Assembly: GCF_004916905.1 (NCBI RefSeq)
Contig: NZ_SDLV01000002.1
Location: 1-64,000 of the forward strand
DNA length: 64,000 bases
Reading direction: 5' to 3'
DNA from: Chryseobacterium candidae
Lineage (GTDB): Bacteria; Bacteroidota; Bacteroidia; Flavobacteriales; Weeksellaceae
Shown here in pieces: positions 1 through 64,000 of this stretch. The stretch's first letter is position 1. Every line of letters begins with the position of its first letter. The translations under genes were made by a program, and so were the position numbers. Under the pieces are notes generated by a model, which saw only the letters and a program-made list of their open reading frames with translations, had not been told where the DNA came from and made no database searches.

Positions 1-110
1 CATGTTTACTGTCACAAAAATACAAATTCTATTATTTATTTTTCATTACAAATGATTAAATACGCATAATTAACTCATAATCAAAAAATTAACATTATTT
101 CTATTTTACC

Positions 111-163
111 AAATTTGACCAATTTCGTATAGTAGCATTGTTAAATTTGATCAATTCCGATAT
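111..163 (+). repeat. Imperfect direct repeat upstream of the peptide locus
   Basis: Two copies of about 17-20 bp, at 111-130 and 143-163, share the pattern AAATTTGAYCAATTYCG with two to three differences and start 32 bp apart, about three helical turns. Each copy contains an AATTTGA core that resembles the Bacteroidetes -7 box. They could be paired operator sites or duplicated promoter elements. Function is inferred only from position. Confidence 0.4.
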
Positions 164-240
164 GCTTTTCTTGTATCAGCAAAAAAGCCACTGCATCTTT
201 GCTCCAGGTAAAAACACAATGATATTTTATTTTTTGTATG

Positions 241-251
241 TGTACAGTACA
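241..251. promoter_or_regulatory. Candidate palindromic operator TGTACAGTACA
   Basis: A perfect 5-bp inverted repeat around a single A lies 50-95 bp upstream of the peptide start. Its size and symmetry would suit a dimeric repressor, but no regulator gene is adjacent in the window and an 11-mer can arise by chance. Confidence 0.25.
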
Positions 252-336
252 AAAACTTAAATATAAAAGCTGATCGGCAAAACCCCATGCCAGGGATTAT
301 ATGGCAAAATTAATTATCATAAAAAACAAAATTATC

Positions 337-609
337 ATGAACAAAAAAATTAGAAATTCAGTTTTCGCAGGTGGAATGGCATTCGTATTTGCATTAAATT
401 TTTTAGTACCTAATGTAGTTAAAGCACAAGGTATCGCCTATGGAGATCAAGTACAGTCTTCTAACACTTCACGCCAGGCGCTACCTCCGGGTTCAAGTGT
501 ATCTGCTGTTGCCGCTAGCGTTCTTCTTGCTGTAATGGTTGTTTCAGCTATAGTAGATGGTCTTCACGCTACAGATGATGTTTCAGCAAACGTCCAGAAC
601 TTAGACTAA
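337..609 (+). CDS. Small secreted peptide precursor, candidate SdpC-like antimicrobial peptide
   Basis: A roughly 90-residue precursor with a basic start (MNKKIRNS), a hydrophobic signal segment and a likely signal peptidase site after VVKAQ. The mature part is polar for about 20 residues. It then has an Ala/Val-rich hydrophobic stretch of about 22 residues (SVSAVAASVLL onward) and ends in an acidic tail. There are no cysteines. An in-frame ATG at 301 would add 12 residues; I prefer 337 because it gives a standard signal peptide. The gene sits directly upstream of SdpA-like and SdpB-like genes. In Bacillus, SdpC is the toxin precursor matured by SdpAB and its active peptide is also a hydrophobic helix hairpin. 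The toxin role is inferred from context, since sequence identity to SdpC is not obvious. Confidence 0.6.
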   Translation: MNKKIRNSVFAGGMAFVFALNFLVPNVVKAQGIAYGDQVQSSNTSRQALPPGSSVSAVAASVLLAVMVVSAIVDGLHATDDVSANVQNLD

Positions 610-618
610 TAATGATTT

Positions 619-650
619 AATGGCTCATTGTATTAATGAGCCATTTTTTT
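619..650 (+). terminator. Intrinsic terminator or attenuator after the peptide gene
   Basis: A perfect 11-bp stem (619-629 with 635-645) with a 5-nt loop runs into a T tract at 644-650. It lies between the peptide gene and the SdpA-like gene, only 11 bp before the next start codon. It would let most transcripts stop after the peptide and some read through into the processing genes. Confidence 0.8.
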
Positions 651-660
651 CCTGCCAGTT

Positions 661-1299
661 ATGAAAAAAGCAATTAAAATATTTATCGTTACCTGTGTAT
701 CAATTTATTGGCTTTTTACATTTTTATATAATTCACCCAATAATTTTATAAAGATTGAGTATCAAAAAGAAATGAAAATATTTTCTACTTTTTTTGCTCA
801 GAAATGGAGTTTTTTTGCACCTCCGCCGCAATTTAACTACAAACTTTATTTTACTTATCTGGATGAGAATAAAAATGAAATTGCAGCTTTCGAAGTCTAT
901 TCTTCAATTATAGAATCAAAACGAAATACAAGGCCATTTAATGGAAGAGCCGAAATGGTAGATTATACAATTTATGGATCTATAGAAGGTATCGTTAATA
1001 CAATAGTGAAAGAAAGAACTGAAATAAACACCCAACAACCCGAGCTAAGTCTTAACAATGCCAATCTTCTGGCAGTACAAAAACTCAATGAAGCTCCTGA
1101 ACAAGTTCAGGGTTTTCTTCTCTTGAAAGACTATGCGAAGATTGTTGGAAAAGATAAAATGTCTGCAGATAAGTTAAAGTCAGTAAAATATGTAACAATA
1201 AATATAAATTCCGAGGAAATTAAAAAGTTTGCTAACAGAGAAAGTAAAAAGCCAAATGTTGAATCTAAAGTAATTGCTTTCAGCCCATATCCTTTTTAA
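661..1299 (+). CDS. SdpA-like protein of a peptide toxin maturation system
   Basis: A 212-residue protein with one N-terminal membrane segment (residues about 5-25) and a soluble extracytoplasmic remainder. The motif QKWSFFAPPP near residue 48 matches the W-x-F-F-x-x-x-P signature I associate with SdpA proteins, the partner SdpB needs to convert pro-SdpC to toxin in Bacillus. The SdpB/HTTM-like gene starts two bases after this gene ends, as in sdpAB. It is longer than Bacillus SdpA (about 158 residues), with an extra C-terminal part of unknown role. Very AT-rich. Assignment rests on one motif, topology and synteny. Confidence 0.65.
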   Translation: MKKAIKIFIVTCVSIYWLFTFLYNSPNNFIKIEYQKEMKIFSTFFAQKWSFFAPPPQFNYKLYFTYLDENKNEIAAFEVYSSIIESKRNTRPFNGRAEMVDYTIYGSIEGIVNTIVKERTEINTQQPELSLNNANLLAVQKLNEAPEQVQGFLLLKDYAKIVGKDKMSADKLKSVKYVTININSEEIKKFANRESKKPNVESKVIAFSPYPF

Positions 1300-1300
1300 A

Positions 1301-2194
1301 ATGAAAAAACTATTCCATTCAAATCACTATATATATCTTTCGATTTTCAGGATACTGATATCAATACATGTATTTAAAAAATATTTACAATTATTTTTCA
1401 ATAAGGATCTCATCACCGATGCTACATTTTTGAAAGCAGCACCTGTTAATCCCATATTTCAGATATTTGGAATTCAGCAATCCACTATTTTTCAAAATAT
1501 TAACATTATTCTTAGTATTATAATGTTGCTAAGTATTTTATTTGCCTTTGGGATTTTCAGATATTTCACTCCCTTATTGTTATATATTTCCGTTGAAATT
1601 GTTCAAAGAGCATATCCTTTTATATTAAATGGTGGTGATAATTTATTGAAATTTCTCTTACTGTACATGATTTTTACGGATTGCTACAGATATTTCACAT
1701 TAAATAACAGTACCGGGCAAAAAAAAGACAGTATCAGCTATTTTGTAAATCAAATATCTGTTTTATCTATAAAAATTCATTTATCTTTGATTTATTTCGT
1801 TTCTGCCATATTTAAACTCAATGCTAAAGTCTGGTTCAGTGGTGTTGCCACTTATTATACTTTACAATTAGAAAGATTTAAGGGAACTGAAATGAATAAT
1901 ATACTAGCAAAAAATGGAATTTTTGTGACACTCTCTACCTATATTACTTTAATCTGGGAGTTAGCATTTCCTTTTCTTGCATGGCATAAAACCGGCAAAT
2001 ATGTGGTGTTCGCTCTTGGAATAATGATTCATCTGGGGATATACATTTTTATGATGATCCATGATTTTGAGATCCTATTTATGATGTGTTATGGTTTTTT
2101 CATAAGTGATGAAGAATGGAAAAAGGCTGGAGCCTATTTTCAAAAAATTACATTGCTATTCAAAAGAAAAATATTTAGTAAAGAATATGCTTAA
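1301..2194 (+). CDS. SdpB-like HTTM-domain membrane protein
   Basis: About 297 residues with roughly seven membrane segments. The layout fits the HTTM superfamily, which includes SdpB and vitamin K-dependent gamma-carboxylase-like proteins. Recognisable features are the N-terminal RILIS-type helix, the NGGDNLLKFLLLYMIF segment, and the later IYFVSAIFKLNAKVWFSG and WELAFPFLAWH segments. SdpB acts in the membrane with SdpA to mature the SDP toxin. I start it at ATG 1301, two bases past the sdpA-like stop, rather than at an upstream codon at 1274 inside that gene. Its last 8 bases overlap the next gene, suggesting translational coupling. Confidence 0.75.
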   Translation: MKKLFHSNHYIYLSIFRILISIHVFKKYLQLFFNKDLITDATFLKAAPVNPIFQIFGIQQSTIFQNINIILSIIMLLSILFAFGIFRYFTPLLLYISVEIVQRAYPFILNGGDNLLKFLLLYMIFTDCYRYFTLNNSTGQKKDSISYFVNQISVLSIKIHLSLIYFVSAIFKLNAKVWFSGVATYYTLQLERFKGTEMNNILAKNGIFVTLSTYITLIWELAFPFLAWHKTGKYVVFALGIMIHLGIYIFMMIHDFEILFMMCYGFFISDEEWKKAGAYFQKITLLFKRKIFSKEYA

Positions 2195-3086
2195 GAGATA
2201 TCTGAAACTGAGATTAAAATTATTATTTAAAGCATCAAACCAGAGTATGGATATTGGTGTTTTAGTGAGTATAATGCTTTTATTTTTATTTTTATTTAAA
2301 ACGAATCATAATGGCTATTATGCATTAATTTCATCAACAGTTTTATTTATCATTCATTTTACGCGAAAGGATATTAATTTTTTAAAAAATATTTTAGGAA
2401 AGCAATTCTATATAAGCCTTGCATTAGAATATTTGATAATTTGGGTTTTTATAAATTTATTTTTCGTTTTCAAAGAAAATAACTTTATCTTTTTAGGAAA
2501 TGTTTTTATATGTTTTGTTTTACCTTTTATAAAGCTAAAAAAATACATCGCAAATCCAGGATTTATTAACAAAATCCCTAATGCATTATTAGAGTGGAAA
2601 GCCTATATACGAAAGAATATTATAATTTTCTTTTCCTTTGTATTACTTTCCGGTTTCTTAGGATATCATCCTGCAACTTTGATAATATTAGGATTATGCT
2701 GGTTACATATTCTTTTGCATGTTTATTCGCTACAGGAAAATAAAGAAATTCTCATTCTGCAATTTTCAAGATTAAGATTAGAAAAAAAAATCATATACTC
2801 TTTTCTGATGTGCCTGATGATCTCAATTCCTGCTGTAATCAACTTTGCGTTTTTAAATCCTTTGCAAAAAGATTATATAATTTATTTCATTCTTTATGTT
2901 TTTCTTTCAAATTATGTTATTGTTATTAATAAGTATGTAAATTATAATGAAAAAGTAAAGGTAATCCATGTTAATGATGCAGACTTTTTCAAATTTACAC
3001 TTATTATTGGATTACTAATTCCAGCAATAATTTATATAATACACAACAGAAAATCAGCCTTAAAGAAAATTGCAAAGTATGTTTAG
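2187..3086 (+). CDS. Multispan membrane protein, probable ABC exporter permease
   Basis: About 299 residues, strongly hydrophobic, with eight or nine predicted membrane segments and short basic loops. I do not recognise a named family. Its start ATG lies inside the stop region of the SdpB-like gene and its own stop overlaps the start of an ABC ATPase by 8 bases. The same overlap on both sides argues for tight co-expression. The simplest reading is the permease half of a two-gene ABC transporter that exports the peptide or protects the producer. An upstream in-frame start at 2106 lies within the previous gene and is less likely. Confidence 0.6.
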   Translation: MLKRYLKLRLKLLFKASNQSMDIGVLVSIMLLFLFLFKTNHNGYYALISSTVLFIIHFTRKDINFLKNILGKQFYISLALEYLIIWVFINLFFVFKENNFIFLGNVFICFVLPFIKLKKYIANPGFINKIPNALLEWKAYIRKNIIIFFSFVLLSGFLGYHPATLIILGLCWLHILLHVYSLQENKEILILQFSRLRLEKKIIYSFLMCLMISIPAVINFAFLNPLQKDYIIYFILYVFLSNYVIVINKYVNYNEKVKVIHVNDADFFKFTLIIGLLIPAIIYIIHNRKSALKKIAKYV

Positions 3087-3756
3087 TATACAAAATATCA
3101 CATTGAATTATAACTCCAAAAAAGTTTTAGACAACCTTAGTTTAAATATAAATGAAGGGAACATATTTGGTGTTCTAGGAAGAAATGGTGCAGGAAAAAC
3201 AACTTTATTTGAATCTATTTTTCAAAATACAAAATACAATGGACAAATATTATTACAAAACCAACCTATAAATAAAAGAGATATTTCGTATTTGGAATCT
3301 GAAAATTACTTTTATCCTTATCTGTCAGTTAACGATATTTTAAATCTGTTCATTCATGAGAACGAAGATGAAAAGGTAACAAAACTTACAAGTTTCTTTA
3401 ATATTCCAACAGACTCTATTGTTGAAAAACTTTCATTAGGAACAAAGAAGAAACTTGCCATCCTTTGTAATATTTTAATTGATAGACCCATATACTTATT
3501 TGACGAGCCATTTAACGGACTTGATTTTGAAAGTGTCGAAAAGTTCTATTTTATCATTGATGAACTAAAAAAAAGAAATAAGATCGTTTTAATAAGTTCT
3601 CATATTATGGAAACTCTTACAAATTGTTGTGATCATATCGGACATTTACAAAATGGAAAATTCGCTAAAATTTATCTTTCAGAAGAATACCATTTAATAA
3701 GAACGCATCTTACAGAAGATATTCAGAAAGATTGGGTCTCTTACATCAACATTTAG
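3079..3756 (+). CDS. ABC transporter ATP-binding protein
   Basis: About 225 residues with all ABC nucleotide-binding motifs: Walker A GRNGAGKTT near residue 35, an ABC signature in the form LSLGTKKK, Walker B IYLFDEP and the H-loop histidine in ISSH. It has no fused membrane or C39 peptidase domain, so it is not a double-glycine bacteriocin exporter. ATG 3079 is preferred over TTG 3070 because it repeats the 8-base overlap seen one gene upstream. With the preceding membrane protein it should form a complete transporter, for peptide export or self-immunity in the SDP-like locus. Confidence 0.85.
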   Translation: MFSIQNITLNYNSKKVLDNLSLNINEGNIFGVLGRNGAGKTTLFESIFQNTKYNGQILLQNQPINKRDISYLESENYFYPYLSVNDILNLFIHENEDEKVTKLTSFFNIPTDSIVEKLSLGTKKKLAILCNILIDRPIYLFDEPFNGLDFESVEKFYFIIDELKKRNKIVLISSHIMETLTNCCDHIGHLQNGKFAKIYLSEEYHLIRTHLTEDIQKDWVSYINI

Positions 3757-3775
3757 CATTTAAAAACTAATTTCT

Positions 3776-4312
3776 ATGGACAACAACCTTCTTTCATTGG
3801 AGTATATTTTTATTACTTCAATAGTTATCGCTTTATCCTTTACAGGATGTATTTATGGCATTGCATACTCTATTTCTTATGATAATTTTAGTATGACTGC
3901 CGTTGCTTTTTTTCCTATTCTTTCAATGTTTATTGCCTTTGTGCTTGCTGCTACTATTTTGTTTCTGTCATTAAAGAAATATAAGAATGAAAAAAAAGTA
4001 AATCATATCGCCAATTTTTATTATGTGACTTGTACATTTATTCTTAGTGGCATCATGATTTTTTTGATCGATGTTTTCGTGTATGCTTTAATTGATAAAA
4101 CTTTATCTTTAAAATATGCTGAAACTTTGCAAATGATATCCAGACAATATGCGGTAACCTCAAAAAATATTGATTACGTGAAAAAAATTCCATTTATTCT
4201 TCAAAGTGGAATCATGATATTTACAGGCCTGTTGGCAGGGTCATTTTCGTCGTTATTCATTTTATCACAATATAAAAGCCTAAAAAAACAGCCAGACTTA
4301 CAATCCATTTAA
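3776..4312 (+). CDS. Four-span membrane protein of unknown function
   Basis: 178 residues with four membrane segments, roughly residues 10-32, 42-65, 83-107 and 143-165, and a short soluble loop between the third and fourth. The general layout is reminiscent of DUF4199-type proteins of Bacteroidetes, but I cannot confirm this. It sits 19 bp after the ABC ATPase and 11 bp before the DCC gene on the same strand, so it is probably part of the peptide operon. A role as immunity protein or transporter accessory is possible but not shown. Confidence 0.6.
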   Translation: MDNNLLSLEYIFITSIVIALSFTGCIYGIAYSISYDNFSMTAVAFFPILSMFIAFVLAATILFLSLKKYKNEKKVNHIANFYYVTCTFILSGIMIFLIDVFVYALIDKTLSLKYAETLQMISRQYAVTSKNIDYVKKIPFILQSGIMIFTGLLAGSFSSLFILSQYKSLKKQPDLQSI

Positions 4313-4323
4313 AAATTCACAAA

Positions 4324-4650
4324 ATGAAAGTTATTATTTATGATTCTGAATGTAAGTTTTGTACGAGGTTTTCTCAATGGAGCCAATCTCATGTTAAAAC
4401 GCTGGAAATTATTTCTGTAAGAAGCAAAGAAGCAAGAAAAATTCTTCGTGATAAAGGAATAAAGTTTATAGATCTCCAAACAATCTATTTTGTGAATGAT
4501 AATGAAGTTTGGGTACGGTCAAAGGCAATATTTGAAATATTTGCACACTTTACTTCTCCCTGGAAAATTATTTCTTTTTTCTCTTTTTTACCTAATTCTT
4601 TCACGGATTTCTGGTATAAAATTTTTGCAAAATACAGATACAACTTTTAA
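4324..4650 (+). CDS. DCC-family (DUF393) thiol-disulfide oxidoreductase-like protein
   Basis: 108 residues beginning MKVIIYDSECKFC. The DxxCxxC motif at residues 7-13 and the C-terminal pattern (an S-x-A segment, a PW pair, then the end of the protein near KYRYNF) fit the DCC family. Thioredoxin-like disulfide activity has been proposed for it. DCC and HTTM genes are often neighbours or fused, which fits the HTTM-like gene upstream. The putative peptide of this locus lacks cysteine, so the substrate cannot be a disulfide in that peptide. There is no signal peptide, so it is probably cytoplasmic or peripheral to the membrane. Confidence 0.8.
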   Translation: MKVIIYDSECKFCTRFSQWSQSHVKTLEIISVRSKEARKILRDKGIKFIDLQTIYFVNDNEVWVRSKAIFEIFAHFTSPWKIISFFSFLPNSFTDFWYKIFAKYRYNF

Positions 4651-4660
4651 AAATAAACCT

Positions 4661-5518
4661 ATGAAATACTTATTGATACTACCGTTATTCTTTTTAATAA
4701 CTATCAAAACCAAAGCTCAGGAGATCAATCGTTTTTTCTATGAAGTACAATATAAACCTAAAAAAGATTCTACAAGAAATGAAACTGCAATGATGGTTTT
4801 AGATATTAAAAAAGATCAATCGATCTTTAAAGATTATCAATTAATCGTTTCAGATTCAATCTCCAACGAAGTATTTAAAAAAATGCAAAAAACAGGCATT
4901 TACGAAAATCAGTCAGCACCTCCGAATGTCAGATTTACCTATTCGGTAACAAAAAAATATCCTGATATGGAAGTTCAATATACTGAAGATATTATGAACG
5001 GATTAACTCCTCTTACCTTTGGTTATCAGGAAAAAATAAATTTTGATTGGAAAATTCAGAAAGAAAAGCAAAAAATCGGTGAATATAATGCCCAAAAAGC
5101 AATGTTAAATTTTGCGGGAAGAAAATGGATTGCCTGGTTTTGTCATGATCTTCCTTTTAATGATGGTCCCTATAAATTTAATGGTTTACCTGGACTAATT
5201 GTAAAAATAGAAGATGATCAAAACAATTATTCATTTACCTTAAAAGGAAATAAAAAAGCGAAAGATAACAGTGAAGATTCCCTTATTAAAAAGTTCACTA
5301 ATGGTAATGTGAAAATAGTAGAAAAAGTAAAATTTACAAAAACATTCGAAAATTACAAACAAGACCCTTTAGCTGCTATGAGAAATGAGTTAACTCCTCA
5401 ATTATTAAGTATGACAATGCCTGGAACTGATATGAAGGTAAAAGACTTCATTGAGAAACAAGGGAAAGAAATAAAAGAATCTTACAAGCTAAACAATAAT
5501 CCTATTGAAAAAGAATAA
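4661..5518 (+). CDS. GLPGLI family secreted protein
   Basis: About 285 residues with a signal peptide (MKYLLILPLFF to about TKAQ) and the name-giving motif GLPGLIVKIED in the middle. The GLPGLI family is restricted to Bacteroidetes and has no settled function. It is often encoded near membrane transport genes. I start it at ATG 4661, because the longer reading from 4496 runs through the DCC gene in another frame. It is 10 bp from the DCC gene and followed by a strong terminator, so it closes the putative peptide operon. Predicted periplasmic location makes it a candidate envelope partner of the exported peptide. Confidence 0.85.
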   Translation: MKYLLILPLFFLITIKTKAQEINRFFYEVQYKPKKDSTRNETAMMVLDIKKDQSIFKDYQLIVSDSISNEVFKKMQKTGIYENQSAPPNVRFTYSVTKKYPDMEVQYTEDIMNGLTPLTFGYQEKINFDWKIQKEKQKIGEYNAQKAMLNFAGRKWIAWFCHDLPFNDGPYKFNGLPGLIVKIEDDQNNYSFTLKGNKKAKDNSEDSLIKKFTNGNVKIVEKVKFTKTFENYKQDPLAAMRNELTPQLLSMTMPGTDMKVKDFIEKQGKEIKESYKLNNNPIEKE

Positions 5519-5542
5519 TAAAGTATTTAATAAAAATTATAT

Positions 5543-5569
5543 GAAGGGCAGTATTGCCCTTCTTTTTTT
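5543..5569 (+). terminator. Intrinsic terminator closing the peptide locus
   Basis: Perfect 8-bp stem GAAGGGCA/TGCCCTTC with a GTAT loop, followed by seven T. It lies 24 bp after the GLPGLI stop codon. Confidence 0.85.
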
Positions 5570-5623
5570 AAAGAAGCTTTTATTAAACCTGATTCTATAC
5601 TCAGTGCTATGATTTTTGGAAAC

Positions 5624-5653
5624 AAAAAAGCACCTACATTTCTGTAAGTGCTT
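5624..5653 (-). terminator. Terminator for the leftward tRNA transcript
   Basis: Reading leftward, an 11-bp stem with one mismatch (5643-5653 with 5628-5638) ends in a run of six T on the minus strand. It lies 11 bp past the tRNA 3' end. Confidence 0.65.
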
Positions 5654-5664
5654 GATTTAAAAAG

Positions 5665-5738
5665 TGGTCCCACCTGGGCTCGAACCAGGGACCACCTGAT
5701 TATGAGTCAGGTGCTCTAACCAACTGAGCTATAGGACC
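5665..5738 (-). tRNA. tRNA with CAT anticodon (Met elongator or lysidine-type Ile2)
   Basis: A 74-nt cloverleaf on the minus strand with acceptor stem GGTCCTA/TGGGACC, D-arm AGCTCAGTTGGTTAGAGC, a T-arm with GGTTCGAGCC, and no encoded CCA. The anticodon CAT is at 5702-5704 within loop CTCATAA. Acceptor pairs C4-G69 and C5-G68 resemble those TilS recognises in tRNA-Ile2, so Ile(CAT) is a real alternative to Met. The AT-rich peptide locus ends just to its left. Confidence 0.9.
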
Positions 5739-5800
5739 TCAAAACTTGGTTAAATTTTGTGTTTGCAAAAATAGTAAAATTTCTTTCACTACAAAACTTT

Positions 5801-6199
5801 TTATTGCTTTTCTTGGCAAAGTTCTACCAGCACGCCGTTGGTAGACTTAGGATGAAGAAATACAACTAATTTGTTATCAGCACCTTCTTTCGGTTCTTCG
5901 GAGATAAACTGAAATCCTTCTTTTTTTAATCTTTCTACTTCCTCAAGGATATTTTCAACCCCAAATGCGAGATGATGGATACCTTCTCCCTTTTTATCAA
6001 TAAATTTAGAGATCGGACTTTCTGGATTACTGGCTTCTAGAAGCTCAATTTTACTTTCTCCTGTTTCATAAAAAGAAGTAACCACACCTTCCCTTTCTAC
6101 GGATTCTTTTTTATAGGATTCTTTCCCTAATAATCTGGCAAAAAGCTCATCAGAAATACCTAAAGACTTTACAGCAATACCAATATGTTCTAGTTTCAT
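5801..6199 (-). CDS. mce: Methylmalonyl-CoA epimerase
   Basis: 132 residues of vicinal oxygen chelate fold. It begins MKLEHIGIAVKSL, which carries the first metal-binding histidine. It contains GIHHLAFGVENI in the centre and VLVELCQ at the end with the metal-binding glutamate. The enzyme interconverts the R and S epimers of methylmalonyl-CoA in propionate and branched-chain degradation, in the cytoplasm. Length matches the family. It is divergent from rbfA across a 93-bp gap, and its downstream neighbour is the tRNA on the same strand. Confidence 0.92.
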   Translation of the reverse strand: MKLEHIGIAVKSLGISDELFARLLGKESYKKESVEREGVVTSFYETGESKIELLEASNPESPISKFIDKKGEGIHHLAFGVENILEEVERLKKEGFQFISEEPKEGADNKLVVFLHPKSTNGVLVELCQEKQ

Positions 6200-6276
6200 A
6201 AATACTAATCAATATAATTAAATCGTAAATTTGATACTGTAGTTGAATTTCAAAGTATCAATTCAAACAAAAGTAC

Positions 6277-6284
6277 TAAATTTG
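6277..6284 (+). promoter_or_regulatory. Bacteroidetes -7 box TAAATTTG for rbfA
   Basis: An exact TAnnTTTG match ends 8 bp before the rbfA start codon, implying a very short or nearly leaderless transcript. Confidence 0.55.
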
Positions 6285-6292
6285 CAGAAATT

Positions 6293-6652
6293 ATGGAAAG
6301 TAACAGACAAAGAAAAGTAGCACAGATCATTCAGGAAGACTTCGCGGAGCTTTTCCGCAAACAGGCTTCAGAAAGCAAACAGAGCATATTGGTATCTGTT
6401 TCAGATGTAAAAGTAACTGCCGACTTAGGAATTGCCAAGATTTATTTAAGCATTTTCCCACAGGAATTCCGTACCGCTGTGATGAAGGAGATTGAAGAAA
6501 ACAAACCTCAATACAGAAACTTCATTGGCCAGAAAATGGCAAAGCAGGTTCGTATTATTCCACAACTTAACTTTTACCTGGATACCGCTCTTGATGATGT
6601 TGAAAGACTGGAAAGAGAATTAAGAGGCGAAGGCGACAATCCTGTTTTATAG
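6293..6652 (+). CDS. rbfA: 30S ribosome-binding factor A
   Basis: 119 residues starting MESNRQRKVAQIIQEDFAEL, the typical RbfA N-terminus. The KH-like domain includes VTADLGIAKIYLSIF and a late LNFYLDTALDD segment. RbfA binds the 5' region of 16S rRNA and helps mature the small subunit, especially in the cold. The LolC/E-like permease begins 3 bp after its stop, an arrangement common in flavobacteria, so the two are probably cotranscribed. Confidence 0.95.
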   Translation: MESNRQRKVAQIIQEDFAELFRKQASESKQSILVSVSDVKVTADLGIAKIYLSIFPQEFRTAVMKEIEENKPQYRNFIGQKMAKQVRIIPQLNFYLDTALDDVERLERELRGEGDNPVL

Positions 6653-6655
6653 ATC

Positions 6656-7861
6656 TTGAAGAATATTGCATTTTACATAGCGTCCAGATACCTTTTGGCT
6701 AAAAAAGGGAGTACTGCCGTTACGTTCATTACGTGGCTGGCAGTAGGTGCCATGACGGTTGCTGTGGCTGCAATGTTCGTCATTATTTCGGTTTTTTCAG
6801 GACTTGAAGGCCTGAACAAAGACCTTATTTCCAATCTTCATGCTGACCTTACTTTAAAAAGCACTTCCGGAAAAACGATCAAAAATCTTGATAATGTTGC
6901 TAAAATTCTGACCAGCAATAAAGAAATCAGCAGCTTCTCCCGTGTTATTGAAGAAAAAGTATACATCAGTTTCAACGGAAAGGGTGACATTGCTTACTTA
7001 AGGGGGGTAGATTCTGCCTATGTGAAGGTAAATCCTATTAATAAAGAGGTATTCTATGGAACTTATCCAAGTTTCAAATACTCCAATGAGGTATTAATGG
7101 AGAATAGTCTTGACAACAGGCTTTCAATTCCTGTAGATTCTTCCAATCATTATGCAACAGTCTTCATGCCGAAACCAGGAACGGGGATTATCAGTAAGGA
7201 AGAAGATATCTATAATAAAAGAGATATTCTGGTAACAGGTGTATTCCCTGGGAAAGACCAGCTGGACAGTTATATTGTTTCTCCTATTGAGCTTACAGAA
7301 GAATTGCTTAATCTTCCTAAAAAGTCAGCTTACCAGATTGTTATTAAACTGAAAAATCCGGAAAATGCAGATGCAGTAAAACAAAGCCTGCTTTCTTCAC
7401 TCGGAAAGAATATCGAAATCAAAACCAAGGAAGAGGAAAATGCCGCTTTCTGGAAAATGATTAACACAGAAAAACTTTTTATTTACCTGATCTTTGCATT
7501 GGTCATCTTTATTACCACCTTCAATCTTGCCGGAGCAATTATTATCCTTCAGCTTGATAAAAAAGAGCAGGCAAAATCATTGATATCACTTGGTTTTCCT
7601 TTAAGCCATTTGAGAATGACCTATTTCTATACCGGACTCCTGATTGTTATTTCAGGTGTGATTACCGGATTAATTCTCGGAACAGCACTTTGCTACTTCC
7701 AGCTTTACACAGAATTCTTCAGAGCCAATGAGGTTCTGCCATTCCCAGTGAAAATTGTAGGAAAAAACTATCTTATCGTAGCCCTTACAGCTTCCCTGTT
7801 TGGAATCACTATTTCATGGTTTTTTTCAAAAATCAGCAAGGAATATATTACTAAAAACTAA
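6656..7861 (+). CDS. LolC/LolE-like FtsX-family ABC transporter permease
   Basis: 401 residues in MacB/FtsX permease layout: one N-terminal membrane segment after an IASRYLLAKKGSTAVTFITW cytoplasmic lead, a large periplasmic domain (about residues 50-265), then three membrane segments at about 275-295, 325-350 and 370-390. LolC/E proteins extract lipoproteins from the inner membrane with the ATPase LolD, which is not nearby. The start is TTG at 6656, 3 bp past rbfA, with no earlier ATG that preserves the family N-terminus. Assignment to the lipoprotein-releasing branch is by general resemblance. Confidence 0.88.
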   Translation: MKNIAFYIASRYLLAKKGSTAVTFITWLAVGAMTVAVAAMFVIISVFSGLEGLNKDLISNLHADLTLKSTSGKTIKNLDNVAKILTSNKEISSFSRVIEEKVYISFNGKGDIAYLRGVDSAYVKVNPINKEVFYGTYPSFKYSNEVLMENSLDNRLSIPVDSSNHYATVFMPKPGTGIISKEEDIYNKRDILVTGVFPGKDQLDSYIVSPIELTEELLNLPKKSAYQIVIKLKNPENADAVKQSLLSSLGKNIEIKTKEEENAAFWKMINTEKLFIYLIFALVIFITTFNLAGAIIILQLDKKEQAKSLISLGFPLSHLRMTYFYTGLLIVISGVITGLILGTALCYFQLYTEFFRANEVLPFPVKIVGKNYLIVALTASLFGITISWFFSKISKEYITKN

Positions 7862-7940
7862 TATACCGACTTTATATATTACATACAATTAACATACTTC
7901 AGTTTCATTTTTTCGTATCTTTACGCCCCAATTTTAAAAA

Positions 7941-9734
7941 ATGAAACAACTTTTATCTTTCTTTCTTTTAAGCGTGACATTTATTGGCGCTTTGGCACAG
8001 GCTCCGGCAGGATATTATAATCAATCGCCAAGCTTAACAGGTGCAGCTCTTAAAACAGCCCTTAAAACCATTATCAGTAATGGACACATAGACAATGGTT
8101 ATGGTGGCCTATGGACAGGATACGCTACCACAGACCGCGATTATTTCTATGAAAATGACGGAACAATTCTGGATATTTATTCTGAAAATCCAAATGGGCC
8201 GGATCAGTATAATTTCACATATGGCCCTACAGATCAATGTGGATCGGCAGGATATTCTAATGAAGGTGACTGCTACAACAGAGAGCACGTTATCCCTCAG
8301 AGTTTATTTAGCAGTGCTTCTCCTATGGTAGCTGATATTCATTTTATCCGGGCTACAGATGGAAAAGTAAACGGAATGAGATCCAACTACCCTTTCGGAA
8401 TTGTTGGTAACACTTCTTTCACCTCTAAAAACGGATCAAAGCTAGGCACATCTGTATCTGCAGGATATGCAGGTACTGTATTTGAACCCATTGATGCTTT
8501 CAAAGGTGATATTGCAAGAATGATTCTTTATTTTGTAACAAGATATGAAGATAACCTTCCCGGTTTCTCTACGGGTGATATGCTTGGCAGCACAGCATTT
8601 CCAGGGCTACAGCCTTGGGCACTTAACCAGTATTTAATCTGGAATGCAATGGATCCGGTATCTCCGGAAGAAATTGCAAGAAACAATGCTTCTTATACTT
8701 ATCAGGGAAACAGAAACCCTTTCATTGATCACCCTGAATATGTTACCCAGATCTGGGGCGCTCCGGTTGTTGATAACCAGGCTCCTACAGCAGCAACCAA
8801 CCTTGTTGCCAGCAATCCAACTTCAAACTCTATTGCTTTAAGCTGGACAGCCGCTACGGATAACGTGGGAGTAACTTCGTACCAGATTTACGCCAACGGA
8901 ACATTAAAAACTACAGTTTCAGGTACTACAACGTCTACTATTGTTTCAGGGTTATCACCACTTACTCAATATACATTCTATATAATTGCTAAAGATGCTT
9001 TCGCAAACTCTTCTCCACAAAGCACAACAGCTACAGAAACCACTCTTGACACACCTGCCGGAGGAGGAAGCTGCGGAACTGAAAATTTTGAAATGATCAC
9101 CGGCCCTGTAAATACATACATGACAGTAAACTGGACCAACAATGGAATTTCATGGACTGCTACGGACGCAAGAGTTGACCAGACCATCAATAATAAAGCT
9201 ATTACCATAAAAAATGGAACTTTAACAAGTTCAACTTTCTCAGGTGGAGTTCAGAGTTTAACATTAACAACTCAATTGAAATTCTCCGGAAGTGCAGGAT
9301 ACTTTAATGTTCTTGTAAATGACGTCAATGTAGGAACTATTCCTTACAGTAATGTTGTTACTACAACTACCATTAATAATATAAATGTAAGCGGAAATGC
9401 TGTCATTAAACTGACCAATTCTTCTCTTACCAACAGAGTTGCTCTGGATGATCTTAGCTGGACATGTGCTACAACATTAGCAACGGCAGAAACTAAAAAT
9501 GACAAATCAGCATTTATTATTTACCCCAACCCGGTAAAAAATAATGAATTATCTGTAAAAGGAGAAAACCTTGGCAAAATTTCAAAAGCTGATATCTATG
9601 ATCTTTCCGGGAAATTAATTGAAACAATTACCAACCCTTTCAGACATTCAAACAAGATCAACCTTAAAGGTTTGGCTAAAGGAATTTATATTCTGAAAAC
9701 AGATAATTTCTCTACTAAATTTATCGTAGATTAA
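7941..9734 (+). CDS. Secreted endonuclease I with FN3 and type IX sorting domains
   Basis: 597 residues. A signal peptide (1-20) is followed by an endonuclease I domain to about residue 275, with REHVIPQ at 114-120 and the DIHFIRATDGKVNG segment near 132. A fibronectin type III domain covers about 283-372. A beta-sandwich of unknown type runs to about 505, and the C-terminus (about 525-597) is a type A sorting domain with IYPNPVKN, IYDLSGK and LAKGIYILKT motifs. Secreted DNases of this family degrade extracellular DNA for nutrients. The sorting domain indicates export through the type IX system to the surface or medium. A near-consensus promoter box TATCTTTA lies at 7916-7923. Confidence 0.93.
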   Translation: MKQLLSFFLLSVTFIGALAQAPAGYYNQSPSLTGAALKTALKTIISNGHIDNGYGGLWTGYATTDRDYFYENDGTILDIYSENPNGPDQYNFTYGPTDQCGSAGYSNEGDCYNREHVIPQSLFSSASPMVADIHFIRATDGKVNGMRSNYPFGIVGNTSFTSKNGSKLGTSVSAGYAGTVFEPIDAFKGDIARMILYFVTRYEDNLPGFSTGDMLGSTAFPGLQPWALNQYLIWNAMDPVSPEEIARNNASYTYQGNRNPFIDHPEYVTQIWGAPVVDNQAPTAATNLVASNPTSNSIALSWTAATDNVGVTSYQIYANGTLKTTVSGTTTSTIVSGLSPLTQYTFYIIAKDAFANSSPQSTTATETTLDTPAGGGSCGTENFEMITGPVNTYMTVNWTNNGISWTATDARVDQTINNKAITIKNGTLTSSTFSGGVQSLTLTTQLKFSGSAGYFNVLVNDVNVGTIPYSNVVTTTTINNINVSGNAVIKLTNSSLTNRVALDDLSWTCATTLATAETKNDKSAFIIYPNPVKNNELSVKGENLGKISKADIYDLSGKLIETITNPFRHSNKINLKGLAKGIYILKTDNFSTKFIVD

Positions 9735-9758
9735 TTATTAAAAAATATTTCAAACCAA

Positions 9759-9784
9759 GGCCGGATTTTTCCGGTCTTTTTTTT
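9759..9784 (+). terminator. Terminator after the endonuclease gene
   Basis: 6-bp GC-rich stem GGCCGG/CCGGTC with an ATTTTT loop and eight following T. It ends 11 bp before aroE, so aroE needs its own promoter or read-through. Confidence 0.8.
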
Positions 9785-9795
9785 ACTTTTGATCT

Positions 9796-10533
9796 ATGGA
9801 TTCCAATAAAAAATTAGGATTGATAGGCAGAAACATTTCCTATTCTTTTTCTAAAAAATTCTTCGAAAACAAGTTCCAGAAGCTCATGCTGAAGAACTTC
9901 TCCTATGATATTTTTGATCTGAACGAAATCAGTGAAGTAGAAAAACTTTTTGCTTCTCCGGATCTGTTAGGATTCAATGTAACCATTCCTTATAAAGAGA
10001 AAATAATTGATTATCTGGATGAATTAAGTGATGAAGCTGAGAAAATAGGTGCCGTAAACTGCGTTCTTATTCAGGATGGAAAAAAAACTGGTTACAATAC
10101 GGATGCGTTCGGTTTTGAAAAGACGCTTCTTTTACACAAAAAACCCACACAGGATAAAGCTTTAATCTTAGGAAACGGAGGCGCTGCAAAGGCAGTAAAA
10201 TATGCATTAGACAAACATAATATTCCATCTGTAACCATTTCCAGAAGTACAGAAATCAATTTTGAAAATCTTGATCACGAAACCGTTGCTGAGCATAAAA
10301 TTATCATCCAGTGTACACCGGTAGGTACTTTCCCGAATGTGAAAGACTGTCTGAATTTTCCTTTTGACGGACTTTCTCCAGATCATCTGGTTATCGATCT
10401 GATTTACAATCCCAACTACACCCAATTCATCATCAATGCCTCTGAAAAAGGAGCAAAAACCGTGAATGGATACTATATGCTTGAACAGCAAGCAGAAAAA
10501 GCCTGGGAAATTTGGAATTTTCAAAAAAAATAA
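9796..10533 (+). CDS. aroE: Shikimate dehydrogenase
   Basis: 245 residues with the AroE pattern. It has a shikimate-binding GRNISYSFSKKFF near the N-terminus, NVTIPYKEKI with the catalytic lysine near residue 65, NTDAFGF with the partner aspartate near 100, and the nucleotide-binding GNGGAAKAVKYAL. It reduces 3-dehydroshikimate with NADPH in aromatic amino acid synthesis. Slightly shorter than the E. coli enzyme (272), as usual in flavobacteria. It is followed after 74 bp by the DUF349 gene. Confidence 0.94.
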   Translation: MDSNKKLGLIGRNISYSFSKKFFENKFQKLMLKNFSYDIFDLNEISEVEKLFASPDLLGFNVTIPYKEKIIDYLDELSDEAEKIGAVNCVLIQDGKKTGYNTDAFGFEKTLLLHKKPTQDKALILGNGGAAKAVKYALDKHNIPSVTISRSTEINFENLDHETVAEHKIIIQCTPVGTFPNVKDCLNFPFDGLSPDHLVIDLIYNPNYTQFIINASEKGAKTVNGYYMLEQQAEKAWEIWNFQKK

Positions 10534-10607
10534 CATAAATTAGTGCTTTAATTGGCCTTTCAGCTATATTTAAAGGATATTAACGCCACTCACATAAAAG
10601 ATTTGCT

Positions 10608-12407
10608 ATGACTACAGAAAACAATCTTTCTGAAAACGAAGAAAAGAAAAATCCAAACGAAGTATCTCAGGACCCATCAGAAAACACCGTTTCTCATGAT
10701 GCAAACCAACATGAGGATGATGCTGAGCACCTGGATGAACATGAAGAAGAAATCTCCCTTGCCGATGCTTTAAAGGAAATGGAAAAAATCATCAACACTC
10801 CCAACGCCGGAGAGAATTTCAAAAGATTCAACCAACTGAGGGAAAAAGCAAGTCATTATATCCATGATGAAGTGGAGGACAAAAAGCATGAATATGTAGA
10901 AGCCGGAAATCCTGCCGAAAATTTCAGCTATGAACACCCTTCTCAGGCTAAGTATTCTGCACTGGTCAATATCTTCAGAGAAAAACATGACGACTTCCAG
11001 AAAGGACAGGAAGAAGAGCAAAAGAAAAATCTTGACCATCGTCAAAACATAATCGAAAGACTTAAAAATCTATACACCAGCTCTGAACCAGGAATTAATC
11101 TTTTCAGATCTATCCGTGAGATTAAAGAAGACTGGTCAAAAGCCGGACAGGTTGCCAAGTCTGAATTCAAAATTCTTAACAATAACTATTTCCACCACCT
11201 GAATCAGTTTTATCAGATGCTGGATCTGAATAAAGAGTTTTTGGAACAGGAATACAGCCACAACCTGGAAAAGAGAGAGCATATCATTGCCCGTGCTAAA
11301 GAACTGGAAAACGAACCGGTAATTCAGAAAGCGTTAAATGAGCTTCAGTATCTTCATAAACTATGGAAAGAAGAAGCGGAACCTGTGGCCGAAGAGTTCC
11401 GTGAAAAGACATGGGAAGAATTCAAAGAAATTTCCAATAAAATTCACGAAAGAAAATCTGAACTTTCTGCTTCTATTGAAAAAGAGCAGACGGTTAACCT
11501 TGAAAAGAAGAATGAAATCATCGCTGAAATCAGGAAACTGTCTGAACCTTCGGAAACACCTAACCACAATTACTGGCAGAACGCCATTAAAAGAGTGGAA
11601 GATCTGCGTTCTGAATTTCTGAAGACAGGAAGTGTTCCAAGAAAACTTTCCAACCAAAACTGGAATGATTTCAAAACAACTTTAAGAGGCTTTAATACAA
11701 CGAAAAACAATTACTACAAATCGTTGAAAGGCTCTCAGCAGACTAACCTTGAAGAAAAATTAAAGCTGATCCAGACGGCACAGGACAATATGAATAATGA
11801 GGAATGGGATATTGCCGTTCCGTTATTCAAAAAACTTCAGGAAGACTGGAAAAAAATCGGCCACGTTCCCAAAAGCATGACCAATAAAATCTGGGATGAA
11901 TTCCGTGATGCCTGTAATGCATTCTTCAACAACTACAGAGAGAAAAGCAATACTTCTACGGACAACTGGAAAGAAAACTATAAAAACAAAAAAGCCCTTC
12001 TTGATGAATTGAAAGAGGTTTCCAATGAAGAAGGCAGCATCGAAAAAATCGAGCAGATCAAGACTTCATGGAATAACATAGGAAAAGTTCCAAGAGATAA
12101 AATTTCAATCAACTCTGAATTCAACAAAACATTGAGAGAGAAATTGAAAATAAACAAGATCAACGAACTTGAACTGAAAGAAGAAGGCCTATCTGAAAAT
12201 CAGCTAACCGATAAAGCAAGAAAGATCAAAAATCAAATATCTGATCTTGAGGCAGAAATCGTTAAACTGGAAAACAACCTTTCTTTCTTCAACAAACCGT
12301 CCAGAGAAAATCCTCTGTTAAAAGACACTTACAATACCATTGATGAGAAAAAAGCTCATCTGGAAACGTTAAAACAAAATCTTCACAGCATTATCAGTGG
12401 AGATTAA
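10608..12407 (+). CDS. DUF349-repeat coiled protein
   Basis: 599 residues, highly charged and almost entirely helical. The first 60 residues are acidic and disordered. After them come about five DUF349 repeats of 70-75 residues, recognisable by recurring W-K-x-x-G-x-V-P-x and W-x-x-F cores such as WKKIGHVPKSMTNKIWDEF. The last 60 residues form a coiled coil. DUF349 proteins are widespread but poorly understood. No signal peptide or membrane segment is visible, so it is cytoplasmic. Its size and domain count are normal for flavobacteria. Confidence 0.88.
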   Translation: MTTENNLSENEEKKNPNEVSQDPSENTVSHDANQHEDDAEHLDEHEEEISLADALKEMEKIINTPNAGENFKRFNQLREKASHYIHDEVEDKKHEYVEAGNPAENFSYEHPSQAKYSALVNIFREKHDDFQKGQEEEQKKNLDHRQNIIERLKNLYTSSEPGINLFRSIREIKEDWSKAGQVAKSEFKILNNNYFHHLNQFYQMLDLNKEFLEQEYSHNLEKREHIIARAKELENEPVIQKALNELQYLHKLWKEEAEPVAEEFREKTWEEFKEISNKIHERKSELSASIEKEQTVNLEKKNEIIAEIRKLSEPSETPNHNYWQNAIKRVEDLRSEFLKTGSVPRKLSNQNWNDFKTTLRGFNTTKNNYYKSLKGSQQTNLEEKLKLIQTAQDNMNNEEWDIAVPLFKKLQEDWKKIGHVPKSMTNKIWDEFRDACNAFFNNYREKSNTSTDNWKENYKNKKALLDELKEVSNEEGSIEKIEQIKTSWNNIGKVPRDKISINSEFNKTLREKLKINKINELELKEEGLSENQLTDKARKIKNQISDLEAEIVKLENNLSFFNKPSRENPLLKDTYNTIDEKKAHLETLKQNLHSIISGD

Positions 12408-12428
12408 CAGATAACAAAATAAATAAAG

Positions 12429-12465
12429 GCGGAGCAAAGCAATTTGTCTTCGCTTTTTCTTTTTA
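12429..12465 (+). terminator. Weak terminator between the DUF349 gene and ribD
   Basis: 6-bp stem GCGGAG/CTTCGC with one G-T pair and a 13-nt loop, followed by a T-rich run to 12465. It overlaps the TTG at 12444, which argues against that codon as the ribD start. Confidence 0.45.
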
Positions 12466-12470
12466 TACAT

Positions 12471-13520
12471 ATGAACAACGACGAATTTTATATTAAAAGA
12501 TGCATCGAGCTGGCCCAAAAAGCTCTTGGCAACACCTACCCTAACCCTCTTGTTGGAAGTGTGATTGTTCACAACGGAGAGATCATTGGCGAGGGATATC
12601 ATCACAAAGCAGGAGAAAATCATGCGGAAATCAATGCGATCAATTCCGTTAAAAATAAAAAACTAATCCCGGAATCAACAATTTATGTATCTCTGGAACC
12701 CTGTGCGCATTATGGAAAAACTCCGCCCTGTGCTTTAAAAATTAAAGAACTGGGATTAAAAAAAGTGGTGATTGGCGCTATGGACTCTCATGATAAAGTG
12801 AATGGCAAAGGGAAGAAAATCTTTCAGGATGCAGGCATTGAAGCCGTTTCAGGAATGCTGGAAAAAGAATGTATTAAACTCAACAAGAGATTCTTCACTT
12901 ACCATGAAAAGAAAAGACCTTATATCATTTTAAAATGGGCAGAATCCGGTGATGGCTTTCTTGATAAAGATTTTAAACCTACTGCCGTTTCCAATACACT
13001 GGTCAATCAGTTCGTTCATCAATTGAGAGCCGACGAACATGCTATTTTAGTGGGAACTCAAACTGCTTTAAATGACAACCCAAGCTTAACAGTCAGAAAT
13101 ATAGAAGGAACAAATCCAATCAGGATTTTAATTGATTTTGATCTGAAAGTTCCTGCCAGCTTTAATATTTATAACAATGAAGCAAGAACATTGGTTTTAA
13201 ATTCTGTGAAAGAAGGCACTGAAGGACACGTTCAATTCATTCAAATCAATAAGGATCATTTTCTGCCGGAACTCATGGAAGCACTATATAAAGAGCAGAT
13301 ACAATCAGTTATTATTGAAGGCGGCCGTTTTACCCTGCAAGAGTTTATCAATACCAATCTCTGGGATGAAGCAATAGTAATTAAAAATGAAAATCTCATC
13401 CTTGAAAACGGAACAAAAGCCCCGGAATTTAATTATACAATAACAAAAACAGAAGTATTCAGAGATAATATCGTTTCATTCTACAATTTAAAACAAAACT
13501 ATTCTATCACCGATAAATGA
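12471..13520 (+). CDS. ribD: Bifunctional riboflavin deaminase/reductase
   Basis: 349 residues. The deaminase half (about 1-145) carries the zinc motifs HAEINA and PCAHYGKTPPC. The reductase half (about 150-345) has the substrate-binding segment RPYIILKWAESGDG, QLRADEHAILVGTQTA and VIIEGG. It deaminates and then reduces the pyrimidine intermediate in riboflavin synthesis. I start at ATG 12471: an upstream in-frame TTG at 12444 would add nine hydrophobic residues and lies within a terminator-like hairpin. Confidence 0.95.
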   Translation: MNNDEFYIKRCIELAQKALGNTYPNPLVGSVIVHNGEIIGEGYHHKAGENHAEINAINSVKNKKLIPESTIYVSLEPCAHYGKTPPCALKIKELGLKKVVIGAMDSHDKVNGKGKKIFQDAGIEAVSGMLEKECIKLNKRFFTYHEKKRPYIILKWAESGDGFLDKDFKPTAVSNTLVNQFVHQLRADEHAILVGTQTALNDNPSLTVRNIEGTNPIRILIDFDLKVPASFNIYNNEARTLVLNSVKEGTEGHVQFIQINKDHFLPELMEALYKEQIQSVIIEGGRFTLQEFINTNLWDEAIVIKNENLILENGTKAPEFNYTITKTEVFRDNIVSFYNLKQNYSITDK

Positions 13521-13560
13521 AATAAATTCTTTACATTAGTTTTACCAAATTAAAACTACC

Positions 13561-13743
13561 ATGAAAAATTTGAAAAAATTATCAAGAACCGGTTTAAAAA
13601 CAATCCAGGGGGGAGTTTTTGTAATATGTACACTCCCTAATGGACAACCTACCAGATGCAGAGATCAATGTCCTCAGGATTTTTGCGGTACAACAAGTTA
13701 TATGTGCCTGATCCCGATGGATCTTTGCGGAGATCAAATGTAA
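13561..13743 (+). CDS. Double-glycine leader peptide with six-cysteine core (bacteriocin-like)
   Basis: 60 residues. The leader MKNLKKLSRTGLKTIQGG ends in Gly-Gly at 17-18. This is the standard cleavage site for C39-peptidase ABC exporters and is common in Chryseobacterium bacteriocin-like proteins. The 42-residue core has six cysteines (23, 33, 37, 42, 49, 56) and few charges, suggesting a disulfide-folded or modified peptide. No dedicated exporter, modification enzyme or immunity gene is adjacent, so export must use machinery elsewhere. It stands alone between ribD and the YigZ gene with its own hairpin terminator. Function is inferred from the leader and composition. Confidence 0.75.
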   Translation: MKNLKKLSRTGLKTIQGGVFVICTLPNGQPTRCRDQCPQDFCGTTSYMCLIPMDLCGDQM

Positions 13744-13770
13744 GACCGTAATTTTATATCAAAAAACAGA

Positions 13771-13795
13771 TAAGCCGTCAAGATTTGACGGCTTA
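13771..13795 (+). terminator. Hairpin after the double-glycine peptide gene
   Basis: Perfect 11-bp stem (13771-13781 with 13785-13795) with a 3-nt loop and a short AT-rich tail. The T run is weak, so it may also protect the 3' end of a small mRNA. Confidence 0.65.
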
Positions 13796-13831
13796 ATTTA
13801 TGATTATGGTGCAGAATAGTAAAGCATTTAA

Positions 13832-13839
13832 TATTTTTG
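13832..13839 (+). promoter_or_regulatory. -7 box TATTTTTG for the YigZ-family gene
   Basis: Exact TAnnTTTG match 24 bp before the ATG at 13863, a typical Bacteroidetes spacing. Confidence 0.55.
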
Positions 13840-13862
13840 CATAAACAAAGCAGGAACCTCCA

Positions 13863-14468
13863 ATGACGTTTGAATACAAAACCATAGAAAAGCCTATAGA
13901 AAATACTCTTTTAAAAGAAAAAGGAAGCAAATTCATCGGATTTGCTTACCCGGTAAATAATGAAAAAGAACTAAAAGCAGCCTTGGAAAAGATAAGAGAA
14001 GAACATCCGAAAGCTACTCATCACTGCTATGCTTTCAGAATGGGATTAAATGGTGAGAATTATCGCGCCAATGATGACGGTGAGCCTTCCGGAAGTGCGG
14101 GATTACCTATTTACAACCAGCTTCTGGCTCATGAAATTACAAATGTTCTTGTCATTGTTGTTCGTTATTATGGAGGAACTAAATTAGGTGTTTCAGGGTT
14201 GGTGAAAACCTATAAGGAATCTGCCAGGATCACATTAGAAGAGGGCAGTATTATCACCAGAGAACTGGAAACAGAAGTAGAGATTCAATTTAAATTCAAT
14301 CAGCAGAATACGATTTTCACCCTGCTTTCAAAATTTGATGCTAAAGTTTTGAACTTCGATGCTCATGAAAACTGTATTCTTACTGCATCCCTGAAACTGG
14401 CTCAAAAAGAAAACATCTCAGAAAAACTTTCTGAGATGCAATATGTTTCATTTGAATTTAATGATTAA
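13863..14468 (+). CDS. YigZ/IMPACT family protein (UPF0029)
   Basis: 201 residues. The UPF0029 core shows KGSKFIGFAYPV near residue 20, THHCYAFR, and the hallmark DDGEPSGSAGLPI followed by VIVVRYYGGTKLGVSGLVKTY. The C-terminal third matches the small DUF1949 domain. The family is related to eukaryotic IMPACT; bacterial function is unclear and may involve translation regulation. The final 4 bp overlap tail-to-tail with the Zn-peptidase gene on the other strand. Confidence 0.9.
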   Translation: MTFEYKTIEKPIENTLLKEKGSKFIGFAYPVNNEKELKAALEKIREEHPKATHHCYAFRMGLNGENYRANDDGEPSGSAGLPIYNQLLAHEITNVLVIVVRYYGGTKLGVSGLVKTYKESARITLEEGSIITRELETEVEIQFKFNQQNTIFTLLSKFDAKVLNFDAHENCILTASLKLAQKENISEKLSEMQYVSFEFND

Positions 14469-15175
14469 TCCCTTCGTCCACCAAGAAGCAAAGATCCCCA
14501 GTAAAGAAGCTGTGCCAGAGAACCTAATGCGGCTACCACATAAGTTCTTGCTGCCCATTTCAAACTATCCTGTACTCCTACGAATTCTTCTGCAGTTACA
14601 GTTCCCGTATCCTTAAGCCACTTCATTGCTCTGTTACTCGCATCGTATTCCACGGGAAGTGTTACAAAAGCAAAAAGCGTGGTCATTGCAAACATCGCTA
14701 CGCCAATGGCAAGAACAGTTGTATTTCCATTTGGATTCTCAATTGTTCTTGACGCAGCCATTACCGCGATACCCGCGATAAGAACAAACTGCATCAGATT
14801 AGAACTTATATTCACAATAGGAACCAACTTTGATCGTAAATTCAACATGGAATATCCTACTGCATGCTGCACTGCATGTCCGCACTCGTGAGCTGCTACT
14901 GCCGCCGCCGCCGCGTTTCTCTGCATATAAACTCCTTCAGAAAGGTTCACTGTTTTATCTGCCGGATTATAGTGGTCCGTCAATTGTCCGGGTACCGATA
15001 TTACCTGAACATCATTTATTCCGTTATCTCTCAACATCTTTTCCGCTACCTCTTTGCCCGAAAGGCCATTTCGAAGGTGTACATTGGAATAATATTCAAA
15101 TTTCGATTTCAATCTGGACGAAACCCACCAGCTCACCAACATCGAAATACCAATAATGATATAATAACCCCCCAT
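14465..15175 (-). CDS. Membrane zinc metallopeptidase, YugP family
   Basis: 236 residues with the zinc motif HECGH at 96-100 following an alanine-rich AAAAVAAHE segment. An N-terminal membrane helix is present at about 4-20, and two more span about 120-145 and 150-175. This is the YugP/PF04298 pattern of membrane-bound zinc-dependent peptidases, whose physiological substrate is not established. It is transcribed toward and overlaps the YigZ gene by 4 bp, and is divergent from the GNAT-like gene across 104 bp. Confidence 0.9.
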   Translation of the reverse strand: MGGYYIIIGISMLVSWWVSSRLKSKFEYYSNVHLRNGLSGKEVAEKMLRDNGINDVQVISVPGQLTDHYNPADKTVNLSEGVYMQRNAAAAAVAAHECGHAVQHAVGYSMLNLRSKLVPIVNISSNLMQFVLIAGIAVMAASRTIENPNGNTTVLAIGVAMFAMTTLFAFVTLPVEYDASNRAMKWLKDTGTVTAEEFVGVQDSLKWAARTYVVAALGSLAQLLYWGSLLLGGRRD

Positions 15176-15248
15176 TTTATATAAATTTTGTGTTTAATTT
15201 TACCCATAATCATATAAAAACTGTGCCAAAGTATACAATATTATTATT

Positions 15249-15256
15249 TATATTTG
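15249..15256 (+). promoter_or_regulatory. -7 box TATATTTG for the GNAT-like gene
   Basis: Exact TAnnTTTG match, 23 bp before the ATG at 15280. Confidence 0.55.
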
Positions 15257-15279
15257 TCCTTTAATTCCTCTCAAAAAAC

Positions 15280-16407
15280 ATGTCTACAGTTTCAATTATT
15301 GAAGTAAAAACAGCGGGTCAGCTCAAGCAATTCGTAAGATTTCCAATGGATTTGTATAAAAACAATCCCTACTATGTTCCGTCCTTTATCAATGACGAAA
15401 TCAACATCTGGAATGCTGATGAAAATCCTGCGCTTCAATATTCTGAGGCAAAGCAGTATCTGGCCTATAAGAATGACAAGATTGCAGGAAGAATTGCCGT
15501 TCTGATTAATCATAAGGAAGAAAGAGAATTAGGCATTAAAAAGGTACGTTTTGGATGGATCGACTTTATTGATGATGCTGAAGTTTCAAAGGCATTAATT
15601 CAAAAAGCAGTTGATTATGCCAAAGAAAAAAATATTGATAAAATTGAAGGACCTATGGGGTTCACCAATCTTGACAAAGCCGGGATGCTGGTAAAAGGTT
15701 TTGATCAGCTGGCAACTATGATTGGGATTTACAACCACGAGTACTATCCAAGACATCTTGAAAATCTGGGGTTAATCAAAGAAAAAGAATGGGTGGAGTT
15801 TGAAATCATTTTCCCTGAAACCTTGCCTGAAAAAATCCACAAGTTCAATCAGCTTATTTCTGAAAAGTATAAACTGAAGGTTTTAAAATTCAAAACAAAA
15901 GAAGAGATTATTCAGTATGTAGATCCGATGTTTGATCTTCTGGATGAAACGTACAAACACCTTTCTACCTACACGCCTATTTCAGATGAGCAGCGTAAGA
16001 CCTACAAAGAGAAATATTTTAAGCTCATCGATAAAGATTTTATTGTATGTATCGCTGATGAACACAACAATTTGATCTCATTTGCTATTACCATGCCTTC
16101 TTATTCCAAAGCACTGCAGAAATCCGGTGGAAAGCTGCTTCCATTCGGCTGGTGGCATTTCCTGCAAGCAGGTAAGAAAAATGACAGGGCTAACTTCTAC
16201 CTGATCGGCATCCATCCCGACTATCAAAGAAGAGGAGTTACTTCTATTATTTTCAAAGAAATCTGGAATATCTTCAGAAAAAAGGGCGTAAAATACCTGG
16301 AAACCAACCCGGAACTGGAAGAAAATAAAAGCATTCAGCTCTTATGGCAGGATTACAATCCGGTGAATCATAAAAGAAGAAGAACGTATTCAATGGAAAT
16401 CAAATAA
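15280..16407 (+). CDS. GNAT-like acyltransferase of unknown substrate
   Basis: 375 residues, no signal peptide. The N-terminal half contains RFPMDLYKNNPYYVPSF and EGPMGFTNLDKAGMLV. The C-terminal half has a GNAT-type acetyl-CoA binding pattern near residue 310 (IGIHPDYQRRGVTSIIF, the R/Q-x-x-G-x pattern). Similar proteins are common in Bacteroidetes and carry only general names. The reaction is probably acyl transfer, but substrate and pathway are unknown. It is followed after 51 bp by a small membrane protein gene on the same strand. Confidence 0.75.
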   Translation: MSTVSIIEVKTAGQLKQFVRFPMDLYKNNPYYVPSFINDEINIWNADENPALQYSEAKQYLAYKNDKIAGRIAVLINHKEERELGIKKVRFGWIDFIDDAEVSKALIQKAVDYAKEKNIDKIEGPMGFTNLDKAGMLVKGFDQLATMIGIYNHEYYPRHLENLGLIKEKEWVEFEIIFPETLPEKIHKFNQLISEKYKLKVLKFKTKEEIIQYVDPMFDLLDETYKHLSTYTPISDEQRKTYKEKYFKLIDKDFIVCIADEHNNLISFAITMPSYSKALQKSGGKLLPFGWWHFLQAGKKNDRANFYLIGIHPDYQRRGVTSIIFKEIWNIFRKKGVKYLETNPELEENKSIQLLWQDYNPVNHKRRRTYSMEIK

Positions 16408-16458
16408 TTGATACTGTAATTTGTACAACGTAAACTTAAAATCTAAACTTTGAATTTT

Positions 16459-16635
16459 ATGAAACCACAACTTATCATATTTGCTGTTTTAATCGCTGGA
16501 TTTATCAGTTACAATGTCTTTTTCCAGTCACCTGATGACAAAACAAACACCGTAATCAATATTCTTTTTGCGAGTATTCTTTTTGGATACATCTCCTTTA
16601 TGGCCTACACTCTTCTTAGAAAAATGAAAAAATAA
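16459..16635 (+). CDS. Small two-span membrane protein
   Basis: About 58 residues with two membrane segments (residues about 4-22 and 34-53), a short polar loop QSPDDKTNT and a basic C-terminus LLRKMKK. I do not recognise a family. ATG 16459 is preferred over TTG 16450. It may share a transcript with the GNAT-like gene upstream; the 273 bp after it are non-coding. Confidence 0.6.
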   Translation: MKPQLIIFAVLIAGFISYNVFFQSPDDKTNTVINILFASILFGYISFMAYTLLRKMKK

Positions 16636-16908
16636 GACCATAAAACAGCATCAGTGCGTGGTTTGATATGAACCTCTATTCAGTTTCAATGAATTCAAAA
16701 TATTCCAAATGCAGAGAATGAGGGCCCATTTTTCCACAGTTTCTATAAAAAAAAGGGGGAAAAGACGATAAAAAAATAATCATAAAAAGCTAATTTTTAT
16801 TGATTCTAAATTACCGATTTAACTCATTTTCATCCGACTTTTAAGCTGATAAATTTCATGCTTTCTTGTTTATTCGCTAAATTTGCAAATTGAGATAATA
16901 ATGCAAAA
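16636..16908. other. Non-coding gap upstream of nuoA
   Basis: No open frame or RNA gene is evident. The left half is unremarkable and includes an A/G-rich run near 16748-16765. The right end holds the nuoA promoter box. No strong hairpin was found. Confidence 0.5.
16878..16885 (+). promoter_or_regulatory. -7 box TAAATTTG driving the nuo operon
   Basis: Exact TAnnTTTG match 23 bp before the nuoA ATG. No equally good box was noticed in the other nuo gaps, so this is the likely main promoter of the 14 kb operon. Confidence 0.6.
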
Positions 16909-17280
16909 ATGAATTTACCTGAAAGTTATATTCCAATCCTTATCCAGGCTGGTGTAGCAGTAGGATTTGTAGCTGTTTCTTTGCTTGGGGCACATTTCTT
17001 AGGCCCACAGCAGAAAAAAGGAAACTCTGTAAAAAACCAAAGCTGGGAATGTGGGGTTCCTGTAGAAGGAAATGCCAGAACACCGTTTTCTATCAAGTAC
17101 TTCCTGACTGCGGTATTGTTCGTACTATTCGATATTGAAATCGTATTCTTTTATCCTTATGCTGTTAATTTCAGAGAGTTCGGTATGGAAGGATTCCTTG
17201 CCGTACTTACATTCGTTGCAATTTTCTTCGTAGCGTTTTTCTACGTCTGGAAACGCGGTGCGCTGGATTGGGATAAATAA
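16909..17280 (+). CDS. nuoA: NADH-quinone oxidoreductase subunit A
   Basis: 123 residues with three membrane helices (about 8-30, 62-82 and 90-113). The conserved loop SWECGVPVEGNARTPFSIKY contains the cysteine and glutamate that line the quinone-site entrance in complex I. It is the first gene of the nuo operon and has the only clear promoter box. The gap to nuoB is 104 bp, filled with a heptamer-repeat element. Confidence 0.96.
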   Translation: MNLPESYIPILIQAGVAVGFVAVSLLGAHFLGPQQKKGNSVKNQSWECGVPVEGNARTPFSIKYFLTAVLFVLFDIEIVFFYPYAVNFREFGMEGFLAVLTFVAIFFVAFFYVWKRGALDWDK

Positions 17281-17376
17281 AGTAATTATAAATTTTAAAT
17301 TAAACATTTTAGATGGTGATTTTAAGTTATACCGGTAAGAATTAATTTAAAATCTAAAATTTAAAATCTAAAATCA
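17281..17376. repeat. Heptamer-repeat element between nuoA and nuoB
   Basis: The right arm (17349-17376) is exactly four 7-bp units of form TAAAATY. The left part carries the complementary ATTTTAR theme at roughly 7-bp spacing, giving two inverted arms around a short centre. It ends 8 bp before the nuoB start. Confidence 0.65.
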
Positions 17377-17384
17377 TCTACAAG

Positions 17385-17945
17385 ATGTCAGATAAAAAAC
17401 CAGTAATAAGAACAGATGCACCTGCTCCCGAAGGCTATGAAGGAGAAGGGTTTTTCGCAACAAAACTGAGCAGTGTAATCGGGATGGCAAGAAAGTTTTC
17501 GCTTTGGCCGTTACCATTTGCAACCTCTTGTTGTGGTATCGAGTTTATGGCTACCCTGAACCCTACATATGATGCTTCAAGATTTGGTATGGAAAGAAAC
17601 TCTTTCTCTCCAAGACAGGCAGATATGCTGATGGTTTGCGGAACTATATCAAAGAAATTAGGACCTGTCCTGAAAGAAGTGTACACTCAGATGGCTGAGC
17701 CGAAATGGGTGGTAGCAGTGGGAGCTTGTGCTTCCAGCGGTGGTATTTTTGATACATATTCTGTACTCCAGGGAATTGATAAAATTATTCCGGTAGACGT
17801 TTACGTTCCCGGATGTCCTCCAAGACCTGAACAGATCATTGAGGGCGTAATGCAGGTACAGGCTCTTGCGGAAAGTGAAAGCATAAGAAGAAGAGACATG
17901 CCTGAATATCAGAAATTATTAGATTCTTACAACATAAGCAACTAA
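17385..17945 (+). CDS. nuoB: NADH-quinone oxidoreductase subunit B
   Basis: 186 residues of the peripheral arm. The four ligands of cluster N2, the last iron-sulfur cluster before quinone, are visible: the Cys-Cys pair 49-50 in ATSCCGIEF, Cys115 in GACASSGG and Cys144 in PGCPPRPE. The extra N-terminal 20 residues are polar. Six bp separate it from nuoC. Confidence 0.97.
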   Translation: MSDKKPVIRTDAPAPEGYEGEGFFATKLSSVIGMARKFSLWPLPFATSCCGIEFMATLNPTYDASRFGMERNSFSPRQADMLMVCGTISKKLGPVLKEVYTQMAEPKWVVAVGACASSGGIFDTYSVLQGIDKIIPVDVYVPGCPPRPEQIIEGVMQVQALAESESIRRRDMPEYQKLLDSYNISN

Positions 17946-17951
17946 ACGGAA

Positions 17952-18446
17952 ATGACAAACGAATTTGTATTAGAAGCAATCACAAGAGAATTTCCGGAAT
18001 CTGTTATTTCAAGTTCAGAACCTTATGGAATGCTGACCATTGAAGTGAAGAAAGAAGATATCAAGAAGATTATTCATTATCTGAAAGATTCATCACTGGA
18101 ATTTAATTTCCTTACGGATATCTGCGGTATTCATTATCCTGAATTCCCTGAAAAGGAAATTGGTGTTGTCTACCATTTGCATAATATGATGGCCAATTTC
18201 AGATTACGTCTGAAAATCTTCATGTCCAGAGAAAATATTGAAGTAGATTCTCTTGTAGATCTTTATGTGGGAGCCAACTGGATGGAAAGAGAAACGTATG
18301 ATTTTTATGGGATTAAATTTAAAGGACACCCGGATCTGAGGCCTATTCTGAATATGGAAGACCTGGGATACCACCCAATGTTGAAGGAATATCGCCTTGA
18401 AGACGGTACAAGAACCGACAAGAACGATAGCATGTTCGGAAGATAA
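17952..18446 (+). CDS. nuoC: NADH-quinone oxidoreductase subunit C
   Basis: 164 residues, the 30-kDa type subunit of the hydrophilic arm. The signature WMERETYDFYGIKFKGHPDL lies in the C-terminal third, followed by RPILNMEDLGYHP. It is a separate gene and is not fused to nuoD as in E. coli. It precedes a heptamer array that fills the 75-bp gap to nuoD. Confidence 0.95.
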   Translation: MTNEFVLEAITREFPESVISSSEPYGMLTIEVKKEDIKKIIHYLKDSSLEFNFLTDICGIHYPEFPEKEIGVVYHLHNMMANFRLRLKIFMSRENIEVDSLVDLYVGANWMERETYDFYGIKFKGHPDLRPILNMEDLGYHPMLKEYRLEDGTRTDKNDSMFGR

Positions 18447-18456
18447 AAAATAATGC

Positions 18457-18512
18457 AATAAGCAGTAAGCAGTAAGCATTTAGCTTAAAGCCTATAGCCT
18501 ATCGCCTAAAGC
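18457..18512. repeat. Eight-unit heptamer array between nuoC and nuoD
   Basis: Fifty-six bases divide exactly into eight 7-mers ending in AGC or CGC, for example AGTAAGC (twice), TTAAAGC and CTATAGC. No two-arm structure is visible here. It lies 9 bp before the nuoD start. Confidence 0.75.
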
Positions 18513-18521
18513 ATTTAAATT

Positions 18522-19745
18522 ATGAAAGATAACTCATTATCTAATATATTAAACCAGTACGAAAGTAAGGAACAGATTGACGGACAATTATATACCCTGA
18601 ATCTGGGACCTACCCACCCTGCTACGCACGGGATTTTCCAGAATATCTTAACGATGGACGGAGAGAGAATCCTTCACGCTGAGCAAACAGTAGGATACAT
18701 CCACAGAGCATTTGAGAAAATTTCCGAAAGAAGAAACTACTCTCAGATCACTACCCTTACGGACCGTATGAATTACTGTTCTGCACCCATCAATAACTTA
18801 GGTTGGCACATGACCGTAGAAAAACTGATTGGCGTAGAAGTTCCCAAGCGTGTAGACTATATGCGTGTTATCCTGATGGAGCTTGCCAGAATCGGTGACC
18901 ACCTGATCTGTAACGGGGTAACCGGGATGGACTCAGGAGCAATTACAGGTCTTACTTATATGTTCATCGAAAGAGAACGTATTTATGATATGTATGAGCA
19001 GATCTGCGGAGCCAGAATGACTACCAATATGGGAAGAATCGGAGGATTTGAAAGAGATTTCACGCCTAAGTTTCATGAGTTGTTGAAAGACTTCTTAAAA
19101 ACTTTCCCGCCAAGATTCAAAGAATTCTGTACTTTATTAGAAAGAAACAGAATTTTCATGGACAGAACCATCGGTACAGGAGCTATCTCTGCCGAACGAG
19201 CTTTAAGCTACGGTTTCACAGGTCCAAACTTACGTGCAGCAGGTGTAGATTACGATGTTAGAGTTGCACAGCCTTATTCTTCATACCAGGATTTCGACTT
19301 CATTATTCCGGTAGGAACTTCAGGAGACACTTACGACCGTTTCATGGTTCGTCAGCAGGAAGTCTGGGAATCCATCAAAATTATCAAACAAGCATACGAA
19401 AATCTTCCGGAAGGGCCATTCCATGCGGATGTTCCTGATTTTTATCTTCCTGAAAAGGCAGATGTATATCAGAAAATGGAAGCATTGATCTACCATTTCA
19501 AAATTGTAATGGGAGAAACCGATGTACCGAAAGGAGAAGTTTACCATGCTGTAGAAGGTGGAAACGGAGAATTAGGTTTCTATCTTGTGAGTGACGGAGG
19601 AAGAAGCCCTTACAGACTTCACTTCAGAAGACCATGCTTCATCTACTATCAGGCATACCCTGAAATGATTACAGGTTCTGTAATCTCAGATGCTATTGTA
19701 ACGATGTGTAGTATGAATATTATTGCGGGAGAATTAGACGCATAA
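18522..19745 (+). CDS. nuoD: NADH-quinone oxidoreductase subunit D
   Basis: 407 residues, the 49-kDa subunit related to the large subunit of NiFe hydrogenases. The N-terminal [15 protein letters not shown] motif is present; its histidine and the later conserved tyrosine form the quinone head-group site. Conserved segments include [25 protein letters not shown] and the C-terminal [15 protein letters not shown]. Length is normal for a stand-alone NuoD. Confidence 0.97.
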
Positions 19746-19748
19746 CTG

Positions 19749-19830
19749 GAATTATAAATTTTGAATTATAAATTATAAATTGATTTTAGACCATTATTCA
19801 GTTAGAATTTAAAATCTAAAATCTAAAATT
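19749..19830. repeat. Heptamer-repeat element between nuoD and nuoE
   Basis: The left arm (19749-19783) is five 7-mers of GAATTAT/AAATTAT type. The right arm (19810-19830) is three of TAAAATY type, with ATTTTAG between them giving a complementary half. It ends 6 bp before nuoE. Confidence 0.65.
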
Positions 19831-19836
19831 TCAAAA

Positions 19837-20346
19837 ATGAGCGAAACAATAGCTTTTAAACCGGAAAGTTTAGCACAGGTACACAAAATTATCGCAAGAT
19901 ATCCTGAAGGAAGACAGAAATCTGCTCTTCTTCCTGTACTTCACCTGGCACAGAAAGAATTCGGAGGATGGTTAGATGTTCCTGTGATGGATTATGTTGC
20001 CGGACTATTAAGTATCCAACCGATCGAAGTATATGAAGTGGCTACTTTTTATACCATGTTCAATATGAAGCCGGTAGGTAAATATGTTTTGGAAGTCTGC
20101 AGAACCGGACCTTGTATGGTTTGTGGAAGCGAAAAAATCCTGAATCATATCAGAACCAAACTGAATATTAAAGACGGAGAGACTACTGAGGACGGTATGT
20201 TCACTTTAAAACCAGCTGAATGTCTTGGAGCATGCGGGTACGCACCCATGATGCAGCTTGGAAAATTCTTTCATGAAAATTTAACGATAGAAAAAGTAGA
20301 TGAAATCCTTGATCTTTGCAGACAGGGACAAGTTGCTTTAGACTAA
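19837..20346 (+). CDS. nuoE: NADH-quinone oxidoreductase subunit E
   Basis: 169 residues, the 24-kDa subunit of the NADH dehydrogenase module. Ligands of the 2Fe-2S cluster N1a are Cys88 and Cys93 (CRTGPC) and Cys129 and Cys133 (CLGACG). The N-terminal helical domain packs on NuoF. The 102-bp gap to nuoF carries two heptamer arrays. Confidence 0.96.
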   Translation: MSETIAFKPESLAQVHKIIARYPEGRQKSALLPVLHLAQKEFGGWLDVPVMDYVAGLLSIQPIEVYEVATFYTMFNMKPVGKYVLEVCRTGPCMVCGSEKILNHIRTKLNIKDGETTEDGMFTLKPAECLGACGYAPMMQLGKFFHENLTIEKVDEILDLCRQGQVALD

Positions 20347-20350
20347 TAGA

Positions 20351-20445
20351 AATTTTAAATTCTAGGTTTTAGATTTTAAATTATTCACTTAACGTTTAAT
20401 CATAATTAATGCAAAAAGCCCAAAGCTAATTGCAATAAGCAAATA
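20351..20445. repeat. Two heptamer arrays between nuoE and nuoF
   Basis: The first array (20351-20385) has five units of RATTTTA/AATTCTA type. The second (20411-20445) has five units that all begin with GC, such as GCAATAA and GCTAATT. The two consensus sequences differ, so the second array resembles the nuoC-nuoD element rather than the first. Confidence 0.7.
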
Positions 20446-20448
20446 ACA

Positions 20449-21807
20449 ATGAGTAAAAAACTTTTACTTAAAGACGCACATATAGAAGGTATCCGCTACT
20501 TTGAAACCTACCGTAAACAGGGAGGTTACACAGCTGCTGAGAAAGCCTTGAAAATGACTCCTGACGAAATTCTTGAAGAAGTAAAAGCTTCAGGACTAAG
20601 AGGTCGTGGTGGAGCTGGATTCCCAACAGGAATGAAATGGAGCTTTTTGGCAAAGCCTGAAGGCGTTCCAAGACACCTTGTTGTGAATGCGGATGAATCT
20701 GAACCCGGAACATTCAAGGACAGATATCTGATGGAGTTCCTTCCTCATTTATTGATCGAGGGAATGCTGATTTCTTCTTACTGTTTAGGTTCCAATACTT
20801 CTTATATCTACATCCGTGGAGAATATTCATGGATTCCGGATATCCTTGAAGAAGCTATTGAAGAAGCCAAAGCAGCAGGATTTTTAGGTAAAAATATTTT
20901 AGGAACCGGTTTCGATCTTGAAATCTATGTACAGAGAGGTGGTGGAGCATATATCTGCGGTGAAGAAACTGCTTTGCTTGAATCCCTTGAAGGAAAAAGA
21001 GGTAACCCAAGATTAAAACCGCCATTCCCGGCTGTAAAAGGTCTTTGGGAAAGACCAACGGTGGTAAACAACGTTGAATCTATTGCGGCAGTAGTTCCGA
21101 TCATTGATATTACAGGTGCTGAGTATGCTAAAATCGGAGTGGGAAGATCTACAGGAACGAAATTAATTTCTGCTTGTGGAAACATCAACAAACCGGGGGT
21201 ATACGAAATCGATATGACGATCACTGTGGAAGAATTCATCTATTCTGATGAATATTGCGGTGGTATTAAAGACGGTAAAAGATTAAAGGCTTGTATTCCC
21301 GGAGGAAGTTCTGTTCCGATTGTTCCGGCAAACTTATTGTTGAGAACCGTAAACGGAGAGCCAAGATATATGAACTATGAATCATTGGCAGATGGTGGTT
21401 TTGCTACCGGAACCATGATGGGTTCAGGAGGTTTCATCGTTTTGGATGAAGACCAGTGTATTGTAGAACATACCATGACCTTGGCAAGATTCTACAACCA
21501 CGAAAGCTGCGGACAATGTACTCCTTGCCGTGAAGGAACGGGATGGATGTACAAGATTTTAAAGAAAATCGAGAAAGGAGAAGGAAAAATGGAAGATATC
21601 GATCTGCTTTGGGATATCCAGAGAAAAATCGAAGGAAATACGATCTGTCCATTAGGTGATGCAGCGGCTTGGCCAGTTGCAGCAGCCATTCGTCACTTCA
21701 GAGATGAATTTGAGTGGCATGTGAAAAACCCGGAATTGTCTCAGACACAAAACTATGGATTGGCACATTATGCAGATCCTATCCCGGCTGTTGAAAAGAA
21801 CGCATAG
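20449..21807 (+). CDS. nuoF: NADH-quinone oxidoreductase subunit F
   Basis: 452 residues, the 51-kDa subunit that binds NADH and FMN. The NADH motif GRGGAGFPTG is at residues 52-61 and the FMN-binding region contains YICGEETALLESLEG. The N3 cluster ligands are Cys354, Cys357 and Cys360 (CGQCTPC) and Cys400 (TICPLGD). NADH oxidation starts here. Only 5 bp separate it from the outer-membrane-like gene inserted before nuoG. Confidence 0.97.
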   Translation: MSKKLLLKDAHIEGIRYFETYRKQGGYTAAEKALKMTPDEILEEVKASGLRGRGGAGFPTGMKWSFLAKPEGVPRHLVVNADESEPGTFKDRYLMEFLPHLLIEGMLISSYCLGSNTSYIYIRGEYSWIPDILEEAIEEAKAAGFLGKNILGTGFDLEIYVQRGGGAYICGEETALLESLEGKRGNPRLKPPFPAVKGLWERPTVVNNVESIAAVVPIIDITGAEYAKIGVGRSTGTKLISACGNINKPGVYEIDMTITVEEFIYSDEYCGGIKDGKRLKACIPGGSSVPIVPANLLLRTVNGEPRYMNYESLADGGFATGTMMGSGGFIVLDEDQCIVEHTMTLARFYNHESCGQCTPCREGTGWMYKILKKIEKGEGKMEDIDLLWDIQRKIEGNTICPLGDAAAWPVAAAIRHFRDEFEWHVKNPELSQTQNYGLAHYADPIPAVEKNA

Positions 21808-21812
21808 GTAAG

Positions 21813-22724
21813 ATGAAAAAATTATTGGTTGTCGGCTTAATGATGTCGAATTTTGTATTTGCACAGAATAAGAAAACTGATACTGCAAATTATAACAGAT
21901 CTGTTGAAGAGGATTTGTCATATTTAGTGAACGAGAAAGAGCAGATTAAAGCTGAGAGAAAGGAAAAGCCTTTACCATTAAGCAAAAAAGGTCAGGTTTT
22001 CGTATTTTACGGATGGAACAGAGCGGCTTACAGCAATTCTGATATCCACTTTAGCGGAAACGGATACGATTTTCAATTGAATAATGTAACCGCAAAAGAC
22101 AGACCTACAAAATTTGGAATTGTCTATTTTGATCCAAGCTGGTTTACCGTAACACAGTATAATTTCAGAATAGGATATTTCATTAAAGACAATTTAGCAT
22201 TGGTACTGGGGATAGACCATATGAAATATGTAATGGATCAGAACCAGACTGTAGGTTTCAAAGGTCATATTTCAGATCCAGAATATGCAGCAATGGTTCA
22301 GAACGGGCAGGTTAATCTTGCAGATGAGAAGTTCCTTACTTTCGAACATACTGATGGACTTAATTATGAAAACTTAGGTCTTGAGAAATACAAAAACCTT
22401 GTTCATAAGAAAAATATAGATTTAGTATGGTCTTATGGAGCCGGAATCGGGTTTATGTTTCCGAAAAGTAATGTAAAACTTTTTGGTAACGAAAGAAGTG
22501 ACCGCTTTCACGTTGCTGGTATGGGAACCGATATCAGATCCAGTCTTAACTTGGTATTCTGGAAAAACTGGATGCTGAGATTAGAAGGAAAAGCAGGTTA
22601 TATTAATATGTGGGACATTAAAACCACTTTGAATAACAAGCCGGACAAAGCACGTCAGGATTTTGTTTTCGGACAGGTTCTTGGAGGAATTGGATATACA
22701 TTTAATACAAAGAAATATAAATAA
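21813..22724 (+). CDS. Predicted outer-membrane beta-barrel protein inside the nuo operon
   Basis: 303 residues with a signal peptide (MKKLLVVGLMMSNFVFAQ). Many alternating aromatic/polar strands follow, ending in the strand FGQVLGGIGYTFNTKKYK, which suggests an outer-membrane barrel of about ten strands. Residues 25-60 are charged and probably periplasmic. It has no known role in complex I, which is an inner-membrane enzyme. It starts 5 bp after nuoF and is followed by a heptamer array and nuoG, so it must be cotranscribed. I cannot assign a function. Confidence 0.8.
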   Translation: MKKLLVVGLMMSNFVFAQNKKTDTANYNRSVEEDLSYLVNEKEQIKAERKEKPLPLSKKGQVFVFYGWNRAAYSNSDIHFSGNGYDFQLNNVTAKDRPTKFGIVYFDPSWFTVTQYNFRIGYFIKDNLALVLGIDHMKYVMDQNQTVGFKGHISDPEYAAMVQNGQVNLADEKFLTFEHTDGLNYENLGLEKYKNLVHKKNIDLVWSYGAGIGFMFPKSNVKLFGNERSDRFHVAGMGTDIRSSLNLVFWKNWMLRLEGKAGYINMWDIKTTLNNKPDKARQDFVFGQVLGGIGYTFNTKKYK

Positions 22725-22728
22725 CAAA

Positions 22729-22763
22729 GCCTATTGCTTAACGCATAAAGCTTAAAGCATATC
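22729..22763. repeat. Five-unit heptamer array before nuoG
   Basis: Five 7-mers starting with GC (GCCTATT, GCTTAAC, GCATAAA, GCTTAAA, GCATATC) fill the gap completely and end 2 bp before the nuoG ATG. They share the GC-first pattern of the arrays before nuoD and nuoF. Confidence 0.75.
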
Positions 22764-22765
22764 AT

Positions 22766-23764
22766 ATGAGCGAAGAAGTTAAAAAATTCAAAATAACTAT
22801 AGACGGACAGACTACTGAAGTTTTGCCTGGTACTTCTATTCTGGAAGCTGCAAGACAAATCGGTGGTAAATCTGTACCTCCTGCAATGTGCTACTACAGC
22901 AAGTTGGAAACCAGTGGAGGAAGATGCAGAACTTGTCTGGTAGAAGTTTCTAAAGGATCTGAAGCAGACCCACGTCCTATGCCAAAATTAGTAGCAAGCT
23001 GCAGAACTAATGTAATGGACGGGATGGAAGTAAAAAATCTTACTTCTGAGAAAGCTCAGGAAGGAAGAAAAGCGGTTACCGAATTCCTTTTGGTAAATCA
23101 CCCGCTGGACTGCCCTATCTGCGACCAGGCAGGAGAATGTCATCTTCAGGACTTAGGATATGAGCATGGTGTGGAAAACACAAGAACAGAATTCGAAAGA
23201 AACACTTACGAAGCTGATGATCTTGGGCCGAACATCAAACTAAATATGAACCGTTGTATTCTTTGCGCAAGATGCGTACTGACAGCCAACCAGCTTACAG
23301 AAACACGAGAACACGGTATCCTTTTCAGAGGAGATCACGCTGAAATTTCAACGTATTTAAATAAAGCTTTAGACAATGACTTCATCGGAAACGTTATTGA
23401 CGTTTGCCCTGTAGGAGCATTAACAGACAGAACAGCCCGTTTTGCAAGCAGAGTCTGGTTTACAAAACCTATGAATGCTACTTGTAAGTGTGATAAATGT
23501 TCCGGAAAAGCTGTAGTCTGGATGAAAGGTGACGAAATTGTAAGAGTTACCGCAAGAAAAGACCAATGGGGAGAAGTGGAAGAATTCATCTGTGATACAT
23601 GTCGTTTTGAAAGAAAAGCTTTATCAGACTGGAACATCGAAGGTCCTAGACATATTGACAGACATTCTGTAATTTCATTGAATCACTACGAAAAGCCAAA
23701 AGATGAGCTAAGAGTTTTAGACAATCCGATGGCTAAAGAAATCAGTGAAAAAGACGAAAAATAG
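22766..23764 (+). CDS. nuoG: NADH-quinone oxidoreductase subunit G, short form
   Basis: 332 residues, against about 700-900 for most NuoG: the molybdopterin-oxidoreductase-like C-terminal domain is absent. Cluster ligands are intact: N1b at Cys42, 54, 57 and 79; N4 at His112 and Cys116, 119, 125; N5 at Cys164, 167, 170 and 214. Two further CxxC pairs (242/245 and 276/279) could bind zinc or a remnant N7-like cluster. The short form appears to be normal in flavobacteria, so this is unlikely to be a truncation. It electrically links NuoEF to NuoI. Confidence 0.93.
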   Translation: MSEEVKKFKITIDGQTTEVLPGTSILEAARQIGGKSVPPAMCYYSKLETSGGRCRTCLVEVSKGSEADPRPMPKLVASCRTNVMDGMEVKNLTSEKAQEGRKAVTEFLLVNHPLDCPICDQAGECHLQDLGYEHGVENTRTEFERNTYEADDLGPNIKLNMNRCILCARCVLTANQLTETREHGILFRGDHAEISTYLNKALDNDFIGNVIDVCPVGALTDRTARFASRVWFTKPMNATCKCDKCSGKAVVWMKGDEIVRVTARKDQWGEVEEFICDTCRFERKALSDWNIEGPRHIDRHSVISLNHYEKPKDELRVLDNPMAKEISEKDEK

Positions 23765-23769
23765 AATAG

Positions 23770-23926
23770 TTGGAAGTTAGGAAGCTGGAAGCTGGGAGTT
23801 TAATAAATCCCCTAAATTTCAGTTTTAATTTTAGCTGTTTTAATAAAATATAAAAAATTTGGTAATGTGATGAAGAGTTGATGCCACGACGTGATAAACT
23901 TCCAGCTTCCAGCTCCCATCTTCAAA
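23770..23926. repeat. Inverted heptamer-arm element between nuoG and nuoH
   Basis: Left arm 23770-23798 has units of CTGGAAG type. Right arm 23899-23926 has units of CTTCCAG type, the reverse complement. Segments 23780-23798 and 23899-23917 pair over 19 bp with two mismatches. The 100-bp centre is AT-rich and unrelated. In RNA this could form a stable long-range stem. Confidence 0.8.
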
Positions 23927-23941
23927 CATTTAAAATAAAAA

Positions 23942-25006
23942 ATGGATTTACTTACATTTAAACTTATACTTGTACTAGCGCTTTTCCTGCTGTCACTTAC
24001 GATTGCAGCCTACTCTACATGGGCAGAAAGAAAAGTTGCCTCTATCATGCAGGATAGAATTGGTCCCAACAGAGCCGGACCTTTCGGATTGCTGCAGCCT
24101 CTTGCTGACGGTGGAAAATTCTTCTTTAAAGAAGACTTTACGCCTGCCAATGCAGAAAAATTCCTTTTCGTATTAGGGCCGGCTTTGGTGATGTTTATTT
24201 CATTGATTACAGGAGCTGTGATTCCTTGGGGTAAAAGTTTAAATATTGCAGGTACTTCTTTTGATCTTCAGGTAGCTAATATTGACGTTGGTGTACTTTT
24301 CATCATCGGTATGGCTTCCATAGGGGTTTACGGAATTATGATCGGAGGTTGGGCTTCGAACAACAAGTATTCATTATTAGGTGCTATCCGTGCTTCTTCT
24401 CAGATGATTTCTTATGAACTGGCAATGGGACTAGCACTTCTTTCAATCATCATGATGGCTGGAAGTTTAGACTTGAAAGAAATTACTGAAAGTCAGACTA
24501 CCGGAAAATTATGGGGCGTTATTCCTTGGGTTTCAGGATTGAACTGGAACATTTTCTACCAGCCGATCGCTTTCCTTGTTTTCTTTGTAGCAGCCTTAGC
24601 TGAAACCAACAGACACCCGTTCGATTTACCTGAGTGTGAATCTGAATTGGTAACAGGATACTCTACAGAATACTCTTCCATGAAGTTAGGTTTATATATG
24701 TTCGGAGAATATGTGAACATGTTTATCTCTAATGCTTTCATGGTCGTTCTTTTCTTCGGAGGGTACAACTATCCTGGTATTGAATGGGTAACTCAGAACT
24801 GGGGAGAAAACACAGCAGGAATTTTAAGTATCGTAGCATTCCTTACGAAAACAGTAATCGGAATTCTGATCTTTATGTGGATCAGATGGACACTTCCAAG
24901 ATTCAGATATGATCAGTTAATGCACTTAGGATGGAAAACTTTAATCCCAATGGCATTGGTAAACCTATTAATTACAGGAGCTGTAATTTTAGCGTTTGGA
25001 AATTAA
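23942..25006 (+). CDS. nuoH: NADH-quinone oxidoreductase subunit H
   Basis: 354 residues with eight or nine membrane helices. It has the NuoH signatures YSTWAERKVASIMQDRIGPN near the N-terminus and ETNRHPFDLPECESELV in the large loop that shapes the quinone channel. Late helices include RWTLPRFRYDQLMHLGWK. It links the redox arm to the proton-pumping arm. The gap to nuoI holds a palindrome and a heptamer array. Confidence 0.97.
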   Translation: MDLLTFKLILVLALFLLSLTIAAYSTWAERKVASIMQDRIGPNRAGPFGLLQPLADGGKFFFKEDFTPANAEKFLFVLGPALVMFISLITGAVIPWGKSLNIAGTSFDLQVANIDVGVLFIIGMASIGVYGIMIGGWASNNKYSLLGAIRASSQMISYELAMGLALLSIIMMAGSLDLKEITESQTTGKLWGVIPWVSGLNWNIFYQPIAFLVFFVAALAETNRHPFDLPECESELVTGYSTEYSSMKLGLYMFGEYVNMFISNAFMVVLFFGGYNYPGIEWVTQNWGENTAGILSIVAFLTKTVIGILIFMWIRWTLPRFRYDQLMHLGWKTLIPMALVNLLITGAVILAFGN

Positions 25007-25013
25007 ATTATCT

Positions 25014-25046
25014 AAACCTAACAGATTTTTGAAACCTGTTAGGTTT
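25014..25046. repeat. Dispersed CCTAACAG palindrome, copy 1
   Basis: AAACCTAACAG (25014-25024) and its complement CCTGTTAGGTTT (25035-25046) flank a 10-bp centre. A nearly identical element lies at 42751-42783, 17.7 kb away. This suggests a repetitive extragenic palindrome family. Confidence 0.75.
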
Positions 25047-25091
25047 GTGTAAATATTGAATATTAAAAATTAAGATAACAGACAAGATTAG

Positions 25092-25126
25092 TCTAAAATC
25101 TGGTGTCTAACATCTAATATCTATAA
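25092..25126. repeat. Five-unit heptamer array before nuoI
   Basis: Five 7-mers all starting TCT (TCTAAAA, TCTGGTG, TCTAACA, TCTAATA, TCTATAA) end 4 bp before the nuoI start codon. Confidence 0.75.
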
Positions 25127-25130
25127 TTAA

Positions 25131-25688
25131 ATGAAACTTACAAACAGATCAAAAGTTGTTTCCAATAAAGAAATGACCCTTGCTGAAAAAATCTACCTTC
25201 CTGCCATCTTTACAGGAATGGGGATTACATTTAAGCATGCTGTAAGAACCGTGATAAAGGGTGCTCCCGCAGTATATTCGTATCCGGAAGTACAGAAACC
25301 AAGAACGACTATCTGGAGAGGCCAGCACGTTTTGAAAAGAGACGAGGAAGGCAGAGAAAGATGTACAGCTTGCGGACTTTGTGCGGTAGCTTGTCCTGCA
25401 GAAGCCATTACAATGACTGCTGCTGAAAGAACTAAAGAGGAAAAAGGTCTTTACAGAGAAGAGAAATATGCATCAGTATATGAAATCAATATGCTAAGAT
25501 GTATCTTTTGCGGTATGTGTGAAGAAGCCTGTCCTAAATCGGCCATCTATCTTACCGACAGATTGGTAGACGTGGAAACCAACAGAGGTTCTTTCATTTA
25601 CGGAAAAGATAAATTAGTTGAAAAAATAAATGAAAGGATTGATATCACAACAAGACAATCCGAGAAACAAAAAAATGCGGTAAAATAA
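25131..25688 (+). CDS. nuoI: NADH-quinone oxidoreductase subunit I
   Basis: 185 residues with two ferredoxin-type 4Fe-4S motifs: Cys78, 81, 84, 88 in CTACGLCAVACP and Cys124, 127, 130, 134 in CIFCGMCEEACP. These hold clusters N6a and N6b, which pass electrons toward NuoB. The N-terminal helix lies along the membrane. The last base is shared with the nuoJ start, indicating translational coupling. Confidence 0.97.
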   Translation: MKLTNRSKVVSNKEMTLAEKIYLPAIFTGMGITFKHAVRTVIKGAPAVYSYPEVQKPRTTIWRGQHVLKRDEEGRERCTACGLCAVACPAEAITMTAAERTKEEKGLYREEKYASVYEINMLRCIFCGMCEEACPKSAIYLTDRLVDVETNRGSFIYGKDKLVEKINERIDITTRQSEKQKNAVK

Positions 25689-26185
25689 TGGATCAGTTTT
25701 TATTTTTCTTGGTGGCGTTTTTAGCAGTGGCAAGTGCTGTTTACTTTGTATTTGCAAGAAATCCTCTTTATGCTATTTTGTCATTAATTGTTACGATGTT
25801 TTCAATTGCCGGAATGTACATTCTTCTCAATGCACAGTTCCTGGCAATCATCCAGATTATTGTTTACGCAGGTGCTATCATGGTACTTTTCCTTTATATC
25901 TTAATGATGCTTAACCTTAATAAACAAGACGAAAGTAAGAAGAACAATACTTTAAAATTTGTTGGAGTTTTTACGGCAGGTCTTCTTTTGGTAGGTGTAT
26001 TGGGAGTTTTCAGAGGAGTAAAAGACAATCACATTGTTGTTGAAAATGTAGACAGAGGGGTTGGTCTTACCAAAAATCTGGGTAGACTTTTGTTTAATGA
26101 ATATGTTTTACCGTTTGAGCTTGCTTCCATCCTAATTCTGGCAGGTATTGTAGGTGCGGTATTAATCGGTAAAAAAGATTTATAA
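25688..26185 (+). CDS. nuoJ: NADH-quinone oxidoreductase subunit J
   Basis: 165 residues with five membrane helices. The third helix region contains the conserved IIQIIVYAGAIMVLFLYILMM, a pi-bulge segment known to change shape during turnover in NuoJ. It overlaps nuoI by one base and is 4 bp from nuoK, so nuoI to nuoN form a tightly packed block without repeats. Confidence 0.95.
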   Translation: MDQFLFFLVAFLAVASAVYFVFARNPLYAILSLIVTMFSIAGMYILLNAQFLAIIQIIVYAGAIMVLFLYILMMLNLNKQDESKKNNTLKFVGVFTAGLLLVGVLGVFRGVKDNHIVVENVDRGVGLTKNLGRLLFNEYVLPFELASILILAGIVGAVLIGKKDL

Positions 26186-26189
26186 AATT

Positions 26190-26519
26190 ATGGGAGAAGT
26201 AAATACATTTATACAAAGCATCCCTTTGGACTACTTCATCATTCTTTCCTCAGTATTGTTCTGTCTGGGAGTAATGGGAGTATTGCTTAGAAAAAATGCT
26301 ATTGTGATTCTGGGCTGTGTAGAGCTTATGCTGAATTCTGTAAACCTTTTATTGGCAGCTTTTTCAGCATACAAAGGCAACGGCGACGGACAACTTTTAG
26401 TTTTCTTCATTATGGTGGTAGCAGCTGCTGAAGTAGCAGTAGGTCTGGCAATTATTGCGATGCTATATAGAAACACCCGTTCTGTAGATGTGAGTATATT
26501 TAATAAATTAAGAGGATAA
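26190..26519 (+). CDS. nuoK: NADH-quinone oxidoreductase subunit K
   Basis: 109 residues with three membrane helices and the two buried glutamates of the proton path: one in GCVELMLNSVNL and one in VAAAEVAVGLAII. Sequence and length are typical. Two bp separate it from nuoL. Confidence 0.96.
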   Translation: MGEVNTFIQSIPLDYFIILSSVLFCLGVMGVLLRKNAIVILGCVELMLNSVNLLLAAFSAYKGNGDGQLLVFFIMVVAAAEVAVGLAIIAMLYRNTRSVDVSIFNKLRG

Positions 26520-26521
26520 GA

Positions 26522-28435
26522 ATGGAGAATCTAGTATATGCAATAGTACTTTTACCACTTTTAGGGTTTCTTATTAACGGGCTGTTCGGAAAAAATCTTC
26601 CCAAAATATTGGTAGGATCTTTGGCTACTTTGATGGTTTTTGGATCTTTCTGTATTGCAGTAAGTATTTTCATGAATTTCAATTCTGAAAGCCAGCCTGT
26701 TATTGTAAAAGCTTTTGAATGGTTTAGAGTAAATGGAGTTCAAATCAATTTTGGATTCCAGATAGATCAGCTTTCTTTAATGATGGTAATGATCATTACG
26801 GGTATCGGTTCACTGATCCACTTATACTCTATCGGATATATGAGTCATGATAAAGGATTCTACAAGTTTTTTACTTATCTGAATCTTTTCATCTTCTCGA
26901 TGTTACTTTTAGTAATGGGAAGCAACTACCTTATCCTGTTCATCGGATGGGAAGGTGTAGGTCTGTGTTCTTACCTGTTGATCGGATTCTGGTATACCAA
27001 TGAAGAATACGGTAAAGCGGCAAGAAAAGCTTTCATCATGAACAGAATTGGTGACCTTGCGTTATTGATCGGTATCTTCATGATCGCTTCTCAGACCAAT
27101 GCTGTAGATTATCTTTCTGTAGCAGAAAACGCTTCAAAATTTGAATTGGACGGAACAGTGATCATCTTTATCACAGCGAGTTTATTCATCGGTGCTACCG
27201 GTAAATCTGCTCAGGTTCCATTATATACATGGTTACCGGATGCGATGGCCGGGCCAACACCAGTATCAGCGTTGATCCACGCAGCAACAATGGTAACAGC
27301 GGGTATCTATTTAGTAGTAAGATCCAACTTCTTATTTACTTTAGCACCTACTGTGCAGGGAGTAATTTTATTCATCGGATTCTTAACGGCTGCTTTAGCA
27401 GGATTCTATGCTCTTCGTCAGAACGACATCAAAAAAGTACTGGCATACTCTACCGTTTCACAGCTTGGATTTATGTTTATCGCTTTAGGTCTGGGAGCGT
27501 ATACAACGGCTATGTTCCACGTAATGACACACGCATTCTTTAAGGCCTTGTTATTCTTAGGTGCAGGTTCAGTAATCCACGCTATGAGCAACGAACAGGA
27601 TATGCGTTTCATGGGAGGTCTTAAGAAATATATTCCTCTCACCCACGCTACATTCCTTATCGGAACATTAGCCATCTCAGGTTTCCCTTTATTATCAGGG
27701 ATGATCTCTAAAGACGAAATTTTAGTAGCAGCTTTCGCTAAAAACCCTGTTTACTGGGTAATCTTATTTGTTTTAGCGGCAATGACTGCAACCTATATGT
27801 TCAGACTTTACTATTTGACATTCCACGGAGAATTCAGAGGTACTGAAGAACAGAAACACCACTTACACGAAAGCCCGTCTAATATGACATTACCATTGAT
27901 CGTATTGGCTATTCTTTCTGTAATCGGAGGTTTTATCAACCTGCCACACTTCATCGGTCACGGGCATTATGCTAAACTGATGGAATGGTTAAAGCCAGTT
28001 CTTACAGAACAAAGCTACAGCCAGATGGAAGCTACTCTTTCAGGAGTACCTTTTAATACTGAAATGATATTATTAGCAGCAACAATCCTGATGTTCTTCA
28101 CTGTATGGTTCATCGTTAGAAATACTTATGTAAGTAAGAAAAAGATGGCTGTTGCAGAGGAAAACTATACCGGATGGGAAAAGCTTTCTGCTAAGAAATT
28201 ATACGTTGACGAACTTTACAACGCATTGATTGTAAAAACTGTTGAAGGATTAGGACGCGGAGGAAAAATGTTTGATAAGGGTATCTTAGACCGTTTTGTA
28301 AACTTTGTAGGTGATGGTGCTGAAGACAGCGGAAAAGCTATGAAGCGTGTACAGAACGGAAATGTAGAGACATATATCCTTATCATGTCTTTAGCGGTGG
28401 GAATTATATTAATTGTTAACTTTTTATTACAATAA
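26522..28435 (+). CDS. nuoL: NADH-quinone oxidoreductase subunit L
   Basis: 637 residues, the distal proton-pumping antiporter-like subunit. Typical segments include the helix with NYLILFIGWEGVGLCSYLLI, LPDAMAGPTPVSALIHAATMVTAG with the catalytic lysine region before it, and KALLFLGAGSVIHAM. The long C-terminal part includes the lateral helix that braces NuoM and NuoN. Two bp separate it from nuoM. Confidence 0.97.
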   Translation: MENLVYAIVLLPLLGFLINGLFGKNLPKILVGSLATLMVFGSFCIAVSIFMNFNSESQPVIVKAFEWFRVNGVQINFGFQIDQLSLMMVMIITGIGSLIHLYSIGYMSHDKGFYKFFTYLNLFIFSMLLLVMGSNYLILFIGWEGVGLCSYLLIGFWYTNEEYGKAARKAFIMNRIGDLALLIGIFMIASQTNAVDYLSVAENASKFELDGTVIIFITASLFIGATGKSAQVPLYTWLPDAMAGPTPVSALIHAATMVTAGIYLVVRSNFLFTLAPTVQGVILFIGFLTAALAGFYALRQNDIKKVLAYSTVSQLGFMFIALGLGAYTTAMFHVMTHAFFKALLFLGAGSVIHAMSNEQDMRFMGGLKKYIPLTHATFLIGTLAISGFPLLSGMISKDEILVAAFAKNPVYWVILFVLAAMTATYMFRLYYLTFHGEFRGTEEQKHHLHESPSNMTLPLIVLAILSVIGGFINLPHFIGHGHYAKLMEWLKPVLTEQSYSQMEATLSGVPFNTEMILLAATILMFFTVWFIVRNTYVSKKKMAVAEENYTGWEKLSAKKLYVDELYNALIVKTVEGLGRGGKMFDKGILDRFVNFVGDGAEDSGKAMKRVQNGNVETYILIMSLAVGIILIVNFLLQ

Positions 28436-28437
28436 TA

Positions 28438-29931
28438 ATGTCTTGTTTGTTATTAACATTATTACTATTACCTCTAGTAGGTTCGGGATTAGTTTTTGCC
28501 TGGAAGAGTAATTCCAGCAAATATTTGGCGCTTGGAATCGCATTGGTACAAATGCTCCTTACGTTCTATATGCTTTCGGATTTTGATTTTACTCCGACAG
28601 TAGACAGCGTATTGCAGCATGAGATCAATTATCCATGGTCACAATTTATGAAGAGCTCTCTTCACTTCGGTGTTGACGGAATGAGCATGCTTCTTTTATT
28701 ACTGACCAATATTCTGGCTCCAATCATTATTTTATCATCTTTCAACGAAAGTGTAAACTACAGAAATACATTCTACGGATTGATTCTGTTGATGCAGTTC
28801 GGTCTTGTAGGGGTATTTACTTCTTTAGACGGATTGTTGTTCTACATTTTCTGGGAAGTCACTTTGATTCCAATTTGGTTCATCGCCGGACTTTGGGGAC
28901 AGGAGAATAAAAGGTTCGAGTTCACTACGAAATTCTTCGTATATACATTCGTGGGATCATTATTTATGTTAGCCGGATTGATCTATGTGTACAACCACTC
29001 TGCATCATTCGCTTTAACAGATTTATATAATGCCCAGCTTAACGAAGTACAGCAGACTGTGGTATTCTGGTTTATTTTCTTTGCTTTTGCAGTGAAATTA
29101 CCGGTATTCCCTTTCCATACATGGCAGCCTGATACCTATACCTACTCTCCTACTCAAGGATCGATGTTATTATCAGGGATCATGCTGAAGATGGCAGTAT
29201 ATGGGGTAATGCGTTATTTACTTCCAATCACTCCGCTTCCGATAGCAGGAATTTCCGGGCAGATTGTGATTATTCTTGCCATTGTAGGAATTGTTCATGG
29301 TGCTTTGATCGCTATTATCCAAACGGATATGAAGAGAATCATTGCGTATTCATCTTTCTCTCACGTAGGATTGATGGTAGCAGGGATCTTCGCTTCTGCA
29401 GTAGTTACTCTTAGAGGAACTTTCAATGTGGAAGGAGCTGAAGGAGCATTGGTACAGACTTTTGCCCACGGTATCAACGTAGTAGGATTATTCTACTGTT
29501 GTGATATTTTATACAAGAGATTTAAATCAAGAGACATCAGACAGATGGGTGGTTTAGCTAAAGTAGCTCCTAAGTTTGCTGTATTGTTCCTGATCATTAT
29601 ATTAGGTTCAATGGGAGTTCCATTGACCAATGGATTCATCGGAGAATTTATTTTGTTGAAATCAGTATATGATTTTAACGGAACAGCAGCAGTAATTGCT
29701 GGTCTTACGGTAATTCTTTGTGCGGTGTATTTATTGAGATTCTACGGAAAAGCAATGTTTGGAGAAGGAGATGAAGCCGTTTTAAGTACAGCAAAAGATT
29801 TATCGAGTGTAGAGTTTTCTGTATTGGCAAGTTTAGCGGTTTTTGTGATTTTACTAGGTATTTTCCCACAACCGGTAATTGACATGGTGAGTAGTTCGGT
29901 GAAGTTTATCTACCAATCAATGGTAAGTTAA
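28438..29931 (+). CDS. nuoM: NADH-quinone oxidoreductase subunit M
   Basis: 497 residues with about fourteen membrane helices. The antiporter-like signatures are FYIFWEVTLIPIWFI with the key glutamate, AVKLPVFPFHTWQPDTYTY and SFSHVGLMVAGIF. It forms the middle proton channel of the membrane arm. It is 16 bp from nuoN. Confidence 0.97.
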   Translation: MSCLLLTLLLLPLVGSGLVFAWKSNSSKYLALGIALVQMLLTFYMLSDFDFTPTVDSVLQHEINYPWSQFMKSSLHFGVDGMSMLLLLLTNILAPIIILSSFNESVNYRNTFYGLILLMQFGLVGVFTSLDGLLFYIFWEVTLIPIWFIAGLWGQENKRFEFTTKFFVYTFVGSLFMLAGLIYVYNHSASFALTDLYNAQLNEVQQTVVFWFIFFAFAVKLPVFPFHTWQPDTYTYSPTQGSMLLSGIMLKMAVYGVMRYLLPITPLPIAGISGQIVIILAIVGIVHGALIAIIQTDMKRIIAYSSFSHVGLMVAGIFASAVVTLRGTFNVEGAEGALVQTFAHGINVVGLFYCCDILYKRFKSRDIRQMGGLAKVAPKFAVLFLIIILGSMGVPLTNGFIGEFILLKSVYDFNGTAAVIAGLTVILCAVYLLRFYGKAMFGEGDEAVLSTAKDLSSVEFSVLASLAVFVILLGIFPQPVIDMVSSSVKFIYQSMVS

Positions 29932-29947
29932 TTTGATATTTTAAGAA

Positions 29948-31327
29948 ATGAGTGTTTTAATTATTGTTTTCCTAACGGCAGTTATTGCGTTATTTTCAGG
30001 AGTTTTTGAACAAGGAAAATTCGCAAGATACATTGGGATTTTGGGATTAATCATTGCATTGTATGTAAGTTTTATGCCGGAATGTTCGTTCTTCGACCAT
30101 TACAAGCATATGTATGAGTACAGTGACAATACCGCATTATTCACTAAAATATCAATCGTAACAACTTTATTGTTATTCTTCCTTGGAGGTTTTGCATTCA
30201 GCAATCACAGAAGCCACCAGTCGGAATTATATGCATTGATGCTATTTGCATTATGTGGAGGGATCATCCTTTTCGGATACCAGAACCTGGTAACGATGTT
30301 CTTAGGAGTTGAGATCCTTTCTATTCCATTATATGTAATGGCTGGAGCTAACAAAACTGATTTGAGATCCAACGAAGCTTCTATTAAATATTTCCTTATG
30401 GGTGCCTTTGCAACAGGTTTCTTACTGTTCGGGATTGCGTTCATCTACGGAAGTGCAGGAAGTTTTGATCTTTACAAGATTCATGATTTTGGAGTAGCAA
30501 ATGCTGGAAATGTAATGTTCATCTTAGGGGTATTACTGATTCTTTGTGCATTGGCATTCAAGGTAGCTCTGGCACCTTTCCACATGTGGAGTCCTGATGT
30601 ATATGCAGGTTCACCTTCATTAATCACAGCATTCATGGCGAGTGTGGTAAAGATCTCAGGATTCTTTGCCCTGTTCAGATTGATGACGCTTGGTTTCGCT
30701 GGGGTAACCCACGAATGGATCAATGTTTTAGGAGTATTCCTAATCATTACTTTGCTTTTGGCAAACGTTATGGGTCTTGCTCAGACGAATGCAAAAAGAA
30801 TGCTGGCATACTCTTCAGTTTCCCACGCAGGATATATCGGGTTGGTATTCTTCGGAATGACAAGCCTTTCTACTTATAACCTTGCATTCTATTTATTTGC
30901 TTATTCTTTATCTACAGTAGGGGTTTTCATGTGTCTGATCTGGGTAGAGAAATTAAAGAGAGAAACCTCTTTCGGAGCATTCAAAGGATTGGCAAAAACC
31001 GAACCTTTATTAGCCACTGTAGCAACGATCTCTATGCTTTCAATGGCAGGAGTTCCGTTAACAGCTGGTTTCATGGGGAAATTTGCTTTATTCTCCCAGG
31101 CTATGAACGGTGCTGCTTTCTTAGTACTGGTAGCTGTGTTAGGTTCTGCCCTATCTATTGCTTACTATTTAAGACTGATCATTGCGATGTTCTTCTTTAA
31201 AGAATCAACATTCAAATCGTCAGAAAAAGTAACCCTTACTTACAACATCATCGCAGTAGTTGTTATTGCTTTGATCATTATCCTTGGAGTTTTCCCGGAT
31301 TTATTTGCAAGAATGTTCGGATTGTAA
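29948..31327 (+). CDS. nuoN: NADH-quinone oxidoreductase subunit N
   Basis: 459 residues with about thirteen to fourteen helices. The segments MFLGVEILSIPLYVMAG, FKVALAPFHMWSPDVYAG and AYSSVSHAGYIGL match the NuoN antiporter-like subunit. It is the last gene of the complex I operon and is followed by a strong terminator. Confidence 0.96.
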   Translation: MSVLIIVFLTAVIALFSGVFEQGKFARYIGILGLIIALYVSFMPECSFFDHYKHMYEYSDNTALFTKISIVTTLLLFFLGGFAFSNHRSHQSELYALMLFALCGGIILFGYQNLVTMFLGVEILSIPLYVMAGANKTDLRSNEASIKYFLMGAFATGFLLFGIAFIYGSAGSFDLYKIHDFGVANAGNVMFILGVLLILCALAFKVALAPFHMWSPDVYAGSPSLITAFMASVVKISGFFALFRLMTLGFAGVTHEWINVLGVFLIITLLLANVMGLAQTNAKRMLAYSSVSHAGYIGLVFFGMTSLSTYNLAFYLFAYSLSTVGVFMCLIWVEKLKRETSFGAFKGLAKTEPLLATVATISMLSMAGVPLTAGFMGKFALFSQAMNGAAFLVLVAVLGSALSIAYYLRLIIAMFFFKESTFKSSEKVTLTYNIIAVVVIALIIILGVFPDLFARMFGL

Positions 31328-31344
31328 AACCTGAATTCTAACAT

Positions 31345-31379
31345 ATAAAAAAGCACAACTTCTCAGTTGTGCTTTTTTA
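31345..31379. terminator. Bidirectional terminator ending the nuo operon
   Basis: Perfect 10-bp stem AAGCACAACT/AGTTGTGCTT with a TCTC loop, flanked by an A run on the left and six T on the right. It begins about 20 bp past the nuoN stop. Confidence 0.9.
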
Positions 31380-31620
31380 TGTTCATATCTGAATAATGAA
31401 TATCACAAAATAGTATTTTTTATTCAAATTATTCAAAAAAAAAAAACACAATTTACTAATCAGTAACATTGATCATCATCCGTTCAAAAAAACAGCAAAG
31501 AATAGTAAAATACGTTATAAAATTTCCGAAATGCATAAATAAATTATGTACGATAAAATAAAAACATCCTCCTATTAATATTCTCCTTTTTTCATAACTT
31601 TACTCTAAATTTTTCAGCTC
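31380..31620. other. AT-rich gap before the GAF gene
   Basis: No gene is seen. The stretch is over 75 percent A+T with an A run at about 31434-31446. A near-consensus promoter box TAACTTTA lies at 31595-31602, 18 bp before the GAF gene start. Confidence 0.45.
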
Positions 31621-33933
31621 TTGGCTAATCTCTATAAAAAAGACTCTCCCTTTCAGGTTTATATATCATTCAAAAAATATTTGGATGTTCTGGAACATAT
31701 CCGATATAATGACAGACTGGAATACAGAGTCAATTATGCAGAGTCTCTGATTGAGAGTACAAGAAATTTCAAAGAGCTCAGAGAAGGCTTTCAGGACACC
31801 GCCCTTCTTGAAAAATACGAAGACCTCATCAGACTGCTTCTTGCTGATCTTTTCCCAACAGGCCTTACCAGAAACGAAATAAAAGCGGCAAGCATTCCGC
31901 TTTCCAACATTACCTTCAACTATACTGAAAGGTTTAAAGATATTCTGAAAGATGCCGGAAAAGACTTCGAAATAGAACTCAGGAATATTTCAGATAATGA
32001 ATTTTATGTGTTCTGCTGCTGTCTGATTCTTCAAAGCTATTTCAAAAAAGATATTAAAAGCATGCTTCCGTTTTATTATGACATTCCCAACAAACAGGGA
32101 ATCATGAAGCATTATAAAATTACGGTCAATTCCGATTTTACGGAAATTATGCCTACAGAAGATGCCAAAATTCCATCGGATGATGTTCTGGATATGCTGC
32201 TGGAAAATCTGGATGACTTTAAACTGTGGAAAAAGTATTTTCCATCTCAGTCCTGGATATTGAAAGGATTTACTATTATTTCACTGGTAGACTGTACTTC
32301 TGAAGTAGCCCTTTCCGATCTGAAATCAAGCATGATTGAAATTGATCCGGAAGATATGAATCCCAACGAAAACCTGACCGAAATTTTCAAATCCTATTTT
32401 GATGTTCCTGAACTCAGCTTCGGGTTGATGACTTTCAACAAAAAGGAACAGAAACTCGATAAACTTCCGATTTACGAAAGCCTGCTCACGAATCATATCC
32501 TGGATTTCTGGATCAATGCATTTGATGAAGAGACGCGTAAAAGTACCTTTGATAATTTAAATCATAATTCAAAGCCTGTGGTTGTTTCCAATGTAAACAA
32601 CCTGGACGAGAATGTCAAGCTGCTTCCTTCCTTCAGTATTCTAAAGGACAATAATATCAACAGTTTCATGGTAATTCCCATCATGAAAGACGGCGAACTC
32701 CTTGCGATCATGGAATTCACCTCTCCTATTGCCGGAAGTTTCAATGGCTTGAAACTGAAAAAACTGGAGTTTTTCACTGATATGGTTCTCTTCTCTCTGA
32801 ACAGATTCTACTTTGAGAAAAATTATCAGATAGAAGCCATTATTCAACGTGAATATACAACCATCCACGACAGTGTGGTATGGAAGTTCAGAAATGAAGC
32901 TGAAAAATATTTTACGGCATCACTTGGAAAGAAAATATATACCTTAAAGCAGATCGCATTCAAAAATCTTACTCCGCTATTTGGAGTTTCGGATATCCGT
33001 TCTTCTTCGGAAAAACGTTTTAATCTGATGCTGCTGGATCTTAATCAACAAATTGAATGTCTGAATGAAATTTTAATACTCACGAATTCCGATTCGGAAA
33101 AATTTGTACTGGCTTTGGATGTTTTTGAAAATGAGATCAACAATGAGATCAAAGCAGATACGGAACAGCGTTTTCAGAGGTTATTAAGAGAAGAAATCCA
33201 TCCTTTTTTACAAGGAAAACTGGAAATTAAAACATCCAGAGAAATAAAGGCAAAGATTAAAGACTATTTTTCGCACATTTTTACCTCTACGGATCTGTTT
33301 TATCATCACAGAAAAAAACTTGATGACTCTATAACGCTTGTAAACAGAAAGCTGGCCGATATGCTGGATGAAAGCCAGGAAAAGGCACAGGAAATTTTTC
33401 CACATTATTATGAAAGATTTAAGTCTGATGGTGTAGAACACAATCTGTATATTGGTTCTACCATCGCTCCTGAGCTTCATTATACTTCGAAAGTAGTCCA
33501 CAAACTGAGATACTGGCAGCTGAAAACCATCTGTAAAATGGAACTTGAATTTCAGTCGTTCAAAAAGTATCTTCCTGTACAGCTGGATATTGCCTCACTG
33601 ATCTTTGTATATAATGAAAAAATAGATATCCGCTTCAGAATGGATGAAAAACGCTTTGATGTAGACGGAGCTTACAATTCGTATTACGAAATCATCAAAA
33701 AACGTCTGGATAAAGCCCATATTAAAGATTCTTCAGAACGCATCACTGCTCCCGGAAAAATTACCATCGTCTATTTCGGAATGGAAAATCAGAAGGAATA
33801 CCTGGACTATATTTCCAAACTCCAGAAGAAAGGAGTTTTACAAAATGATATAGAATTTTTAAGAGTGGAGGATCTTCAGGGTATTACGGGATTGCTGGCA
33901 CTGAGAGTGTCTTTTACACTTCCGCAGGAGTAA
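31621..33933 (+). CDS. Large GAF-domain protein
   Basis: 770 residues, no membrane segment or signal peptide. A helical N-terminal region (1-230) precedes a GAF-like domain at about 270-400, where NSFMVIPIMKDGELLAIMEF is the typical core strand pair. The C-terminal half is helical and charged with no recognised enzyme domain. GAF domains bind small ligands or mediate dimerisation, so a signalling or scaffold role is plausible. The start is TTG 31621; no in-frame ATG lies near it. The gene stands alone downstream of nuo and converges with the HD/PycTM gene. Confidence 0.8.
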   Translation: MANLYKKDSPFQVYISFKKYLDVLEHIRYNDRLEYRVNYAESLIESTRNFKELREGFQDTALLEKYEDLIRLLLADLFPTGLTRNEIKAASIPLSNITFNYTERFKDILKDAGKDFEIELRNISDNEFYVFCCCLILQSYFKKDIKSMLPFYYDIPNKQGIMKHYKITVNSDFTEIMPTEDAKIPSDDVLDMLLENLDDFKLWKKYFPSQSWILKGFTIISLVDCTSEVALSDLKSSMIEIDPEDMNPNENLTEIFKSYFDVPELSFGLMTFNKKEQKLDKLPIYESLLTNHILDFWINAFDEETRKSTFDNLNHNSKPVVVSNVNNLDENVKLLPSFSILKDNNINSFMVIPIMKDGELLAIMEFTSPIAGSFNGLKLKKLEFFTDMVLFSLNRFYFEKNYQIEAIIQREYTTIHDSVVWKFRNEAEKYFTASLGKKIYTLKQIAFKNLTPLFGVSDIRSSSEKRFNLMLLDLNQQIECLNEILILTNSDSEKFVLALDVFENEINNEIKADTEQRFQRLLREEIHPFLQGKLEIKTSREIKAKIKDYFSHIFTSTDLFYHHRKKLDDSITLVNRKLADMLDESQEKAQEIFPHYYERFKSDGVEHNLYIGSTIAPELHYTSKVVHKLRYWQLKTICKMELEFQSFKKYLPVQLDIASLIFVYNEKIDIRFRMDEKRFDVDGAYNSYYEIIKKRLDKAHIKDSSERITAPGKITIVYFGMENQKEYLDYISKLQKKGVLQNDIEFLRVEDLQGITGLLALRVSFTLPQE

Positions 33934-34051
33934 TGATTATCAACGCCGTAAGCATCATGCTCCTTTATTTCATCATGAAAAGCTTTAGTTTGGCATATCT
34001 TCAGTCAATCTTATAAAAATTCCGGGTGATTACTTTTTATCTATATTTTAA

Positions 34052-35227
34052 TTAAAGACTCAGAAAAGCAGCCCCGAAAGATAAGACGGATATAATAATC
34101 CCTGCCATAAATATCTTATAGGTAATGGATAAAAGCCTGTATTTCCTGTTAAGAACTTTTCCCAGATAATACAGATCCTTCACCATAGAATCATAGATAT
34201 AATCCCTGTCTTTAATAAGATCTTTCATGGCATTGTTATAATCGTCAAACAACATCTGCTGAAAGTTTCCAAAAAACAGCAGGTTTACTTTTCTGTTGGC
34301 AATATCCTGAGAAGTAAATGTTGATTTGGTTACATTCGGTTTTGTAGAGAGAATCGCAAATATAATCGTCAGTACGCTGGACAGCAATAATATGAAGCTT
34401 GGAAGAATCAGATGTGAATTCTTAGGAGCATCCAGTTTCGGAACCAGTACAGAAAGACAAACCGAAATAATAATTGCGTTCACAGATAAAAGAATATTGG
34501 CTTTACTGTCTGCAATATCACTTAATCTTGTATGATTGTTCAGTGTAACTCTGAATAAGGTATCCACACTTCTGTCCGATTTTTCTTTTTCTTTTTTGCC
34601 CTCCGAAGCTTCCTTTTTGTTTTCTTTTTTCTCTTCTTCTTTTTCCAGCTTCTTTTCGATCTTTTTGATATTTTTCTTTTTCAAAGGCTCCCAGTTCTCT
34701 TTGGCGTAATCTGTATAAAAAGTATGCTTGTTTTTCAGCATATCAAGATTTCCGGCATTCCATTCTTCATTGGAAAAGCATCTTACGTTGGTCAGTTCCC
34801 ATTCTTTTCTCAAAGCATCAGAAATTTCACTGTAATCATGGCCTGCAAAATGGCTGAAGTCTGCGTCCTTTACAATTTTTTCCAGTAAGTTCTGAGGTTC
34901 GTAGTGTATTTTCGTAGCCAGAATCAGTTTTTCAACGTCTGCAATATAGTCTTCAGAATAATTTTCCTGGTGTAAAAAGGCTTTCATCACCTCTACACTC
35001 CTTTCCTCATGGTTCAGGGCACATTCTATATACCCTGTATCATGAAACCATAATGCTACAAGTACCTTCTCCTGATCTTCTTCAGAAACAGGGGTATTTT
35101 TCATGATTTCCTCAGCCTTATTGACTGTATAGGCAGTATGGATAAAATTATGATAAAAATATACCGAAGATAACTTATCTTTGAATAAGATTTCAACATA
35201 ATTTTTAGCTTTGTGTAGAATGCTCAT
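34052..35227 (-). CDS. HD-domain protein fused to a Pycsar-effector-like membrane domain
   Basis: 391 residues. The N-terminal 170 residues are an HD hydrolase domain with a histidine pair in FYHNFIH, the HD pair in WFHDTGY and a later aspartate in KDADFSHF. A Lys/Glu-rich linker (about 185-222) follows. The C-terminus matches the PycTM/DUF5706 type: NNHTRLSDIADSKANILL leads into two closely spaced helices (about 245-295), and a last helix lies at about 368-390. PycTM proteins are membrane effectors of cyclic-pyrimidine antiphage defence. No cyclase gene is adjacent, so the partner would lie elsewhere, or the role here is not defence. Confidence 0.8.
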   Translation of the reverse strand: MSILHKAKNYVEILFKDKLSSVYFYHNFIHTAYTVNKAEEIMKNTPVSEEDQEKVLVALWFHDTGYIECALNHEERSVEVMKAFLHQENYSEDYIADVEKLILATKIHYEPQNLLEKIVKDADFSHFAGHDYSEISDALRKEWELTNVRCFSNEEWNAGNLDMLKNKHTFYTDYAKENWEPLKKKNIKKIEKKLEKEEEKKENKKEASEGKKEKEKSDRSVDTLFRVTLNNHTRLSDIADSKANILLSVNAIIISVCLSVLVPKLDAPKNSHLILPSFILLLSSVLTIIFAILSTKPNVTKSTFTSQDIANRKVNLLFFGNFQQMLFDDYNNAMKDLIKDRDYIYDSMVKDLYYLGKVLNRKYRLLSITYKIFMAGIIISVLSFGAAFLSL

Positions 35228-35253
35228 TCCTGAATTTTTGTTAATGTAAATTT

Positions 35254-38200
35254 ATGAATTTATCCTTTAAAACTCATCTAAAAAATACTTCTATTGTTCT
35301 TCGGACGGTAATGTCCGCAGGAGCTCTTTATTCCTGTGCTACCTATAACGTGCAAAAGGGCAAAAACTTATTTGAAGTTAAAGATTCCGAAATAAAATCT
35401 GAAAATGATTTTAAACTCTTTCTTATTGGAGATGCAGGAAACTCAGATGAGCCTCAGGCACAAAAAACATTGAATTTACTGAAAGGCAAACTGGATTCTG
35501 CGGATAGTAATTCTATGCTGATCTTTCTGGGTGATAATATCTATCCTAATGGTATGCCCAAAGAAACAGACAAAGATTACTCCCTCGCAAAGCAAAAACT
35601 GGAAAACCAGCTTTCCATTACCAAAAATTTCAAAGGAAAAACATTAGTAATTCCCGGAAATCATGATTGGTATAGTGGATTGGAAGGGCTGAATACCCAG
35701 GAAGGACTGGTTAAAAAATATCTTGATGATAAAAAAGCTTTCCTACCCAAAAACGGCTGTCCTATTGATGATATCAACGTTTCTAAAGATATAAAGCTTA
35801 TTGCCATCGATACAGAATGGGTGATTGCCAACTGGGATAATTATCCGGGAATCAACAAAAACTGTAATATCAAAACCCGTGAAGATTTTTTCACAGAGTT
35901 CAAAGATCTTATCATTAAAAATCAGGGCAAAAAAATAATTGTTGCTTTACACCACCCTATCATCAGCAGTGGAACCCATGCAGGTTTTAATTCTGCAAAA
36001 TCCCATCTCTTTCCTTTAAAGAGTAAAGTTCCTGTTCCTGTAGTAGCAAGTGTAATCAATGTATTAAGGAGTTCCTCGGGAGCCAGCCCTGAAGATATTA
36101 ATAATCAACATTATGCAGATCTGGCTAACAGACTGAAAAGTATTGTCCAGGATAAGGAAAACATCATTTTCGTATCTGGTCATGACCATAATCTGCAATA
36201 TCACGAAGATGGAAACTTAAGACAGATCATTAGTGGAGCAGGCTCAAAAACAGATCCGTCTACCATCGTGGAACAAACAGACTTTTCTTACGGAGGTAGT
36301 GGTTTTGCGGTTTTAAATTTCAGAAAAGATGAAAGTACAGATGTGGAGTATTTTTCAACTAAAGATGCTCAGCTCCAAAAACTGACTCATATTTCCGTGA
36401 TATCCAAACCGGATGTATTCATCAATAATTTCCCCAATTCTTTTCCTGCCACATTCTCTTCAACCATTTACCCTGTACAGCTTACTGAAAAAAGAAAGTT
36501 TTACCGCTGGCTTTGGGGAGATCATTACAGAAGATATTACGGAATTCCCATTGAAGCGCCAACCGCTAATCTTTCCGAATTAAACGGAGGGTATATTCCT
36601 TTCCGGGAAGGCGGAGGAAACCAATCCAATAGTTTGCGTCTGAAAGCTAAAGACGGACAGGAATTTGTTATGCGTGGAGTAAAAAAAAGTGCGATCCGTT
36701 TCCTGAACAATATGGCTTTTCAGAAAAGTACATTAGGAGAAGAACTCGCAGATACATTCCCTGAAAAGTTCCTGCTTGATTTTTATACCACCAATCATCC
36801 CTTTACTCCATTTACGATTGGAAATATGTCAGAAAAACTGGGTATTTTCCACAGTAATCCAAAACTGTATTATATTCCTAAGCAACAGGCTTTGGGAAGA
36901 TATAATGAAAACTACGGGGATGAAATGTATATGATTGAAGAACGGTTTTCTTCCGATGCGAAAACATTAGCTGATCTTGACCATGCAAAAGATATCGTTT
37001 CCACGGATGATGTACTTAAAAATCTTAGCAAAAGCGATAAATATTCTGTGGACAGAGAATCTTATATCAGAGCAAGATTATTTGATATGCTTATCGGCGA
37101 CTGGGACAGACATTCCGACCAGTGGAAATGGGCAGAATATGAAGCGGGTGATAAAATAATCTATAAACCTATTCCTAAAGACAGGGATCAGGCATTCAGT
37201 AAATATGACGGCGCAGCCTTTAAAATCATCATGAATGTTCCTGCCATCCGCCATATGAAAACCTTTACAGAAGATATCAGCAGTGTAAAATGGCTTGCCA
37301 TGGAACCTTATCCGATGGATCTTGTTTTCTTAAAAGGTGCAGACCAGAATGAATGGGAAACCCAGGCAAAATATATTCAGGAACATCTTACTGATGCAGA
37401 TATTGATGATGCTTTCCATAATCTTCCGAAAGAAGTACAGGATGACACCATTGCCGAAATCCAGAGAAAACTGAAAATAAGAAAGACAAAATTACAGACC
37501 TATGCCGCCCAGTATTATGATGTACTGCTTAAAAAAGTTCCTTTGGCGGGAACGGTACATCCTGATAAGTTTGTCATCACCAAAAACGGACATTCCGTGC
37601 TTGTTCAGCAATATTATCTAGGCAAGAACAAAGACCAGAATGAACTTGTTTTTGAAAAGACTTATCATGATTCGAAAACAAAAGAATTGTGGATCTACGG
37701 ATTGGAAGATGATGATACTTATGTAGTAACAGGAAGTGGAAATCCTAAAATGACGATCCGGCTGATTGGTGGATACAATCATGATACCTATAATGTTGCA
37801 GATGGCAGAAAAGTAAAGATTTATGATTTTAGATCTCAGAAAAACACTTATAACACAGGCAATGCAACCAGGAATATTACAGATGATTATGATATCAACA
37901 GCTATAATTATAAACACCCTAAATATAATTCTGTTGCAGGGTATCCAAACCTGGATTACAACCCGGATGATGGGGTGATTGTAGGAGTTCTGGCCAATTA
38001 TACAGTGAATAATTTTATACGTGATCCTTTCACTCAGAGACACAGCTTAAAAGCTAATTTTTATACGGCAACTGCAGGATTTAGCCTTACGTACAAAGGT
38101 GTATTTAAAAAAGCAATCTCAGGCTGGGATATTAACCTTGATGCATTTTATACCACTCCAAGGTTCTCTCAGAACTTTTTTGGGCTTTCGAACGAAAGTG

Positions 38201-38970
38201 ATTATGACAAGGAGGATACAGAAAGAGAATACAACAGAGCCAGAATTTCCAAATTCAACTTTGCTCCTTCTATCTCTCAAAAAAGCTGGATGAACCTCAG
38301 CCACCAGTTTCAACTGACTTTTGAAGATAATAAAGTACAGAGAAAAGCGGACCGATTCATCAACCAGTCTCCGGATGTGAGACCTGGTGTATTTAATAGC
38401 CAACAGTTTGTGGGAGCCAATTATACCTTTGGCTATAAAAATGCAGATAATGCAGCCTTCCCTACTCTTGGACTGGAATTTATGCTGAATGCAGACTGGA
38501 AAGCAACTCTTTCTGATTTTAATAAGAATTTCGTAACGGTAAAAGGAAAACTTGCCATTGACCACAGGATTGATAAAAAAGGAAAATTTGTATTCGCCAA
38601 TTCCAGCAATGTGATGTGGATTAATAATAATAATTTTGAATTCTATCAGGCCGCTGCTATCGGAGGAAATAATGGAATGCGAGCCTTCAGAAACGAAAGA
38701 TTCTCCGGAAGATCCTATTTTACCAATAACTCAGAAATCCGGTGGGATTTTGGAAGGGTAAGAAATAATATTGTTCCTGCCAACATGGGAATTCTTATCG
38801 GATATGATATCGGCCGTGTATGGAATGACAATGAGAACTCCAGAAAATGGCATCAGTCTGCTGGTGCAGGTGTATGGCTGAGTATTGTGGAAATGATGTC
38901 TGCAAGGTTGAATTATTTCTATGGTTCAGATGGCGGAAGAATTTCTGCAGGAATAGGAATGAAATTTTAA
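35254..38970 (+). CDS. Metallophosphoesterase / kinase-like / Omp85-type barrel fusion
   Basis: 1238 residues. The N-terminus has a lipoprotein-like signal with ALYSC near residue 28. A calcineurin-type phosphoesterase follows (about 50-370) with motifs GDAGN, GDNIYPNG, GNHDW, ALHHP and SGHDHN. A central region (about 440-760) has kinase-like signs: LIGDWDRHSDQW near 612 and PIPKDRDQAF near 640, reminiscent of HipA or CotH-type catalytic loops. Residues about 890-1238 form an Omp85-like beta-barrel with GGNNGMRAFRNERFSG near 1140 and an aromatic C-terminus. It should sit in the outer membrane with enzymatic domains in the periplasm or on the surface. It is divergent from the HD/PycTM gene with only 26 bp between starts. 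Confidence 0.82.
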   Translation: MNLSFKTHLKNTSIVLRTVMSAGALYSCATYNVQKGKNLFEVKDSEIKSENDFKLFLIGDAGNSDEPQAQKTLNLLKGKLDSADSNSMLIFLGDNIYPNGMPKETDKDYSLAKQKLENQLSITKNFKGKTLVIPGNHDWYSGLEGLNTQEGLVKKYLDDKKAFLPKNGCPIDDINVSKDIKLIAIDTEWVIANWDNYPGINKNCNIKTREDFFTEFKDLIIKNQGKKIIVALHHPIISSGTHAGFNSAKSHLFPLKSKVPVPVVASVINVLRSSSGASPEDINNQHYADLANRLKSIVQDKENIIFVSGHDHNLQYHEDGNLRQIISGAGSKTDPSTIVEQTDFSYGGSGFAVLNFRKDESTDVEYFSTKDAQLQKLTHISVISKPDVFINNFPNSFPATFSSTIYPVQLTEKRKFYRWLWGDHYRRYYGIPIEAPTANLSELNGGYIPFREGGGNQSNSLRLKAKDGQEFVMRGVKKSAIRFLNNMAFQKSTLGEELADTFPEKFLLDFYTTNHPFTPFTIGNMSEKLGIFHSNPKLYYIPKQQALGRYNENYGDEMYMIEERFSSDAKTLADLDHAKDIVSTDDVLKNLSKSDKYSVDRESYIRARLFDMLIGDWDRHSDQWKWAEYEAGDKIIYKPIPKDRDQAFSKYDGAAFKIIMNVPAIRHMKTFTEDISSVKWLAMEPYPMDLVFLKGADQNEWETQAKYIQEHLTDADIDDAFHNLPKEVQDDTIAEIQRKLKIRKTKLQTYAAQYYDVLLKKVPLAGTVHPDKFVITKNGHSVLVQQYYLGKNKDQNELVFEKTYHDSKTKELWIYGLEDDDTYVVTGSGNPKMTIRLIGGYNHDTYNVADGRKVKIYDFRSQKNTYNTGNATRNITDDYDINSYNYKHPKYNSVAGYPNLDYNPDDGVIVGVLANYTVNNFIRDPFTQRHSLKANFYTATAGFSLTYKGVFKKAISGWDINLDAFYTTPRFSQNFFGLSNESDYDKEDTEREYNRARISKFNFAPSISQKSWMNLSHQFQLTFEDNKVQRKADRFINQSPDVRPGVFNSQQFVGANYTFGYKNADNAAFPTLGLEFMLNADWKATLSDFNKNFVTVKGKLAIDHRIDKKGKFVFANSSNVMWINNNNFEFYQAAAIGGNNGMRAFRNERFSGRSYFTNNSEIRWDFGRVRNNIVPANMGILIGYDIGRVWNDNENSRKWHQSAGAGVWLSIVEMMSARLNYFYGSDGGRISAGIGMKF

Positions 38971-39288
38971 TTTGTGCCATTAAAAAGAAATTAATTCTAA
39001 TTTCCGGGCTGAATACTGCTATTGCAAACAAAACATAAATCACTGCTTAACAATATGTTAAAATAATTCAAACTGAGTATTTGAAAAAAACTTCAATTTT
39101 AATAAAATTTAATAATTCAAACTTTCAACTCACATTTTTTACTGATAAAATAAATATGGCTTTTAAATAAGAGTCATATTTTCAGCTATATAAGTAAAAA
39201 CAAGACATAGTTCAATATGTTTATGAATTCCTTAAAAAACAGACATTTTAAAAACATTTTATATTTGTGCCAATTAAAAAATCAACAA
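38971..39288. other. AT-rich gap with a promoter at its right end
   Basis: No gene with coding character is seen; short open frames here are shadows of the flanking sequence. The only recognisable signal is the promoter box at 39260-39267. Confidence 0.5.
39260..39267 (+). promoter_or_regulatory. -7 box TATATTTG for the secreted protein gene
   Basis: Exact TAnnTTTG match 21 bp before the ATG at 39289. It lies inside the longer open reading that begins at 39217, which makes that upstream start unlikely. Confidence 0.6.
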
Positions 39289-40011
39289 ATGATGAAAAAA
39301 AAGCTATTGTATATGGCATTATTTTCTATGTTCATACATTTAAATGCACAGATAGGGATTGAAACATCAACTCCCCAAAATACTTTACATGTCAATGGCT
39401 CACTTCAGGTAGTTAAAGACCTGAATGTAGGCGGAGATGATAAAACAAGAGGTAATTCCGGAAACAAAGGCGAGGTCTTAATGTCAAATGGAGTGGGTAA
39501 TGCTCCGGTATGGAAAACGATTGAATCTGAAAACTTCTTAAAGGTAATATATGTGGGAAACAAAACAAACATTAGTCCCGCAAGCGGAAGCTATACGGGT
39601 ACTCATTCTACTCCGGTTAATACTCATGAAAGTTATTCACAGACTTATGTTTTCAATGTAAGCAATAAGATTGATACTGCTTATTTAACGTATAATTCTA
39701 CCACCGGACTTTTCACAGTAGTAAAACCGGGATTTTACAATATTGTTCCTTATGTGACGTATGATCTCAATTTAAATCCATCAGGGCAAACTGCAGGAAC
39801 AGCCAATTCCTATATCCAAAAAGTATCACCTACCCTTACAACTCTTGCAGGAATATCAACAGGTCATGGAGAGCGTACTACAGGATTGAATCATAATCTT
39901 TCCTCCATTAATTTTTTCAATACAGGAGAAACCTTCAGAATACGCTGTCGTTATACCCAGGATTTCAGATTATCAAGCGGAAATATTCATATCTCTTATC
40001 TTACTCCTTAA
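39289..40011 (+). CDS. Secreted protein with a C1q/TNF-like beta domain (tentative)
   Basis: About 240 residues with a signal peptide (MMKKKLLYMALFS to LNAQ). The lead IGIETSTPQNTLHVNGSLQV is a common N-terminal motif of Bacteroidetes surface proteins that carry repeated beta domains. The last 140 residues alternate beta-strands, with GLFTVVKPGFYNIVPYVTYD resembling C1q-like folds. Function is unknown; it is probably periplasmic or surface-associated. A bidirectional terminator follows. Confidence 0.7.
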   Translation: MMKKKLLYMALFSMFIHLNAQIGIETSTPQNTLHVNGSLQVVKDLNVGGDDKTRGNSGNKGEVLMSNGVGNAPVWKTIESENFLKVIYVGNKTNISPASGSYTGTHSTPVNTHESYSQTYVFNVSNKIDTAYLTYNSTTGLFTVVKPGFYNIVPYVTYDLNLNPSGQTAGTANSYIQKVSPTLTTLAGISTGHGERTTGLNHNLSSINFFNTGETFRIRCRYTQDFRLSSGNIHISYLTP

Positions 40012-40055
40012 ACACTATAAACTTCAATCACTTCAATAATATTCATCTATTTAAA

Positions 40056-40087
40056 AACCCCACATATTTCTCTTGTGGGGTTTTATT
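40056..40087. terminator. Bidirectional terminator between convergent genes
   Basis: 9-bp stem AACCCCACA/TGTGGGGTT with a 9-nt loop, an A run on the left and T-rich sequence on the right. It serves the secreted-protein gene on the plus strand and the lipoprotein gene on the minus strand. Confidence 0.8.
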
Positions 40088-40094
40088 TTATCTT

Positions 40095-40910
40095 TTATGG
40101 AAATGGAAAGTACAATAGTACTTGTCCGTTGACATCATATTTATAGGTCCAAGTTTTTTTCGATATTTTTGGGGGAACACTGCTATTAGGATTTAATCTT
40201 TCAACAACAGATTCTTTTGTTCTGAAATTATTAGCAGATAAGCTTTTCTCATAGAAAACATCATTAATGAGATAAAGTTTTTTAAATGGATTTGCAGCAT
40301 TATCAAAATCAGAATAAGTAGTAGTGGTTCGTTGATAAGTTACCCCATTTCCTGTTTCAAGCATCTCAGATTTGATAAGGTTATTTTTGTCGTCGTAATA
40401 ATATGTTGTAGCATATTCAGTATTGGCTGCATTATTAAATTTTATAGAAGTCTTTTCTACTCTATCCTGCTCATAGGTGTAAGTTTTTGTATATACTATG
40501 GGAGAATTCCCTGTGTCTTTATTAACATAATAATATTCAGCTTTTTGGGGTCTGCTGTTTTCCATATAATACAGATATTCATCATGTTTGGAAATGCCAG
40601 CAAATTCTAAAACACTTACCTTTATTTTGTTACCATTATAAGATAATTGAGTAGTTAATTCGGAGAAAAACATGTTAAACATTTGAAAGAATACGGGCAA
40701 AAATCGTCCTTTAACATTGACTAAATTTCCGTTTTCATAAGTAAACTCATAGTATTCTTTAGGGTTAGGTACTGTTCCTACACCATCCGTATTATATACA
40801 TAAGCTTTTTCTGTATGTACAATTGGAGATGGAGTATCTTCGGTCGTGTCATCACTGTTGCTGCAGGAAAACAAACTCAGCACAAGTGAAAGGTAAAGTA
40901 ATTTTTTCAT
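40095..40910 (-). CDS. Lipoprotein with RHS/YD-like beta repeats
   Basis: 271 residues with a lipoprotein signal (MKKLLYLSLVLSLFSC, lipobox LFSC) and a serine/aspartate/threonine-rich tether. The body consists of repeating short strands such as YEFTYENGNLVNVKG, TYTYEQDRVEKT and YYYDDKNNLIKSE, the pattern of YD-type repeats in Bacteroidetes lipoproteins. No enzymatic motif is visible. It lies 35 bp downstream of the next leftward gene, and the two could form a unit. Confidence 0.72.
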   Translation of the reverse strand: MKKLLYLSLVLSLFSCSNSDDTTEDTPSPIVHTEKAYVYNTDGVGTVPNPKEYYEFTYENGNLVNVKGRFLPVFFQMFNMFFSELTTQLSYNGNKIKVSVLEFAGISKHDEYLYYMENSRPQKAEYYYVNKDTGNSPIVYTKTYTYEQDRVEKTSIKFNNAANTEYATTYYYDDKNNLIKSEMLETGNGVTYQRTTTTYSDFDNAANPFKKLYLINDVFYEKSLSANNFRTKESVVERLNPNSSVPPKISKKTWTYKYDVNGQVLLYFPFP

Positions 40911-40945
40911 GGTTGGTTAGTTTATTTTTTATAAATATATATAAT

Positions 40946-41821
40946 TTAATTTAAAGAAAAAGTATACACATTTCCACCTTCATTCTTCCCTTTCTCATCG
41001 GCAATCATTAGCGTTTTATCATCAAAGAATACCATAGCTTCTTTTTGGGAATTATGATTCAAAGGGATTTTCTGAATTTTTGCAGCACTGAAATTGTCTG
41101 CTGTAAATCCAGTAAGAACGTGTACATTTTTATGGGTCAGCAATACAATTTTATCTTTTGTACTGTTGATGGTAGCAGATGTAATAGCTGCATCATTATA
41201 CCCTCCATCAAGTTTTAATGTTCCTATTAACTTCGCTTCAAAATAACCTTCTTTATTGGGTACCTGGAATACAAGGAAAGTTCCGTCAAAACCTTTGCTT
41301 CTGTTTTTGGTGAATAAGTAAAAATTCCCGTCTATTTCAACAAAAGCTTCACAGTCATACAGCAAATTTGATTTTTTTGGAGGAAACTCAGTCTGTCCCT
41401 GATAATGAAATTTTGTGGTCTGAACAACTTTAGTAACAATTTGTTTACTGTCTTTCAAATCTGTTTTTAAGATCACCAGATCCTTTCTGTTATTATCATT
41501 ATTACCAAAATCTCCGATATAAATATTTCCCTGAGGATCAGATATAATATCTTCCCAGTCTGTATTTTCAGCATTTTCTACCGGTATTTTTGCCAGCATG
41601 TCGCCTTTATCACTCAGCCCGTATATTGCATTTTCATTTCCTCTGTCCTCTATTGCCCAGATTGTTTTCTTATCTTGCGACAAAGTAATTCCGGAAACTT
41701 CCTTCAACTTTTTAGGTAAGGTAAACTGAACTTTCAATTCATCCTCATTAGTGGGAGAATTCTGAGCTTTTGGATTGCAGCTTAATAAAAGCAAAGCAGG
41801 TAAAATAAGCAAACGTAACAT
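40946..41821 (-). CDS. Beta-propeller-like lipoprotein
   Basis: 291 residues with a lipoprotein signal (MLRLLILPALLLLSC). The body has recurring blades such as KTIWAIEDRGNENAIYGL, GNIYIGDFGNNDNNR and GNFYLFTKNRS, consistent with a five- or six-bladed propeller of the SdiA-regulated or NHL type. The WEDI and GDFGNN motifs recur in similar periplasmic proteins of unknown function. It lies downstream of mazG on the same strand with a 56-bp gap. Confidence 0.72.
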   Translation of the reverse strand: MLRLLILPALLLLSCNPKAQNSPTNEDELKVQFTLPKKLKEVSGITLSQDKKTIWAIEDRGNENAIYGLSDKGDMLAKIPVENAENTDWEDIISDPQGNIYIGDFGNNDNNRKDLVILKTDLKDSKQIVTKVVQTTKFHYQGQTEFPPKKSNLLYDCEAFVEIDGNFYLFTKNRSKGFDGTFLVFQVPNKEGYFEAKLIGTLKLDGGYNDAAITSATINSTKDKIVLLTHKNVHVLTGFTADNFSAAKIQKIPLNHNSQKEAMVFFDDKTLMIADEKGKNEGGNVYTFSLN

Positions 41822-41877
41822 ATCTATTTTTATTATTTTAATTGAGTGTAAGAAGCATTAATTGTTCCCATCAGGAA

Positions 41878-42645
41878 TTATGAAAGTTTTTTTGCTTTTT
41901 CCCAGAGAACGTCCATTTCTTCCAGAGACATATCTGCCAGTTTCAGATCCTGTTCCTCAGCCAGACTTTCCATCTTTTGAAATCTTGAAATAAATTTGAG
42001 ATTGGTTCTTTCCAAGGCAGAATCAGGATTGATTCCTGAAATTCTTGCATAGTTAATCAAAGAGAAAAATACATCACCCAACTCCTGTTCTTTCTTATCC
42101 AGATCAGTCTCCGCATGAAATTCCTGAATCTCTTCATCTACCTTTTTCCATGCATCTTCTGCATCGTGAAACTCAAAACCTATTCCTTTCACTTTATCCT
42201 GAATTCTGTAGGCTTTTACCAAACTAGGCAGACTTTTCGGAACTCCGCCTAAAATAGACTTATTTCCTTCTTTCAGTTTCAATTTTTCCCAGTTCTGTTT
42301 CACTTCTTCTTCATCTTTCACTTCAGTATCACCATAGATATGAGGATGGCGGAAGATCAGCTTTTCATTAAGTGAATTGATGACATCTGCTATATCAAAA
42401 CTTTCTTTTTCAGAACCAATTTTAGCATAAAAAACCAAATGAAGCAAAACATCACCCAGCTCTTTCTTTATTTCCTGTAAATCATTCTGCAAAATAGCAT
42501 CTGAGAGTTCATAGGTCTCCTCAAGGGTAAGATGGCGAAGAGACTCTAACGTTTGTTTCTGATCCCACGGACATTTTTCACGCAAGTCATCCATAATATC
42601 CAGTAATCTTCCGAAGGCCTCCAGTTTCTCTTGTTTCGTATTCAT
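41878..42645 (-). CDS. mazG: Nucleoside triphosphate pyrophosphohydrolase MazG
   Basis: 255 residues with two MazG domains. The first has LREKCPWDQKQTLESLRHLTLEETYEL and the EExxE-type metal ligands in EIKKELGDVLLHLVFYA. The second repeats the layout with EEIQEF and KEQELGDVFFSLINYAR. It hydrolyses NTPs to NMP and pyrophosphate, cleaning nucleotide pools. ATG 42645 is chosen over 42660 because it matches the family N-terminus and leaves room for the promoter box at 42668-42675. Confidence 0.95.
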   Translation of the reverse strand: MNTKQEKLEAFGRLLDIMDDLREKCPWDQKQTLESLRHLTLEETYELSDAILQNDLQEIKKELGDVLLHLVFYAKIGSEKESFDIADVINSLNEKLIFRHPHIYGDTEVKDEEEVKQNWEKLKLKEGNKSILGGVPKSLPSLVKAYRIQDKVKGIGFEFHDAEDAWKKVDEEIQEFHAETDLDKKEQELGDVFFSLINYARISGINPDSALERTNLKFISRFQKMESLAEEQDLKLADMSLEEMDVLWEKAKKLS

Positions 42646-42667
42646 TGTTTGAAAATTCAATCTTATA

Positions 42668-42675
42668 CAAATGTA
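42668..42675 (-). promoter_or_regulatory. -7 box TACATTTG for mazG
   Basis: Exact TAnnTTTG match on the minus strand, 22 bp before the ATG at 42645. Confidence 0.55.
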
Positions 42676-42750
42676 AGGGATATTCGGACATCATTACAAA
42701 CGTTGGAAGTAAAAGTTGCGAAGTGCAGAATCCTGATAGATTCGATATGG

Positions 42751-42783
42751 AAACCTAACAGATTTTCAAAACCTGCTAGGTTT
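42751..42783. repeat. Dispersed CCTAACAG palindrome, copy 2
   Basis: AAACCTAACAG (42751-42761) and CCTGCTAGGTTT (42772-42783) flank a 10-bp centre. It matches the copy at 25014-25046 almost base for base, including the length of the centre. Confidence 0.75.
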
Positions 42784-42824
42784 GGAATACTAGCATGTAA
42801 TTATCTTTTGTTTGAAAAAACAAA

Positions 42825-42855
42825 AAACCTTGTCCGGAATTTCCGGACAAGGTTT
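42825..42855 (-). terminator. Strong terminator after the DUF5606 gene
   Basis: Perfect 14-bp stem containing CCTTGTCCGGA and its complement around a 3-nt loop. It is flanked by an A run on the left, which is a T run in leftward transcripts, and TTTT on the right. Confidence 0.85.
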
Positions 42856-42877
42856 TATATTTTAATTCAAAAATGAA

Positions 42878-43438
42878 TTATCCTTGTTTTCTGTGTGTGC
42901 TTTTCGGAGCTGATTTTGCAGCTGAAGTAGCTTTTACTTTTGGAGCAGCAGGCTTTTCTGCTTTTGGAGCTGCTTTTTTAGTATCTTTTTCAATGCTTAC
43001 TTCTTCTGCAGCAGGTTCACCTTCTAAAGTTTCAGGCTCTGCTTTTACAAAGCTATCAGGAGTGATGTATCCTGCTTTGTGAAGGATGTTGTACCATTGA
43101 GCCAATTTCTTGATATCAGAAGCGTATACTCTTTCTGTATCATAGTTAGGAAGAGATGCCAACATGAAATCTTTCAAATCTGCCTCAGAAGATTTGTGAG
43201 AAATAGTTTCCTTATAATTGTTGTTTTTAGCAATATTTTCAAATACTTCAAATAACGGAACTTCTTTCTCAAATGTAAACATGGCAATATTGTCCAATAA
43301 ACTTACCTGGCTTGAGTTTCCAATGCTTACTTTTTTCTTGTTGGTAACATCTTCAATGATGAATCCGTTTCTTAATTGAGAAACTAATTTGAAAAGTCCT
43401 GGTTTTCCAGAAATTGAAATTATTTTTTCTAACAGCAT
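42878..43438 (-). CDS. DUF5606 family protein
   Basis: About 186 residues starting MLLEKIISISGKPGLFKLV, the typical start of the family. The folded part covers about 1-130 with KLAQWYNILHKAGYI near its end. The last 50 residues are Ala/Pro/Lys-rich and disordered. It is restricted to Bacteroidetes and its function is unknown. ATG 43438 is preferred over 43471, which would add a non-conserved lead. Its neighbour upstream is def, 74 bp away on the same strand. Confidence 0.85.
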   Translation of the reverse strand: MLLEKIISISGKPGLFKLVSQLRNGFIIEDVTNKKKVSIGNSSQVSLLDNIAMFTFEKEVPLFEVFENIAKNNNYKETISHKSSEADLKDFMLASLPNYDTERVYASDIKKLAQWYNILHKAGYITPDSFVKAEPETLEGEPAAEEVSIEKDTKKAAPKAEKPAAPKVKATSAAKSAPKSTHRKQG

Positions 43439-43512
43439 AATTTTATTTTTTGTAAATTCTGCAATCAGCACTGGCTTTTTGCTTTTTATTATTCGTTTTA
43501 ATCCTTATTTAA

Positions 43513-44085
43513 TTACTTTGGAAATCTCATTTTGTAACCGATGTTTACGTCACCCTGAGAGATTTTAGTCAGCTTACCTTTTACCAGTTTCTTCTTCAGA
43601 GCGCTAAGGTGATCGGTAAACAGAACTCCTTCAATGTGGTCATATTCATGCTGAATTACGCGGGCTCTAATATCGGAAAAAGTTTCTGTATGTTTCACAA
43701 AATTTTCGTCATAATATTCAATAACGATTGTTCCTTTTCTTTTTACATCTTCCCTTACATCCGGAATAGAAAGACAGCCCTCATTGAACTTCCATTCTTC
43801 ACCTGATTCTTCAAGAATCTGAGCGTTGATGAATACTTTTTTGAACTCTGCCAACTCATCTTTAATATCTTCATAATCTTCATCTTCTGCAAGAGGTGTT
43901 ACATCTATCACAAACAGACGGATATCCAAACCAATCTGTGGCGCTGCAAGACCTATGCCATTTGCGCTGTACATGGTTTCGAACATGTTATCTATCAGTT
44001 CCTGTAATTCGGGATAGTCTTTTTCTATATCTTTTCCTACTTTTCTCAAAACAGGATCCCCAAAAGCTCTTATCGGTAATATCAT
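43513..44085 (-). CDS. def: Peptide deformylase
   Basis: 190 residues with the three deformylase motifs: GIGLAAPQIG at 43-52, EGCLSIP at 102-108 with the metal-binding Cys104, and HEYDH at 146-150. It removes the N-formyl group from nascent proteins. It overlaps the 3' end of ruvX by 4 bp, so ruvX-def is a translationally coupled pair. Confidence 0.96.
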   Translation of the reverse strand: MILPIRAFGDPVLRKVGKDIEKDYPELQELIDNMFETMYSANGIGLAAPQIGLDIRLFVIDVTPLAEDEDYEDIKDELAEFKKVFINAQILEESGEEWKFNEGCLSIPDVREDVKRKGTIVIEYYDENFVKHTETFSDIRARVIQHEYDHIEGVLFTDHLSALKKKLVKGKLTKISQGDVNIGYKMRFPK

Positions 44086-44498
44086 CTTAATCTTTGTTCT
44101 AAAAAATTCTGCAATATGATGGTTGCACTTACTTTATCTATTAACCCTTTTTCCTGCCTCTTCTTTTTGTTTTTTCCACTTTGGGAAATAAAGAATGAAG
44201 CCATTTTGGAAGTAAATCTTTCGTCAAAACGGTGAACCGCAATATCCGAAAATTCTTTTTTAAATTCTTCTATGAATTTTAAAATATCCGTTTCTATTTC
44301 TGAAACGTTTCCTTTCAAATCTATGGGAAGTCCAATTACGACTTCATCGACCTTGTTTTCATTGAAATATTTTTTCAAAAAATCCATTAGAGAACGGTTC
44401 TCTACAGTCTCCAGCCCACTGGCTATAATCTGCATATCATCCGTTGCAGCGATACCACAACGAGCCTTTCCGTAGTCTATTGCAAGGATTTGTCCCAT
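44082..44498 (-). CDS. ruvX: Holliday-junction resolvase-like protein RuvX/YqgF
   Basis: 138 residues of RNase H fold: the first catalytic aspartate lies in ILAIDYGKARCGIAATD (Asp8), a conserved glycine-rich VIGLPIDLKG follows, then RFDERFTSKMA and the last acidic residue in KVSAT. YqgF proteins act in 16S rRNA 5'-end processing and perhaps junction cleavage. It is the first gene of the leftward ruvX-def unit with a clear promoter box. Confidence 0.93.
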   Translation of the reverse strand: MGQILAIDYGKARCGIAATDDMQIIASGLETVENRSLMDFLKKYFNENKVDEVVIGLPIDLKGNVSEIETDILKFIEEFKKEFSDIAVHRFDERFTSKMASFFISQSGKNKKKRQEKGLIDKVSATIILQNFLEQRLR

Positions 44499-44505
44499 AA
44501 GTCTG

Positions 44506-44513
44506 CAAATTTA
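44506..44513 (-). promoter_or_regulatory. -7 box TAAATTTG for ruvX-def
   Basis: Exact TAnnTTTG match on the minus strand, 7 bp before the ruvX ATG, implying a short leader. Confidence 0.5.
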
Positions 44514-44613
44514 GTAAAATTTACTGATTTTATTCATAACGCAGTTTTTTTATATAAATCATGTTTTATTCCATTATTTTTTTTATAATTTTAATCTTCC
44601 AAAAAACAATTAT

Positions 44614-45090
44614 ATGAAGAAACTCATCCTCGTAAGACATGCAAAAAGCGACTGGCCGGAAGAAACGGAGGACTTTGACAGACCTTTGGCAGACAAAGGT
44701 CTGGAGGATGCTATGCACATGTCCAGATTCCTGAAAAACAATAATATTTCCATTGATCATTTTGTGTCCAGCCCCGCGGTTCGTGCACTGAACACCTGTA
44801 AAATTTTTAATCAGGCGTATCAGTTAAATTGTTCAACTGATGAAAAATTATATAATCCTTCGGAAAGAAGTTTTGAATCTGTAATTTATGATCTGGATGA
44901 TAACCTGAATTCGGTAGCTTTCTTCTCACACAATAATGGAATTTCCAATTTTGCCAATTCCATTTCTGAGGATATTTTCCATTTCCCCACCTGCGGAGTG
45001 GCTGGTTTTGAGGTAGACTGTGAATCCTGGTCTGAATTTGATGGGGCTAAAAAGAAACTGCTGTTCTTTTATGAGCCTGGGAAAATATAA
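44614..45090 (+). CDS. Histidine phosphatase of the SixA type
   Basis: 158 residues. The N-terminal LVRHAKSDWP carries the RH motif (Arg8, His9) of the phosphoglycerate mutase-like superfamily. The later SSPAVRALNTC and FSHNNGISNF supply the second arginine and histidine. Length and features fit SixA, which removes phosphate from phosphohistidine in phosphotransfer proteins, though the substrate here is unknown. The broken archaemetzincin gene begins inside its last 20 bp. Confidence 0.9.
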   Translation: MKKLILVRHAKSDWPEETEDFDRPLADKGLEDAMHMSRFLKNNNISIDHFVSSPAVRALNTCKIFNQAYQLNCSTDEKLYNPSERSFESVIYDLDDNLNSVAFFSHNNGISNFANSISEDIFHFPTCGVAGFEVDCESWSEFDGAKKKLLFFYEPGKI

Positions 45091-45964
45091 TTTTACATCC
45101 TTATTTTTTTATGTCACAATAATTACTCTTCTTTTCTCATGTCAGAAACAGAACAAAACTTACTATGAGTCTATCGTAAAGAATGACATAAAACTTTCCT
45201 CTTCCCCCAACCCCGGAAGCTGGAGGTAAAATCATGATGAACATTTCCAAACATTTGAAGGTTTTCAGAAATTAAAAAAAATAAAACCCGAACCTGGAAA
45301 AAACACCATCTATCTTCAGCCTATCGGAACTTTTGATGAACTTCAGAAAAAGGAAATAGCTCTCACAAAAGAATACTTAAAAATATATTACAAGCTGGAA
45401 ACAAAAATACTGCCTGCTCTGCCTAACACCATCTTTCCTGAAAAAGTGAAAAGAATTTCAAACGAAGGACAGGAACAGATTCTGGCAGGATATGTGCTGG
45501 ATAGCATTCTGATCAAAAAAAAGCCTAAAGATGCTGTAGTCCTGATGGGAATTACCGAAAAAGACCTTTTCCCAAAACCGGAATAGAACTACGTTTTCGG
45601 ACTGGCTTCTTATGAAGATGGTGTAGGAGTAACTTCGATGTATAGATTTGCCAATGGTCATTTAACTGATTCAAATTTTAATGAAAGTCTTTTAAGATTA
45701 ATAAAAATCAGTTCACACGAAATCGGCCATATGTTTGGGATCAGCCACTGCCTGAATGCCAACTGTGTGATGAACGGAACCAATTCATTATCGGAAACTG
45801 ATTATCACCTGGCAAGAGCCTGCTCGTTATGTCAAAGAAAACTGAATTCAAGCGTCCATTATGACAATAAAAAAAGACTTCTTGAATTAAAAAATTTCTT
45901 TGAAAAGCAACATTTTAACACAGATCTTTCCTTAGCACAGCAGGACCTTAACCTCCTTCAGTAA
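45071..45964 (+). pseudogene. Archaemetzincin-like metalloprotease lipoprotein, two in-frame stops
   Basis: One reading frame stays open from ATG 45071 to the stop at 45964 except for TAA at 45227-45229 and TAG at 45584-45586. The product would be about 297 residues with a lipoprotein signal (lipobox LLFSC near residue 15). It would carry the archaemetzincin zinc motif HEIGHMFGISHC and the downstream cysteines. The TAG follows PKPE just before NYVFGLASYEDG, so it probably replaces a single tryptophan or glutamine codon. Both changes are single-base nonsense events and the frame is otherwise intact, which points to recent inactivation. The start overlaps the upstream phosphatase gene. Confidence 0.85.
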
Positions 45965-45971
45965 AATATTA

Positions 45972-46009
45972 GTGTTATTTGTGAACAATTAGCGCAATTC
46001 GTGTTTGAG
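45972..46009. repeat. Dispersed GTGTT/ATTCGTGTTT intergenic repeat, copy 1
   Basis: Contains TTATTTGTG and ATTCGTGTTT about 20 bp apart. The inverted copy at 51751-51780 has the same two words in the same order on the other strand. Confidence 0.5.
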
Positions 46010-46016
46010 CAACAAA

Positions 46017-46042
46017 AAAGAACGGACCAATGCCCGTTCTTT
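46017..46042 (-). terminator. Terminator after the serine hydrolase gene
   Basis: 9-bp stem AAAGAACGG/CCGTTCTTT with an 8-nt loop. Read leftward it is followed by six T. Confidence 0.8.
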
Positions 46043-46069
46043 ATAGAATATCTTTTATGCTTTCGTTTT

Positions 46070-47614
46070 TTACTTCTTCTTCAAATCCAGATCATCAAAA
46101 TCAAAACTGAAATCTGTTACGTCAGAAATTGCTTTTAATCTTGCAGATTCTGCTTTTCCGGTTTCATCATAATTGAAAATAATGTAGGCATCCGCATCAT
46201 AGCTTCTGTCGTCCCATTTGATAATGAAAGAATTATTGGAATAAGGAAGCAGCTCTCCTTTTAACCTTGGAGAGTTTTTGCACGCAATTCTGTAGCTATT
46301 TCCCTGTTGTGTAATTTCTACATCACCAAACCATACATCATTGTAAGTTCCTGTAAACTGTTCTGCTTTTGGCTGTAAAGATTTTTCTTTTTTAAAGGCT
46401 TCAGATTTTGCAAAAGCATCTTTCTTCTGTTTATTGAATTCAGCTTCCATTTTAGACATTCTGTCGCCATAGGTTTTCAGCCAGTTTCTGTCTGCTATCC
46501 CAAGATAAGAATCTTTCACGGTATTCGTAATGGTATTGAAAGCGGCTCCGGACTGTTGGTTCGTCAATACTACAATTCCCAGTTTCATATCCGGAATTAA
46601 AGTAAACTGTGTCACCGTTCCGATCAATCCTCCGGTATGCTGTACCTGTTTGTGTCCTTTAACATCGCTCAAAAACCATCCTAAACCGTATCCATAGAAA
46701 CTTGTGTCATAAGGATTTTTTGCAGCCACTCTATCTGGAATCTGCAGACTCCAAAGTTGTTGAACATTCTTATCCGAAACCAGTTTTTTACCATCTTTTG
46801 TGGTGAAATTATTCAACAGACATTCTGCCCAGGTCGTCATATCTTTGATATTACTCATAATTCCTCCTGCTGCATTACCTGTTTCGTTCCAGTCGTGAGG
46901 AACAGCAATTGCTTTTCCATCTACCGGAGCGTGCGCATCAATTTTGTTTGCTATAGCTTTTGCTCTGTTATAACTTCCGAAACTTGAAGTCATTCCCGCC
47001 GGTTTCATAATTCTTTGCTCAATAAATTCTGCCCAGCTTAATCCGGAAACTCTGTGAATTACTTCTCCGGCAACAATAAACATGATATTGTTATAATCCA
47101 GTGTTGTTCTGAAAGGATTTTCAGGCTTCAGGTATCTCACGTTATGAACAATATCATTAACTGTTAAGCTTCCCCCTTCCGGAAAAAACATAAGATCTCC
47201 CTGCCCTAGTCCTAATCCCGCTCTGTGCGTGATAAGGTCTTTGATCGTTACATTTTGAGAAACGTAAGGATCATACATTTGAAATTCAGGAATATACTTT
47301 GAAACTTTATCATCCCAGTTCAGTTTTCCTTCATCCGCAAGAATTGCTAATGCCACACAGGTAAACCCTTTGGAGTTGGAAGCAATTCCCACTAATGTAT
47401 TATCGTCCATAGGCTGCTTCGTAGTAAGAGAACGAACTCCAAAGCCTTTGGAATAGGTTACTTTTCCATCTTTTACAATTCCTACCGACATTCCGGGTAC
47501 ATCAAAGGTTTTCAGGGTGTTCCGGATCAGCTCATCCAGCTTTTTTTCTTCAACCTGCGCATTGGCCAATCCTACGGTCAAAAGAAAAATGAAAAAAGAA
47601 AGTTTCTGTTTCAT
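46070..47614 (-). CDS. Secreted class C beta-lactamase-like serine hydrolase
   Basis: 514 residues with a signal peptide (about 1-20). The penicillin-binding fold shows Ser79-x-x-Lys82 in ASNSKGF, a YNN-type second motif in LDYNNIMF and HTGG as the third motif. The C-terminal 110 residues form a small beta domain of DUF3471 type. Relatives hydrolyse D-amino-acid peptides or esters; antibiotic resistance should not be assumed. The promoter box TAAATTTG lies at 47633-47640 on the minus strand. Confidence 0.9.
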   Translation of the reverse strand: MKQKLSFFIFLLTVGLANAQVEEKKLDELIRNTLKTFDVPGMSVGIVKDGKVTYSKGFGVRSLTTKQPMDDNTLVGIASNSKGFTCVALAILADEGKLNWDDKVSKYIPEFQMYDPYVSQNVTIKDLITHRAGLGLGQGDLMFFPEGGSLTVNDIVHNVRYLKPENPFRTTLDYNNIMFIVAGEVIHRVSGLSWAEFIEQRIMKPAGMTSSFGSYNRAKAIANKIDAHAPVDGKAIAVPHDWNETGNAAGGIMSNIKDMTTWAECLLNNFTTKDGKKLVSDKNVQQLWSLQIPDRVAAKNPYDTSFYGYGLGWFLSDVKGHKQVQHTGGLIGTVTQFTLIPDMKLGIVVLTNQQSGAAFNTITNTVKDSYLGIADRNWLKTYGDRMSKMEAEFNKQKKDAFAKSEAFKKEKSLQPKAEQFTGTYNDVWFGDVEITQQGNSYRIACKNSPRLKGELLPYSNNSFIIKWDDRSYDADAYIIFNYDETGKAESARLKAISDVTDFSFDFDDLDLKKK

Positions 47615-47632
47615 TGTTTATTTTAATTTTCC

Positions 47633-47640
47633 CAAATTTA
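47633..47640 (-). promoter_or_regulatory. -7 box TAAATTTG for the serine hydrolase gene
   Basis: Exact TAnnTTTG match on the minus strand, 18 bp before the ATG at 47614. Confidence 0.55.
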
Positions 47641-47702
47641 CTAAATATTAAGCGATGCTAATTTTAGCCGTGCTAAAACTTTACGATAAATCAGCAGTAT
47701 TC

Positions 47703-48170
47703 ATGAAAAAGCCTATTTCTATCTGTATTTTCTCTCTTTTCACTATCAGTGGTATCAAAGCCCAGGACAGAACTTCTAATCCTTTGCTTTTACAAACCTG
47801 GAATTTAAGTAAAATGGATACTTATATCTATACTTATGAAAAGCAGGATGGTTTTGAGGCAAGAAGAGAAGGGATCAGATTTCAGAAAAACGGAAAAATT
47901 ACAGGGAATCTGATTAAATCTACTTTAAGGTATGATACTTTGGAAGAACCTGTTACTAAAAAAAGTGAAAAACCAGACCGTTATATCGGGAGCTGGAAAA
48001 AAGCTTCAGATTCTACAGTGACTCTGGTCTTTCCTTCCAATACCAATATGACTGGTACTTTTGTTATTTCAAAGCTTACGGAAAATCAACTAAAACTAAA
48101 AAAGGTTTTCAGTGCAGCTATTGAAATGAAACTGGATTCTATCAGAAAAACAAAAAATATTACTGATTAG
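47703..48170 (+). CDS. Secreted protein of unknown function, lipocalin-like pattern
   Basis: About 155 residues starting at ATG 47703 with a signal peptide (MKKPISICIFSLF to about GIKAQ). The longer reading from 47655 lacks a signal sequence. The mature part has an early LLLQTWNLSKM segment and later strands such as IRFQKNGKITGNL and RYIGSWKKASDSTVTLVF. This resembles the short lipocalin-like proteins common in flavobacteria. No catalytic residues are recognised. Confidence 0.68.
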   Translation: MKKPISICIFSLFTISGIKAQDRTSNPLLLQTWNLSKMDTYIYTYEKQDGFEARREGIRFQKNGKITGNLIKSTLRYDTLEEPVTKKSEKPDRYIGSWKKASDSTVTLVFPSNTNMTGTFVISKLTENQLKLKKVFSAAIEMKLDSIRKTKNITD

Positions 48171-48199
48171 GATCTCCTGTGAATTGATAAAAGCTTCTT

Positions 48200-48207
48200 T
48201 ATATTTG
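48200..48207 (+). promoter_or_regulatory. -7 box TATATTTG for the phosphodiesterase gene
   Basis: Exact TAnnTTTG match, 21 bp before the ATG at 48229. Confidence 0.55.
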
Positions 48208-48228
48208 CAGTTTTAAAAATGGCAGTAC

Positions 48229-48726
48229 ATGACAAAAGTTCTTCTCCTTTCCGATTCTCATTCTTATATAGATGACCGGATCCTGGAATATGCTTCTCAG
48301 GCCGATGAAGTATGGCATTGCGGAGATTTCGGAAGTCTGGATGTGATTGAACAGCTTGAAAAAATAAAGCCTCTGAAAGGCGTTTACGGAAATATTGATA
48401 ATGCCAAAATTCAGGCTGAATTTCCGGAAGTCAACCGTTTCTTTTGTGAAAACCTGGAAGTGTTGATGATTCACATTGGGGGTTATCCTGGAAAATACGC
48501 TCCACTCACTAAAAAAGAAATTGCTGAAAAAGCACCGAAATTATTTATTTCAGGTCATTCTCATATTTTGAAAGCAATGTATGATGAAAAAAACAGTCTT
48601 CTCCATCTGAATCCCGGCGCGTGCGGAAAACAGGGATGGCATAAAGTAAGAACGATGATGCGTTTTGTGGTGGACGGTGAGGAAATCAAGGATCTGGAAG
48701 TTATTGAACTGGGATCAAGAGTGTGA
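48229..48726 (+). CDS. YfcE-like metallophosphodiesterase
   Basis: 165 residues with the metal motifs DSHS near residue 8, HCGDFG near 33, YGNID near 55 and ISGHSHI near 105. Small YfcE/MJ0936-type phosphodiesterases cleave phosphodiester model substrates; the natural substrate is often unknown. An ATG at 48219 is in another frame and is not used. The next gene, smr-like, has its own promoter. Confidence 0.9.
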   Translation: MTKVLLLSDSHSYIDDRILEYASQADEVWHCGDFGSLDVIEQLEKIKPLKGVYGNIDNAKIQAEFPEVNRFFCENLEVLMIHIGGYPGKYAPLTKKEIAEKAPKLFISGHSHILKAMYDEKNSLLHLNPGACGKQGWHKVRTMMRFVVDGEEIKDLEVIELGSRV

Positions 48727-48786
48727 TAAGTGAGAGAGCTTGAGAGTTTGAAGAAAAAGGAGTTTGTGTTCATTCGTTTTACTTTC

Positions 48787-48794
48787 TACCTTTG
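48787..48794 (+). promoter_or_regulatory. -7 box TACCTTTG for the Smr gene
   Basis: Exact TAnnTTTG match, 35 bp before the ATG at 48830. Confidence 0.5.
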
Positions 48795-48829
48795 CACAAA
48801 TATTGGGTTCAGACAAGTCTTAAAAAAAT

Positions 48830-49324
48830 ATGAAGATCGGTGATAAGGTTTCGGTAGTGGACGAGGATTTAAGCGGGGTAATTACTTCCGTGAAAGGAAA
48901 TATTGCCGTTTTTAAAGATGAATACGGATTTACCCATCAATATCCCAAAGAAAAACTGGTTCCTAAAGATTCGGATCTCTATGAAAATATCAGAGTCGTA
49001 AGAAAAGCCGAGCCTAAAAAAATCATTTCTAAGAAACATCAGAAAAATCATTTGGTTTTAGACCTGCATTTTCATAATTTGGTAAAGAATCCCAATGACT
49101 ATGACAGCTTCGAAAGACTATTTATACAAAAAGAAAGACTGATTGAAGTGATTGAGTTTTGCAGAAAGAACAACCTGAAAAGACTGGAAATTGTTCACGG
49201 CATTGGTGACGGAACGTTGCAGAGGATGGTTCGGGACGTACTGGAAAGCCAGGTTAATATTGATTTTTATAATAAGGAAATACTTCACCATCAATCGGGT
49301 GCGGTAATGGTAGAATTTCACTAA
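48830..49324 (+). CDS. Smr-domain protein
   Basis: 164 residues. The first 60 form a small beta domain that resembles the KOW-like lead of some MutS2-related proteins. The C-terminal Smr domain has the LDLHFH motif near residue 80 and HGIGDGTL near 124. Smr domains bind or nick nucleic acids, and MutS2-type proteins act in ribosome rescue or recombination control. Without a MutS ATPase region its role is open. Its stop codon overlaps the promoter box of the next gene. Confidence 0.88.
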   Translation: MKIGDKVSVVDEDLSGVITSVKGNIAVFKDEYGFTHQYPKEKLVPKDSDLYENIRVVRKAEPKKIISKKHQKNHLVLDLHFHNLVKNPNDYDSFERLFIQKERLIEVIEFCRKNNLKRLEIVHGIGDGTLQRMVRDVLESQVNIDFYNKEILHHQSGAVMVEFH

Positions 49325-49329
49325 ATTTG
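49322..49329 (+). promoter_or_regulatory. -7 box TAAATTTG overlapping the Smr stop codon
   Basis: Exact TAnnTTTG match whose first three bases are the TAA stop of the upstream gene. It lies 13 bp before the ATG of the DUF3822 gene. Confidence 0.5.
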
Positions 49330-49342
49330 CAGGAATTGAAAT

Positions 49343-50059
49343 ATGAACGTACTTAATTTACTTTTTACCAAAGACGGATTGATCTATCAGATTGTTAAGA
49401 ACAAAAACATTCTGGAGGAAAAGTCTTATTTCGTTACTGAAGAGACACCAGCCAATCTTATTGATCAAAAGCTGGATGAAGTTCTTATTAAGCAGCGCTA
49501 TGAAGAAATCCATGTGATTTCAGCTTTTAATCATTTTACCCTGATGCCTGAAGGTTTTTCTGAGCATGAGGTAGGATTTGACCTGATCGCTTTCAACGCT
49601 CCGACTGACAGAGAAAAGGAAGAGCTGATGCTTTCTATTAACAAAAAATTCAATATTCAGTTTTATTATACTTTTCCGAAAAACTATTATAAGAAAATAA
49701 AAGAGCTGGCTATACCGGTTCATTTTAATTTCTCCGGAGAAAAGTTTCTAAGTTCAATTAATAATAAAACCAACAAGGAAATTCATATCAATCTTTATCA
49801 TAACCAATGTGAGTTTTTTGCGATTGACAATAAAAAAATAATCCTTTATAATAACCTTGATGTCAACTCAGAAGTAGATTTCCTTTACTTCATTATGTTT
49901 ACATTGAGTAAGATAGGTTTTGGAATCAATGAAACCAGCTTTTATGCTTATGGAGAAACTACGGAAAATGAAACCTTCATTTCCGAACTTCAGAAATTTG
50001 TTAAAAACCTGAAAATTGTTTTTGACAATATTCCAAACAAGAATTTTATACTTAACTAG
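49343..50059 (+). CDS. DUF3822 family protein
   Basis: 238 residues, no signal peptide. It has two similar halves of actin-like character (FNHFTLMPEGFS in the first, CEFFAIDNKKIILYNNLDV in the second). This is the pattern of the Bacteroidetes DUF3822 family usually encoded next to rsmD, as here. Function is unknown. A heptamer element separates it from rsmD. Confidence 0.85.
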   Translation: MNVLNLLFTKDGLIYQIVKNKNILEEKSYFVTEETPANLIDQKLDEVLIKQRYEEIHVISAFNHFTLMPEGFSEHEVGFDLIAFNAPTDREKEELMLSINKKFNIQFYYTFPKNYYKKIKELAIPVHFNFSGEKFLSSINNKTNKEIHINLYHNQCEFFAIDNKKIILYNNLDVNSEVDFLYFIMFTLSKIGFGINETSFYAYGETTENETFISELQKFVKNLKIVFDNIPNKNFILN

Positions 50060-50060
50060 G

Positions 50061-50137
50061 TTGCAGGCCGCAGGTAATAGGAATTAGATCCTAAACACAA
50101 TCACCTGCCACCTATAATCTACAACCTAAACCCTAAC
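50061..50137. repeat. Inverted heptamer-arm element between the DUF3822 gene and rsmD
   Basis: Left arm 50061-50088 has four 7-mers of CCGCAGG/TAATAGG type. Right arm 50103-50137 has five of ACCTGCC/ACCTAAA type, the complementary theme. The centre is 14 bp. The element ends 8 bp before the rsmD ATG. Confidence 0.75.
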
Positions 50138-50145
50138 AAAAAAAT

Positions 50146-50718
50146 ATGTTCAGAATAATATCAGGCAAATGGAAAGCCAAAAAGATTGCCGCTCCTAAAA
50201 ACTTTGATGTAAGACCTACTACCGATTTTGCGAAAGAGGCTTTATTCAGTATTCTGGAAAACAAATACGATATGCAGTCCATCTCCGTACTTGATCTTTT
50301 TGCCGGAATTGGCTCTATTACCTTTGAATTTGCTTCCAGGGGATGCCAGAATATTACTTCTGTGGAAATGAACCCAAAACATACTGCATTTATCAACACT
50401 ACAGCTTCTGAGCTTGACATGGCGCTTCAGATCAATGTACAGAGAGGTGATGTATTTGATTGGCTTAAAAAATTCAGAAATAAAAAGTCATTTGAGATCG
50501 TTTTCTCTGATGCTCCTTTCGAAATGGAAGAGAAAAAGTACCACGAGCTGATCTCTTTGGTTTTAAACAATAAATACCTTAAAGAAAATGGAGTTCTTAT
50601 TGTGGAACACCAAAGCCGCATGAAGCTGGATCATCCCAATTTAATAGATACCCGAAAATACGGAAACGTAAGTTTCAGTTTTTTTGAACCGAATAAAGAA
50701 GATAATCAGGAACTTTAA
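50146..50718 (+). CDS. rsmD: 16S rRNA (guanine966-N2)-methyltransferase
   Basis: 190 residues. It starts MFRIISGKWKAKKI with RPTTDFAKEALFSIL, the RsmD N-terminal signature. The SAM-binding motif VLDLFAGIGSITFEF follows, and the catalytic motif SDAPF stands in place of the usual DPPF. It methylates G966 of 16S rRNA. It converges on the HxlR regulator gene with a 4-bp tail overlap. Confidence 0.92.
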   Translation: MFRIISGKWKAKKIAAPKNFDVRPTTDFAKEALFSILENKYDMQSISVLDLFAGIGSITFEFASRGCQNITSVEMNPKHTAFINTTASELDMALQINVQRGDVFDWLKKFRNKKSFEIVFSDAPFEMEEKKYHELISLVLNNKYLKENGVLIVEHQSRMKLDHPNLIDTRKYGNVSFSFFEPNKEDNQEL

Positions 50719-51062
50719 TTCCTGATTATTTTTTTTGATATGACCGGAGATTCTTCGCCCCATTTTGTTATCGCTTCCAAAACAGGTAATAAAGTTCTTC
50801 CAAAGTCTGTTAATTCATATTCTACCACTAAAGGAGGTTTTTCTGTAAAAACTTTTCTGTCCACAATTCCATCTTCTTCCAATTGTTTTAACTGTAAACT
50901 CAATGTTCTTTCCGTAATGGTAGGAATGGATTTTCTTATCTCATTATAACGTTTAGCCCCGCCAATAAGATGGTGCAAAATTACTGCTTTCCATTTCCCT
51001 CCTATAAATTTCATTGTGACACTGGTACAGCAGGGATAGGATTTATTATCAATTGTATACAT
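50715..51062 (-). CDS. HxlR-family redox-sensing transcription regulator
   Basis: 115 residues of winged-helix fold. The N-terminal YPCCTSVTMKFIGGKWKAVIL carries the conserved cysteine region (Cys11, Cys12) and the GGKW hallmark. RYNEIRKSIPTITERTLSLQL is the recognition-helix region. In YodB and relatives the N-terminal cysteine senses quinones, diamide or hypochlorite. It is divergent from a nitroreductase gene with an inverted operator candidate between them, the classical target arrangement. Confidence 0.92.
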   Translation of the reverse strand: MYTIDNKSYPCCTSVTMKFIGGKWKAVILHHLIGGAKRYNEIRKSIPTITERTLSLQLKQLEEDGIVDRKVFTEKPPLVVEYELTDFGRTLLPVLEAITKWGEESPVISKKIIRN

Positions 51063-51063
51063 T

Positions 51064-51145
51064 TTTTATACTATCATTTTTTACCGTTATTGCAAAGTTA
51101 GTAAACTTAAATTAATTTTGTAACTATAAAAATGATAGTATAAAA
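51064..51145. promoter_or_regulatory. Inverted 18-bp operator pair between hxlR and nitroreductase genes
   Basis: Sequence 51064-51081 is the exact reverse complement of 51128-51145, with a core of ATACTATCAT/ATGATAGTAT. One copy abuts each divergent start codon. YodB-type sites share the TACTAT/ATAGTA theme. Binding of the adjacent HxlR protein to both copies could repress both genes. Confidence 0.75.
51113..51120 (+). promoter_or_regulatory. -7 box TAATTTTG for the nitroreductase gene
   Basis: Exact TAnnTTTG match between the two operator halves, 28 bp before the ATG. The right operator copy covers the likely transcription start. Confidence 0.55.
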
Positions 51146-51147
51146 TT

Positions 51148-51747
51148 ATGAACTTTTTAGACAAAATGAAAAAAAGGTATACTGTAAAAAAGTATAACCC
51201 ACAGGGAAAAATCAGTGAAGAACAAATTGCAACGCTTCAGGAGATTTTAAATTTAAGCCCCTCATCCATTAATAGCCAGCCCTGGAATTTTATTTTTGTA
51301 AATGATCCGGAACTGAAAAAACAATTGGGAGATAAGTCTTATTTTAATAAAGAAAAAGTGTTGGATAGCAGCCATGTTATTGTTTTCCAAGTGATCAAAA
51401 ACATTGAAAACTTTGAAAAGCAAATTGAAGAAAACCTTCCGGAAGGCTCGGTTAATTATTACCGAACGATGGTAAAGCCTAAAGGAGAAGAGGCTATAAA
51501 ATCATGGCTTGGGCATCAGGTTTATTTATCTTTAGGAGTGCTTTTATCTGCCTGTGCAGCAATGGGAATAGATTCTACTCCAATGGAAGGAATTGAACCT
51601 GAAGAATATGATGTTATTCTGAATAATGAAAAATATGAAACGTTATTTGCAGTAGCTATTGGGGAAAGAGATGAAGCAGATGCTAATCAGCCTAAATTTA
51701 ATCCAAAGAAAAGACTGAATGCTGAAAAGGTAATTGTGGAAGCGTAA
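51148..51747 (+). CDS. Nitroreductase family oxidoreductase
   Basis: 199 residues with the flavin-binding layout of NfsB-like enzymes: KKRYTVKKYNP near the N-terminus, LSPSSINSQPWNFIFV with the FMN-binding serine and asparagine, and the C-terminal VAIGERDEAD. FMN-dependent reduction of quinones or nitro compounds fits regulation by the divergent HxlR protein. A bidirectional terminator follows. Confidence 0.92.
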   Translation: MNFLDKMKKRYTVKKYNPQGKISEEQIATLQEILNLSPSSINSQPWNFIFVNDPELKKQLGDKSYFNKEKVLDSSHVIVFQVIKNIENFEKQIEENLPEGSVNYYRTMVKPKGEEAIKSWLGHQVYLSLGVLLSACAAMGIDSTPMEGIEPEEYDVILNNEKYETLFAVAIGERDEADANQPKFNPKKRLNAEKVIVEA

Positions 51748-51750
51748 TTT

Positions 51751-51780
51751 AAACACGAATTTCACAAAGAACACAAATAA
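51751..51780. repeat. Dispersed GTGTT/ATTCGTGTTT intergenic repeat, copy 2
   Basis: On the minus strand it reads TTATTTGTG, then ATTCGTGTTT, the same two words as at 45972-46009 in the same order. It starts 3 bp past the nitroreductase stop codon. Confidence 0.5.
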
Positions 51781-51812
51781 AAAAGTCTGCTCTAAATAGC
51801 AGACTTTTTATT
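51781..51812. terminator. Bidirectional terminator between nitroreductase gene and murI
   Basis: Perfect 11-bp stem AAAAGTCTGCT/AGCAGACTTTT with a 6-nt loop, with A runs to the left and T runs to the right. Confidence 0.88.
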
Positions 51813-52642
51813 TATAATACTTTCAATTCCAAATCAATTGTTTTTCCGAAGAATTTCTTAGAGATTTTCTCAAAGTTCTTGGTAATATCCGAAAGATAGA
51901 AATGATAATTGGGTTTTGAGTTATGATCATTTAAGAGATTGTACTTATCCAGAATGATCTTTAGATGATTGGCTACAATATTCGGAGAGTCTATCACACG
52001 GACTCTGTTTCCGTAATACTGTTTGATTTCATCTATTAAAAGTGGATAATGGGTACAGCCCAAAATCAATGTTTCAATATTTTTTAGTTTATTATTACTT
52101 AAATAATTATAAATAATAGCGTGCGTGATCGGATGATTTTTAAAACCTTCTTCAATAGCAGGAACCAATAATGGTGTAGCCAGTTCGTCTACTTTGATCC
52201 ATTTATTATGCTTTCGGATGCTCTTTTTATACAATCCTGAATTCACAGTTGCTTTGGTGGCAATCACTCCTACATTAGTATGGATTTCATAAGATACCTT
52301 TTCAGCAACAGGATTAATAACGTCTATGACCGGAACTTTTCCTGCAACTGACTGCATAACCTCATTCAAAGCATTAGCCGTTGCCGTGTTACAGGCAATT
52401 ACAATCGCTTTACAGTTCTGCTCCAGCAGAAAATTGGTAATCTTGGTAGAGTATTCAATAATCGCATCCTTGGACTTTTCTCCGTAAGGAAGGTGCTTTG
52501 TATCTCCAAAGTAGATCAGATCTTCGTTAGGAAGAAGTCTTTTGATTTCTTTGGCAACGGTAAGACCTCCTACCCCGCTGTCGAAAATTCCGATAGGCTG
52601 GCTTGGTGAAAGATGTGAATAATCTTGTTTTTTCGTTTTCAA
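51812..52642 (-). CDS. murI: Glutamate racemase
   Basis: About 276 residues. The N-terminal QPIGIFDSGVGGLTVAKEI contains the first active-site segment. The two catalytic cysteines lie in VIACNTATAN and LGCTHYPL. It makes D-glutamate for peptidoglycan. A longer frame begins at 52747, but its extra 35 residues are cysteine-rich, unlike the family, and overlap hemW. TTG 52642 gives a normal length and lies 18 bp after a consensus promoter box. Confidence 0.92.
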   Translation of the reverse strand: MKTKKQDYSHLSPSQPIGIFDSGVGGLTVAKEIKRLLPNEDLIYFGDTKHLPYGEKSKDAIIEYSTKITNFLLEQNCKAIVIACNTATANALNEVMQSVAGKVPVIDVINPVAEKVSYEIHTNVGVIATKATVNSGLYKKSIRKHNKWIKVDELATPLLVPAIEEGFKNHPITHAIIYNYLSNNKLKNIETLILGCTHYPLLIDEIKQYYGNRVRVIDSPNIVANHLKIILDKYNLLNDHNSKPNYHFYLSDITKNFEKISKKFFGKTIDLELKVL

Positions 52643-52660
52643 ATGAGCTGAAATTTTATA

Positions 52661-52668
52661 CAAAAATA
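52661..52668 (-). promoter_or_regulatory. -7 box TATTTTTG for murI
   Basis: Exact TAnnTTTG match on the minus strand. It lies inside the longer murI reading frame, which supports the downstream TTG start at 52642. Confidence 0.5.
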
Positions 52669-52701
52669 ATGAATTTTTAGTATACCATATACAACAAACT
52701 G

Positions 52702-53826
52702 TTATACAATAAACAAATCCGAAGCAATTCCATCGGCCATAAACCAATGCTTTTCAGGAATTTTCAAATGGTCATTTTCAATAAGTAAAATTCCGTCTTC
52801 TATTTTCGGTTTGATTTCTGCTTGAAAATGCTCCAGTTCTCTATCTGAGAATTTATTTTTTAAACTTTCCAAATCTACGCCCCAAATAGTTCGTAAGCCG
52901 ATCATGATCATTTCATTAAACTGATCTTCTTTGGAAAGAATTTCTTCTTCTTTGGCTAATAATTTATCATTAAGCTTTTTGATGTATTGCTGATTATTGG
53001 CTACGTTCCAGCTTCTGACATCAAATCCGTTATAAGAATGTGCCGAAGGACCAATTCCAAGATATTCCTGGTATTTCCAATAAGCAGAATTGTGGCGTGA
53101 ATAGAAGCCTGGTTTTGCAAAATTGGAAACTTCATAATGTTCAAAACCATTATCTTTTAAAAAGTCAGATAAATAATAGAATTCTTTGTTTTGTTCTTCT
53201 TCTTTAGGGCTTTTTATTTTCCCTTTTGATATCCAGTTTTCTAATGCCGTTTTGGGTTCTACCGTCAATGCATAGGAGGAAATATGAGGAACTTCCAGAG
53301 CAATGGTTTTATTCAGGTTTTCTTTCCAGATCTCAAGATTGGAAGTGGGTGAACCGTAGATCAGATCAATACTCAGGTTTTCAAAACCAAAATCCTGAGC
53401 CCTTTTGATAGAACTTTCTGCCTCGGAAGCACTGTGAGCTCTATTCATCAATTTTAAATCTTCTTCAAAAAAACTTTGAGTACCAATGGAAAGTCTGTTT
53501 ACAGGGGTTCCAGCCAGCTGTTTTAAGAAATTCTTATCCAAATCATCCGGATTGGCTTCCAGCGTGACTTCTATATCTTTTTCAAAACTGAAATATTTTA
53601 ATACTTCATCTATTAAGGAACTGATCTCATCTACAGAAAGAATAGAAGGAGTTCCACCTCCAAAATACAAGGATTTCAAGTTTTTGTTCTGCAACTCATC
53701 TTTTCTCAATAGTATTTCAGTTTTCATGGCACGAAGCATTTCATCCTTAAAATTCAGGGATGTTGAAAAATGAAAGTTGCAATAGCTGCATTTTTGTTTA
53801 CAGAACGGAATGTGAATATACATCAT
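52702..53826 (-). CDS. hemW: Radical SAM heme chaperone HemW
   Basis: 374 residues. The radical SAM cluster motif is CKQKCSYC (Cys9, Cys13, Cys16), preceded by YIHIPF. The GGGTPS segment, the RLSIGTQSF region and the C-terminal HemW domain with GIGPSAHSY are present. HemW proteins lack the extra residues of coproporphyrinogen oxidase HemN and deliver heme to respiratory enzymes. Start at 53826 or the next codon, 53823. It is downstream of porP beyond a terminator. Confidence 0.92.
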   Translation of the reverse strand: MMYIHIPFCKQKCSYCNFHFSTSLNFKDEMLRAMKTEILLRKDELQNKNLKSLYFGGGTPSILSVDEISSLIDEVLKYFSFEKDIEVTLEANPDDLDKNFLKQLAGTPVNRLSIGTQSFFEEDLKLMNRAHSASEAESSIKRAQDFGFENLSIDLIYGSPTSNLEIWKENLNKTIALEVPHISSYALTVEPKTALENWISKGKIKSPKEEEQNKEFYYLSDFLKDNGFEHYEVSNFAKPGFYSRHNSAYWKYQEYLGIGPSAHSYNGFDVRSWNVANNQQYIKKLNDKLLAKEEEILSKEDQFNEMIMIGLRTIWGVDLESLKNKFSDRELEHFQAEIKPKIEDGILLIENDHLKIPEKHWFMADGIASDLFIV

Positions 53827-53832
53827 AAAAAA

Positions 53833-53854
53833 AGCTCTGAAAAATTTCAGAGCT
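53833..53854 (-). terminator. Terminator after the PorP gene
   Basis: Perfect 10-bp stem AGCTCTGAAA/TTTCAGAGCT with a 2-nt loop. Leftward transcripts enter a run of seven T. Confidence 0.85.
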
Positions 53855-53877
53855 CAAATTTATTTAAATTAAATTAA

Positions 53878-54828
53878 TTAGTATCTAAATCCTCTAGCAT
53901 TAATGAAGTTGTCAAAGTTATAACCCAGACCAATCATGAAGCTGTTTCCTCCATAACTCTGGATGTCAGACAATCCAAGGTTATAAGTAGCTCCAATCAT
54001 GAATTTGTTGAATCTTACTTTTACAATTGGAGAGATACTCAGGTTCTGATTGTCAAATCTGTTCTGAACCGTTCTGTAGCTTACCCCGAAAGAGAATGCG
54101 TTGATCTCATTAGAGAAAGTCGCCATTAAGTTCCAGTCGATCATTCTCGTTGAGTTTGTATTAAGGTTAATCAATGCTGATGGTGCAATGGTAATATTAT
54201 CAGCAATGTTCCAGTTGTATCCTAAATTTAAGAAGAATTTAATTGGAGAAGGCTCATAGTTGTTTACGATAGAAGCATCATTACTTAATGCGATATCATT
54301 TACGGAAACACCCCCGAATAAGCCTCTGTAGGTAGCCGCCAAACCGAAGTTGGCATACACCATAAAGATGTTACTTTCTTCCCCTCTTAATAGTGGATCA
54401 CCACCTTCTTCCGTATTGATTTTTGAATAGTCAAAATTCATATTATAGAAGTTAACACTTGTACCGAAAGAGAACTGGTCTTTTCTGTCTCCTTCACTAC
54501 TTAGCGGAATAAAATATGAAGCACCAGCCGTGATACCACCCGCAGAGATCGGTCCGTTACTGTCTCTGAATACGGAAATACCAGCACCTACTCTATCAAA
54601 GATATTCGCATTAATCCCGATTGACTGAACATTAGGAGAATTACTGAATTTTGAAAATTGTTGTTGATAATTGGCGTTGAGCTGTACGTAATCTGTTTTT
54701 CCGTATTGAGCTGGGTTGAACAGGAACTCACCATCCAAAAGATATTGCTGATAGTATGGTAGTGATTCTTGTGCTTTGTATGCATTTGACAAAAGAGCTA
54801 AACATACGATAGCATATAGTTTTCTCAT
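53878..54828 (-). CDS. PorP/SprF-family type IX secretion membrane protein
   Basis: About 316 residues with a signal peptide (MRKLYAIVCLALL to YKAQ). Near residue 15 of the mature part is YYQQYLLDGEFLFNPAQYG, the family hallmark. The remainder is beta-barrel strands ending in MIGLGYNFDNFINARGFRY. These proteins anchor or support gliding and secretion substrates in the outer membrane. ATG 54828 gives the clean signal peptide and lies 23 bp from a promoter box; 54846 is an upstream alternative. No sprF-type substrate gene is adjacent. Confidence 0.9.
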   Translation of the reverse strand: MRKLYAIVCLALLSNAYKAQESLPYYQQYLLDGEFLFNPAQYGKTDYVQLNANYQQQFSKFSNSPNVQSIGINANIFDRVGAGISVFRDSNGPISAGGITAGASYFIPLSSEGDRKDQFSFGTSVNFYNMNFDYSKINTEEGGDPLLRGEESNIFMVYANFGLAATYRGLFGGVSVNDIALSNDASIVNNYEPSPIKFFLNLGYNWNIADNITIAPSALINLNTNSTRMIDWNLMATFSNEINAFSFGVSYRTVQNRFDNQNLSISPIVKVRFNKFMIGATYNLGLSDIQSYGGNSFMIGLGYNFDNFINARGFRY

Positions 54829-54851
54829 AACAAATCTTGATTTCAATTCAA

Positions 54852-54859
54852 CAAATATA
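54852..54859 (-). promoter_or_regulatory. -7 box TATATTTG for the PorP gene
   Basis: Exact TAnnTTTG match on the minus strand, 23 bp before the ATG at 54828. Confidence 0.55.
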
Positions 54860-54879
54860 AAAAAATTCTCAATATATTT

Positions 54880-55953
54880 TTAGTTTTCTAAATAATTTCT
54901 CCATTTTTTTACAGCATCCGCCATATCTTTGGGCATTGGGCTTTCAAAATATAATTCCTTTTTTGTGGTTGGGTGTATAAATCCAAGGGTATGGGCATGA
55001 AGGGCATGTCTTGGCAAAATTTCAAAAACATTTTTAATAAATTGCTTGTATTTCGGAAGATTTATCCCTCTTAAAGGCGTATGTCCTTCATATCTTTCGT
55101 CATTAAACAAAGTATGCCCGATATGTCTGAAATGTGCCCTGATCTGATGTGTTCTTCCGGTCTCAAGTTTACATTCCACCCAGGTCATATATTTGAATCT
55201 TTCAAGGACTTTATAATGCGTCACTGCATGTTTCCCCTGGCTGCCATCTTCATAAACAGACATCTGCATTCTGTTTTTAGGATGCCTTCCGATATGACCT
55301 CTGATGGTTCCCTCTTCATCCTGCATATTTCCCCACACAAAAGCCCAGTACAGTCTTTTCGTAGTTCGGTTAAAGAACTGTTTTGCAAGGAAGCTCAATG
55401 CATATTCATTCTTGGCGATCACCAGTAGTCCTGAGGTATCTTTATCAATCCTGTGAACCAATCCTACCCTGTCAAGATCAGATTTCTCCCCGTTCTTTTC
55501 AAAATGAAAAGCCAGTGCATTCACCAATGTTCCGTCCCAGTTTCCGAATCCGGGGTGTACCACCATTCCAGCTTCCTTATCCACAACAACAAGGTCATCA
55601 TCTTCATAAACGATATTCACCGGAATATCTTGTGGAATAATGACATTCTCTCTAGGAGGGTGGGTAAGCAGTACAGAGATCTGATCTCCCGGTTTTACCC
55701 GGTAATTCTGCTTTACTGCAGTTCCGTTCACTATCACATTTCCGGCTCTGCAGGTCTGTGAAATTTTATTTCTTGAAGAATTCTGCCTGTATATTAATAG
55801 GAACTTATCTATTCTTAAGGGTTCCTGCTTGCTGTCAACAGTGATATTAAGATGCTCATACAAACCTTTATTTTCCTCGTCAATATCGATATTTTCGATA
55901 CTGTTGGAATCTAACAATTCTTCATCTAAAAAATCTTCGTTATCTTCTGACAT
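54880..55953 (-). CDS. RluA-family (RluD-like) pseudouridine synthase
   Basis: 357 residues. An acidic N-terminal lead of about 35 residues precedes an S4 RNA-binding domain (about 45-100) with LRIDKFLLIYRQNSSRNKI. The catalytic motif HRIDKDTSGL with its aspartate is near residue 167, and TGRTHQIRAHFRHIGH follows. The RluD type modifies the helix 69 uridines of 23S rRNA. It follows the PASTA gene on the same strand across a hairpin. Confidence 0.92.
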   Translation of the reverse strand: MSEDNEDFLDEELLDSNSIENIDIDEENKGLYEHLNITVDSKQEPLRIDKFLLIYRQNSSRNKISQTCRAGNVIVNGTAVKQNYRVKPGDQISVLLTHPPRENVIIPQDIPVNIVYEDDDLVVVDKEAGMVVHPGFGNWDGTLVNALAFHFEKNGEKSDLDRVGLVHRIDKDTSGLLVIAKNEYALSFLAKQFFNRTTKRLYWAFVWGNMQDEEGTIRGHIGRHPKNRMQMSVYEDGSQGKHAVTHYKVLERFKYMTWVECKLETGRTHQIRAHFRHIGHTLFNDERYEGHTPLRGINLPKYKQFIKNVFEILPRHALHAHTLGFIHPTTKKELYFESPMPKDMADAVKKWRNYLEN

Positions 55954-55976
55954 TGTTTTATTTTTTTTTACACAAA

Positions 55977-56004
55977 AGGCCTCAACATTTTGCAGTTGAA
56001 GCCT
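55977..56004 (-). terminator. Terminator-like hairpin between the PASTA and RluA-family genes
   Basis: 10-bp stem with one mismatch (AGGCNTCAAC type) and an 8-nt loop. Leftward it is followed by a moderate T run, so read-through to the synthase gene is possible. Confidence 0.55.
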
Positions 56005-56028
56005 CTGTTTATTTATAATAATTTTATA

Positions 56029-57120
56029 TTAATCTATTTGCACTTTAGCTTTTTTAGGCTTTTGAGCAGGCTGCTGTGTCGTTGCTGAAGCAGCCGGTTT
56101 CGCTGTACTTCCAGCTGAAGGAGTAGTGGTAGAAGTTTTAGGCTTCTCTGTATTTTGACCTGCAGGTTTAGAAGTTGTAGTCTGAGGCTTTGGAGTCTCA
56201 GTTTTCGGCACTTCTGGTTTTGGAGTTTCTCTTTTAGGAGCAGAAGCCGGTACAACCGGAGCGTCATAACTTGGCTCACTGTGTACTTCTTCATATCGGA
56301 CCGGAGGAAGTGAAGTATCCACTTTCATACGATAGATAGAATTCAACTGCTCTACTTTTGCTCTTAATTCTGCCGGAGTTTTCTTACTTGCCCAAAGGTC
56401 GATCTGCATTCCCTGATCACGAACATCTCCGGAAGCAGGATCCTGATAATAGATAATATCAGACTCATCTTTGCCTCCGTCTTCATGATCTACCAATCCT
56501 ACTTCAAACATACTCCTGGCAATTACAGCTCTCGCTTCTTTTACCGTAAGTCCAACTACATTAGGAATGGAAATATTTCTCATAGGCCCGGAACCAACCA
56601 CTACATCAATCGTTGAGAATCTTGGTAAGCGTGTACCCGGATTTACAGCATTTCCTTTATATAATATTCTTAAAAGAGCGTCCTTCTGAATACTAGGTTC
56701 ATAAATCGTATCACCAATTTTAAGACCTACCTGATCCAGTCTCTGGAATGCCAGTCCGGAATATTTATTGATTACATTAGGAACCGCAATAGGAGCCCAT
56801 GTTCTTGGATTTACCTTAAGTGTTATCGTTCTTCCGTCTTTTACACGGGAACCTGGCGCAGGATATACCTGTAACACCTGGAATGGTCTGTATTTAGGAT
56901 CGTAATTGGCACTGTCTACTTCATATTCCAGCCCTGTATCATCTAAAATTTTAACGGCATCATGTACCGATTTATTTACAATATTGGGAACAGGAATTTC
57001 CTGACCGTGATTCGTATGGTACTCCAACCAGCGAAACGTAAGCCATACAAGACCCACGAAAATACCGATGGCTACTACTAAATTCAGTAAAACTTTCCAA
57101 TTGAAAAGTGATTTAAGCAT
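56029..57120 (-). CDS. PASTA-domain membrane protein
   Basis: About 363 residues. A membrane anchor (about 10-30) is followed by three PASTA domains (about 40-108, 110-180 and 181-250), which start IPVPNIVNKS, IAVPNVINKY and ISIPNVVGLT. A Pro/Thr/Lys-rich tail of about 100 residues ends the protein. PASTA domains bind peptidoglycan fragments or beta-lactams. There is no kinase domain, unlike in Firmicutes. The start at 57120 lies 26 bp past a promoter box; the frame to 57189 would place that box inside the gene. Divergent from ddl, also a cell-wall gene. Confidence 0.9.
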   Translation of the reverse strand: MLKSLFNWKVLLNLVVAIGIFVGLVWLTFRWLEYHTNHGQEIPVPNIVNKSVHDAVKILDDTGLEYEVDSANYDPKYRPFQVLQVYPAPGSRVKDGRTITLKVNPRTWAPIAVPNVINKYSGLAFQRLDQVGLKIGDTIYEPSIQKDALLRILYKGNAVNPGTRLPRFSTIDVVVGSGPMRNISIPNVVGLTVKEARAVIARSMFEVGLVDHEDGGKDESDIIYYQDPASGDVRDQGMQIDLWASKKTPAELRAKVEQLNSIYRMKVDTSLPPVRYEEVHSEPSYDAPVVPASAPKRETPKPEVPKTETPKPQTTTSKPAGQNTEKPKTSTTTPSAGSTAKPAASATTQQPAQKPKKAKVQID

Positions 57121-57146
57121 ACTTAAAAATACTTTAATTATAACCG

Positions 57147-57154
57147 CAAATATA
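57147..57154 (-). promoter_or_regulatory. -7 box TATATTTG for the PASTA gene
   Basis: Exact TAnnTTTG match on the minus strand, 26 bp before ATG 57120. It decides against the 57189 start. Confidence 0.6.
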
Positions 57155-57246
57155 GCTAATAATTTTAGAATGGACTTTTTATTTAACACAATTCATTTTT
57201 GATTTTAAAATTTGCTGATTTCCCATATTGCATTGCATAAAATGAT

Positions 57247-57254
57247 TAAATTTG
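57247..57254 (+). promoter_or_regulatory. -7 box TAAATTTG for ddl
   Basis: Exact TAnnTTTG match, 22 bp before ATG 57277. The PASTA gene promoter lies about 100 bp away in the opposite direction. Confidence 0.55.
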
Positions 57255-57276
57255 CCTTAATTGATACTATATGGTT

Positions 57277-58260
57277 ATGAACAAAAAAAGTGTTGCCGTA
57301 GTTATGGGAGGCTATTCTGATGAATACGTCGTTTCCTTAAAAAGCGGACAATTGATTTATGATTCTTTAGACAGAAATCTCTATGACGTATATAAAGTAA
57401 TAGTTCTTAAAGATGAGTGGTATTTTTTAGGTGAAAATGATAAAAAATATCCCATCAACAGAGGAGATTTTTCGGTGACTTTAGATAATGGAGAAGTCTT
57501 AAAATTTGATGTTTGTTTTAATATCATCCACGGAACTCCGGGAGAAAACGGAATTCTTCAGGCATACTGGGATGCCATTGGACAAAAATATACCGGGTGT
57601 GATTTTTACCAGAGCGCCCTTACTTTCAATAAAAAAGACACCCTTGCTGTATTATCAAAATACGGAATTCCATCTGCTAAAAGTATTTATTTAAGAAAAG
57701 GTGAAGACATCAATGTGGATGAAATTGTAGCAGAACTGAATCTTCCTTTATTTGTAAAACCCAACCAATCCGGATCTTCTCTCGGTATTTCCAAAGTAAA
57801 AGAAAAATCCGAACTCATTGCTGCTACTGAAATTGCATTCAAAGAAGATAATGAAATTCTGATTGAAAGCTTCCTTGACGGGATGGAAGTTTCCGTAGGA
57901 GTTATTGATTTCAAAGGTGAAACCATTGTTTTGGGAATTACAGAAATTGTTCCTACCAATGAGTTCTTCGATTATGAAGCAAAATACGAAGGGGCATCTG
58001 AAGAAATTACGCCTGCAAGAATTGACGAGGAAACTACAAAAAAAGTGGAAGAAATCGCCAAAAGAGCTTACAATTCATTAGGAATGAGTGGCTTTTCAAG
58101 AAGTGAATTCATACTCATGAACGGGATTCCTTATATGCTTGAAATGAATACCAATCCGGGATTCTCTCCTGCAAGTATTCTTCCTCAGCAGGCAAAACAT
58201 TACGGAATTTCCATTATGGATCTTTGCGGAAATGAAGTTGAAAAAGCACTTAATAAATAA
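57277..58260 (+). CDS. ddl: D-alanine--D-alanine ligase
   Basis: About 327 residues. It has the N-terminal VAVVMGGYSDEYVVSLKSG, the ATP-grasp segment LFVKPNQSGSSLGISKVK, the metal and substrate region EMNTNPGFSPAS, and GFSRSEFIL. It joins two D-alanines for the peptidoglycan stem peptide. ATG 57277 is preferred over 57271, two codons upstream. A heptamer element lies between it and coaD. Confidence 0.95.
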   Translation: MNKKSVAVVMGGYSDEYVVSLKSGQLIYDSLDRNLYDVYKVIVLKDEWYFLGENDKKYPINRGDFSVTLDNGEVLKFDVCFNIIHGTPGENGILQAYWDAIGQKYTGCDFYQSALTFNKKDTLAVLSKYGIPSAKSIYLRKGEDINVDEIVAELNLPLFVKPNQSGSSLGISKVKEKSELIAATEIAFKEDNEILIESFLDGMEVSVGVIDFKGETIVLGITEIVPTNEFFDYEAKYEGASEEITPARIDEETTKKVEEIAKRAYNSLGMSGFSRSEFILMNGIPYMLEMNTNPGFSPASILPQQAKHYGISIMDLCGNEVEKALNK

Positions 58261-58262
58261 AA

Positions 58263-58347
58263 TAGAAGTTAGAAATTAGAGGTTAGAAACGAAATAAACA
58301 TAAAGCTTTTAACTGATAATTCAAAATTCAAAATCATAACTCGTACA
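58263..58347. repeat. Heptamer arrays between ddl and coaD
   Basis: Left array 58263-58290: four 7-mers of TAGAAAT type. Right array 58320-58347: four of TTCAAAA/TCATAAC type. They are separated by 29 bp of other sequence, and the right array ends 2 bp before the coaD start codon. Confidence 0.75.
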
Positions 58348-58349
58348 AC

Positions 58350-58814
58350 ATGAAAATTGCTGTTTTCCCAGGGTCTTTTGACCCGATTACATTAGGACAT
58401 TATGACATTATAGAAAGAGCGGCACCGCTTTTTGATAAATTAATCATTGCAATCGGACAGAATTCTCAGAAAAAATATATGTTTCCTCTTGAAAAAAGAA
58501 AGGAATTTATCCAAAACTCCTTAGCAGAATTCCCCAATGTGGAAGTAGATTCATTCGAAGGCTTAACAGTAGATTACTGCTTTGAAAAAAATGCTCAGTA
58601 TATCATCAGAGGATTGAGAAACCCTGCCGATTTTGAATTCGAAAAAGCGATTGCCCATACCAACAGAACTTTAGCTCACAAAAAGCTGGAAACAGTATTC
58701 TTACTGACTTCTTCAGGAAAATCTTTCATCAGCAGCAGCATTGTAAGGGAAATCATCACCCACGGCGGCGAATATGAACTGATGGTTCCGGACTCTGTGA
58801 GAGTGGAGAGATAA
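58350..58814 (+). CDS. coaD: Phosphopantetheine adenylyltransferase
   Basis: 154 residues. The nucleotidyltransferase HxGH-type motif is TLGHYD near residue 14, after FPGSFDPI. The second motif is SSSIVREI near residue 130. The central QYIIRGLRNPADFEFEKAIA is typical. It makes dephospho-CoA, the penultimate step of coenzyme A synthesis. Confidence 0.96.
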   Translation: MKIAVFPGSFDPITLGHYDIIERAAPLFDKLIIAIGQNSQKKYMFPLEKRKEFIQNSLAEFPNVEVDSFEGLTVDYCFEKNAQYIIRGLRNPADFEFEKAIAHTNRTLAHKKLETVFLLTSSGKSFISSSIVREIITHGGEYELMVPDSVRVER

Positions 58815-58821
58815 AAAAATA

Positions 58822-58934
58822 TAATTAATGAGCGATAAATGATAATTGATATAATGGCCAAGAATTTGCTTAAGCAGAAATCATTCATCAATTATCATTC
58901 ATCAATTATCATTTATCAACAATCATTTATAATT
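58822..58934. repeat. Inverted heptamer-arm element between coaD and the TRIC-like gene
   Basis: Left arm 58822-58856 has five 7-mers of TAATTGA type. Right arm 58879-58934 has eight of TATCATT/CATCAAT type, the complementary theme; 56 bp divide exactly by seven. The centre is 22 bp. It ends 4 bp before the next start codon. Confidence 0.8.
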
Positions 58935-58938
58935 ATAT

Positions 58939-59571
58939 ATGCACGAACAGTTCAATTTTGCCATAGAAGTCCTGGGGACCATTGCCTTTTCCATGTCCGG
59001 AAGTTTCGCAGCAATGCAGAAACGACTTGATCCGTTCGGGGTGCTTATTATTGCATTTGTAACTTCTGTGGGAGGAGGAACGGTAAGAGATTTATTACTG
59101 GACATACCGGTATTCTGGATGCATGATATTCTGATGTGTACCCTGATTCTGGTGACCAGTATATTTTCAATGATATTCAAATCTCTTGAGAAAAACTTTA
59201 AAGTAACTTTATTTATCTTCGACAGCTTCGGGCTTGGCCTGTTCACCATAATCGGTGTACAGAAAGGACTAAACGCAGGAATCCATCCTATGATCTGTAT
59301 TGCATTGGGAACCATTACAGGCTGTTTCGGAGGGATCATCCGGGATATACTGCTCAACAGAATTCCATTAATTTTCAGAAAGGAAATTTACGCCACAGCA
59401 TGTATCGTAGGCGGAGCAGCATTTTTATTGATGACCAGATATACAATGCTTTCCTATACTTTTATACAGATCTTCACTATTTTACTCATCGTTGCTATTC
59501 GAACATTTGCGGTAAAATACCATTGGCAGATACCTAAGTTTTATGGGTATGATCAGAATTCGGAAATGTAA
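58939..59571 (+). CDS. TRIC-like cation channel family protein (UPF0126)
   Basis: 210 residues, seven membrane helices in two similar halves. Each half carries a glycine-rich turn followed by RD: SVGGGTVRDLLL near residue 50 and CFGGIIRDILL near 135. This two-repeat pattern is the YicG/TRIC family of potassium-permeable trimeric channels. A heptamer element fills the upstream gap, and the next gene starts 4 bp after the stop. Confidence 0.9.
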   Translation: MHEQFNFAIEVLGTIAFSMSGSFAAMQKRLDPFGVLIIAFVTSVGGGTVRDLLLDIPVFWMHDILMCTLILVTSIFSMIFKSLEKNFKVTLFIFDSFGLGLFTIIGVQKGLNAGIHPMICIALGTITGCFGGIIRDILLNRIPLIFRKEIYATACIVGGAAFLLMTRYTMLSYTFIQIFTILLIVAIRTFAVKYHWQIPKFYGYDQNSEM

Positions 59572-59575
59572 CCTT

Positions 59576-60112
59576 GTGAAACGATTACCTCTTACCATTC
59601 TTTCATTTTCTTTATTCTCCTGCCAACACGAGAGTCAATTTGATCTGAATAAAGATCTTTATCACTTTTCCGAAAGAATGGAAAACGGAGATACTGTTAG
59701 GATCATGACTGATCTTTCAGCCTGCATGTTCTTCGCATCTGAAACTTATACTTTTACCAAGCAGCATGACACTCTGTTTCTGGAGAAATACTCTGAAATA
59801 ACATCATATGGTAAAACGACCCAAACTTTACCTAAAATACCTTACAAAGTAAAAGCAAGCGATCCTTTGTCTTTTGAAAATTATCTTAAATTTCTGAACA
59901 AAGAAGATAAACCGCATGAGAAAGGAGATTTTCCTTTGATTACTGTAACCTATAAAAAACAAAATCGGAAATTTTATGATGACGGACTCCAAGATAAATT
60001 TATGAAGCATGATAGTTTGTTTGCCGTTAAGGAAAACATTTACCCAAAAGACCCATTTTTTAAACAGGAAGCACCACCACCGCCTACAATCATAAAAAAC
60101 AAAAAGTCCTGA
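59576..60112 (+). CDS. Lipoprotein of unknown function
   Basis: About 178 residues with a lipoprotein signal (KRLPLTILSFSLFSC, lipobox LFSC). I start it at GTG 59576, 4 bp after the upstream stop, which gives a compact signal peptide. ATG 59543 or 59549 would add charged residues and overlap the TRIC-like gene. The body contains ERMENGDTVRIMTDLSACMFF and a C-terminal Pro/Lys-rich tail. No family is recognised. Its stop codon lies inside the terminator stem. Confidence 0.65.
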   Translation: MKRLPLTILSFSLFSCQHESQFDLNKDLYHFSERMENGDTVRIMTDLSACMFFASETYTFTKQHDTLFLEKYSEITSYGKTTQTLPKIPYKVKASDPLSFENYLKFLNKEDKPHEKGDFPLITVTYKKQNRKFYDDGLQDKFMKHDSLFAVKENIYPKDPFFKQEAPPPPTIIKNKKS

Positions 60113-60130
60113 AAAATCAGGACTTTTTAT
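60101..60130. terminator. Bidirectional terminator overlapping the lipoprotein stop codon
   Basis: 12-bp stem (60101-60112 with 60117-60128) with an AAAA loop, an A run on the left and five T on the right. The stop codon at 60110-60112 is part of the stem. Confidence 0.85.
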
Positions 60131-60147
60131 AGTATATGTTAGGTTGA

Positions 60148-60717
60148 CTAGAAGAATTTTCCTCTGTTTCTCATATTCGGGTTATGCATATGCTTCTGCA
60201 TGGTCGGCATTTTCAACTGATCTTTCATCATTTTGATCTGATCGGTCATCATTCCAGCACTGTCCAGTCTTTTTGCTTCTTCCAGTAATTTCTGCCCTTC
60301 CTGTTTTCTTCCTTTGGAAATAGCGGCTGCCGCAAGATTCAAAGTAGCCATTGCTCTGTCATGCTTCATATTCAAACCATACTCCAACGCTTTCTTCATG
60401 AAAGGTTCTACTTTAGCAGGGTGATCCTGAGCTTGTGTCAATCCTGATAAATAGTGAAAATATCCGTATTGAGTTTTATGAAGCTGAGTTTTATAATCTG
60501 TAATTTTTGACAGCCATTCTCCGGCTTTCTCCATATTTTGCTTTCTCAATTGCCAGAATGCCAATAGAATATATTCATTTTTAAAGAATAGTAAGATCGG
60601 AAATGCAGCCAATAGGAAGACAACAATACCCCACCCAAGATTTCTCGTGAAGAACATCATATAAAGTCCCAGTAAAATAAGGACTGCTGCTACTGCAATT
60701 TTTATGTATTTATTCAT
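60148..60717 (-). CDS. Membrane protein with TPR-like repeats
   Basis: 189 residues with two N-terminal membrane helices (about 5-22 and 28-46). A helical soluble part follows with tetratricopeptide-like pairs (residues about 55-150, for example EYGLNMKHDRAMATLNLAAAA). The C-terminus is Met/His/Asn-rich. Family and function are unknown. The promoter box is at 60736-60743 on the minus strand. A heptamer element lies between it and folA. Confidence 0.7.
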   Translation of the reverse strand: MNKYIKIAVAAVLILLGLYMMFFTRNLGWGIVVFLLAAFPILLFFKNEYILLAFWQLRKQNMEKAGEWLSKITDYKTQLHKTQYGYFHYLSGLTQAQDHPAKVEPFMKKALEYGLNMKHDRAMATLNLAAAAISKGRKQEGQKLLEEAKRLDSAGMMTDQIKMMKDQLKMPTMQKHMHNPNMRNRGKFF

Positions 60718-60735
60718 TATTAAATTTTAAAAGTG

Positions 60736-60743
60736 CAAAGATA
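60736..60743 (-). promoter_or_regulatory. -7 box TATCTTTG for the TPR-like gene
   Basis: Exact TAnnTTTG match on the minus strand, 18 bp before the ATG at 60717. Confidence 0.5.
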
Positions 60744-60770
60744 ATAAATTTAAGGCTTAAAGTTCAAAAA

Positions 60771-60864
60771 GTCAATGGTGAATGGTCAATTCGCTGCGTT
60801 TGTTAATTTTGTAACTGCGGAAAATTCACGATTCCCTTTACTAAGCAAAAATTCATTATTGACC
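60771..60864. repeat. Inverted heptamer-type element between folA and the TPR-like gene
   Basis: Left arm 60771-60791 is three 7-mers GTCAATG, GTGAATG, GTCAATT. The right side carries the complementary AATTCAC at 60823-60829 and ATTCATT ATTGACC at about 60851-60864. The centre is about 30 bp. The arms are less regular than at other sites. Confidence 0.6.
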
Positions 60865-60865
60865 T

Positions 60866-61363
60866 CTATGCTTCTTTGTTAATTTTTTCAAACGTCTGGA
60901 AACAAAAATCATAACCATTCTTTTCATCTTTCTCATAGCAGATTTCATTGGTCATTTTCCAGATTTTAGGATCTATTTTCGGAAAGAAAGTATCAGCATG
61001 AAGGTCCGCTTTCACCAAAGTAACTTCAAGCCTGTCCACAACATCCATAGTCTGTTCGTAGATATTTCCGCCACCGATAACAAAAACTTCCTCATCGATC
61101 TTTTTAGCAAATTTCAAAGCTTCTTTGATGCTTCCTACGATAAGAATTCCTTCTTCAAACCAGTCTTTCTTTCTTGACACAACAATATTGGTACGGTTCG
61201 GAAGGGCTTTTCCAATACTTTCATATGTTTTTCTGCCCATAATCACAGGATGCCCGGAAGTAATATCTTTAAAATGTTTCAAATCTTTTGGAAGATGCCA
61301 AAGCAACTGGTTTTCAAAACCAATTTCATTTTTCTCTCCCATTGCCACCACTATTGTTGTCAT
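60866..61363 (-). CDS. folA: Dihydrofolate reductase
   Basis: 165 residues. The N-terminal VVAMGEKNEIGFENQLLWHL includes the substrate-binding region; LPKDLKHFKDIT, VIMGRKTYESIG and VIGGGNIYEQTM follow. It reduces dihydrofolate with NADPH for thymidylate and purine synthesis. It is divergent from the LemA operon, with opposing promoter boxes 12 bp apart. Confidence 0.95.
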   Translation of the reverse strand: MTTIVVAMGEKNEIGFENQLLWHLPKDLKHFKDITSGHPVIMGRKTYESIGKALPNRTNIVVSRKKDWFEEGILIVGSIKEALKFAKKIDEEVFVIGGGNIYEQTMDVVDRLEVTLVKADLHADTFFPKIDPKIWKMTNEICYEKDEKNGYDFCFQTFEKINKEA

Positions 61364-61378
61364 TCAAATAATTTTTTA

Positions 61379-61386
61379 CAAAATTA
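61379..61386 (-). promoter_or_regulatory. -7 box TAATTTTG for folA
   Basis: Exact TAnnTTTG match on the minus strand, 15 bp before the ATG at 61363. Confidence 0.5.
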
Positions 61387-61398
61387 GCACATAATTTG

Positions 61399-61406
61399 TA
61401 TATTTG
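61399..61406 (+). promoter_or_regulatory. -7 box TATATTTG for the LemA/TPM operon
   Basis: Exact TAnnTTTG match, 30 bp before the LemA ATG. It faces away from the folA box 12 bp to its left. Confidence 0.6.
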
Positions 61407-61436
61407 GTTAGCACAAAAAATTTAAAAAAATAAACT

Positions 61437-62042
61437 ATGAAAAATAAAGGATGTCTGGGTGCAGGAACCATCGGTATTGCCCTTCTTATTATTGTTGCTG
61501 TTCTTTTCTTCTGGGGAAAAAGCGGATATAACAGTTTTGTTAACAAAGAACAGACTGTAAACGCAAAATGGTCGAATGTAGAGACCGTTTATCAGAAAAG
61601 AGCCAATCTTATTCCTAATCTGGAAAGAACCGTAAAATCCTATTCAAAATTTGAACAGGAAACTTTAACACAAGTTGTGGAAGCTCGTTCCAAAGCGACT
61701 TCTATCAATATTGACCCTACAAATATGACAGAAGCTGATTTGGCTAAATTCCAGGCAGCACAGGGAGAATTATCGGGTGCATTAAGCAGATTGATGGCCG
61801 TGGTAGAGTCTTATCCTAACCTAAAAGCAGACCAGCAGTATATCAACTTCCAGAGAGAGTACACTGCTATTGAGAACAGCATCAGAACTGAGACGGTTTA
61901 TTATAACGATGCTGCAAAGGATTACAATACTTCCATCAAGACTTTCCCGAATAATATTCTGGCGAATTTCACCAACTTTAAAGAAAAACCTTATTTCAAA
62001 GCTGACGCAGGTGCTCAGAAAGCCCCTGAAGTATTCAAATAA
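61437..62042 (+). CDS. LemA family protein
   Basis: 201 residues with one N-terminal membrane helix (about 8-27). The long helical domain contains YNSFVNKEQTVNAKWSNVE, YQKRANLIPNLERTVKSY and NLKADQQYINFQREYTAIEN, all typical of LemA. Function is unsettled. It is the first of three genes with 2 bp and overlapping spacing to two TPM-domain proteins, a common LemA partnership thought to act in the envelope. Confidence 0.93.
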   Translation: MKNKGCLGAGTIGIALLIIVAVLFFWGKSGYNSFVNKEQTVNAKWSNVETVYQKRANLIPNLERTVKSYSKFEQETLTQVVEARSKATSINIDPTNMTEADLAKFQAAQGELSGALSRLMAVVESYPNLKADQQYINFQREYTAIENSIRTETVYYNDAAKDYNTSIKTFPNNILANFTNFKEKPYFKADAGAQKAPEVFK

Positions 62043-62044
62043 TA

Positions 62045-62473
62045 ATGGGTAATTTCCTAACAAATCAACAGATCGCTTCCCTTGTGGAAGCGATTCAGTC
62101 TGCGGAAGATCATTCTACAGGAGAGATCAGGGTACATATTGATTCCAATACGGAAACCCGTGATGCCAGAACAGCATTTGATGTTTTCAAGAAGCTTGAT
62201 ATGGATAAAACTGCTGAAAGAAACGCAGTGCTTTTCCATGTCAATTTTGAACAAAAATATCTTACCATTATCGGAGATATCGGAATTCATGAAAAAGTAA
62301 AACAGTCTTACTGGGATCATCTTCACGATTATATCACCGCTGAATTTGCCAAAGGAAATTATTATAAGGCGCTGAAAAGTGCCATCCTGGAAACGGGACT
62401 TGAACTCAAAAAACATTTTCCTGTAAAAGGAGAAAACCCAAACCAACTTCCAAATGAAATTACGTTCTCTTAA
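62045..62473 (+). CDS. Soluble TPM-domain protein
   Basis: 142 residues without a signal peptide. The TPM fold (TLP18.3/Psb32/MOLO-1) shows QIASLVEAIQSAEDHSTGEIRV near the start and RNAVLFHVNFEQKYLTIIGDIGIHE in the middle. The C-terminal 20 residues overlap the start of the next TPM gene by 20 bp. It probably acts with LemA and the anchored TPM protein, but its cytoplasmic or envelope location is not clear. Confidence 0.88.
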   Translation: MGNFLTNQQIASLVEAIQSAEDHSTGEIRVHIDSNTETRDARTAFDVFKKLDMDKTAERNAVLFHVNFEQKYLTIIGDIGIHEKVKQSYWDHLHDYITAEFAKGNYYKALKSAILETGLELKKHFPVKGENPNQLPNEITFS

Positions 62474-63269
62474 AATAGTATTTTCATTTTTACTACTTTG
62501 CTTTTACACTTTTGTATCAGCACAGTACACCATTCCCGAAAAACCCTCGGTACTTTACCCTGTTTTTGATGAAGCCGGATTACTTTCCCAGCAGGAAAAA
62601 GATGCACTTAACAATAAACTGATCAAGTTTGCAGATTCTACCTCAACGGAAATTGAAGTAGTGATCATCCGTTCCACCAAAGGAGAAGATGTGAATTTTC
62701 TGGCAACCATGTTTGGGGAAAAATGGAAAATCGGAAAAAAAGGTGTTGATAACGGAGTGGTTTTCCTTATCGCGACAGAAGACAGAACCATGTCTATCCA
62801 ACAAGGACGCGCTGTAGAGCAATACCTTACCGCTTCAGTAGCAGGACAAATCTTAGATTACATCGTTACTCCAAAGTTCAAGAAAGGACTTTGGTATGAA
62901 GGCATCAACGGTGGAACCTCAGCGATTATGGAAGCTGTTGAGGGAAAATTCAAACCTGTAGCCACCACAGCTCCTTCCGGTAATGGAAGTGCTTTTAAAG
63001 TTCTTATCATTGCTTTTATTATTTTCATCATTATTGCTATCCTATTTGGTAACAGAGGTGGCGGACGTGGTGGAAACAATGACGACGATGATGATGTCAT
63101 CATTACCAGAAGAGGACGCAGAAACTATCCTGGAGGTTTTTTCCCATTCCCTGGAAGCTTCGGAGGCGGAGGATTTGGTGGTGGAAGTTCCGGAGGAGGC
63201 GGAGGCGGATTCGGAGGCTTCGGAGGTGGTGGAAGCTTTGGAGGCGGTGGCGCATCCGGAGGATGGTAA
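62454..63269 (+). CDS. Exported TPM-domain protein with membrane anchor and glycine-rich tail
   Basis: 271 residues. A signal peptide (about 1-23), a TPM domain (about 30-155) with YPVFDEAGLLSQQEKDAL and DNGVVFLIATEDRTMSIQQG, then a membrane helix (about 180-198). The last 60 residues are glycine/serine-rich with repeating GGGGFG-type units. This is the YgcG-like layout, in which the glycine tail is unstructured. Its start overlaps the preceding TPM gene in a different frame. Confidence 0.9.
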   Translation: MKLRSLKIVFSFLLLCFYTFVSAQYTIPEKPSVLYPVFDEAGLLSQQEKDALNNKLIKFADSTSTEIEVVIIRSTKGEDVNFLATMFGEKWKIGKKGVDNGVVFLIATEDRTMSIQQGRAVEQYLTASVAGQILDYIVTPKFKKGLWYEGINGGTSAIMEAVEGKFKPVATTAPSGNGSAFKVLIIAFIIFIIIAILFGNRGGGRGGNNDDDDDVIITRRGRRNYPGGFFPFPGSFGGGGFGGGSSGGGGGGFGGFGGGGSFGGGGASGGW

Positions 63270-63295
63270 ATAAAGAAACAATTTTAAATTATATA

Positions 63296-63325
63296 AAAAT
63301 CAGATCATCACGATCTGATTTTTTT
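63296..63325. terminator. Bidirectional terminator after the LemA/TPM operon
   Basis: 9-bp stem AATCAGATC/GATCTGATT with a 5-nt loop and a run of seven T on the right. An A run precedes it. Confidence 0.85.
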
Positions 63326-63465
63326 ATTTAAAAACATAAAATAATGCCAATTCTTTAACTTTTATTAATACTAAATTGATATTTAGATAGTAAAAAATTA
63401 ATAAAACCTCATAAAAACCACCTTTTATTCAATATTTTTTTATTATATTTACTGAAAACAGGATT

Positions 63466-63987
63466 ATGAAGAAGACGCTGGTAGTATTTGCACACCCTTA
63501 TCTGGAGCATTCCAATTCGAATGTAGAGCTCATCAATTTCTACGTTCGCCATCAGCATTATACCCTTAGAGATCTTTACGAAGAATATCCTGACTTTCAT
63601 ATCGCTGCTTTCCGGGAAAGAAAACGTCTTAAAAACTATGAACGTTTTGTTTTCCAGTTTCCCCTGATATGGTTCGGAATGCCACCGCTTCTCAGATTAT
63701 GGATTGATGAAGTTTTCGACAGAGACTGGCTGAAAGAGGGCGAACATAATCCACTCGAAGGAAAAGAAGTCTATATTCTGGTAACCACAGGCGGAAAAGA
63801 AAGATCTTTCAGTAAAACCGGCACTTATCAATACACCATAGATGAACTGATCAGCGGGCTTATCGTTTCATTAAGGGTTTTCAAAGCAGATATTAAGCAT
63901 ATTAAAATTGTATACGAAGCCAACAAGCTCTCTAAAAAAGAAATCATTTTACATAAAAAAGAATTTACAGAACTACTCAATCAATAG
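63466..63987 (+). CDS. Flavodoxin-fold NAD(P)H oxidoreductase, KefF/MdaB type
   Basis: 173 residues: MKKTLVVFAHPYLEHSNSN forms the flavin-phosphate loop, FQFPLIWFGMPPLLRLWIDEVF is the conserved central segment, and VTTGGKERSFSKTG follows. This fits the Flavodoxin_2 family of quinone reductases that includes KefF, the accessory subunit of potassium/proton antiporters. A near-consensus promoter box TATATTTA lies about 15-20 bp upstream. A new gene appears to start 3 bp after the stop; a Kef-type antiporter would be the expected partner. Confidence 0.88.
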   Translation: MKKTLVVFAHPYLEHSNSNVELINFYVRHQHYTLRDLYEEYPDFHIAAFRERKRLKNYERFVFQFPLIWFGMPPLLRLWIDEVFDRDWLKEGEHNPLEGKEVYILVTTGGKERSFSKTGTYQYTIDELISGLIVSLRVFKADIKHIKIVYEANKLSKKEIILHKKEFTELLNQ

Positions 63988-63990
63988 CAT

Positions 63991-64000
63991 ATGGAATCCA
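63991..64000 (+). CDS. Start of the next gene, cut by the window edge
   Basis: ATG GAA TCC begins 3 bp after the oxidoreductase stop on the same strand, the spacing expected for an operon partner. Only three codons are visible, so its identity cannot be read; a Kef-type antiporter is a guess from context. Confidence 0.35.

Follow-up and report, generated by a model that had tools for sequence, protein, structure and literature searches.

What fills the gap between nuoG and nuoH

The window (the whole stretch of Chryseobacterium candidae DNA analysed here, 64,000 nt) carries a NuoG-type gene (22766–23764; Pfam Fer4_Nqo3 and NADH-G_4Fe-4S_3) and nuoH (23942–25006; Pfam NADHdh), and the question raised by this locus is what the 177 nt between them represent. 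The upstream stop codon ends at 23764, the nuoH ATG is at 23942, and the gap (23765–23941) is filled entirely by one element, all of this on the plus strand. Its left, stop-proximal arm (23780–23802, GGAAGCTGGAAGCTGGGAGTTTA) is made of CTGGAAG heptads with G and is preceded by an extra heptad-like unit (AGTTGGAAGTTA, 23768–23779; TRF row 23771–23795). Its right, start-proximal arm (23895–23917, TAAACTTCCAGCTTCCAGCTCCC) is made of CTTCCAG heptads with C, and TRF places the heptad array of this arm at 23899–23923; period 7 is found by TRF in both arms. The element therefore has a G-bearing arm at the stop and an inverted, C-bearing arm at the next start, between co-directional genes. No ORF for an IVP (23S rRNA intervening-sequence, or IVS, protein; four-helix bundle, PF05635) was found in the centre (23803–23894). 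The 3′ part of this spacer (GGTAATGTGATGA.GAGTTGATG) is mostly kept in 15 species of the window's nuoG–nuoH type, and within that type the right arm is the better conserved of the two.

The initial annotation of this DNA had described CTGGAAG and CTTCCAG arms able to pair over 19 bp with two mismatches, and had proposed that the RNA be folded. The arms are indeed present and are slightly longer, at 23 nt each with 21/23 positions complementary (91%) and 92 nt between them, and the gap folds to −50 kcal/mol compared with −29.6 for shuffled sequences (z −5.85; 0 of 200 shuffles equal it). A Rho-independent terminator at this position was considered and rejected: no U run comes after the right arm, which leads through ATCTTCAAACATTTAAAATAAAAA into the start of nuoH. 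An Rfam search of the 64-kb window returned a tRNA and nothing else.

Other heptad elements of the window

Among the neighbouring nuo genes, two-arm heptad elements occupy the nuoA–nuoB (17281–17384), nuoC–nuoD (18447–18521) and nuoD–nuoE (19746–19836) gaps, a heptad element lies in the nuoE–nuoF gap (20347–20448), a short heptad array is found ahead of nuoG (22725–22765), and the gap 3′ of nuoH (25007–25130) contains heptad arrays and a separate local palindrome. Two-arm elements are also present at 50060–50145 (GCAGGTAAT/CACCTGCCACCTATAATC) and 58815–58938, and a heptad element at 58261–58349 (GAAGTTAGAAATTAG/AATTCAAAATTCAAAATC); these are all on the plus strand, and a GTCAATGGTGAATGG-type element lies on the minus strand at 60718–60865. 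We refer to the particular heptads of an element as its dialect. The nuoA–nuoB and nuoD–nuoE elements and the left array of the nuoE–nuoF element share the dialect of IVP element L339 (C2:72427), which belongs to the same genome, and the nuoC–nuoD element has that of the IVP element between groES and groEL (L336); with the element at 58261, those at 17281, 18447 and 19746 match IVP-bearing elements in dialect. The gap orthologous to 58815–58938 elsewhere has an IVP gene between its arms.

The same two-arm plan had been claimed in the initial annotation for four more sites, and they support it unequally. The fold of 58815–58938 is strong (z −5.0) and that of 50060–50145 moderate (z −2.9); at 17281–17384 the AT-rich arms are clear (inverted score 18) with a fold of only z −1.65, and for the site at 60771 the support is weak (60718–60865, minus strand, z −0.69).

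Two other features of the window were seen in passing. A short palindrome of the CCTAACAGATTTTTGAAACCTGTTAGG type is common to the gaps at about 25014–25047 and 42752–42783 and is probably another dispersed repeat. A small cysteine-rich ORF with a double-glycine-like leader (KLSRTGLKTIQGG) lies at about 13561–13743, under the ORF cut-off used; judging by this motif, it is possibly a bacteriocin-like peptide.

Period, orientation and polarity of the arrays

In a sample of 742,043 of the 4,688,351 bases of the window's genome, with genes called as longest ORFs, period-7 arrays occur in 23 of 249 co-directional gaps, where dinucleotide shuffles predict 3.9; convergent (1/66, 0.5 expected) and divergent gaps (2/65, 1.9 expected) have few. 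The co-directional gaps also have an excess at period 14 (17/249, 2.6 expected), and periods 6 and 8 give 5 gaps (3.6 expected) and 7 gaps (3.8 expected). In 200 kb from another species of the genus (G002), period-7 arrays occur in 11 of 91 co-directional gaps (0.9 expected), and also in 3/13 divergent (0.5 expected) and 1/14 convergent gaps (0.1 expected), so they are not strictly confined to co-directional gaps. One genome from each of three further genera gave 1/84, 3/61 and 1/48 gaps.

The initial annotation would have been refuted by arms that are no more often inverted than direct. For the 22 co-directional heptad gaps of at most 260 nt, the best inverted score averages 10.9 (7.3 when shuffled) and the best direct score 8.8 (7.7 when shuffled); inverted exceeds direct in 13, direct exceeds inverted in 7 and 2 are ties. 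This 13 to 7 lean is in the predicted direction and is not decisive alone.

Polarity was examined in 41 arrays from 34 of 340 gaps in two genomes, with 10 middle arrays excluded. Among 18 arrays lying in the start-side 40%, C exceeds G in 15 and G exceeds C in one (2 ties), and of 13 in the stop-side 40%, nine have G>C and four C>G (Fisher p 0.001). In array-free gaps the stop side is balanced (G>C 141, C>G 135) and the start side leans to C (173 vs 109).

Two variants were noted in these samples. In the C32 sample, the heptad elements of gaps 30512 and 49576 enclose, in a seemingly nested position, a recurring palindrome around GTCAAAAATTCTTTGAATTTTTG whose neighbours are CCATCCTCTGGAGGGG-like. 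An apparently eight-base-periodic relative (TTTGAAAATTTGATAATGAG...) is present in C2 sample gap 137635, where the two-arm plan is kept, and in the nuoG–nuoH gaps of L081, L090 and L094.

The nuo gaps of 60 species

Across 60 species of the genus, the AB, CD, DE, EF and GH gaps of the nuo genes have medians of 101, 66, 107, 89 and 94 nt. The DE (84–190 nt) and GH (73–179 nt) gaps are occupied in all 60, and the BC and FX gaps are 0–15 nt throughout. A single gap can hold several types of insert; the DE gap, for example, has TTATAAATTTTGAATTATAAAT/AATCTAAAATCT, GATGTCAGACATCAGA/ATCTGATGTCTGA, AAGATAAAAGAAGA/TTCTTTGTTCTTTA and GTACAATGTAGC/ACTTTGTACTTTGTAC. A common consensus of the REP/BIME kind was sought among the types without success (RAYT genes were outside the search). 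By eye, some types are mosaic: the end ATCTTAGATAAAAA is common to two DE types, the right arm of the window's GH type equals that of L073, and L087 combines a CAGA-type left arm with a different right arm. The initial annotation had called the sequences unrelated under one architecture of arm, centre and inverted arm. Several dialects do follow one plan, but relatedness is not wholly absent, in that some types have an arm or end in common.

The architecture itself is supported at these orthologous gaps. In 26 cluster representatives the duplex of the 5′ half with its own 3′ half averages −16.2 kcal/mol, compared with −8.9 for swapped halves, and the own duplex beats the swapped mean in 24, the exceptions being one DE and one EF gap. 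It is in the best tenth in only 12 of the 26, and in 8 direct matching outscores inverted matching. The type clusters depend on the threshold, which was identity 0.75 with single linkage for the duplex test and 0.70 with average linkage for the conservation test.

Switching between types is frequent. On a coding tree of 4,635 columns (nuo genes only; 52–60 species per gap), the minimum numbers of type changes are 17 for AB, 28 for CD, 27 for DE, 19 for EF and 28 for GH. The window and its second-nearest relative (L071) illustrate this: counted by eye, they are identical at 58 of the 60 nt that precede the GH gap and at 43 of the 45 nt that follow it, but their inserts, 177 nt in the window and 89 nt in L071, are of different dialects. 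The EF gap exists in occupied and empty versions: in 6 of 58 species (L077, L109, L114, L117, L120 and L125) it is empty, with 12 nt (TTAAAATATACG or near it), and the adjoining 60 nt of nuoE and of nuoF closely match the window, whose EF gap is 102 nt. The AB gap of L125 is 22 nt. No target duplication such as a MITE would leave was recognised by eye between empty and occupied EF sites, and transposases were outside the search.

Gaps of the same type have mean identities of 81–92% between species with about 85% coding identity, and the flanking 120 nt are no more alike in same-type than in different-type pairs; an ungapped comparison upstream of nuoH was left out, being distorted by indels. 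In 13 of 20 clusters with at least four distinct sequences, conservation is highest in the start-proximal quartile, with ties in 2. Separately, the first 50 coding nt of nuoB, nuoD, nuoE, nuoF and nuoH are more conserved in the 60 species (0.91–0.997) than the next 100 (0.84–0.98), irrespective of element type.

Pairing in the sense RNA

One possible explanation is that selection acts on RNA structure: the arms in the nuo transcript would form an mRNA hairpin that separates or stabilises cistrons, marks an RNase III site or joins stop and start, with the sequence free to change if pairing holds. It is compatible with an element origin. The strong fold of the window's element agrees with it, as do the better pairing of own than of swapped halves and the enrichment in co-directional, hence probably transcribed, gaps. 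In addition, stem cells are paired in 79.8–93.1% of cases within types and in at most 67.6% when slid, and the alifold structure of alignment A1, which contains the window stem, exceeds shuffles (0/500 for cells paired, 7/500 for covariation score).

However, covariation beyond column shuffles is absent in the A1 window stem (124/500) and in alignments A2 and A3. Selected sense-RNA pairing should also push mismatches to sense G.U over A.C, and no such excess is found in 70 IVP elements (78 G.U vs 110 A.C, a share of 0.415 with 0.453 expected) or in 134 nuo elements (127 vs 209). For six of the 10 gaps that were folded, the fold is no better than z −0.7 to −1.7. The variant in which a loop-out joins stop and start was dropped as a main claim, since in 30 gaps the arms span the gap no more than in shuffles (p 0.11). 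RNA-structure selection is thus backed by the fold of the window element and not by the A1–A3 pair counts or the G.U test, and its evolutionary signatures are at best weak. Because the covariation and G.U tests lack a clear signal, we take the arms to be sites or ends in inverted orientation, of which the RNA stem may be a consequence, and we consider a selected hairpin an unlikely account of these inserts.

IVP genes between heptad arms

IVP was found in 40/40 genomes of the genus, 25/31 of the family and 45/61 of the phylum, and in 0/14 control genomes. Our own IVP profile was made from 23 motif-picked proteins. Two solved structures of the IVP type, 2gsc and 2rld, match in sequence. PF05635 is matched eight times in the window's genome, including once between groES and groEL.

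The flanks of IVP genes have the same anatomy as the short inserts. We analysed 84 IVP loci of the genus, which are the best-scoring among the matches listed and not a random draw. Both neighbours are on the IVP strand in 78 of the 84, and the flanks reach an inverted score of at least 14 in 62 and a direct score of that size in one (shuffle mean 9.4), which settles the question of inverted over direct arms left undecided by the gap sample. Seven loci had been chosen since their arms were already seen, and without them 55 of 77 are inverted; the loci are not independent, because many are orthologous. Arms with scores of at least 14 have a median length of 30 nt, and the upstream arm has G>C in 60 of 70 and G<C in 3. 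When the first 37 IVP loci are compared with 85 co-directional control genes, arms are inverted in 21 vs 4 and direct in 0 vs 6, and the four inverted controls include one IVP gene and one nuoE. The family search gave inverted arms at 25 of the 27 loci listed (26 from other genera) and direct arms at 4, with one more locus without an ORF found by the IVP profile; in the phylum search the figures are 18 inverted and 4 direct of the 29 loci listed.

The periodicity is likewise shared. Within 90 nt before or 100 nt after the ORF, period-7 arrays are found at 58 of the 84 IVP loci listed, where shuffling predicts 0.6, and at 8 of the 85 control genes. Lags 14 and 21 are present at 46 and 33 of the 84 IVP loci, and lags 4–6, 8–13 and 15 at 0–6 (0.6–1.8 expected).

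Long and short forms at the same gap

The groES–groEL gap is bimodal in length. Among 59 species, 28 have 80–119 nt here and 30 have 446–507 nt, with a single species at 265 nt, and the median difference between long and short gaps, 376 nt, is about the length of an IVP ORF. Of the 39 genomes that were also searched for IVP, 19 have a groES–groEL IVP among the matches listed, all in long gaps (447–507 nt), and the other 20, with gaps of 88–117 or 265 nt, have none among the matches listed. IVP presence was assigned by eye between two lists, and the IVP search did not extend to the 11 long gaps of the remaining 20 genomes. The window's genome is one with an IVP gene in this gap (L336:1176–1902; G000 C41).

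The gap orthologous to 58815–58938 offers a finer series. Among 30 species it holds the short two-arm form in 15, an open IVP frame in 10, a broken IVP in 4 (L325, L329, L330 and L332) and an internally deleted copy with both arms kept in one (L317). The open frames have arms such as ATAAGTAATGAGCAATAAATGATGAA/TTTATTATTCATTGCTCATTACTTAT, and one tested frame matches PF05635 with E 1.4e-14. The IVP genes are under purifying selection, with median dN/dS of 0.044 for 12 groES–groEL genes and 0.089 for 7 of the orthologues in the 58815 gap.

Arm dialect and IVP subfamily

At the groES–groEL gap one dialect goes with one IVP group (L336, L396 and L397) and a second dialect with another (L357–L361, L363, L364, L366, L367, L381, L386 and L392), and dialect therefore follows the protein and not the site. 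IVP pairs at different sites point the same way: arm words are shared (cosine >0.3) in 58 of 124 pairs with 50–70% protein identity, and in 19 of 2,086 pairs below 50%. Over all pairs the rank correlation between IVP identity and arm words is weak (0.11; equalled in 14 of 1,000 permutations). The short elements can be tied to IVP in the same manner, with 28 of 47 short-element dialects matching an IVP arm (cosine at least 0.4) vs 107 of 940 shuffles. That background is 11%, one of the 28 matches (C2:72769) is in fact an IVP element's own arm, and the misses include the gap of the window twice.

The CTGGAAG dialect of the window element has no such partner in the genus, the best cosine with any of 70 IVP arms being 0.13. 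The heptad GGAAGCTGGAAGCTGG is present in 26 of 98 genomes; at 30 genus loci that have it no IVP ORF was found (0/30), a pattern search found an inverted array at only 9, and only 18 lie between co-directional genes. Outside the genus, a heptad of this dialect lies within 62 nt of an IVP gene at 2 of 80 loci among the matches listed. In Gramella sp. AN32 (L150) it is 62 nt from the gene and in the upstream arm only, the downstream arm having no CTTCCAG; in a Flavobacteriales MAG (L189) it is 47 nt away and CTTCCAG units stand on both sides. A search with the IVP profile for relics in the nuo gaps, including the nuoG–nuoH centre, found none, and the same profile also missed the deleted L317 copy. 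The window element thus joins the IVP-associated elements by architecture, polarity and place, and not by dialect, because CTGGAAG matches none of the 70 IVP arms compared.

Exact GGAAGCTGGAAGCTGGAAG arrays (L146–L225) were observed in Halomonas, Stutzerimonas, Halopseudomonas, Zobellella, Chloroflexi and Acidobacteria. In Sporosarcina (L206, about 4742) a long array of a roughly 20-nt unit (AAGTGCTCATAAA...) lies beside heptads.

Arrays of this kind might also arise with no element at all, as neutral satellites: slippage would make 7-nt arrays in gaps that tolerate them, and template switching at quasi-palindromes would supply the inverted second arm. In many bacteria no long simple repeat is commoner than the heptamer (PMC4679880; PMC4692102), GGAAGCT arrays occur in unrelated phyla, and an exact inverted array is present within roughly 400 nt at only 6 of the 80 GGAAGCT loci listed, all of which would suit such an origin. 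It fails, however, to account for the tie of the arrays to one gene family, with lag 7 so far above expectation and controls at the listed IVP loci, or for the very low dN/dS of IVP (0.04). It also does not explain why same-type gaps remain 81–92% identical between species, why the DE and GH gaps are always occupied while BC and FX stay nearly closed, or why dialect appears to track IVP subfamily at independent sites. We find slippage alone quite improbable.

A probable gene-less member of an IVS-like class

We consider it probable, with real room for error, that the nuoG–nuoH insert belongs, as a short form without a gene, to a large class of IVS-like elements, and our results suggest that such elements, known from rRNA genes, also occupy gaps between ordinary genes. 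The full form runs from the upstream stop through an arm of 7-nt units with G, the IVP gene and an inverted C-bearing arm to the next start, and the short form has the identical two-arm layout with a spacer of tens of nt instead of the gene. Both reside mainly in co-directional gaps, alternate at one gap among species and use many heptad dialects. This anatomy and polarity are observed, as are the tie to IVP, the two length classes of gap, the occupied and empty versions of the EF gap, the frequent switching and the purifying selection on IVP. We infer that the short forms may be non-autonomous relatives of the IVP form, and that the arms may be the ends of the element and be read as nucleic acid, perhaps by the Avd-like IVP pentamer. 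Transcribed arms could form a stem that RNase III might cut, an inference by analogy with 23S rRNA IVSs. Movement might be retrohoming-like or might proceed by cassette exchange through recombination in conserved flanks.

That the inserts are merely old trans-species intergenic alleles, which homologous recombination swaps within the conserved ends of genes and behind which stands no mobile element, would fit the limited set of types per gap across the genus with many changes on the coding tree, the mosaic types with a common arm or end, and the 91–99.7% identity in the first 50 nt of the downstream gene as good ground for crossovers, but seems very improbable to us, as it leaves unexplained the occurrence of one dialect at many loci per genome and the IVP gene, and the flanks of same-type pairs are no more alike than those of different-type pairs.

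Our preferred reading, that of a gene-less IVS-like element, can be extended much further, to a hypothesis that we hold only tentatively and that as a whole may well be wrong. IVP elements would then be a general, uncounted class of intercistronic mobile elements in Bacteroidota and perhaps beyond, in which an Avd-like IVP pentamer reads its own 7-nt arm units (dialect following protein subfamily and not site) and maintains or moves gene-bearing and more numerous gene-less forms that swap in operon gaps. The 23S IVS would be the rRNA branch of this class, and the TAACTGA, STRR, GGGAATC and GGAAGCT repeats would be arms of such elements. The question of rRNA IVS function and origin becomes testable in ordinary flavobacteria, in a setting of numerous IVP genes, purifying selection, arm dialects that follow the protein and gene-less versions alternating at groES–groEL, and heptamer repeats that were reported separately are offered a possible common cause.

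Comparison with known systems

REP/BIME elements are palindromic, multi-copy sequences between co-transcribed genes and have a common consensus. The heptad elements resemble them in being palindromic, intercistronic and multi-copy, and differ in having several dialects per gap and a 7-nt period.

Heptamer repeats have been reported in two papers. TAACTGA direct repeats are described in Beggiatoaceae, Cyanobacteria and some Bacteroidetes, with Elizabethkingia among the hosts (PMC4679880). Like the present arrays they are intergenic 7-nt arrays directly upstream of start codons; unlike them, they are one fixed heptamer, nearly always direct, whereas here there are many dialects and a second, inverted arm. 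No link to IVP is described in its main text. The GGGAATC and GGGGA(C/T)T repeats of Xanthomonas and Nostoc (PMC4692102) share with our elements that the same ORFs flank arrays of varying sequence and length, but they are read as G-quadruplex formers, and neither an inverted arm nor IVP is mentioned in what is available of that source.

On the protein side, PF05635 is reported to resemble Avd of diversity-generating retroelements (4DWL and 2GSC were compared), Avd being essential for retrohoming (PMC10053308). A "four helix bundle protein" between two other genes, with flanks of 35 and 33 nt, is reported in F. columnare (PMC5524665). A search of the open literature (titles and abstract openings, with subscription journals not covered) returned no description of IVP genes between heptad arms in operon gaps.

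The nearest relative is the 23S rRNA IVS, as described in Coxiella (PMC4990558). There the complementary ends form a 28-bp stem, tandem GACAGAT heptamers lie ahead of the S23p ORF, the IVS is excised by RNase III and a selfish origin has been proposed; the function and origin of rRNA IVSs are described as unclear and S23p as without known function (PMC4990558). The present elements share with that IVS the inverted ends, the heptamers, an IVP/S23p ORF oriented with the host transcript, the existence of copies whose ORF is damaged, and a sporadic distribution. In contrast to the 23S IVS, which lies in rRNA helices and is cut by RNase III (PMC4990558), they stand between protein genes and have many dialects. 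They also differ in alternating with gene-less short forms and in the strong purifying selection on IVP at the two gaps tested. The nuoG–nuoH element is not inside an rRNA gene and there is no IVP ORF in the window, an ORF that is optional in some known IVSs; it does have the inverted ends (23 nt, 91%) of a 23S IVS and tandem heptamers within those ends.
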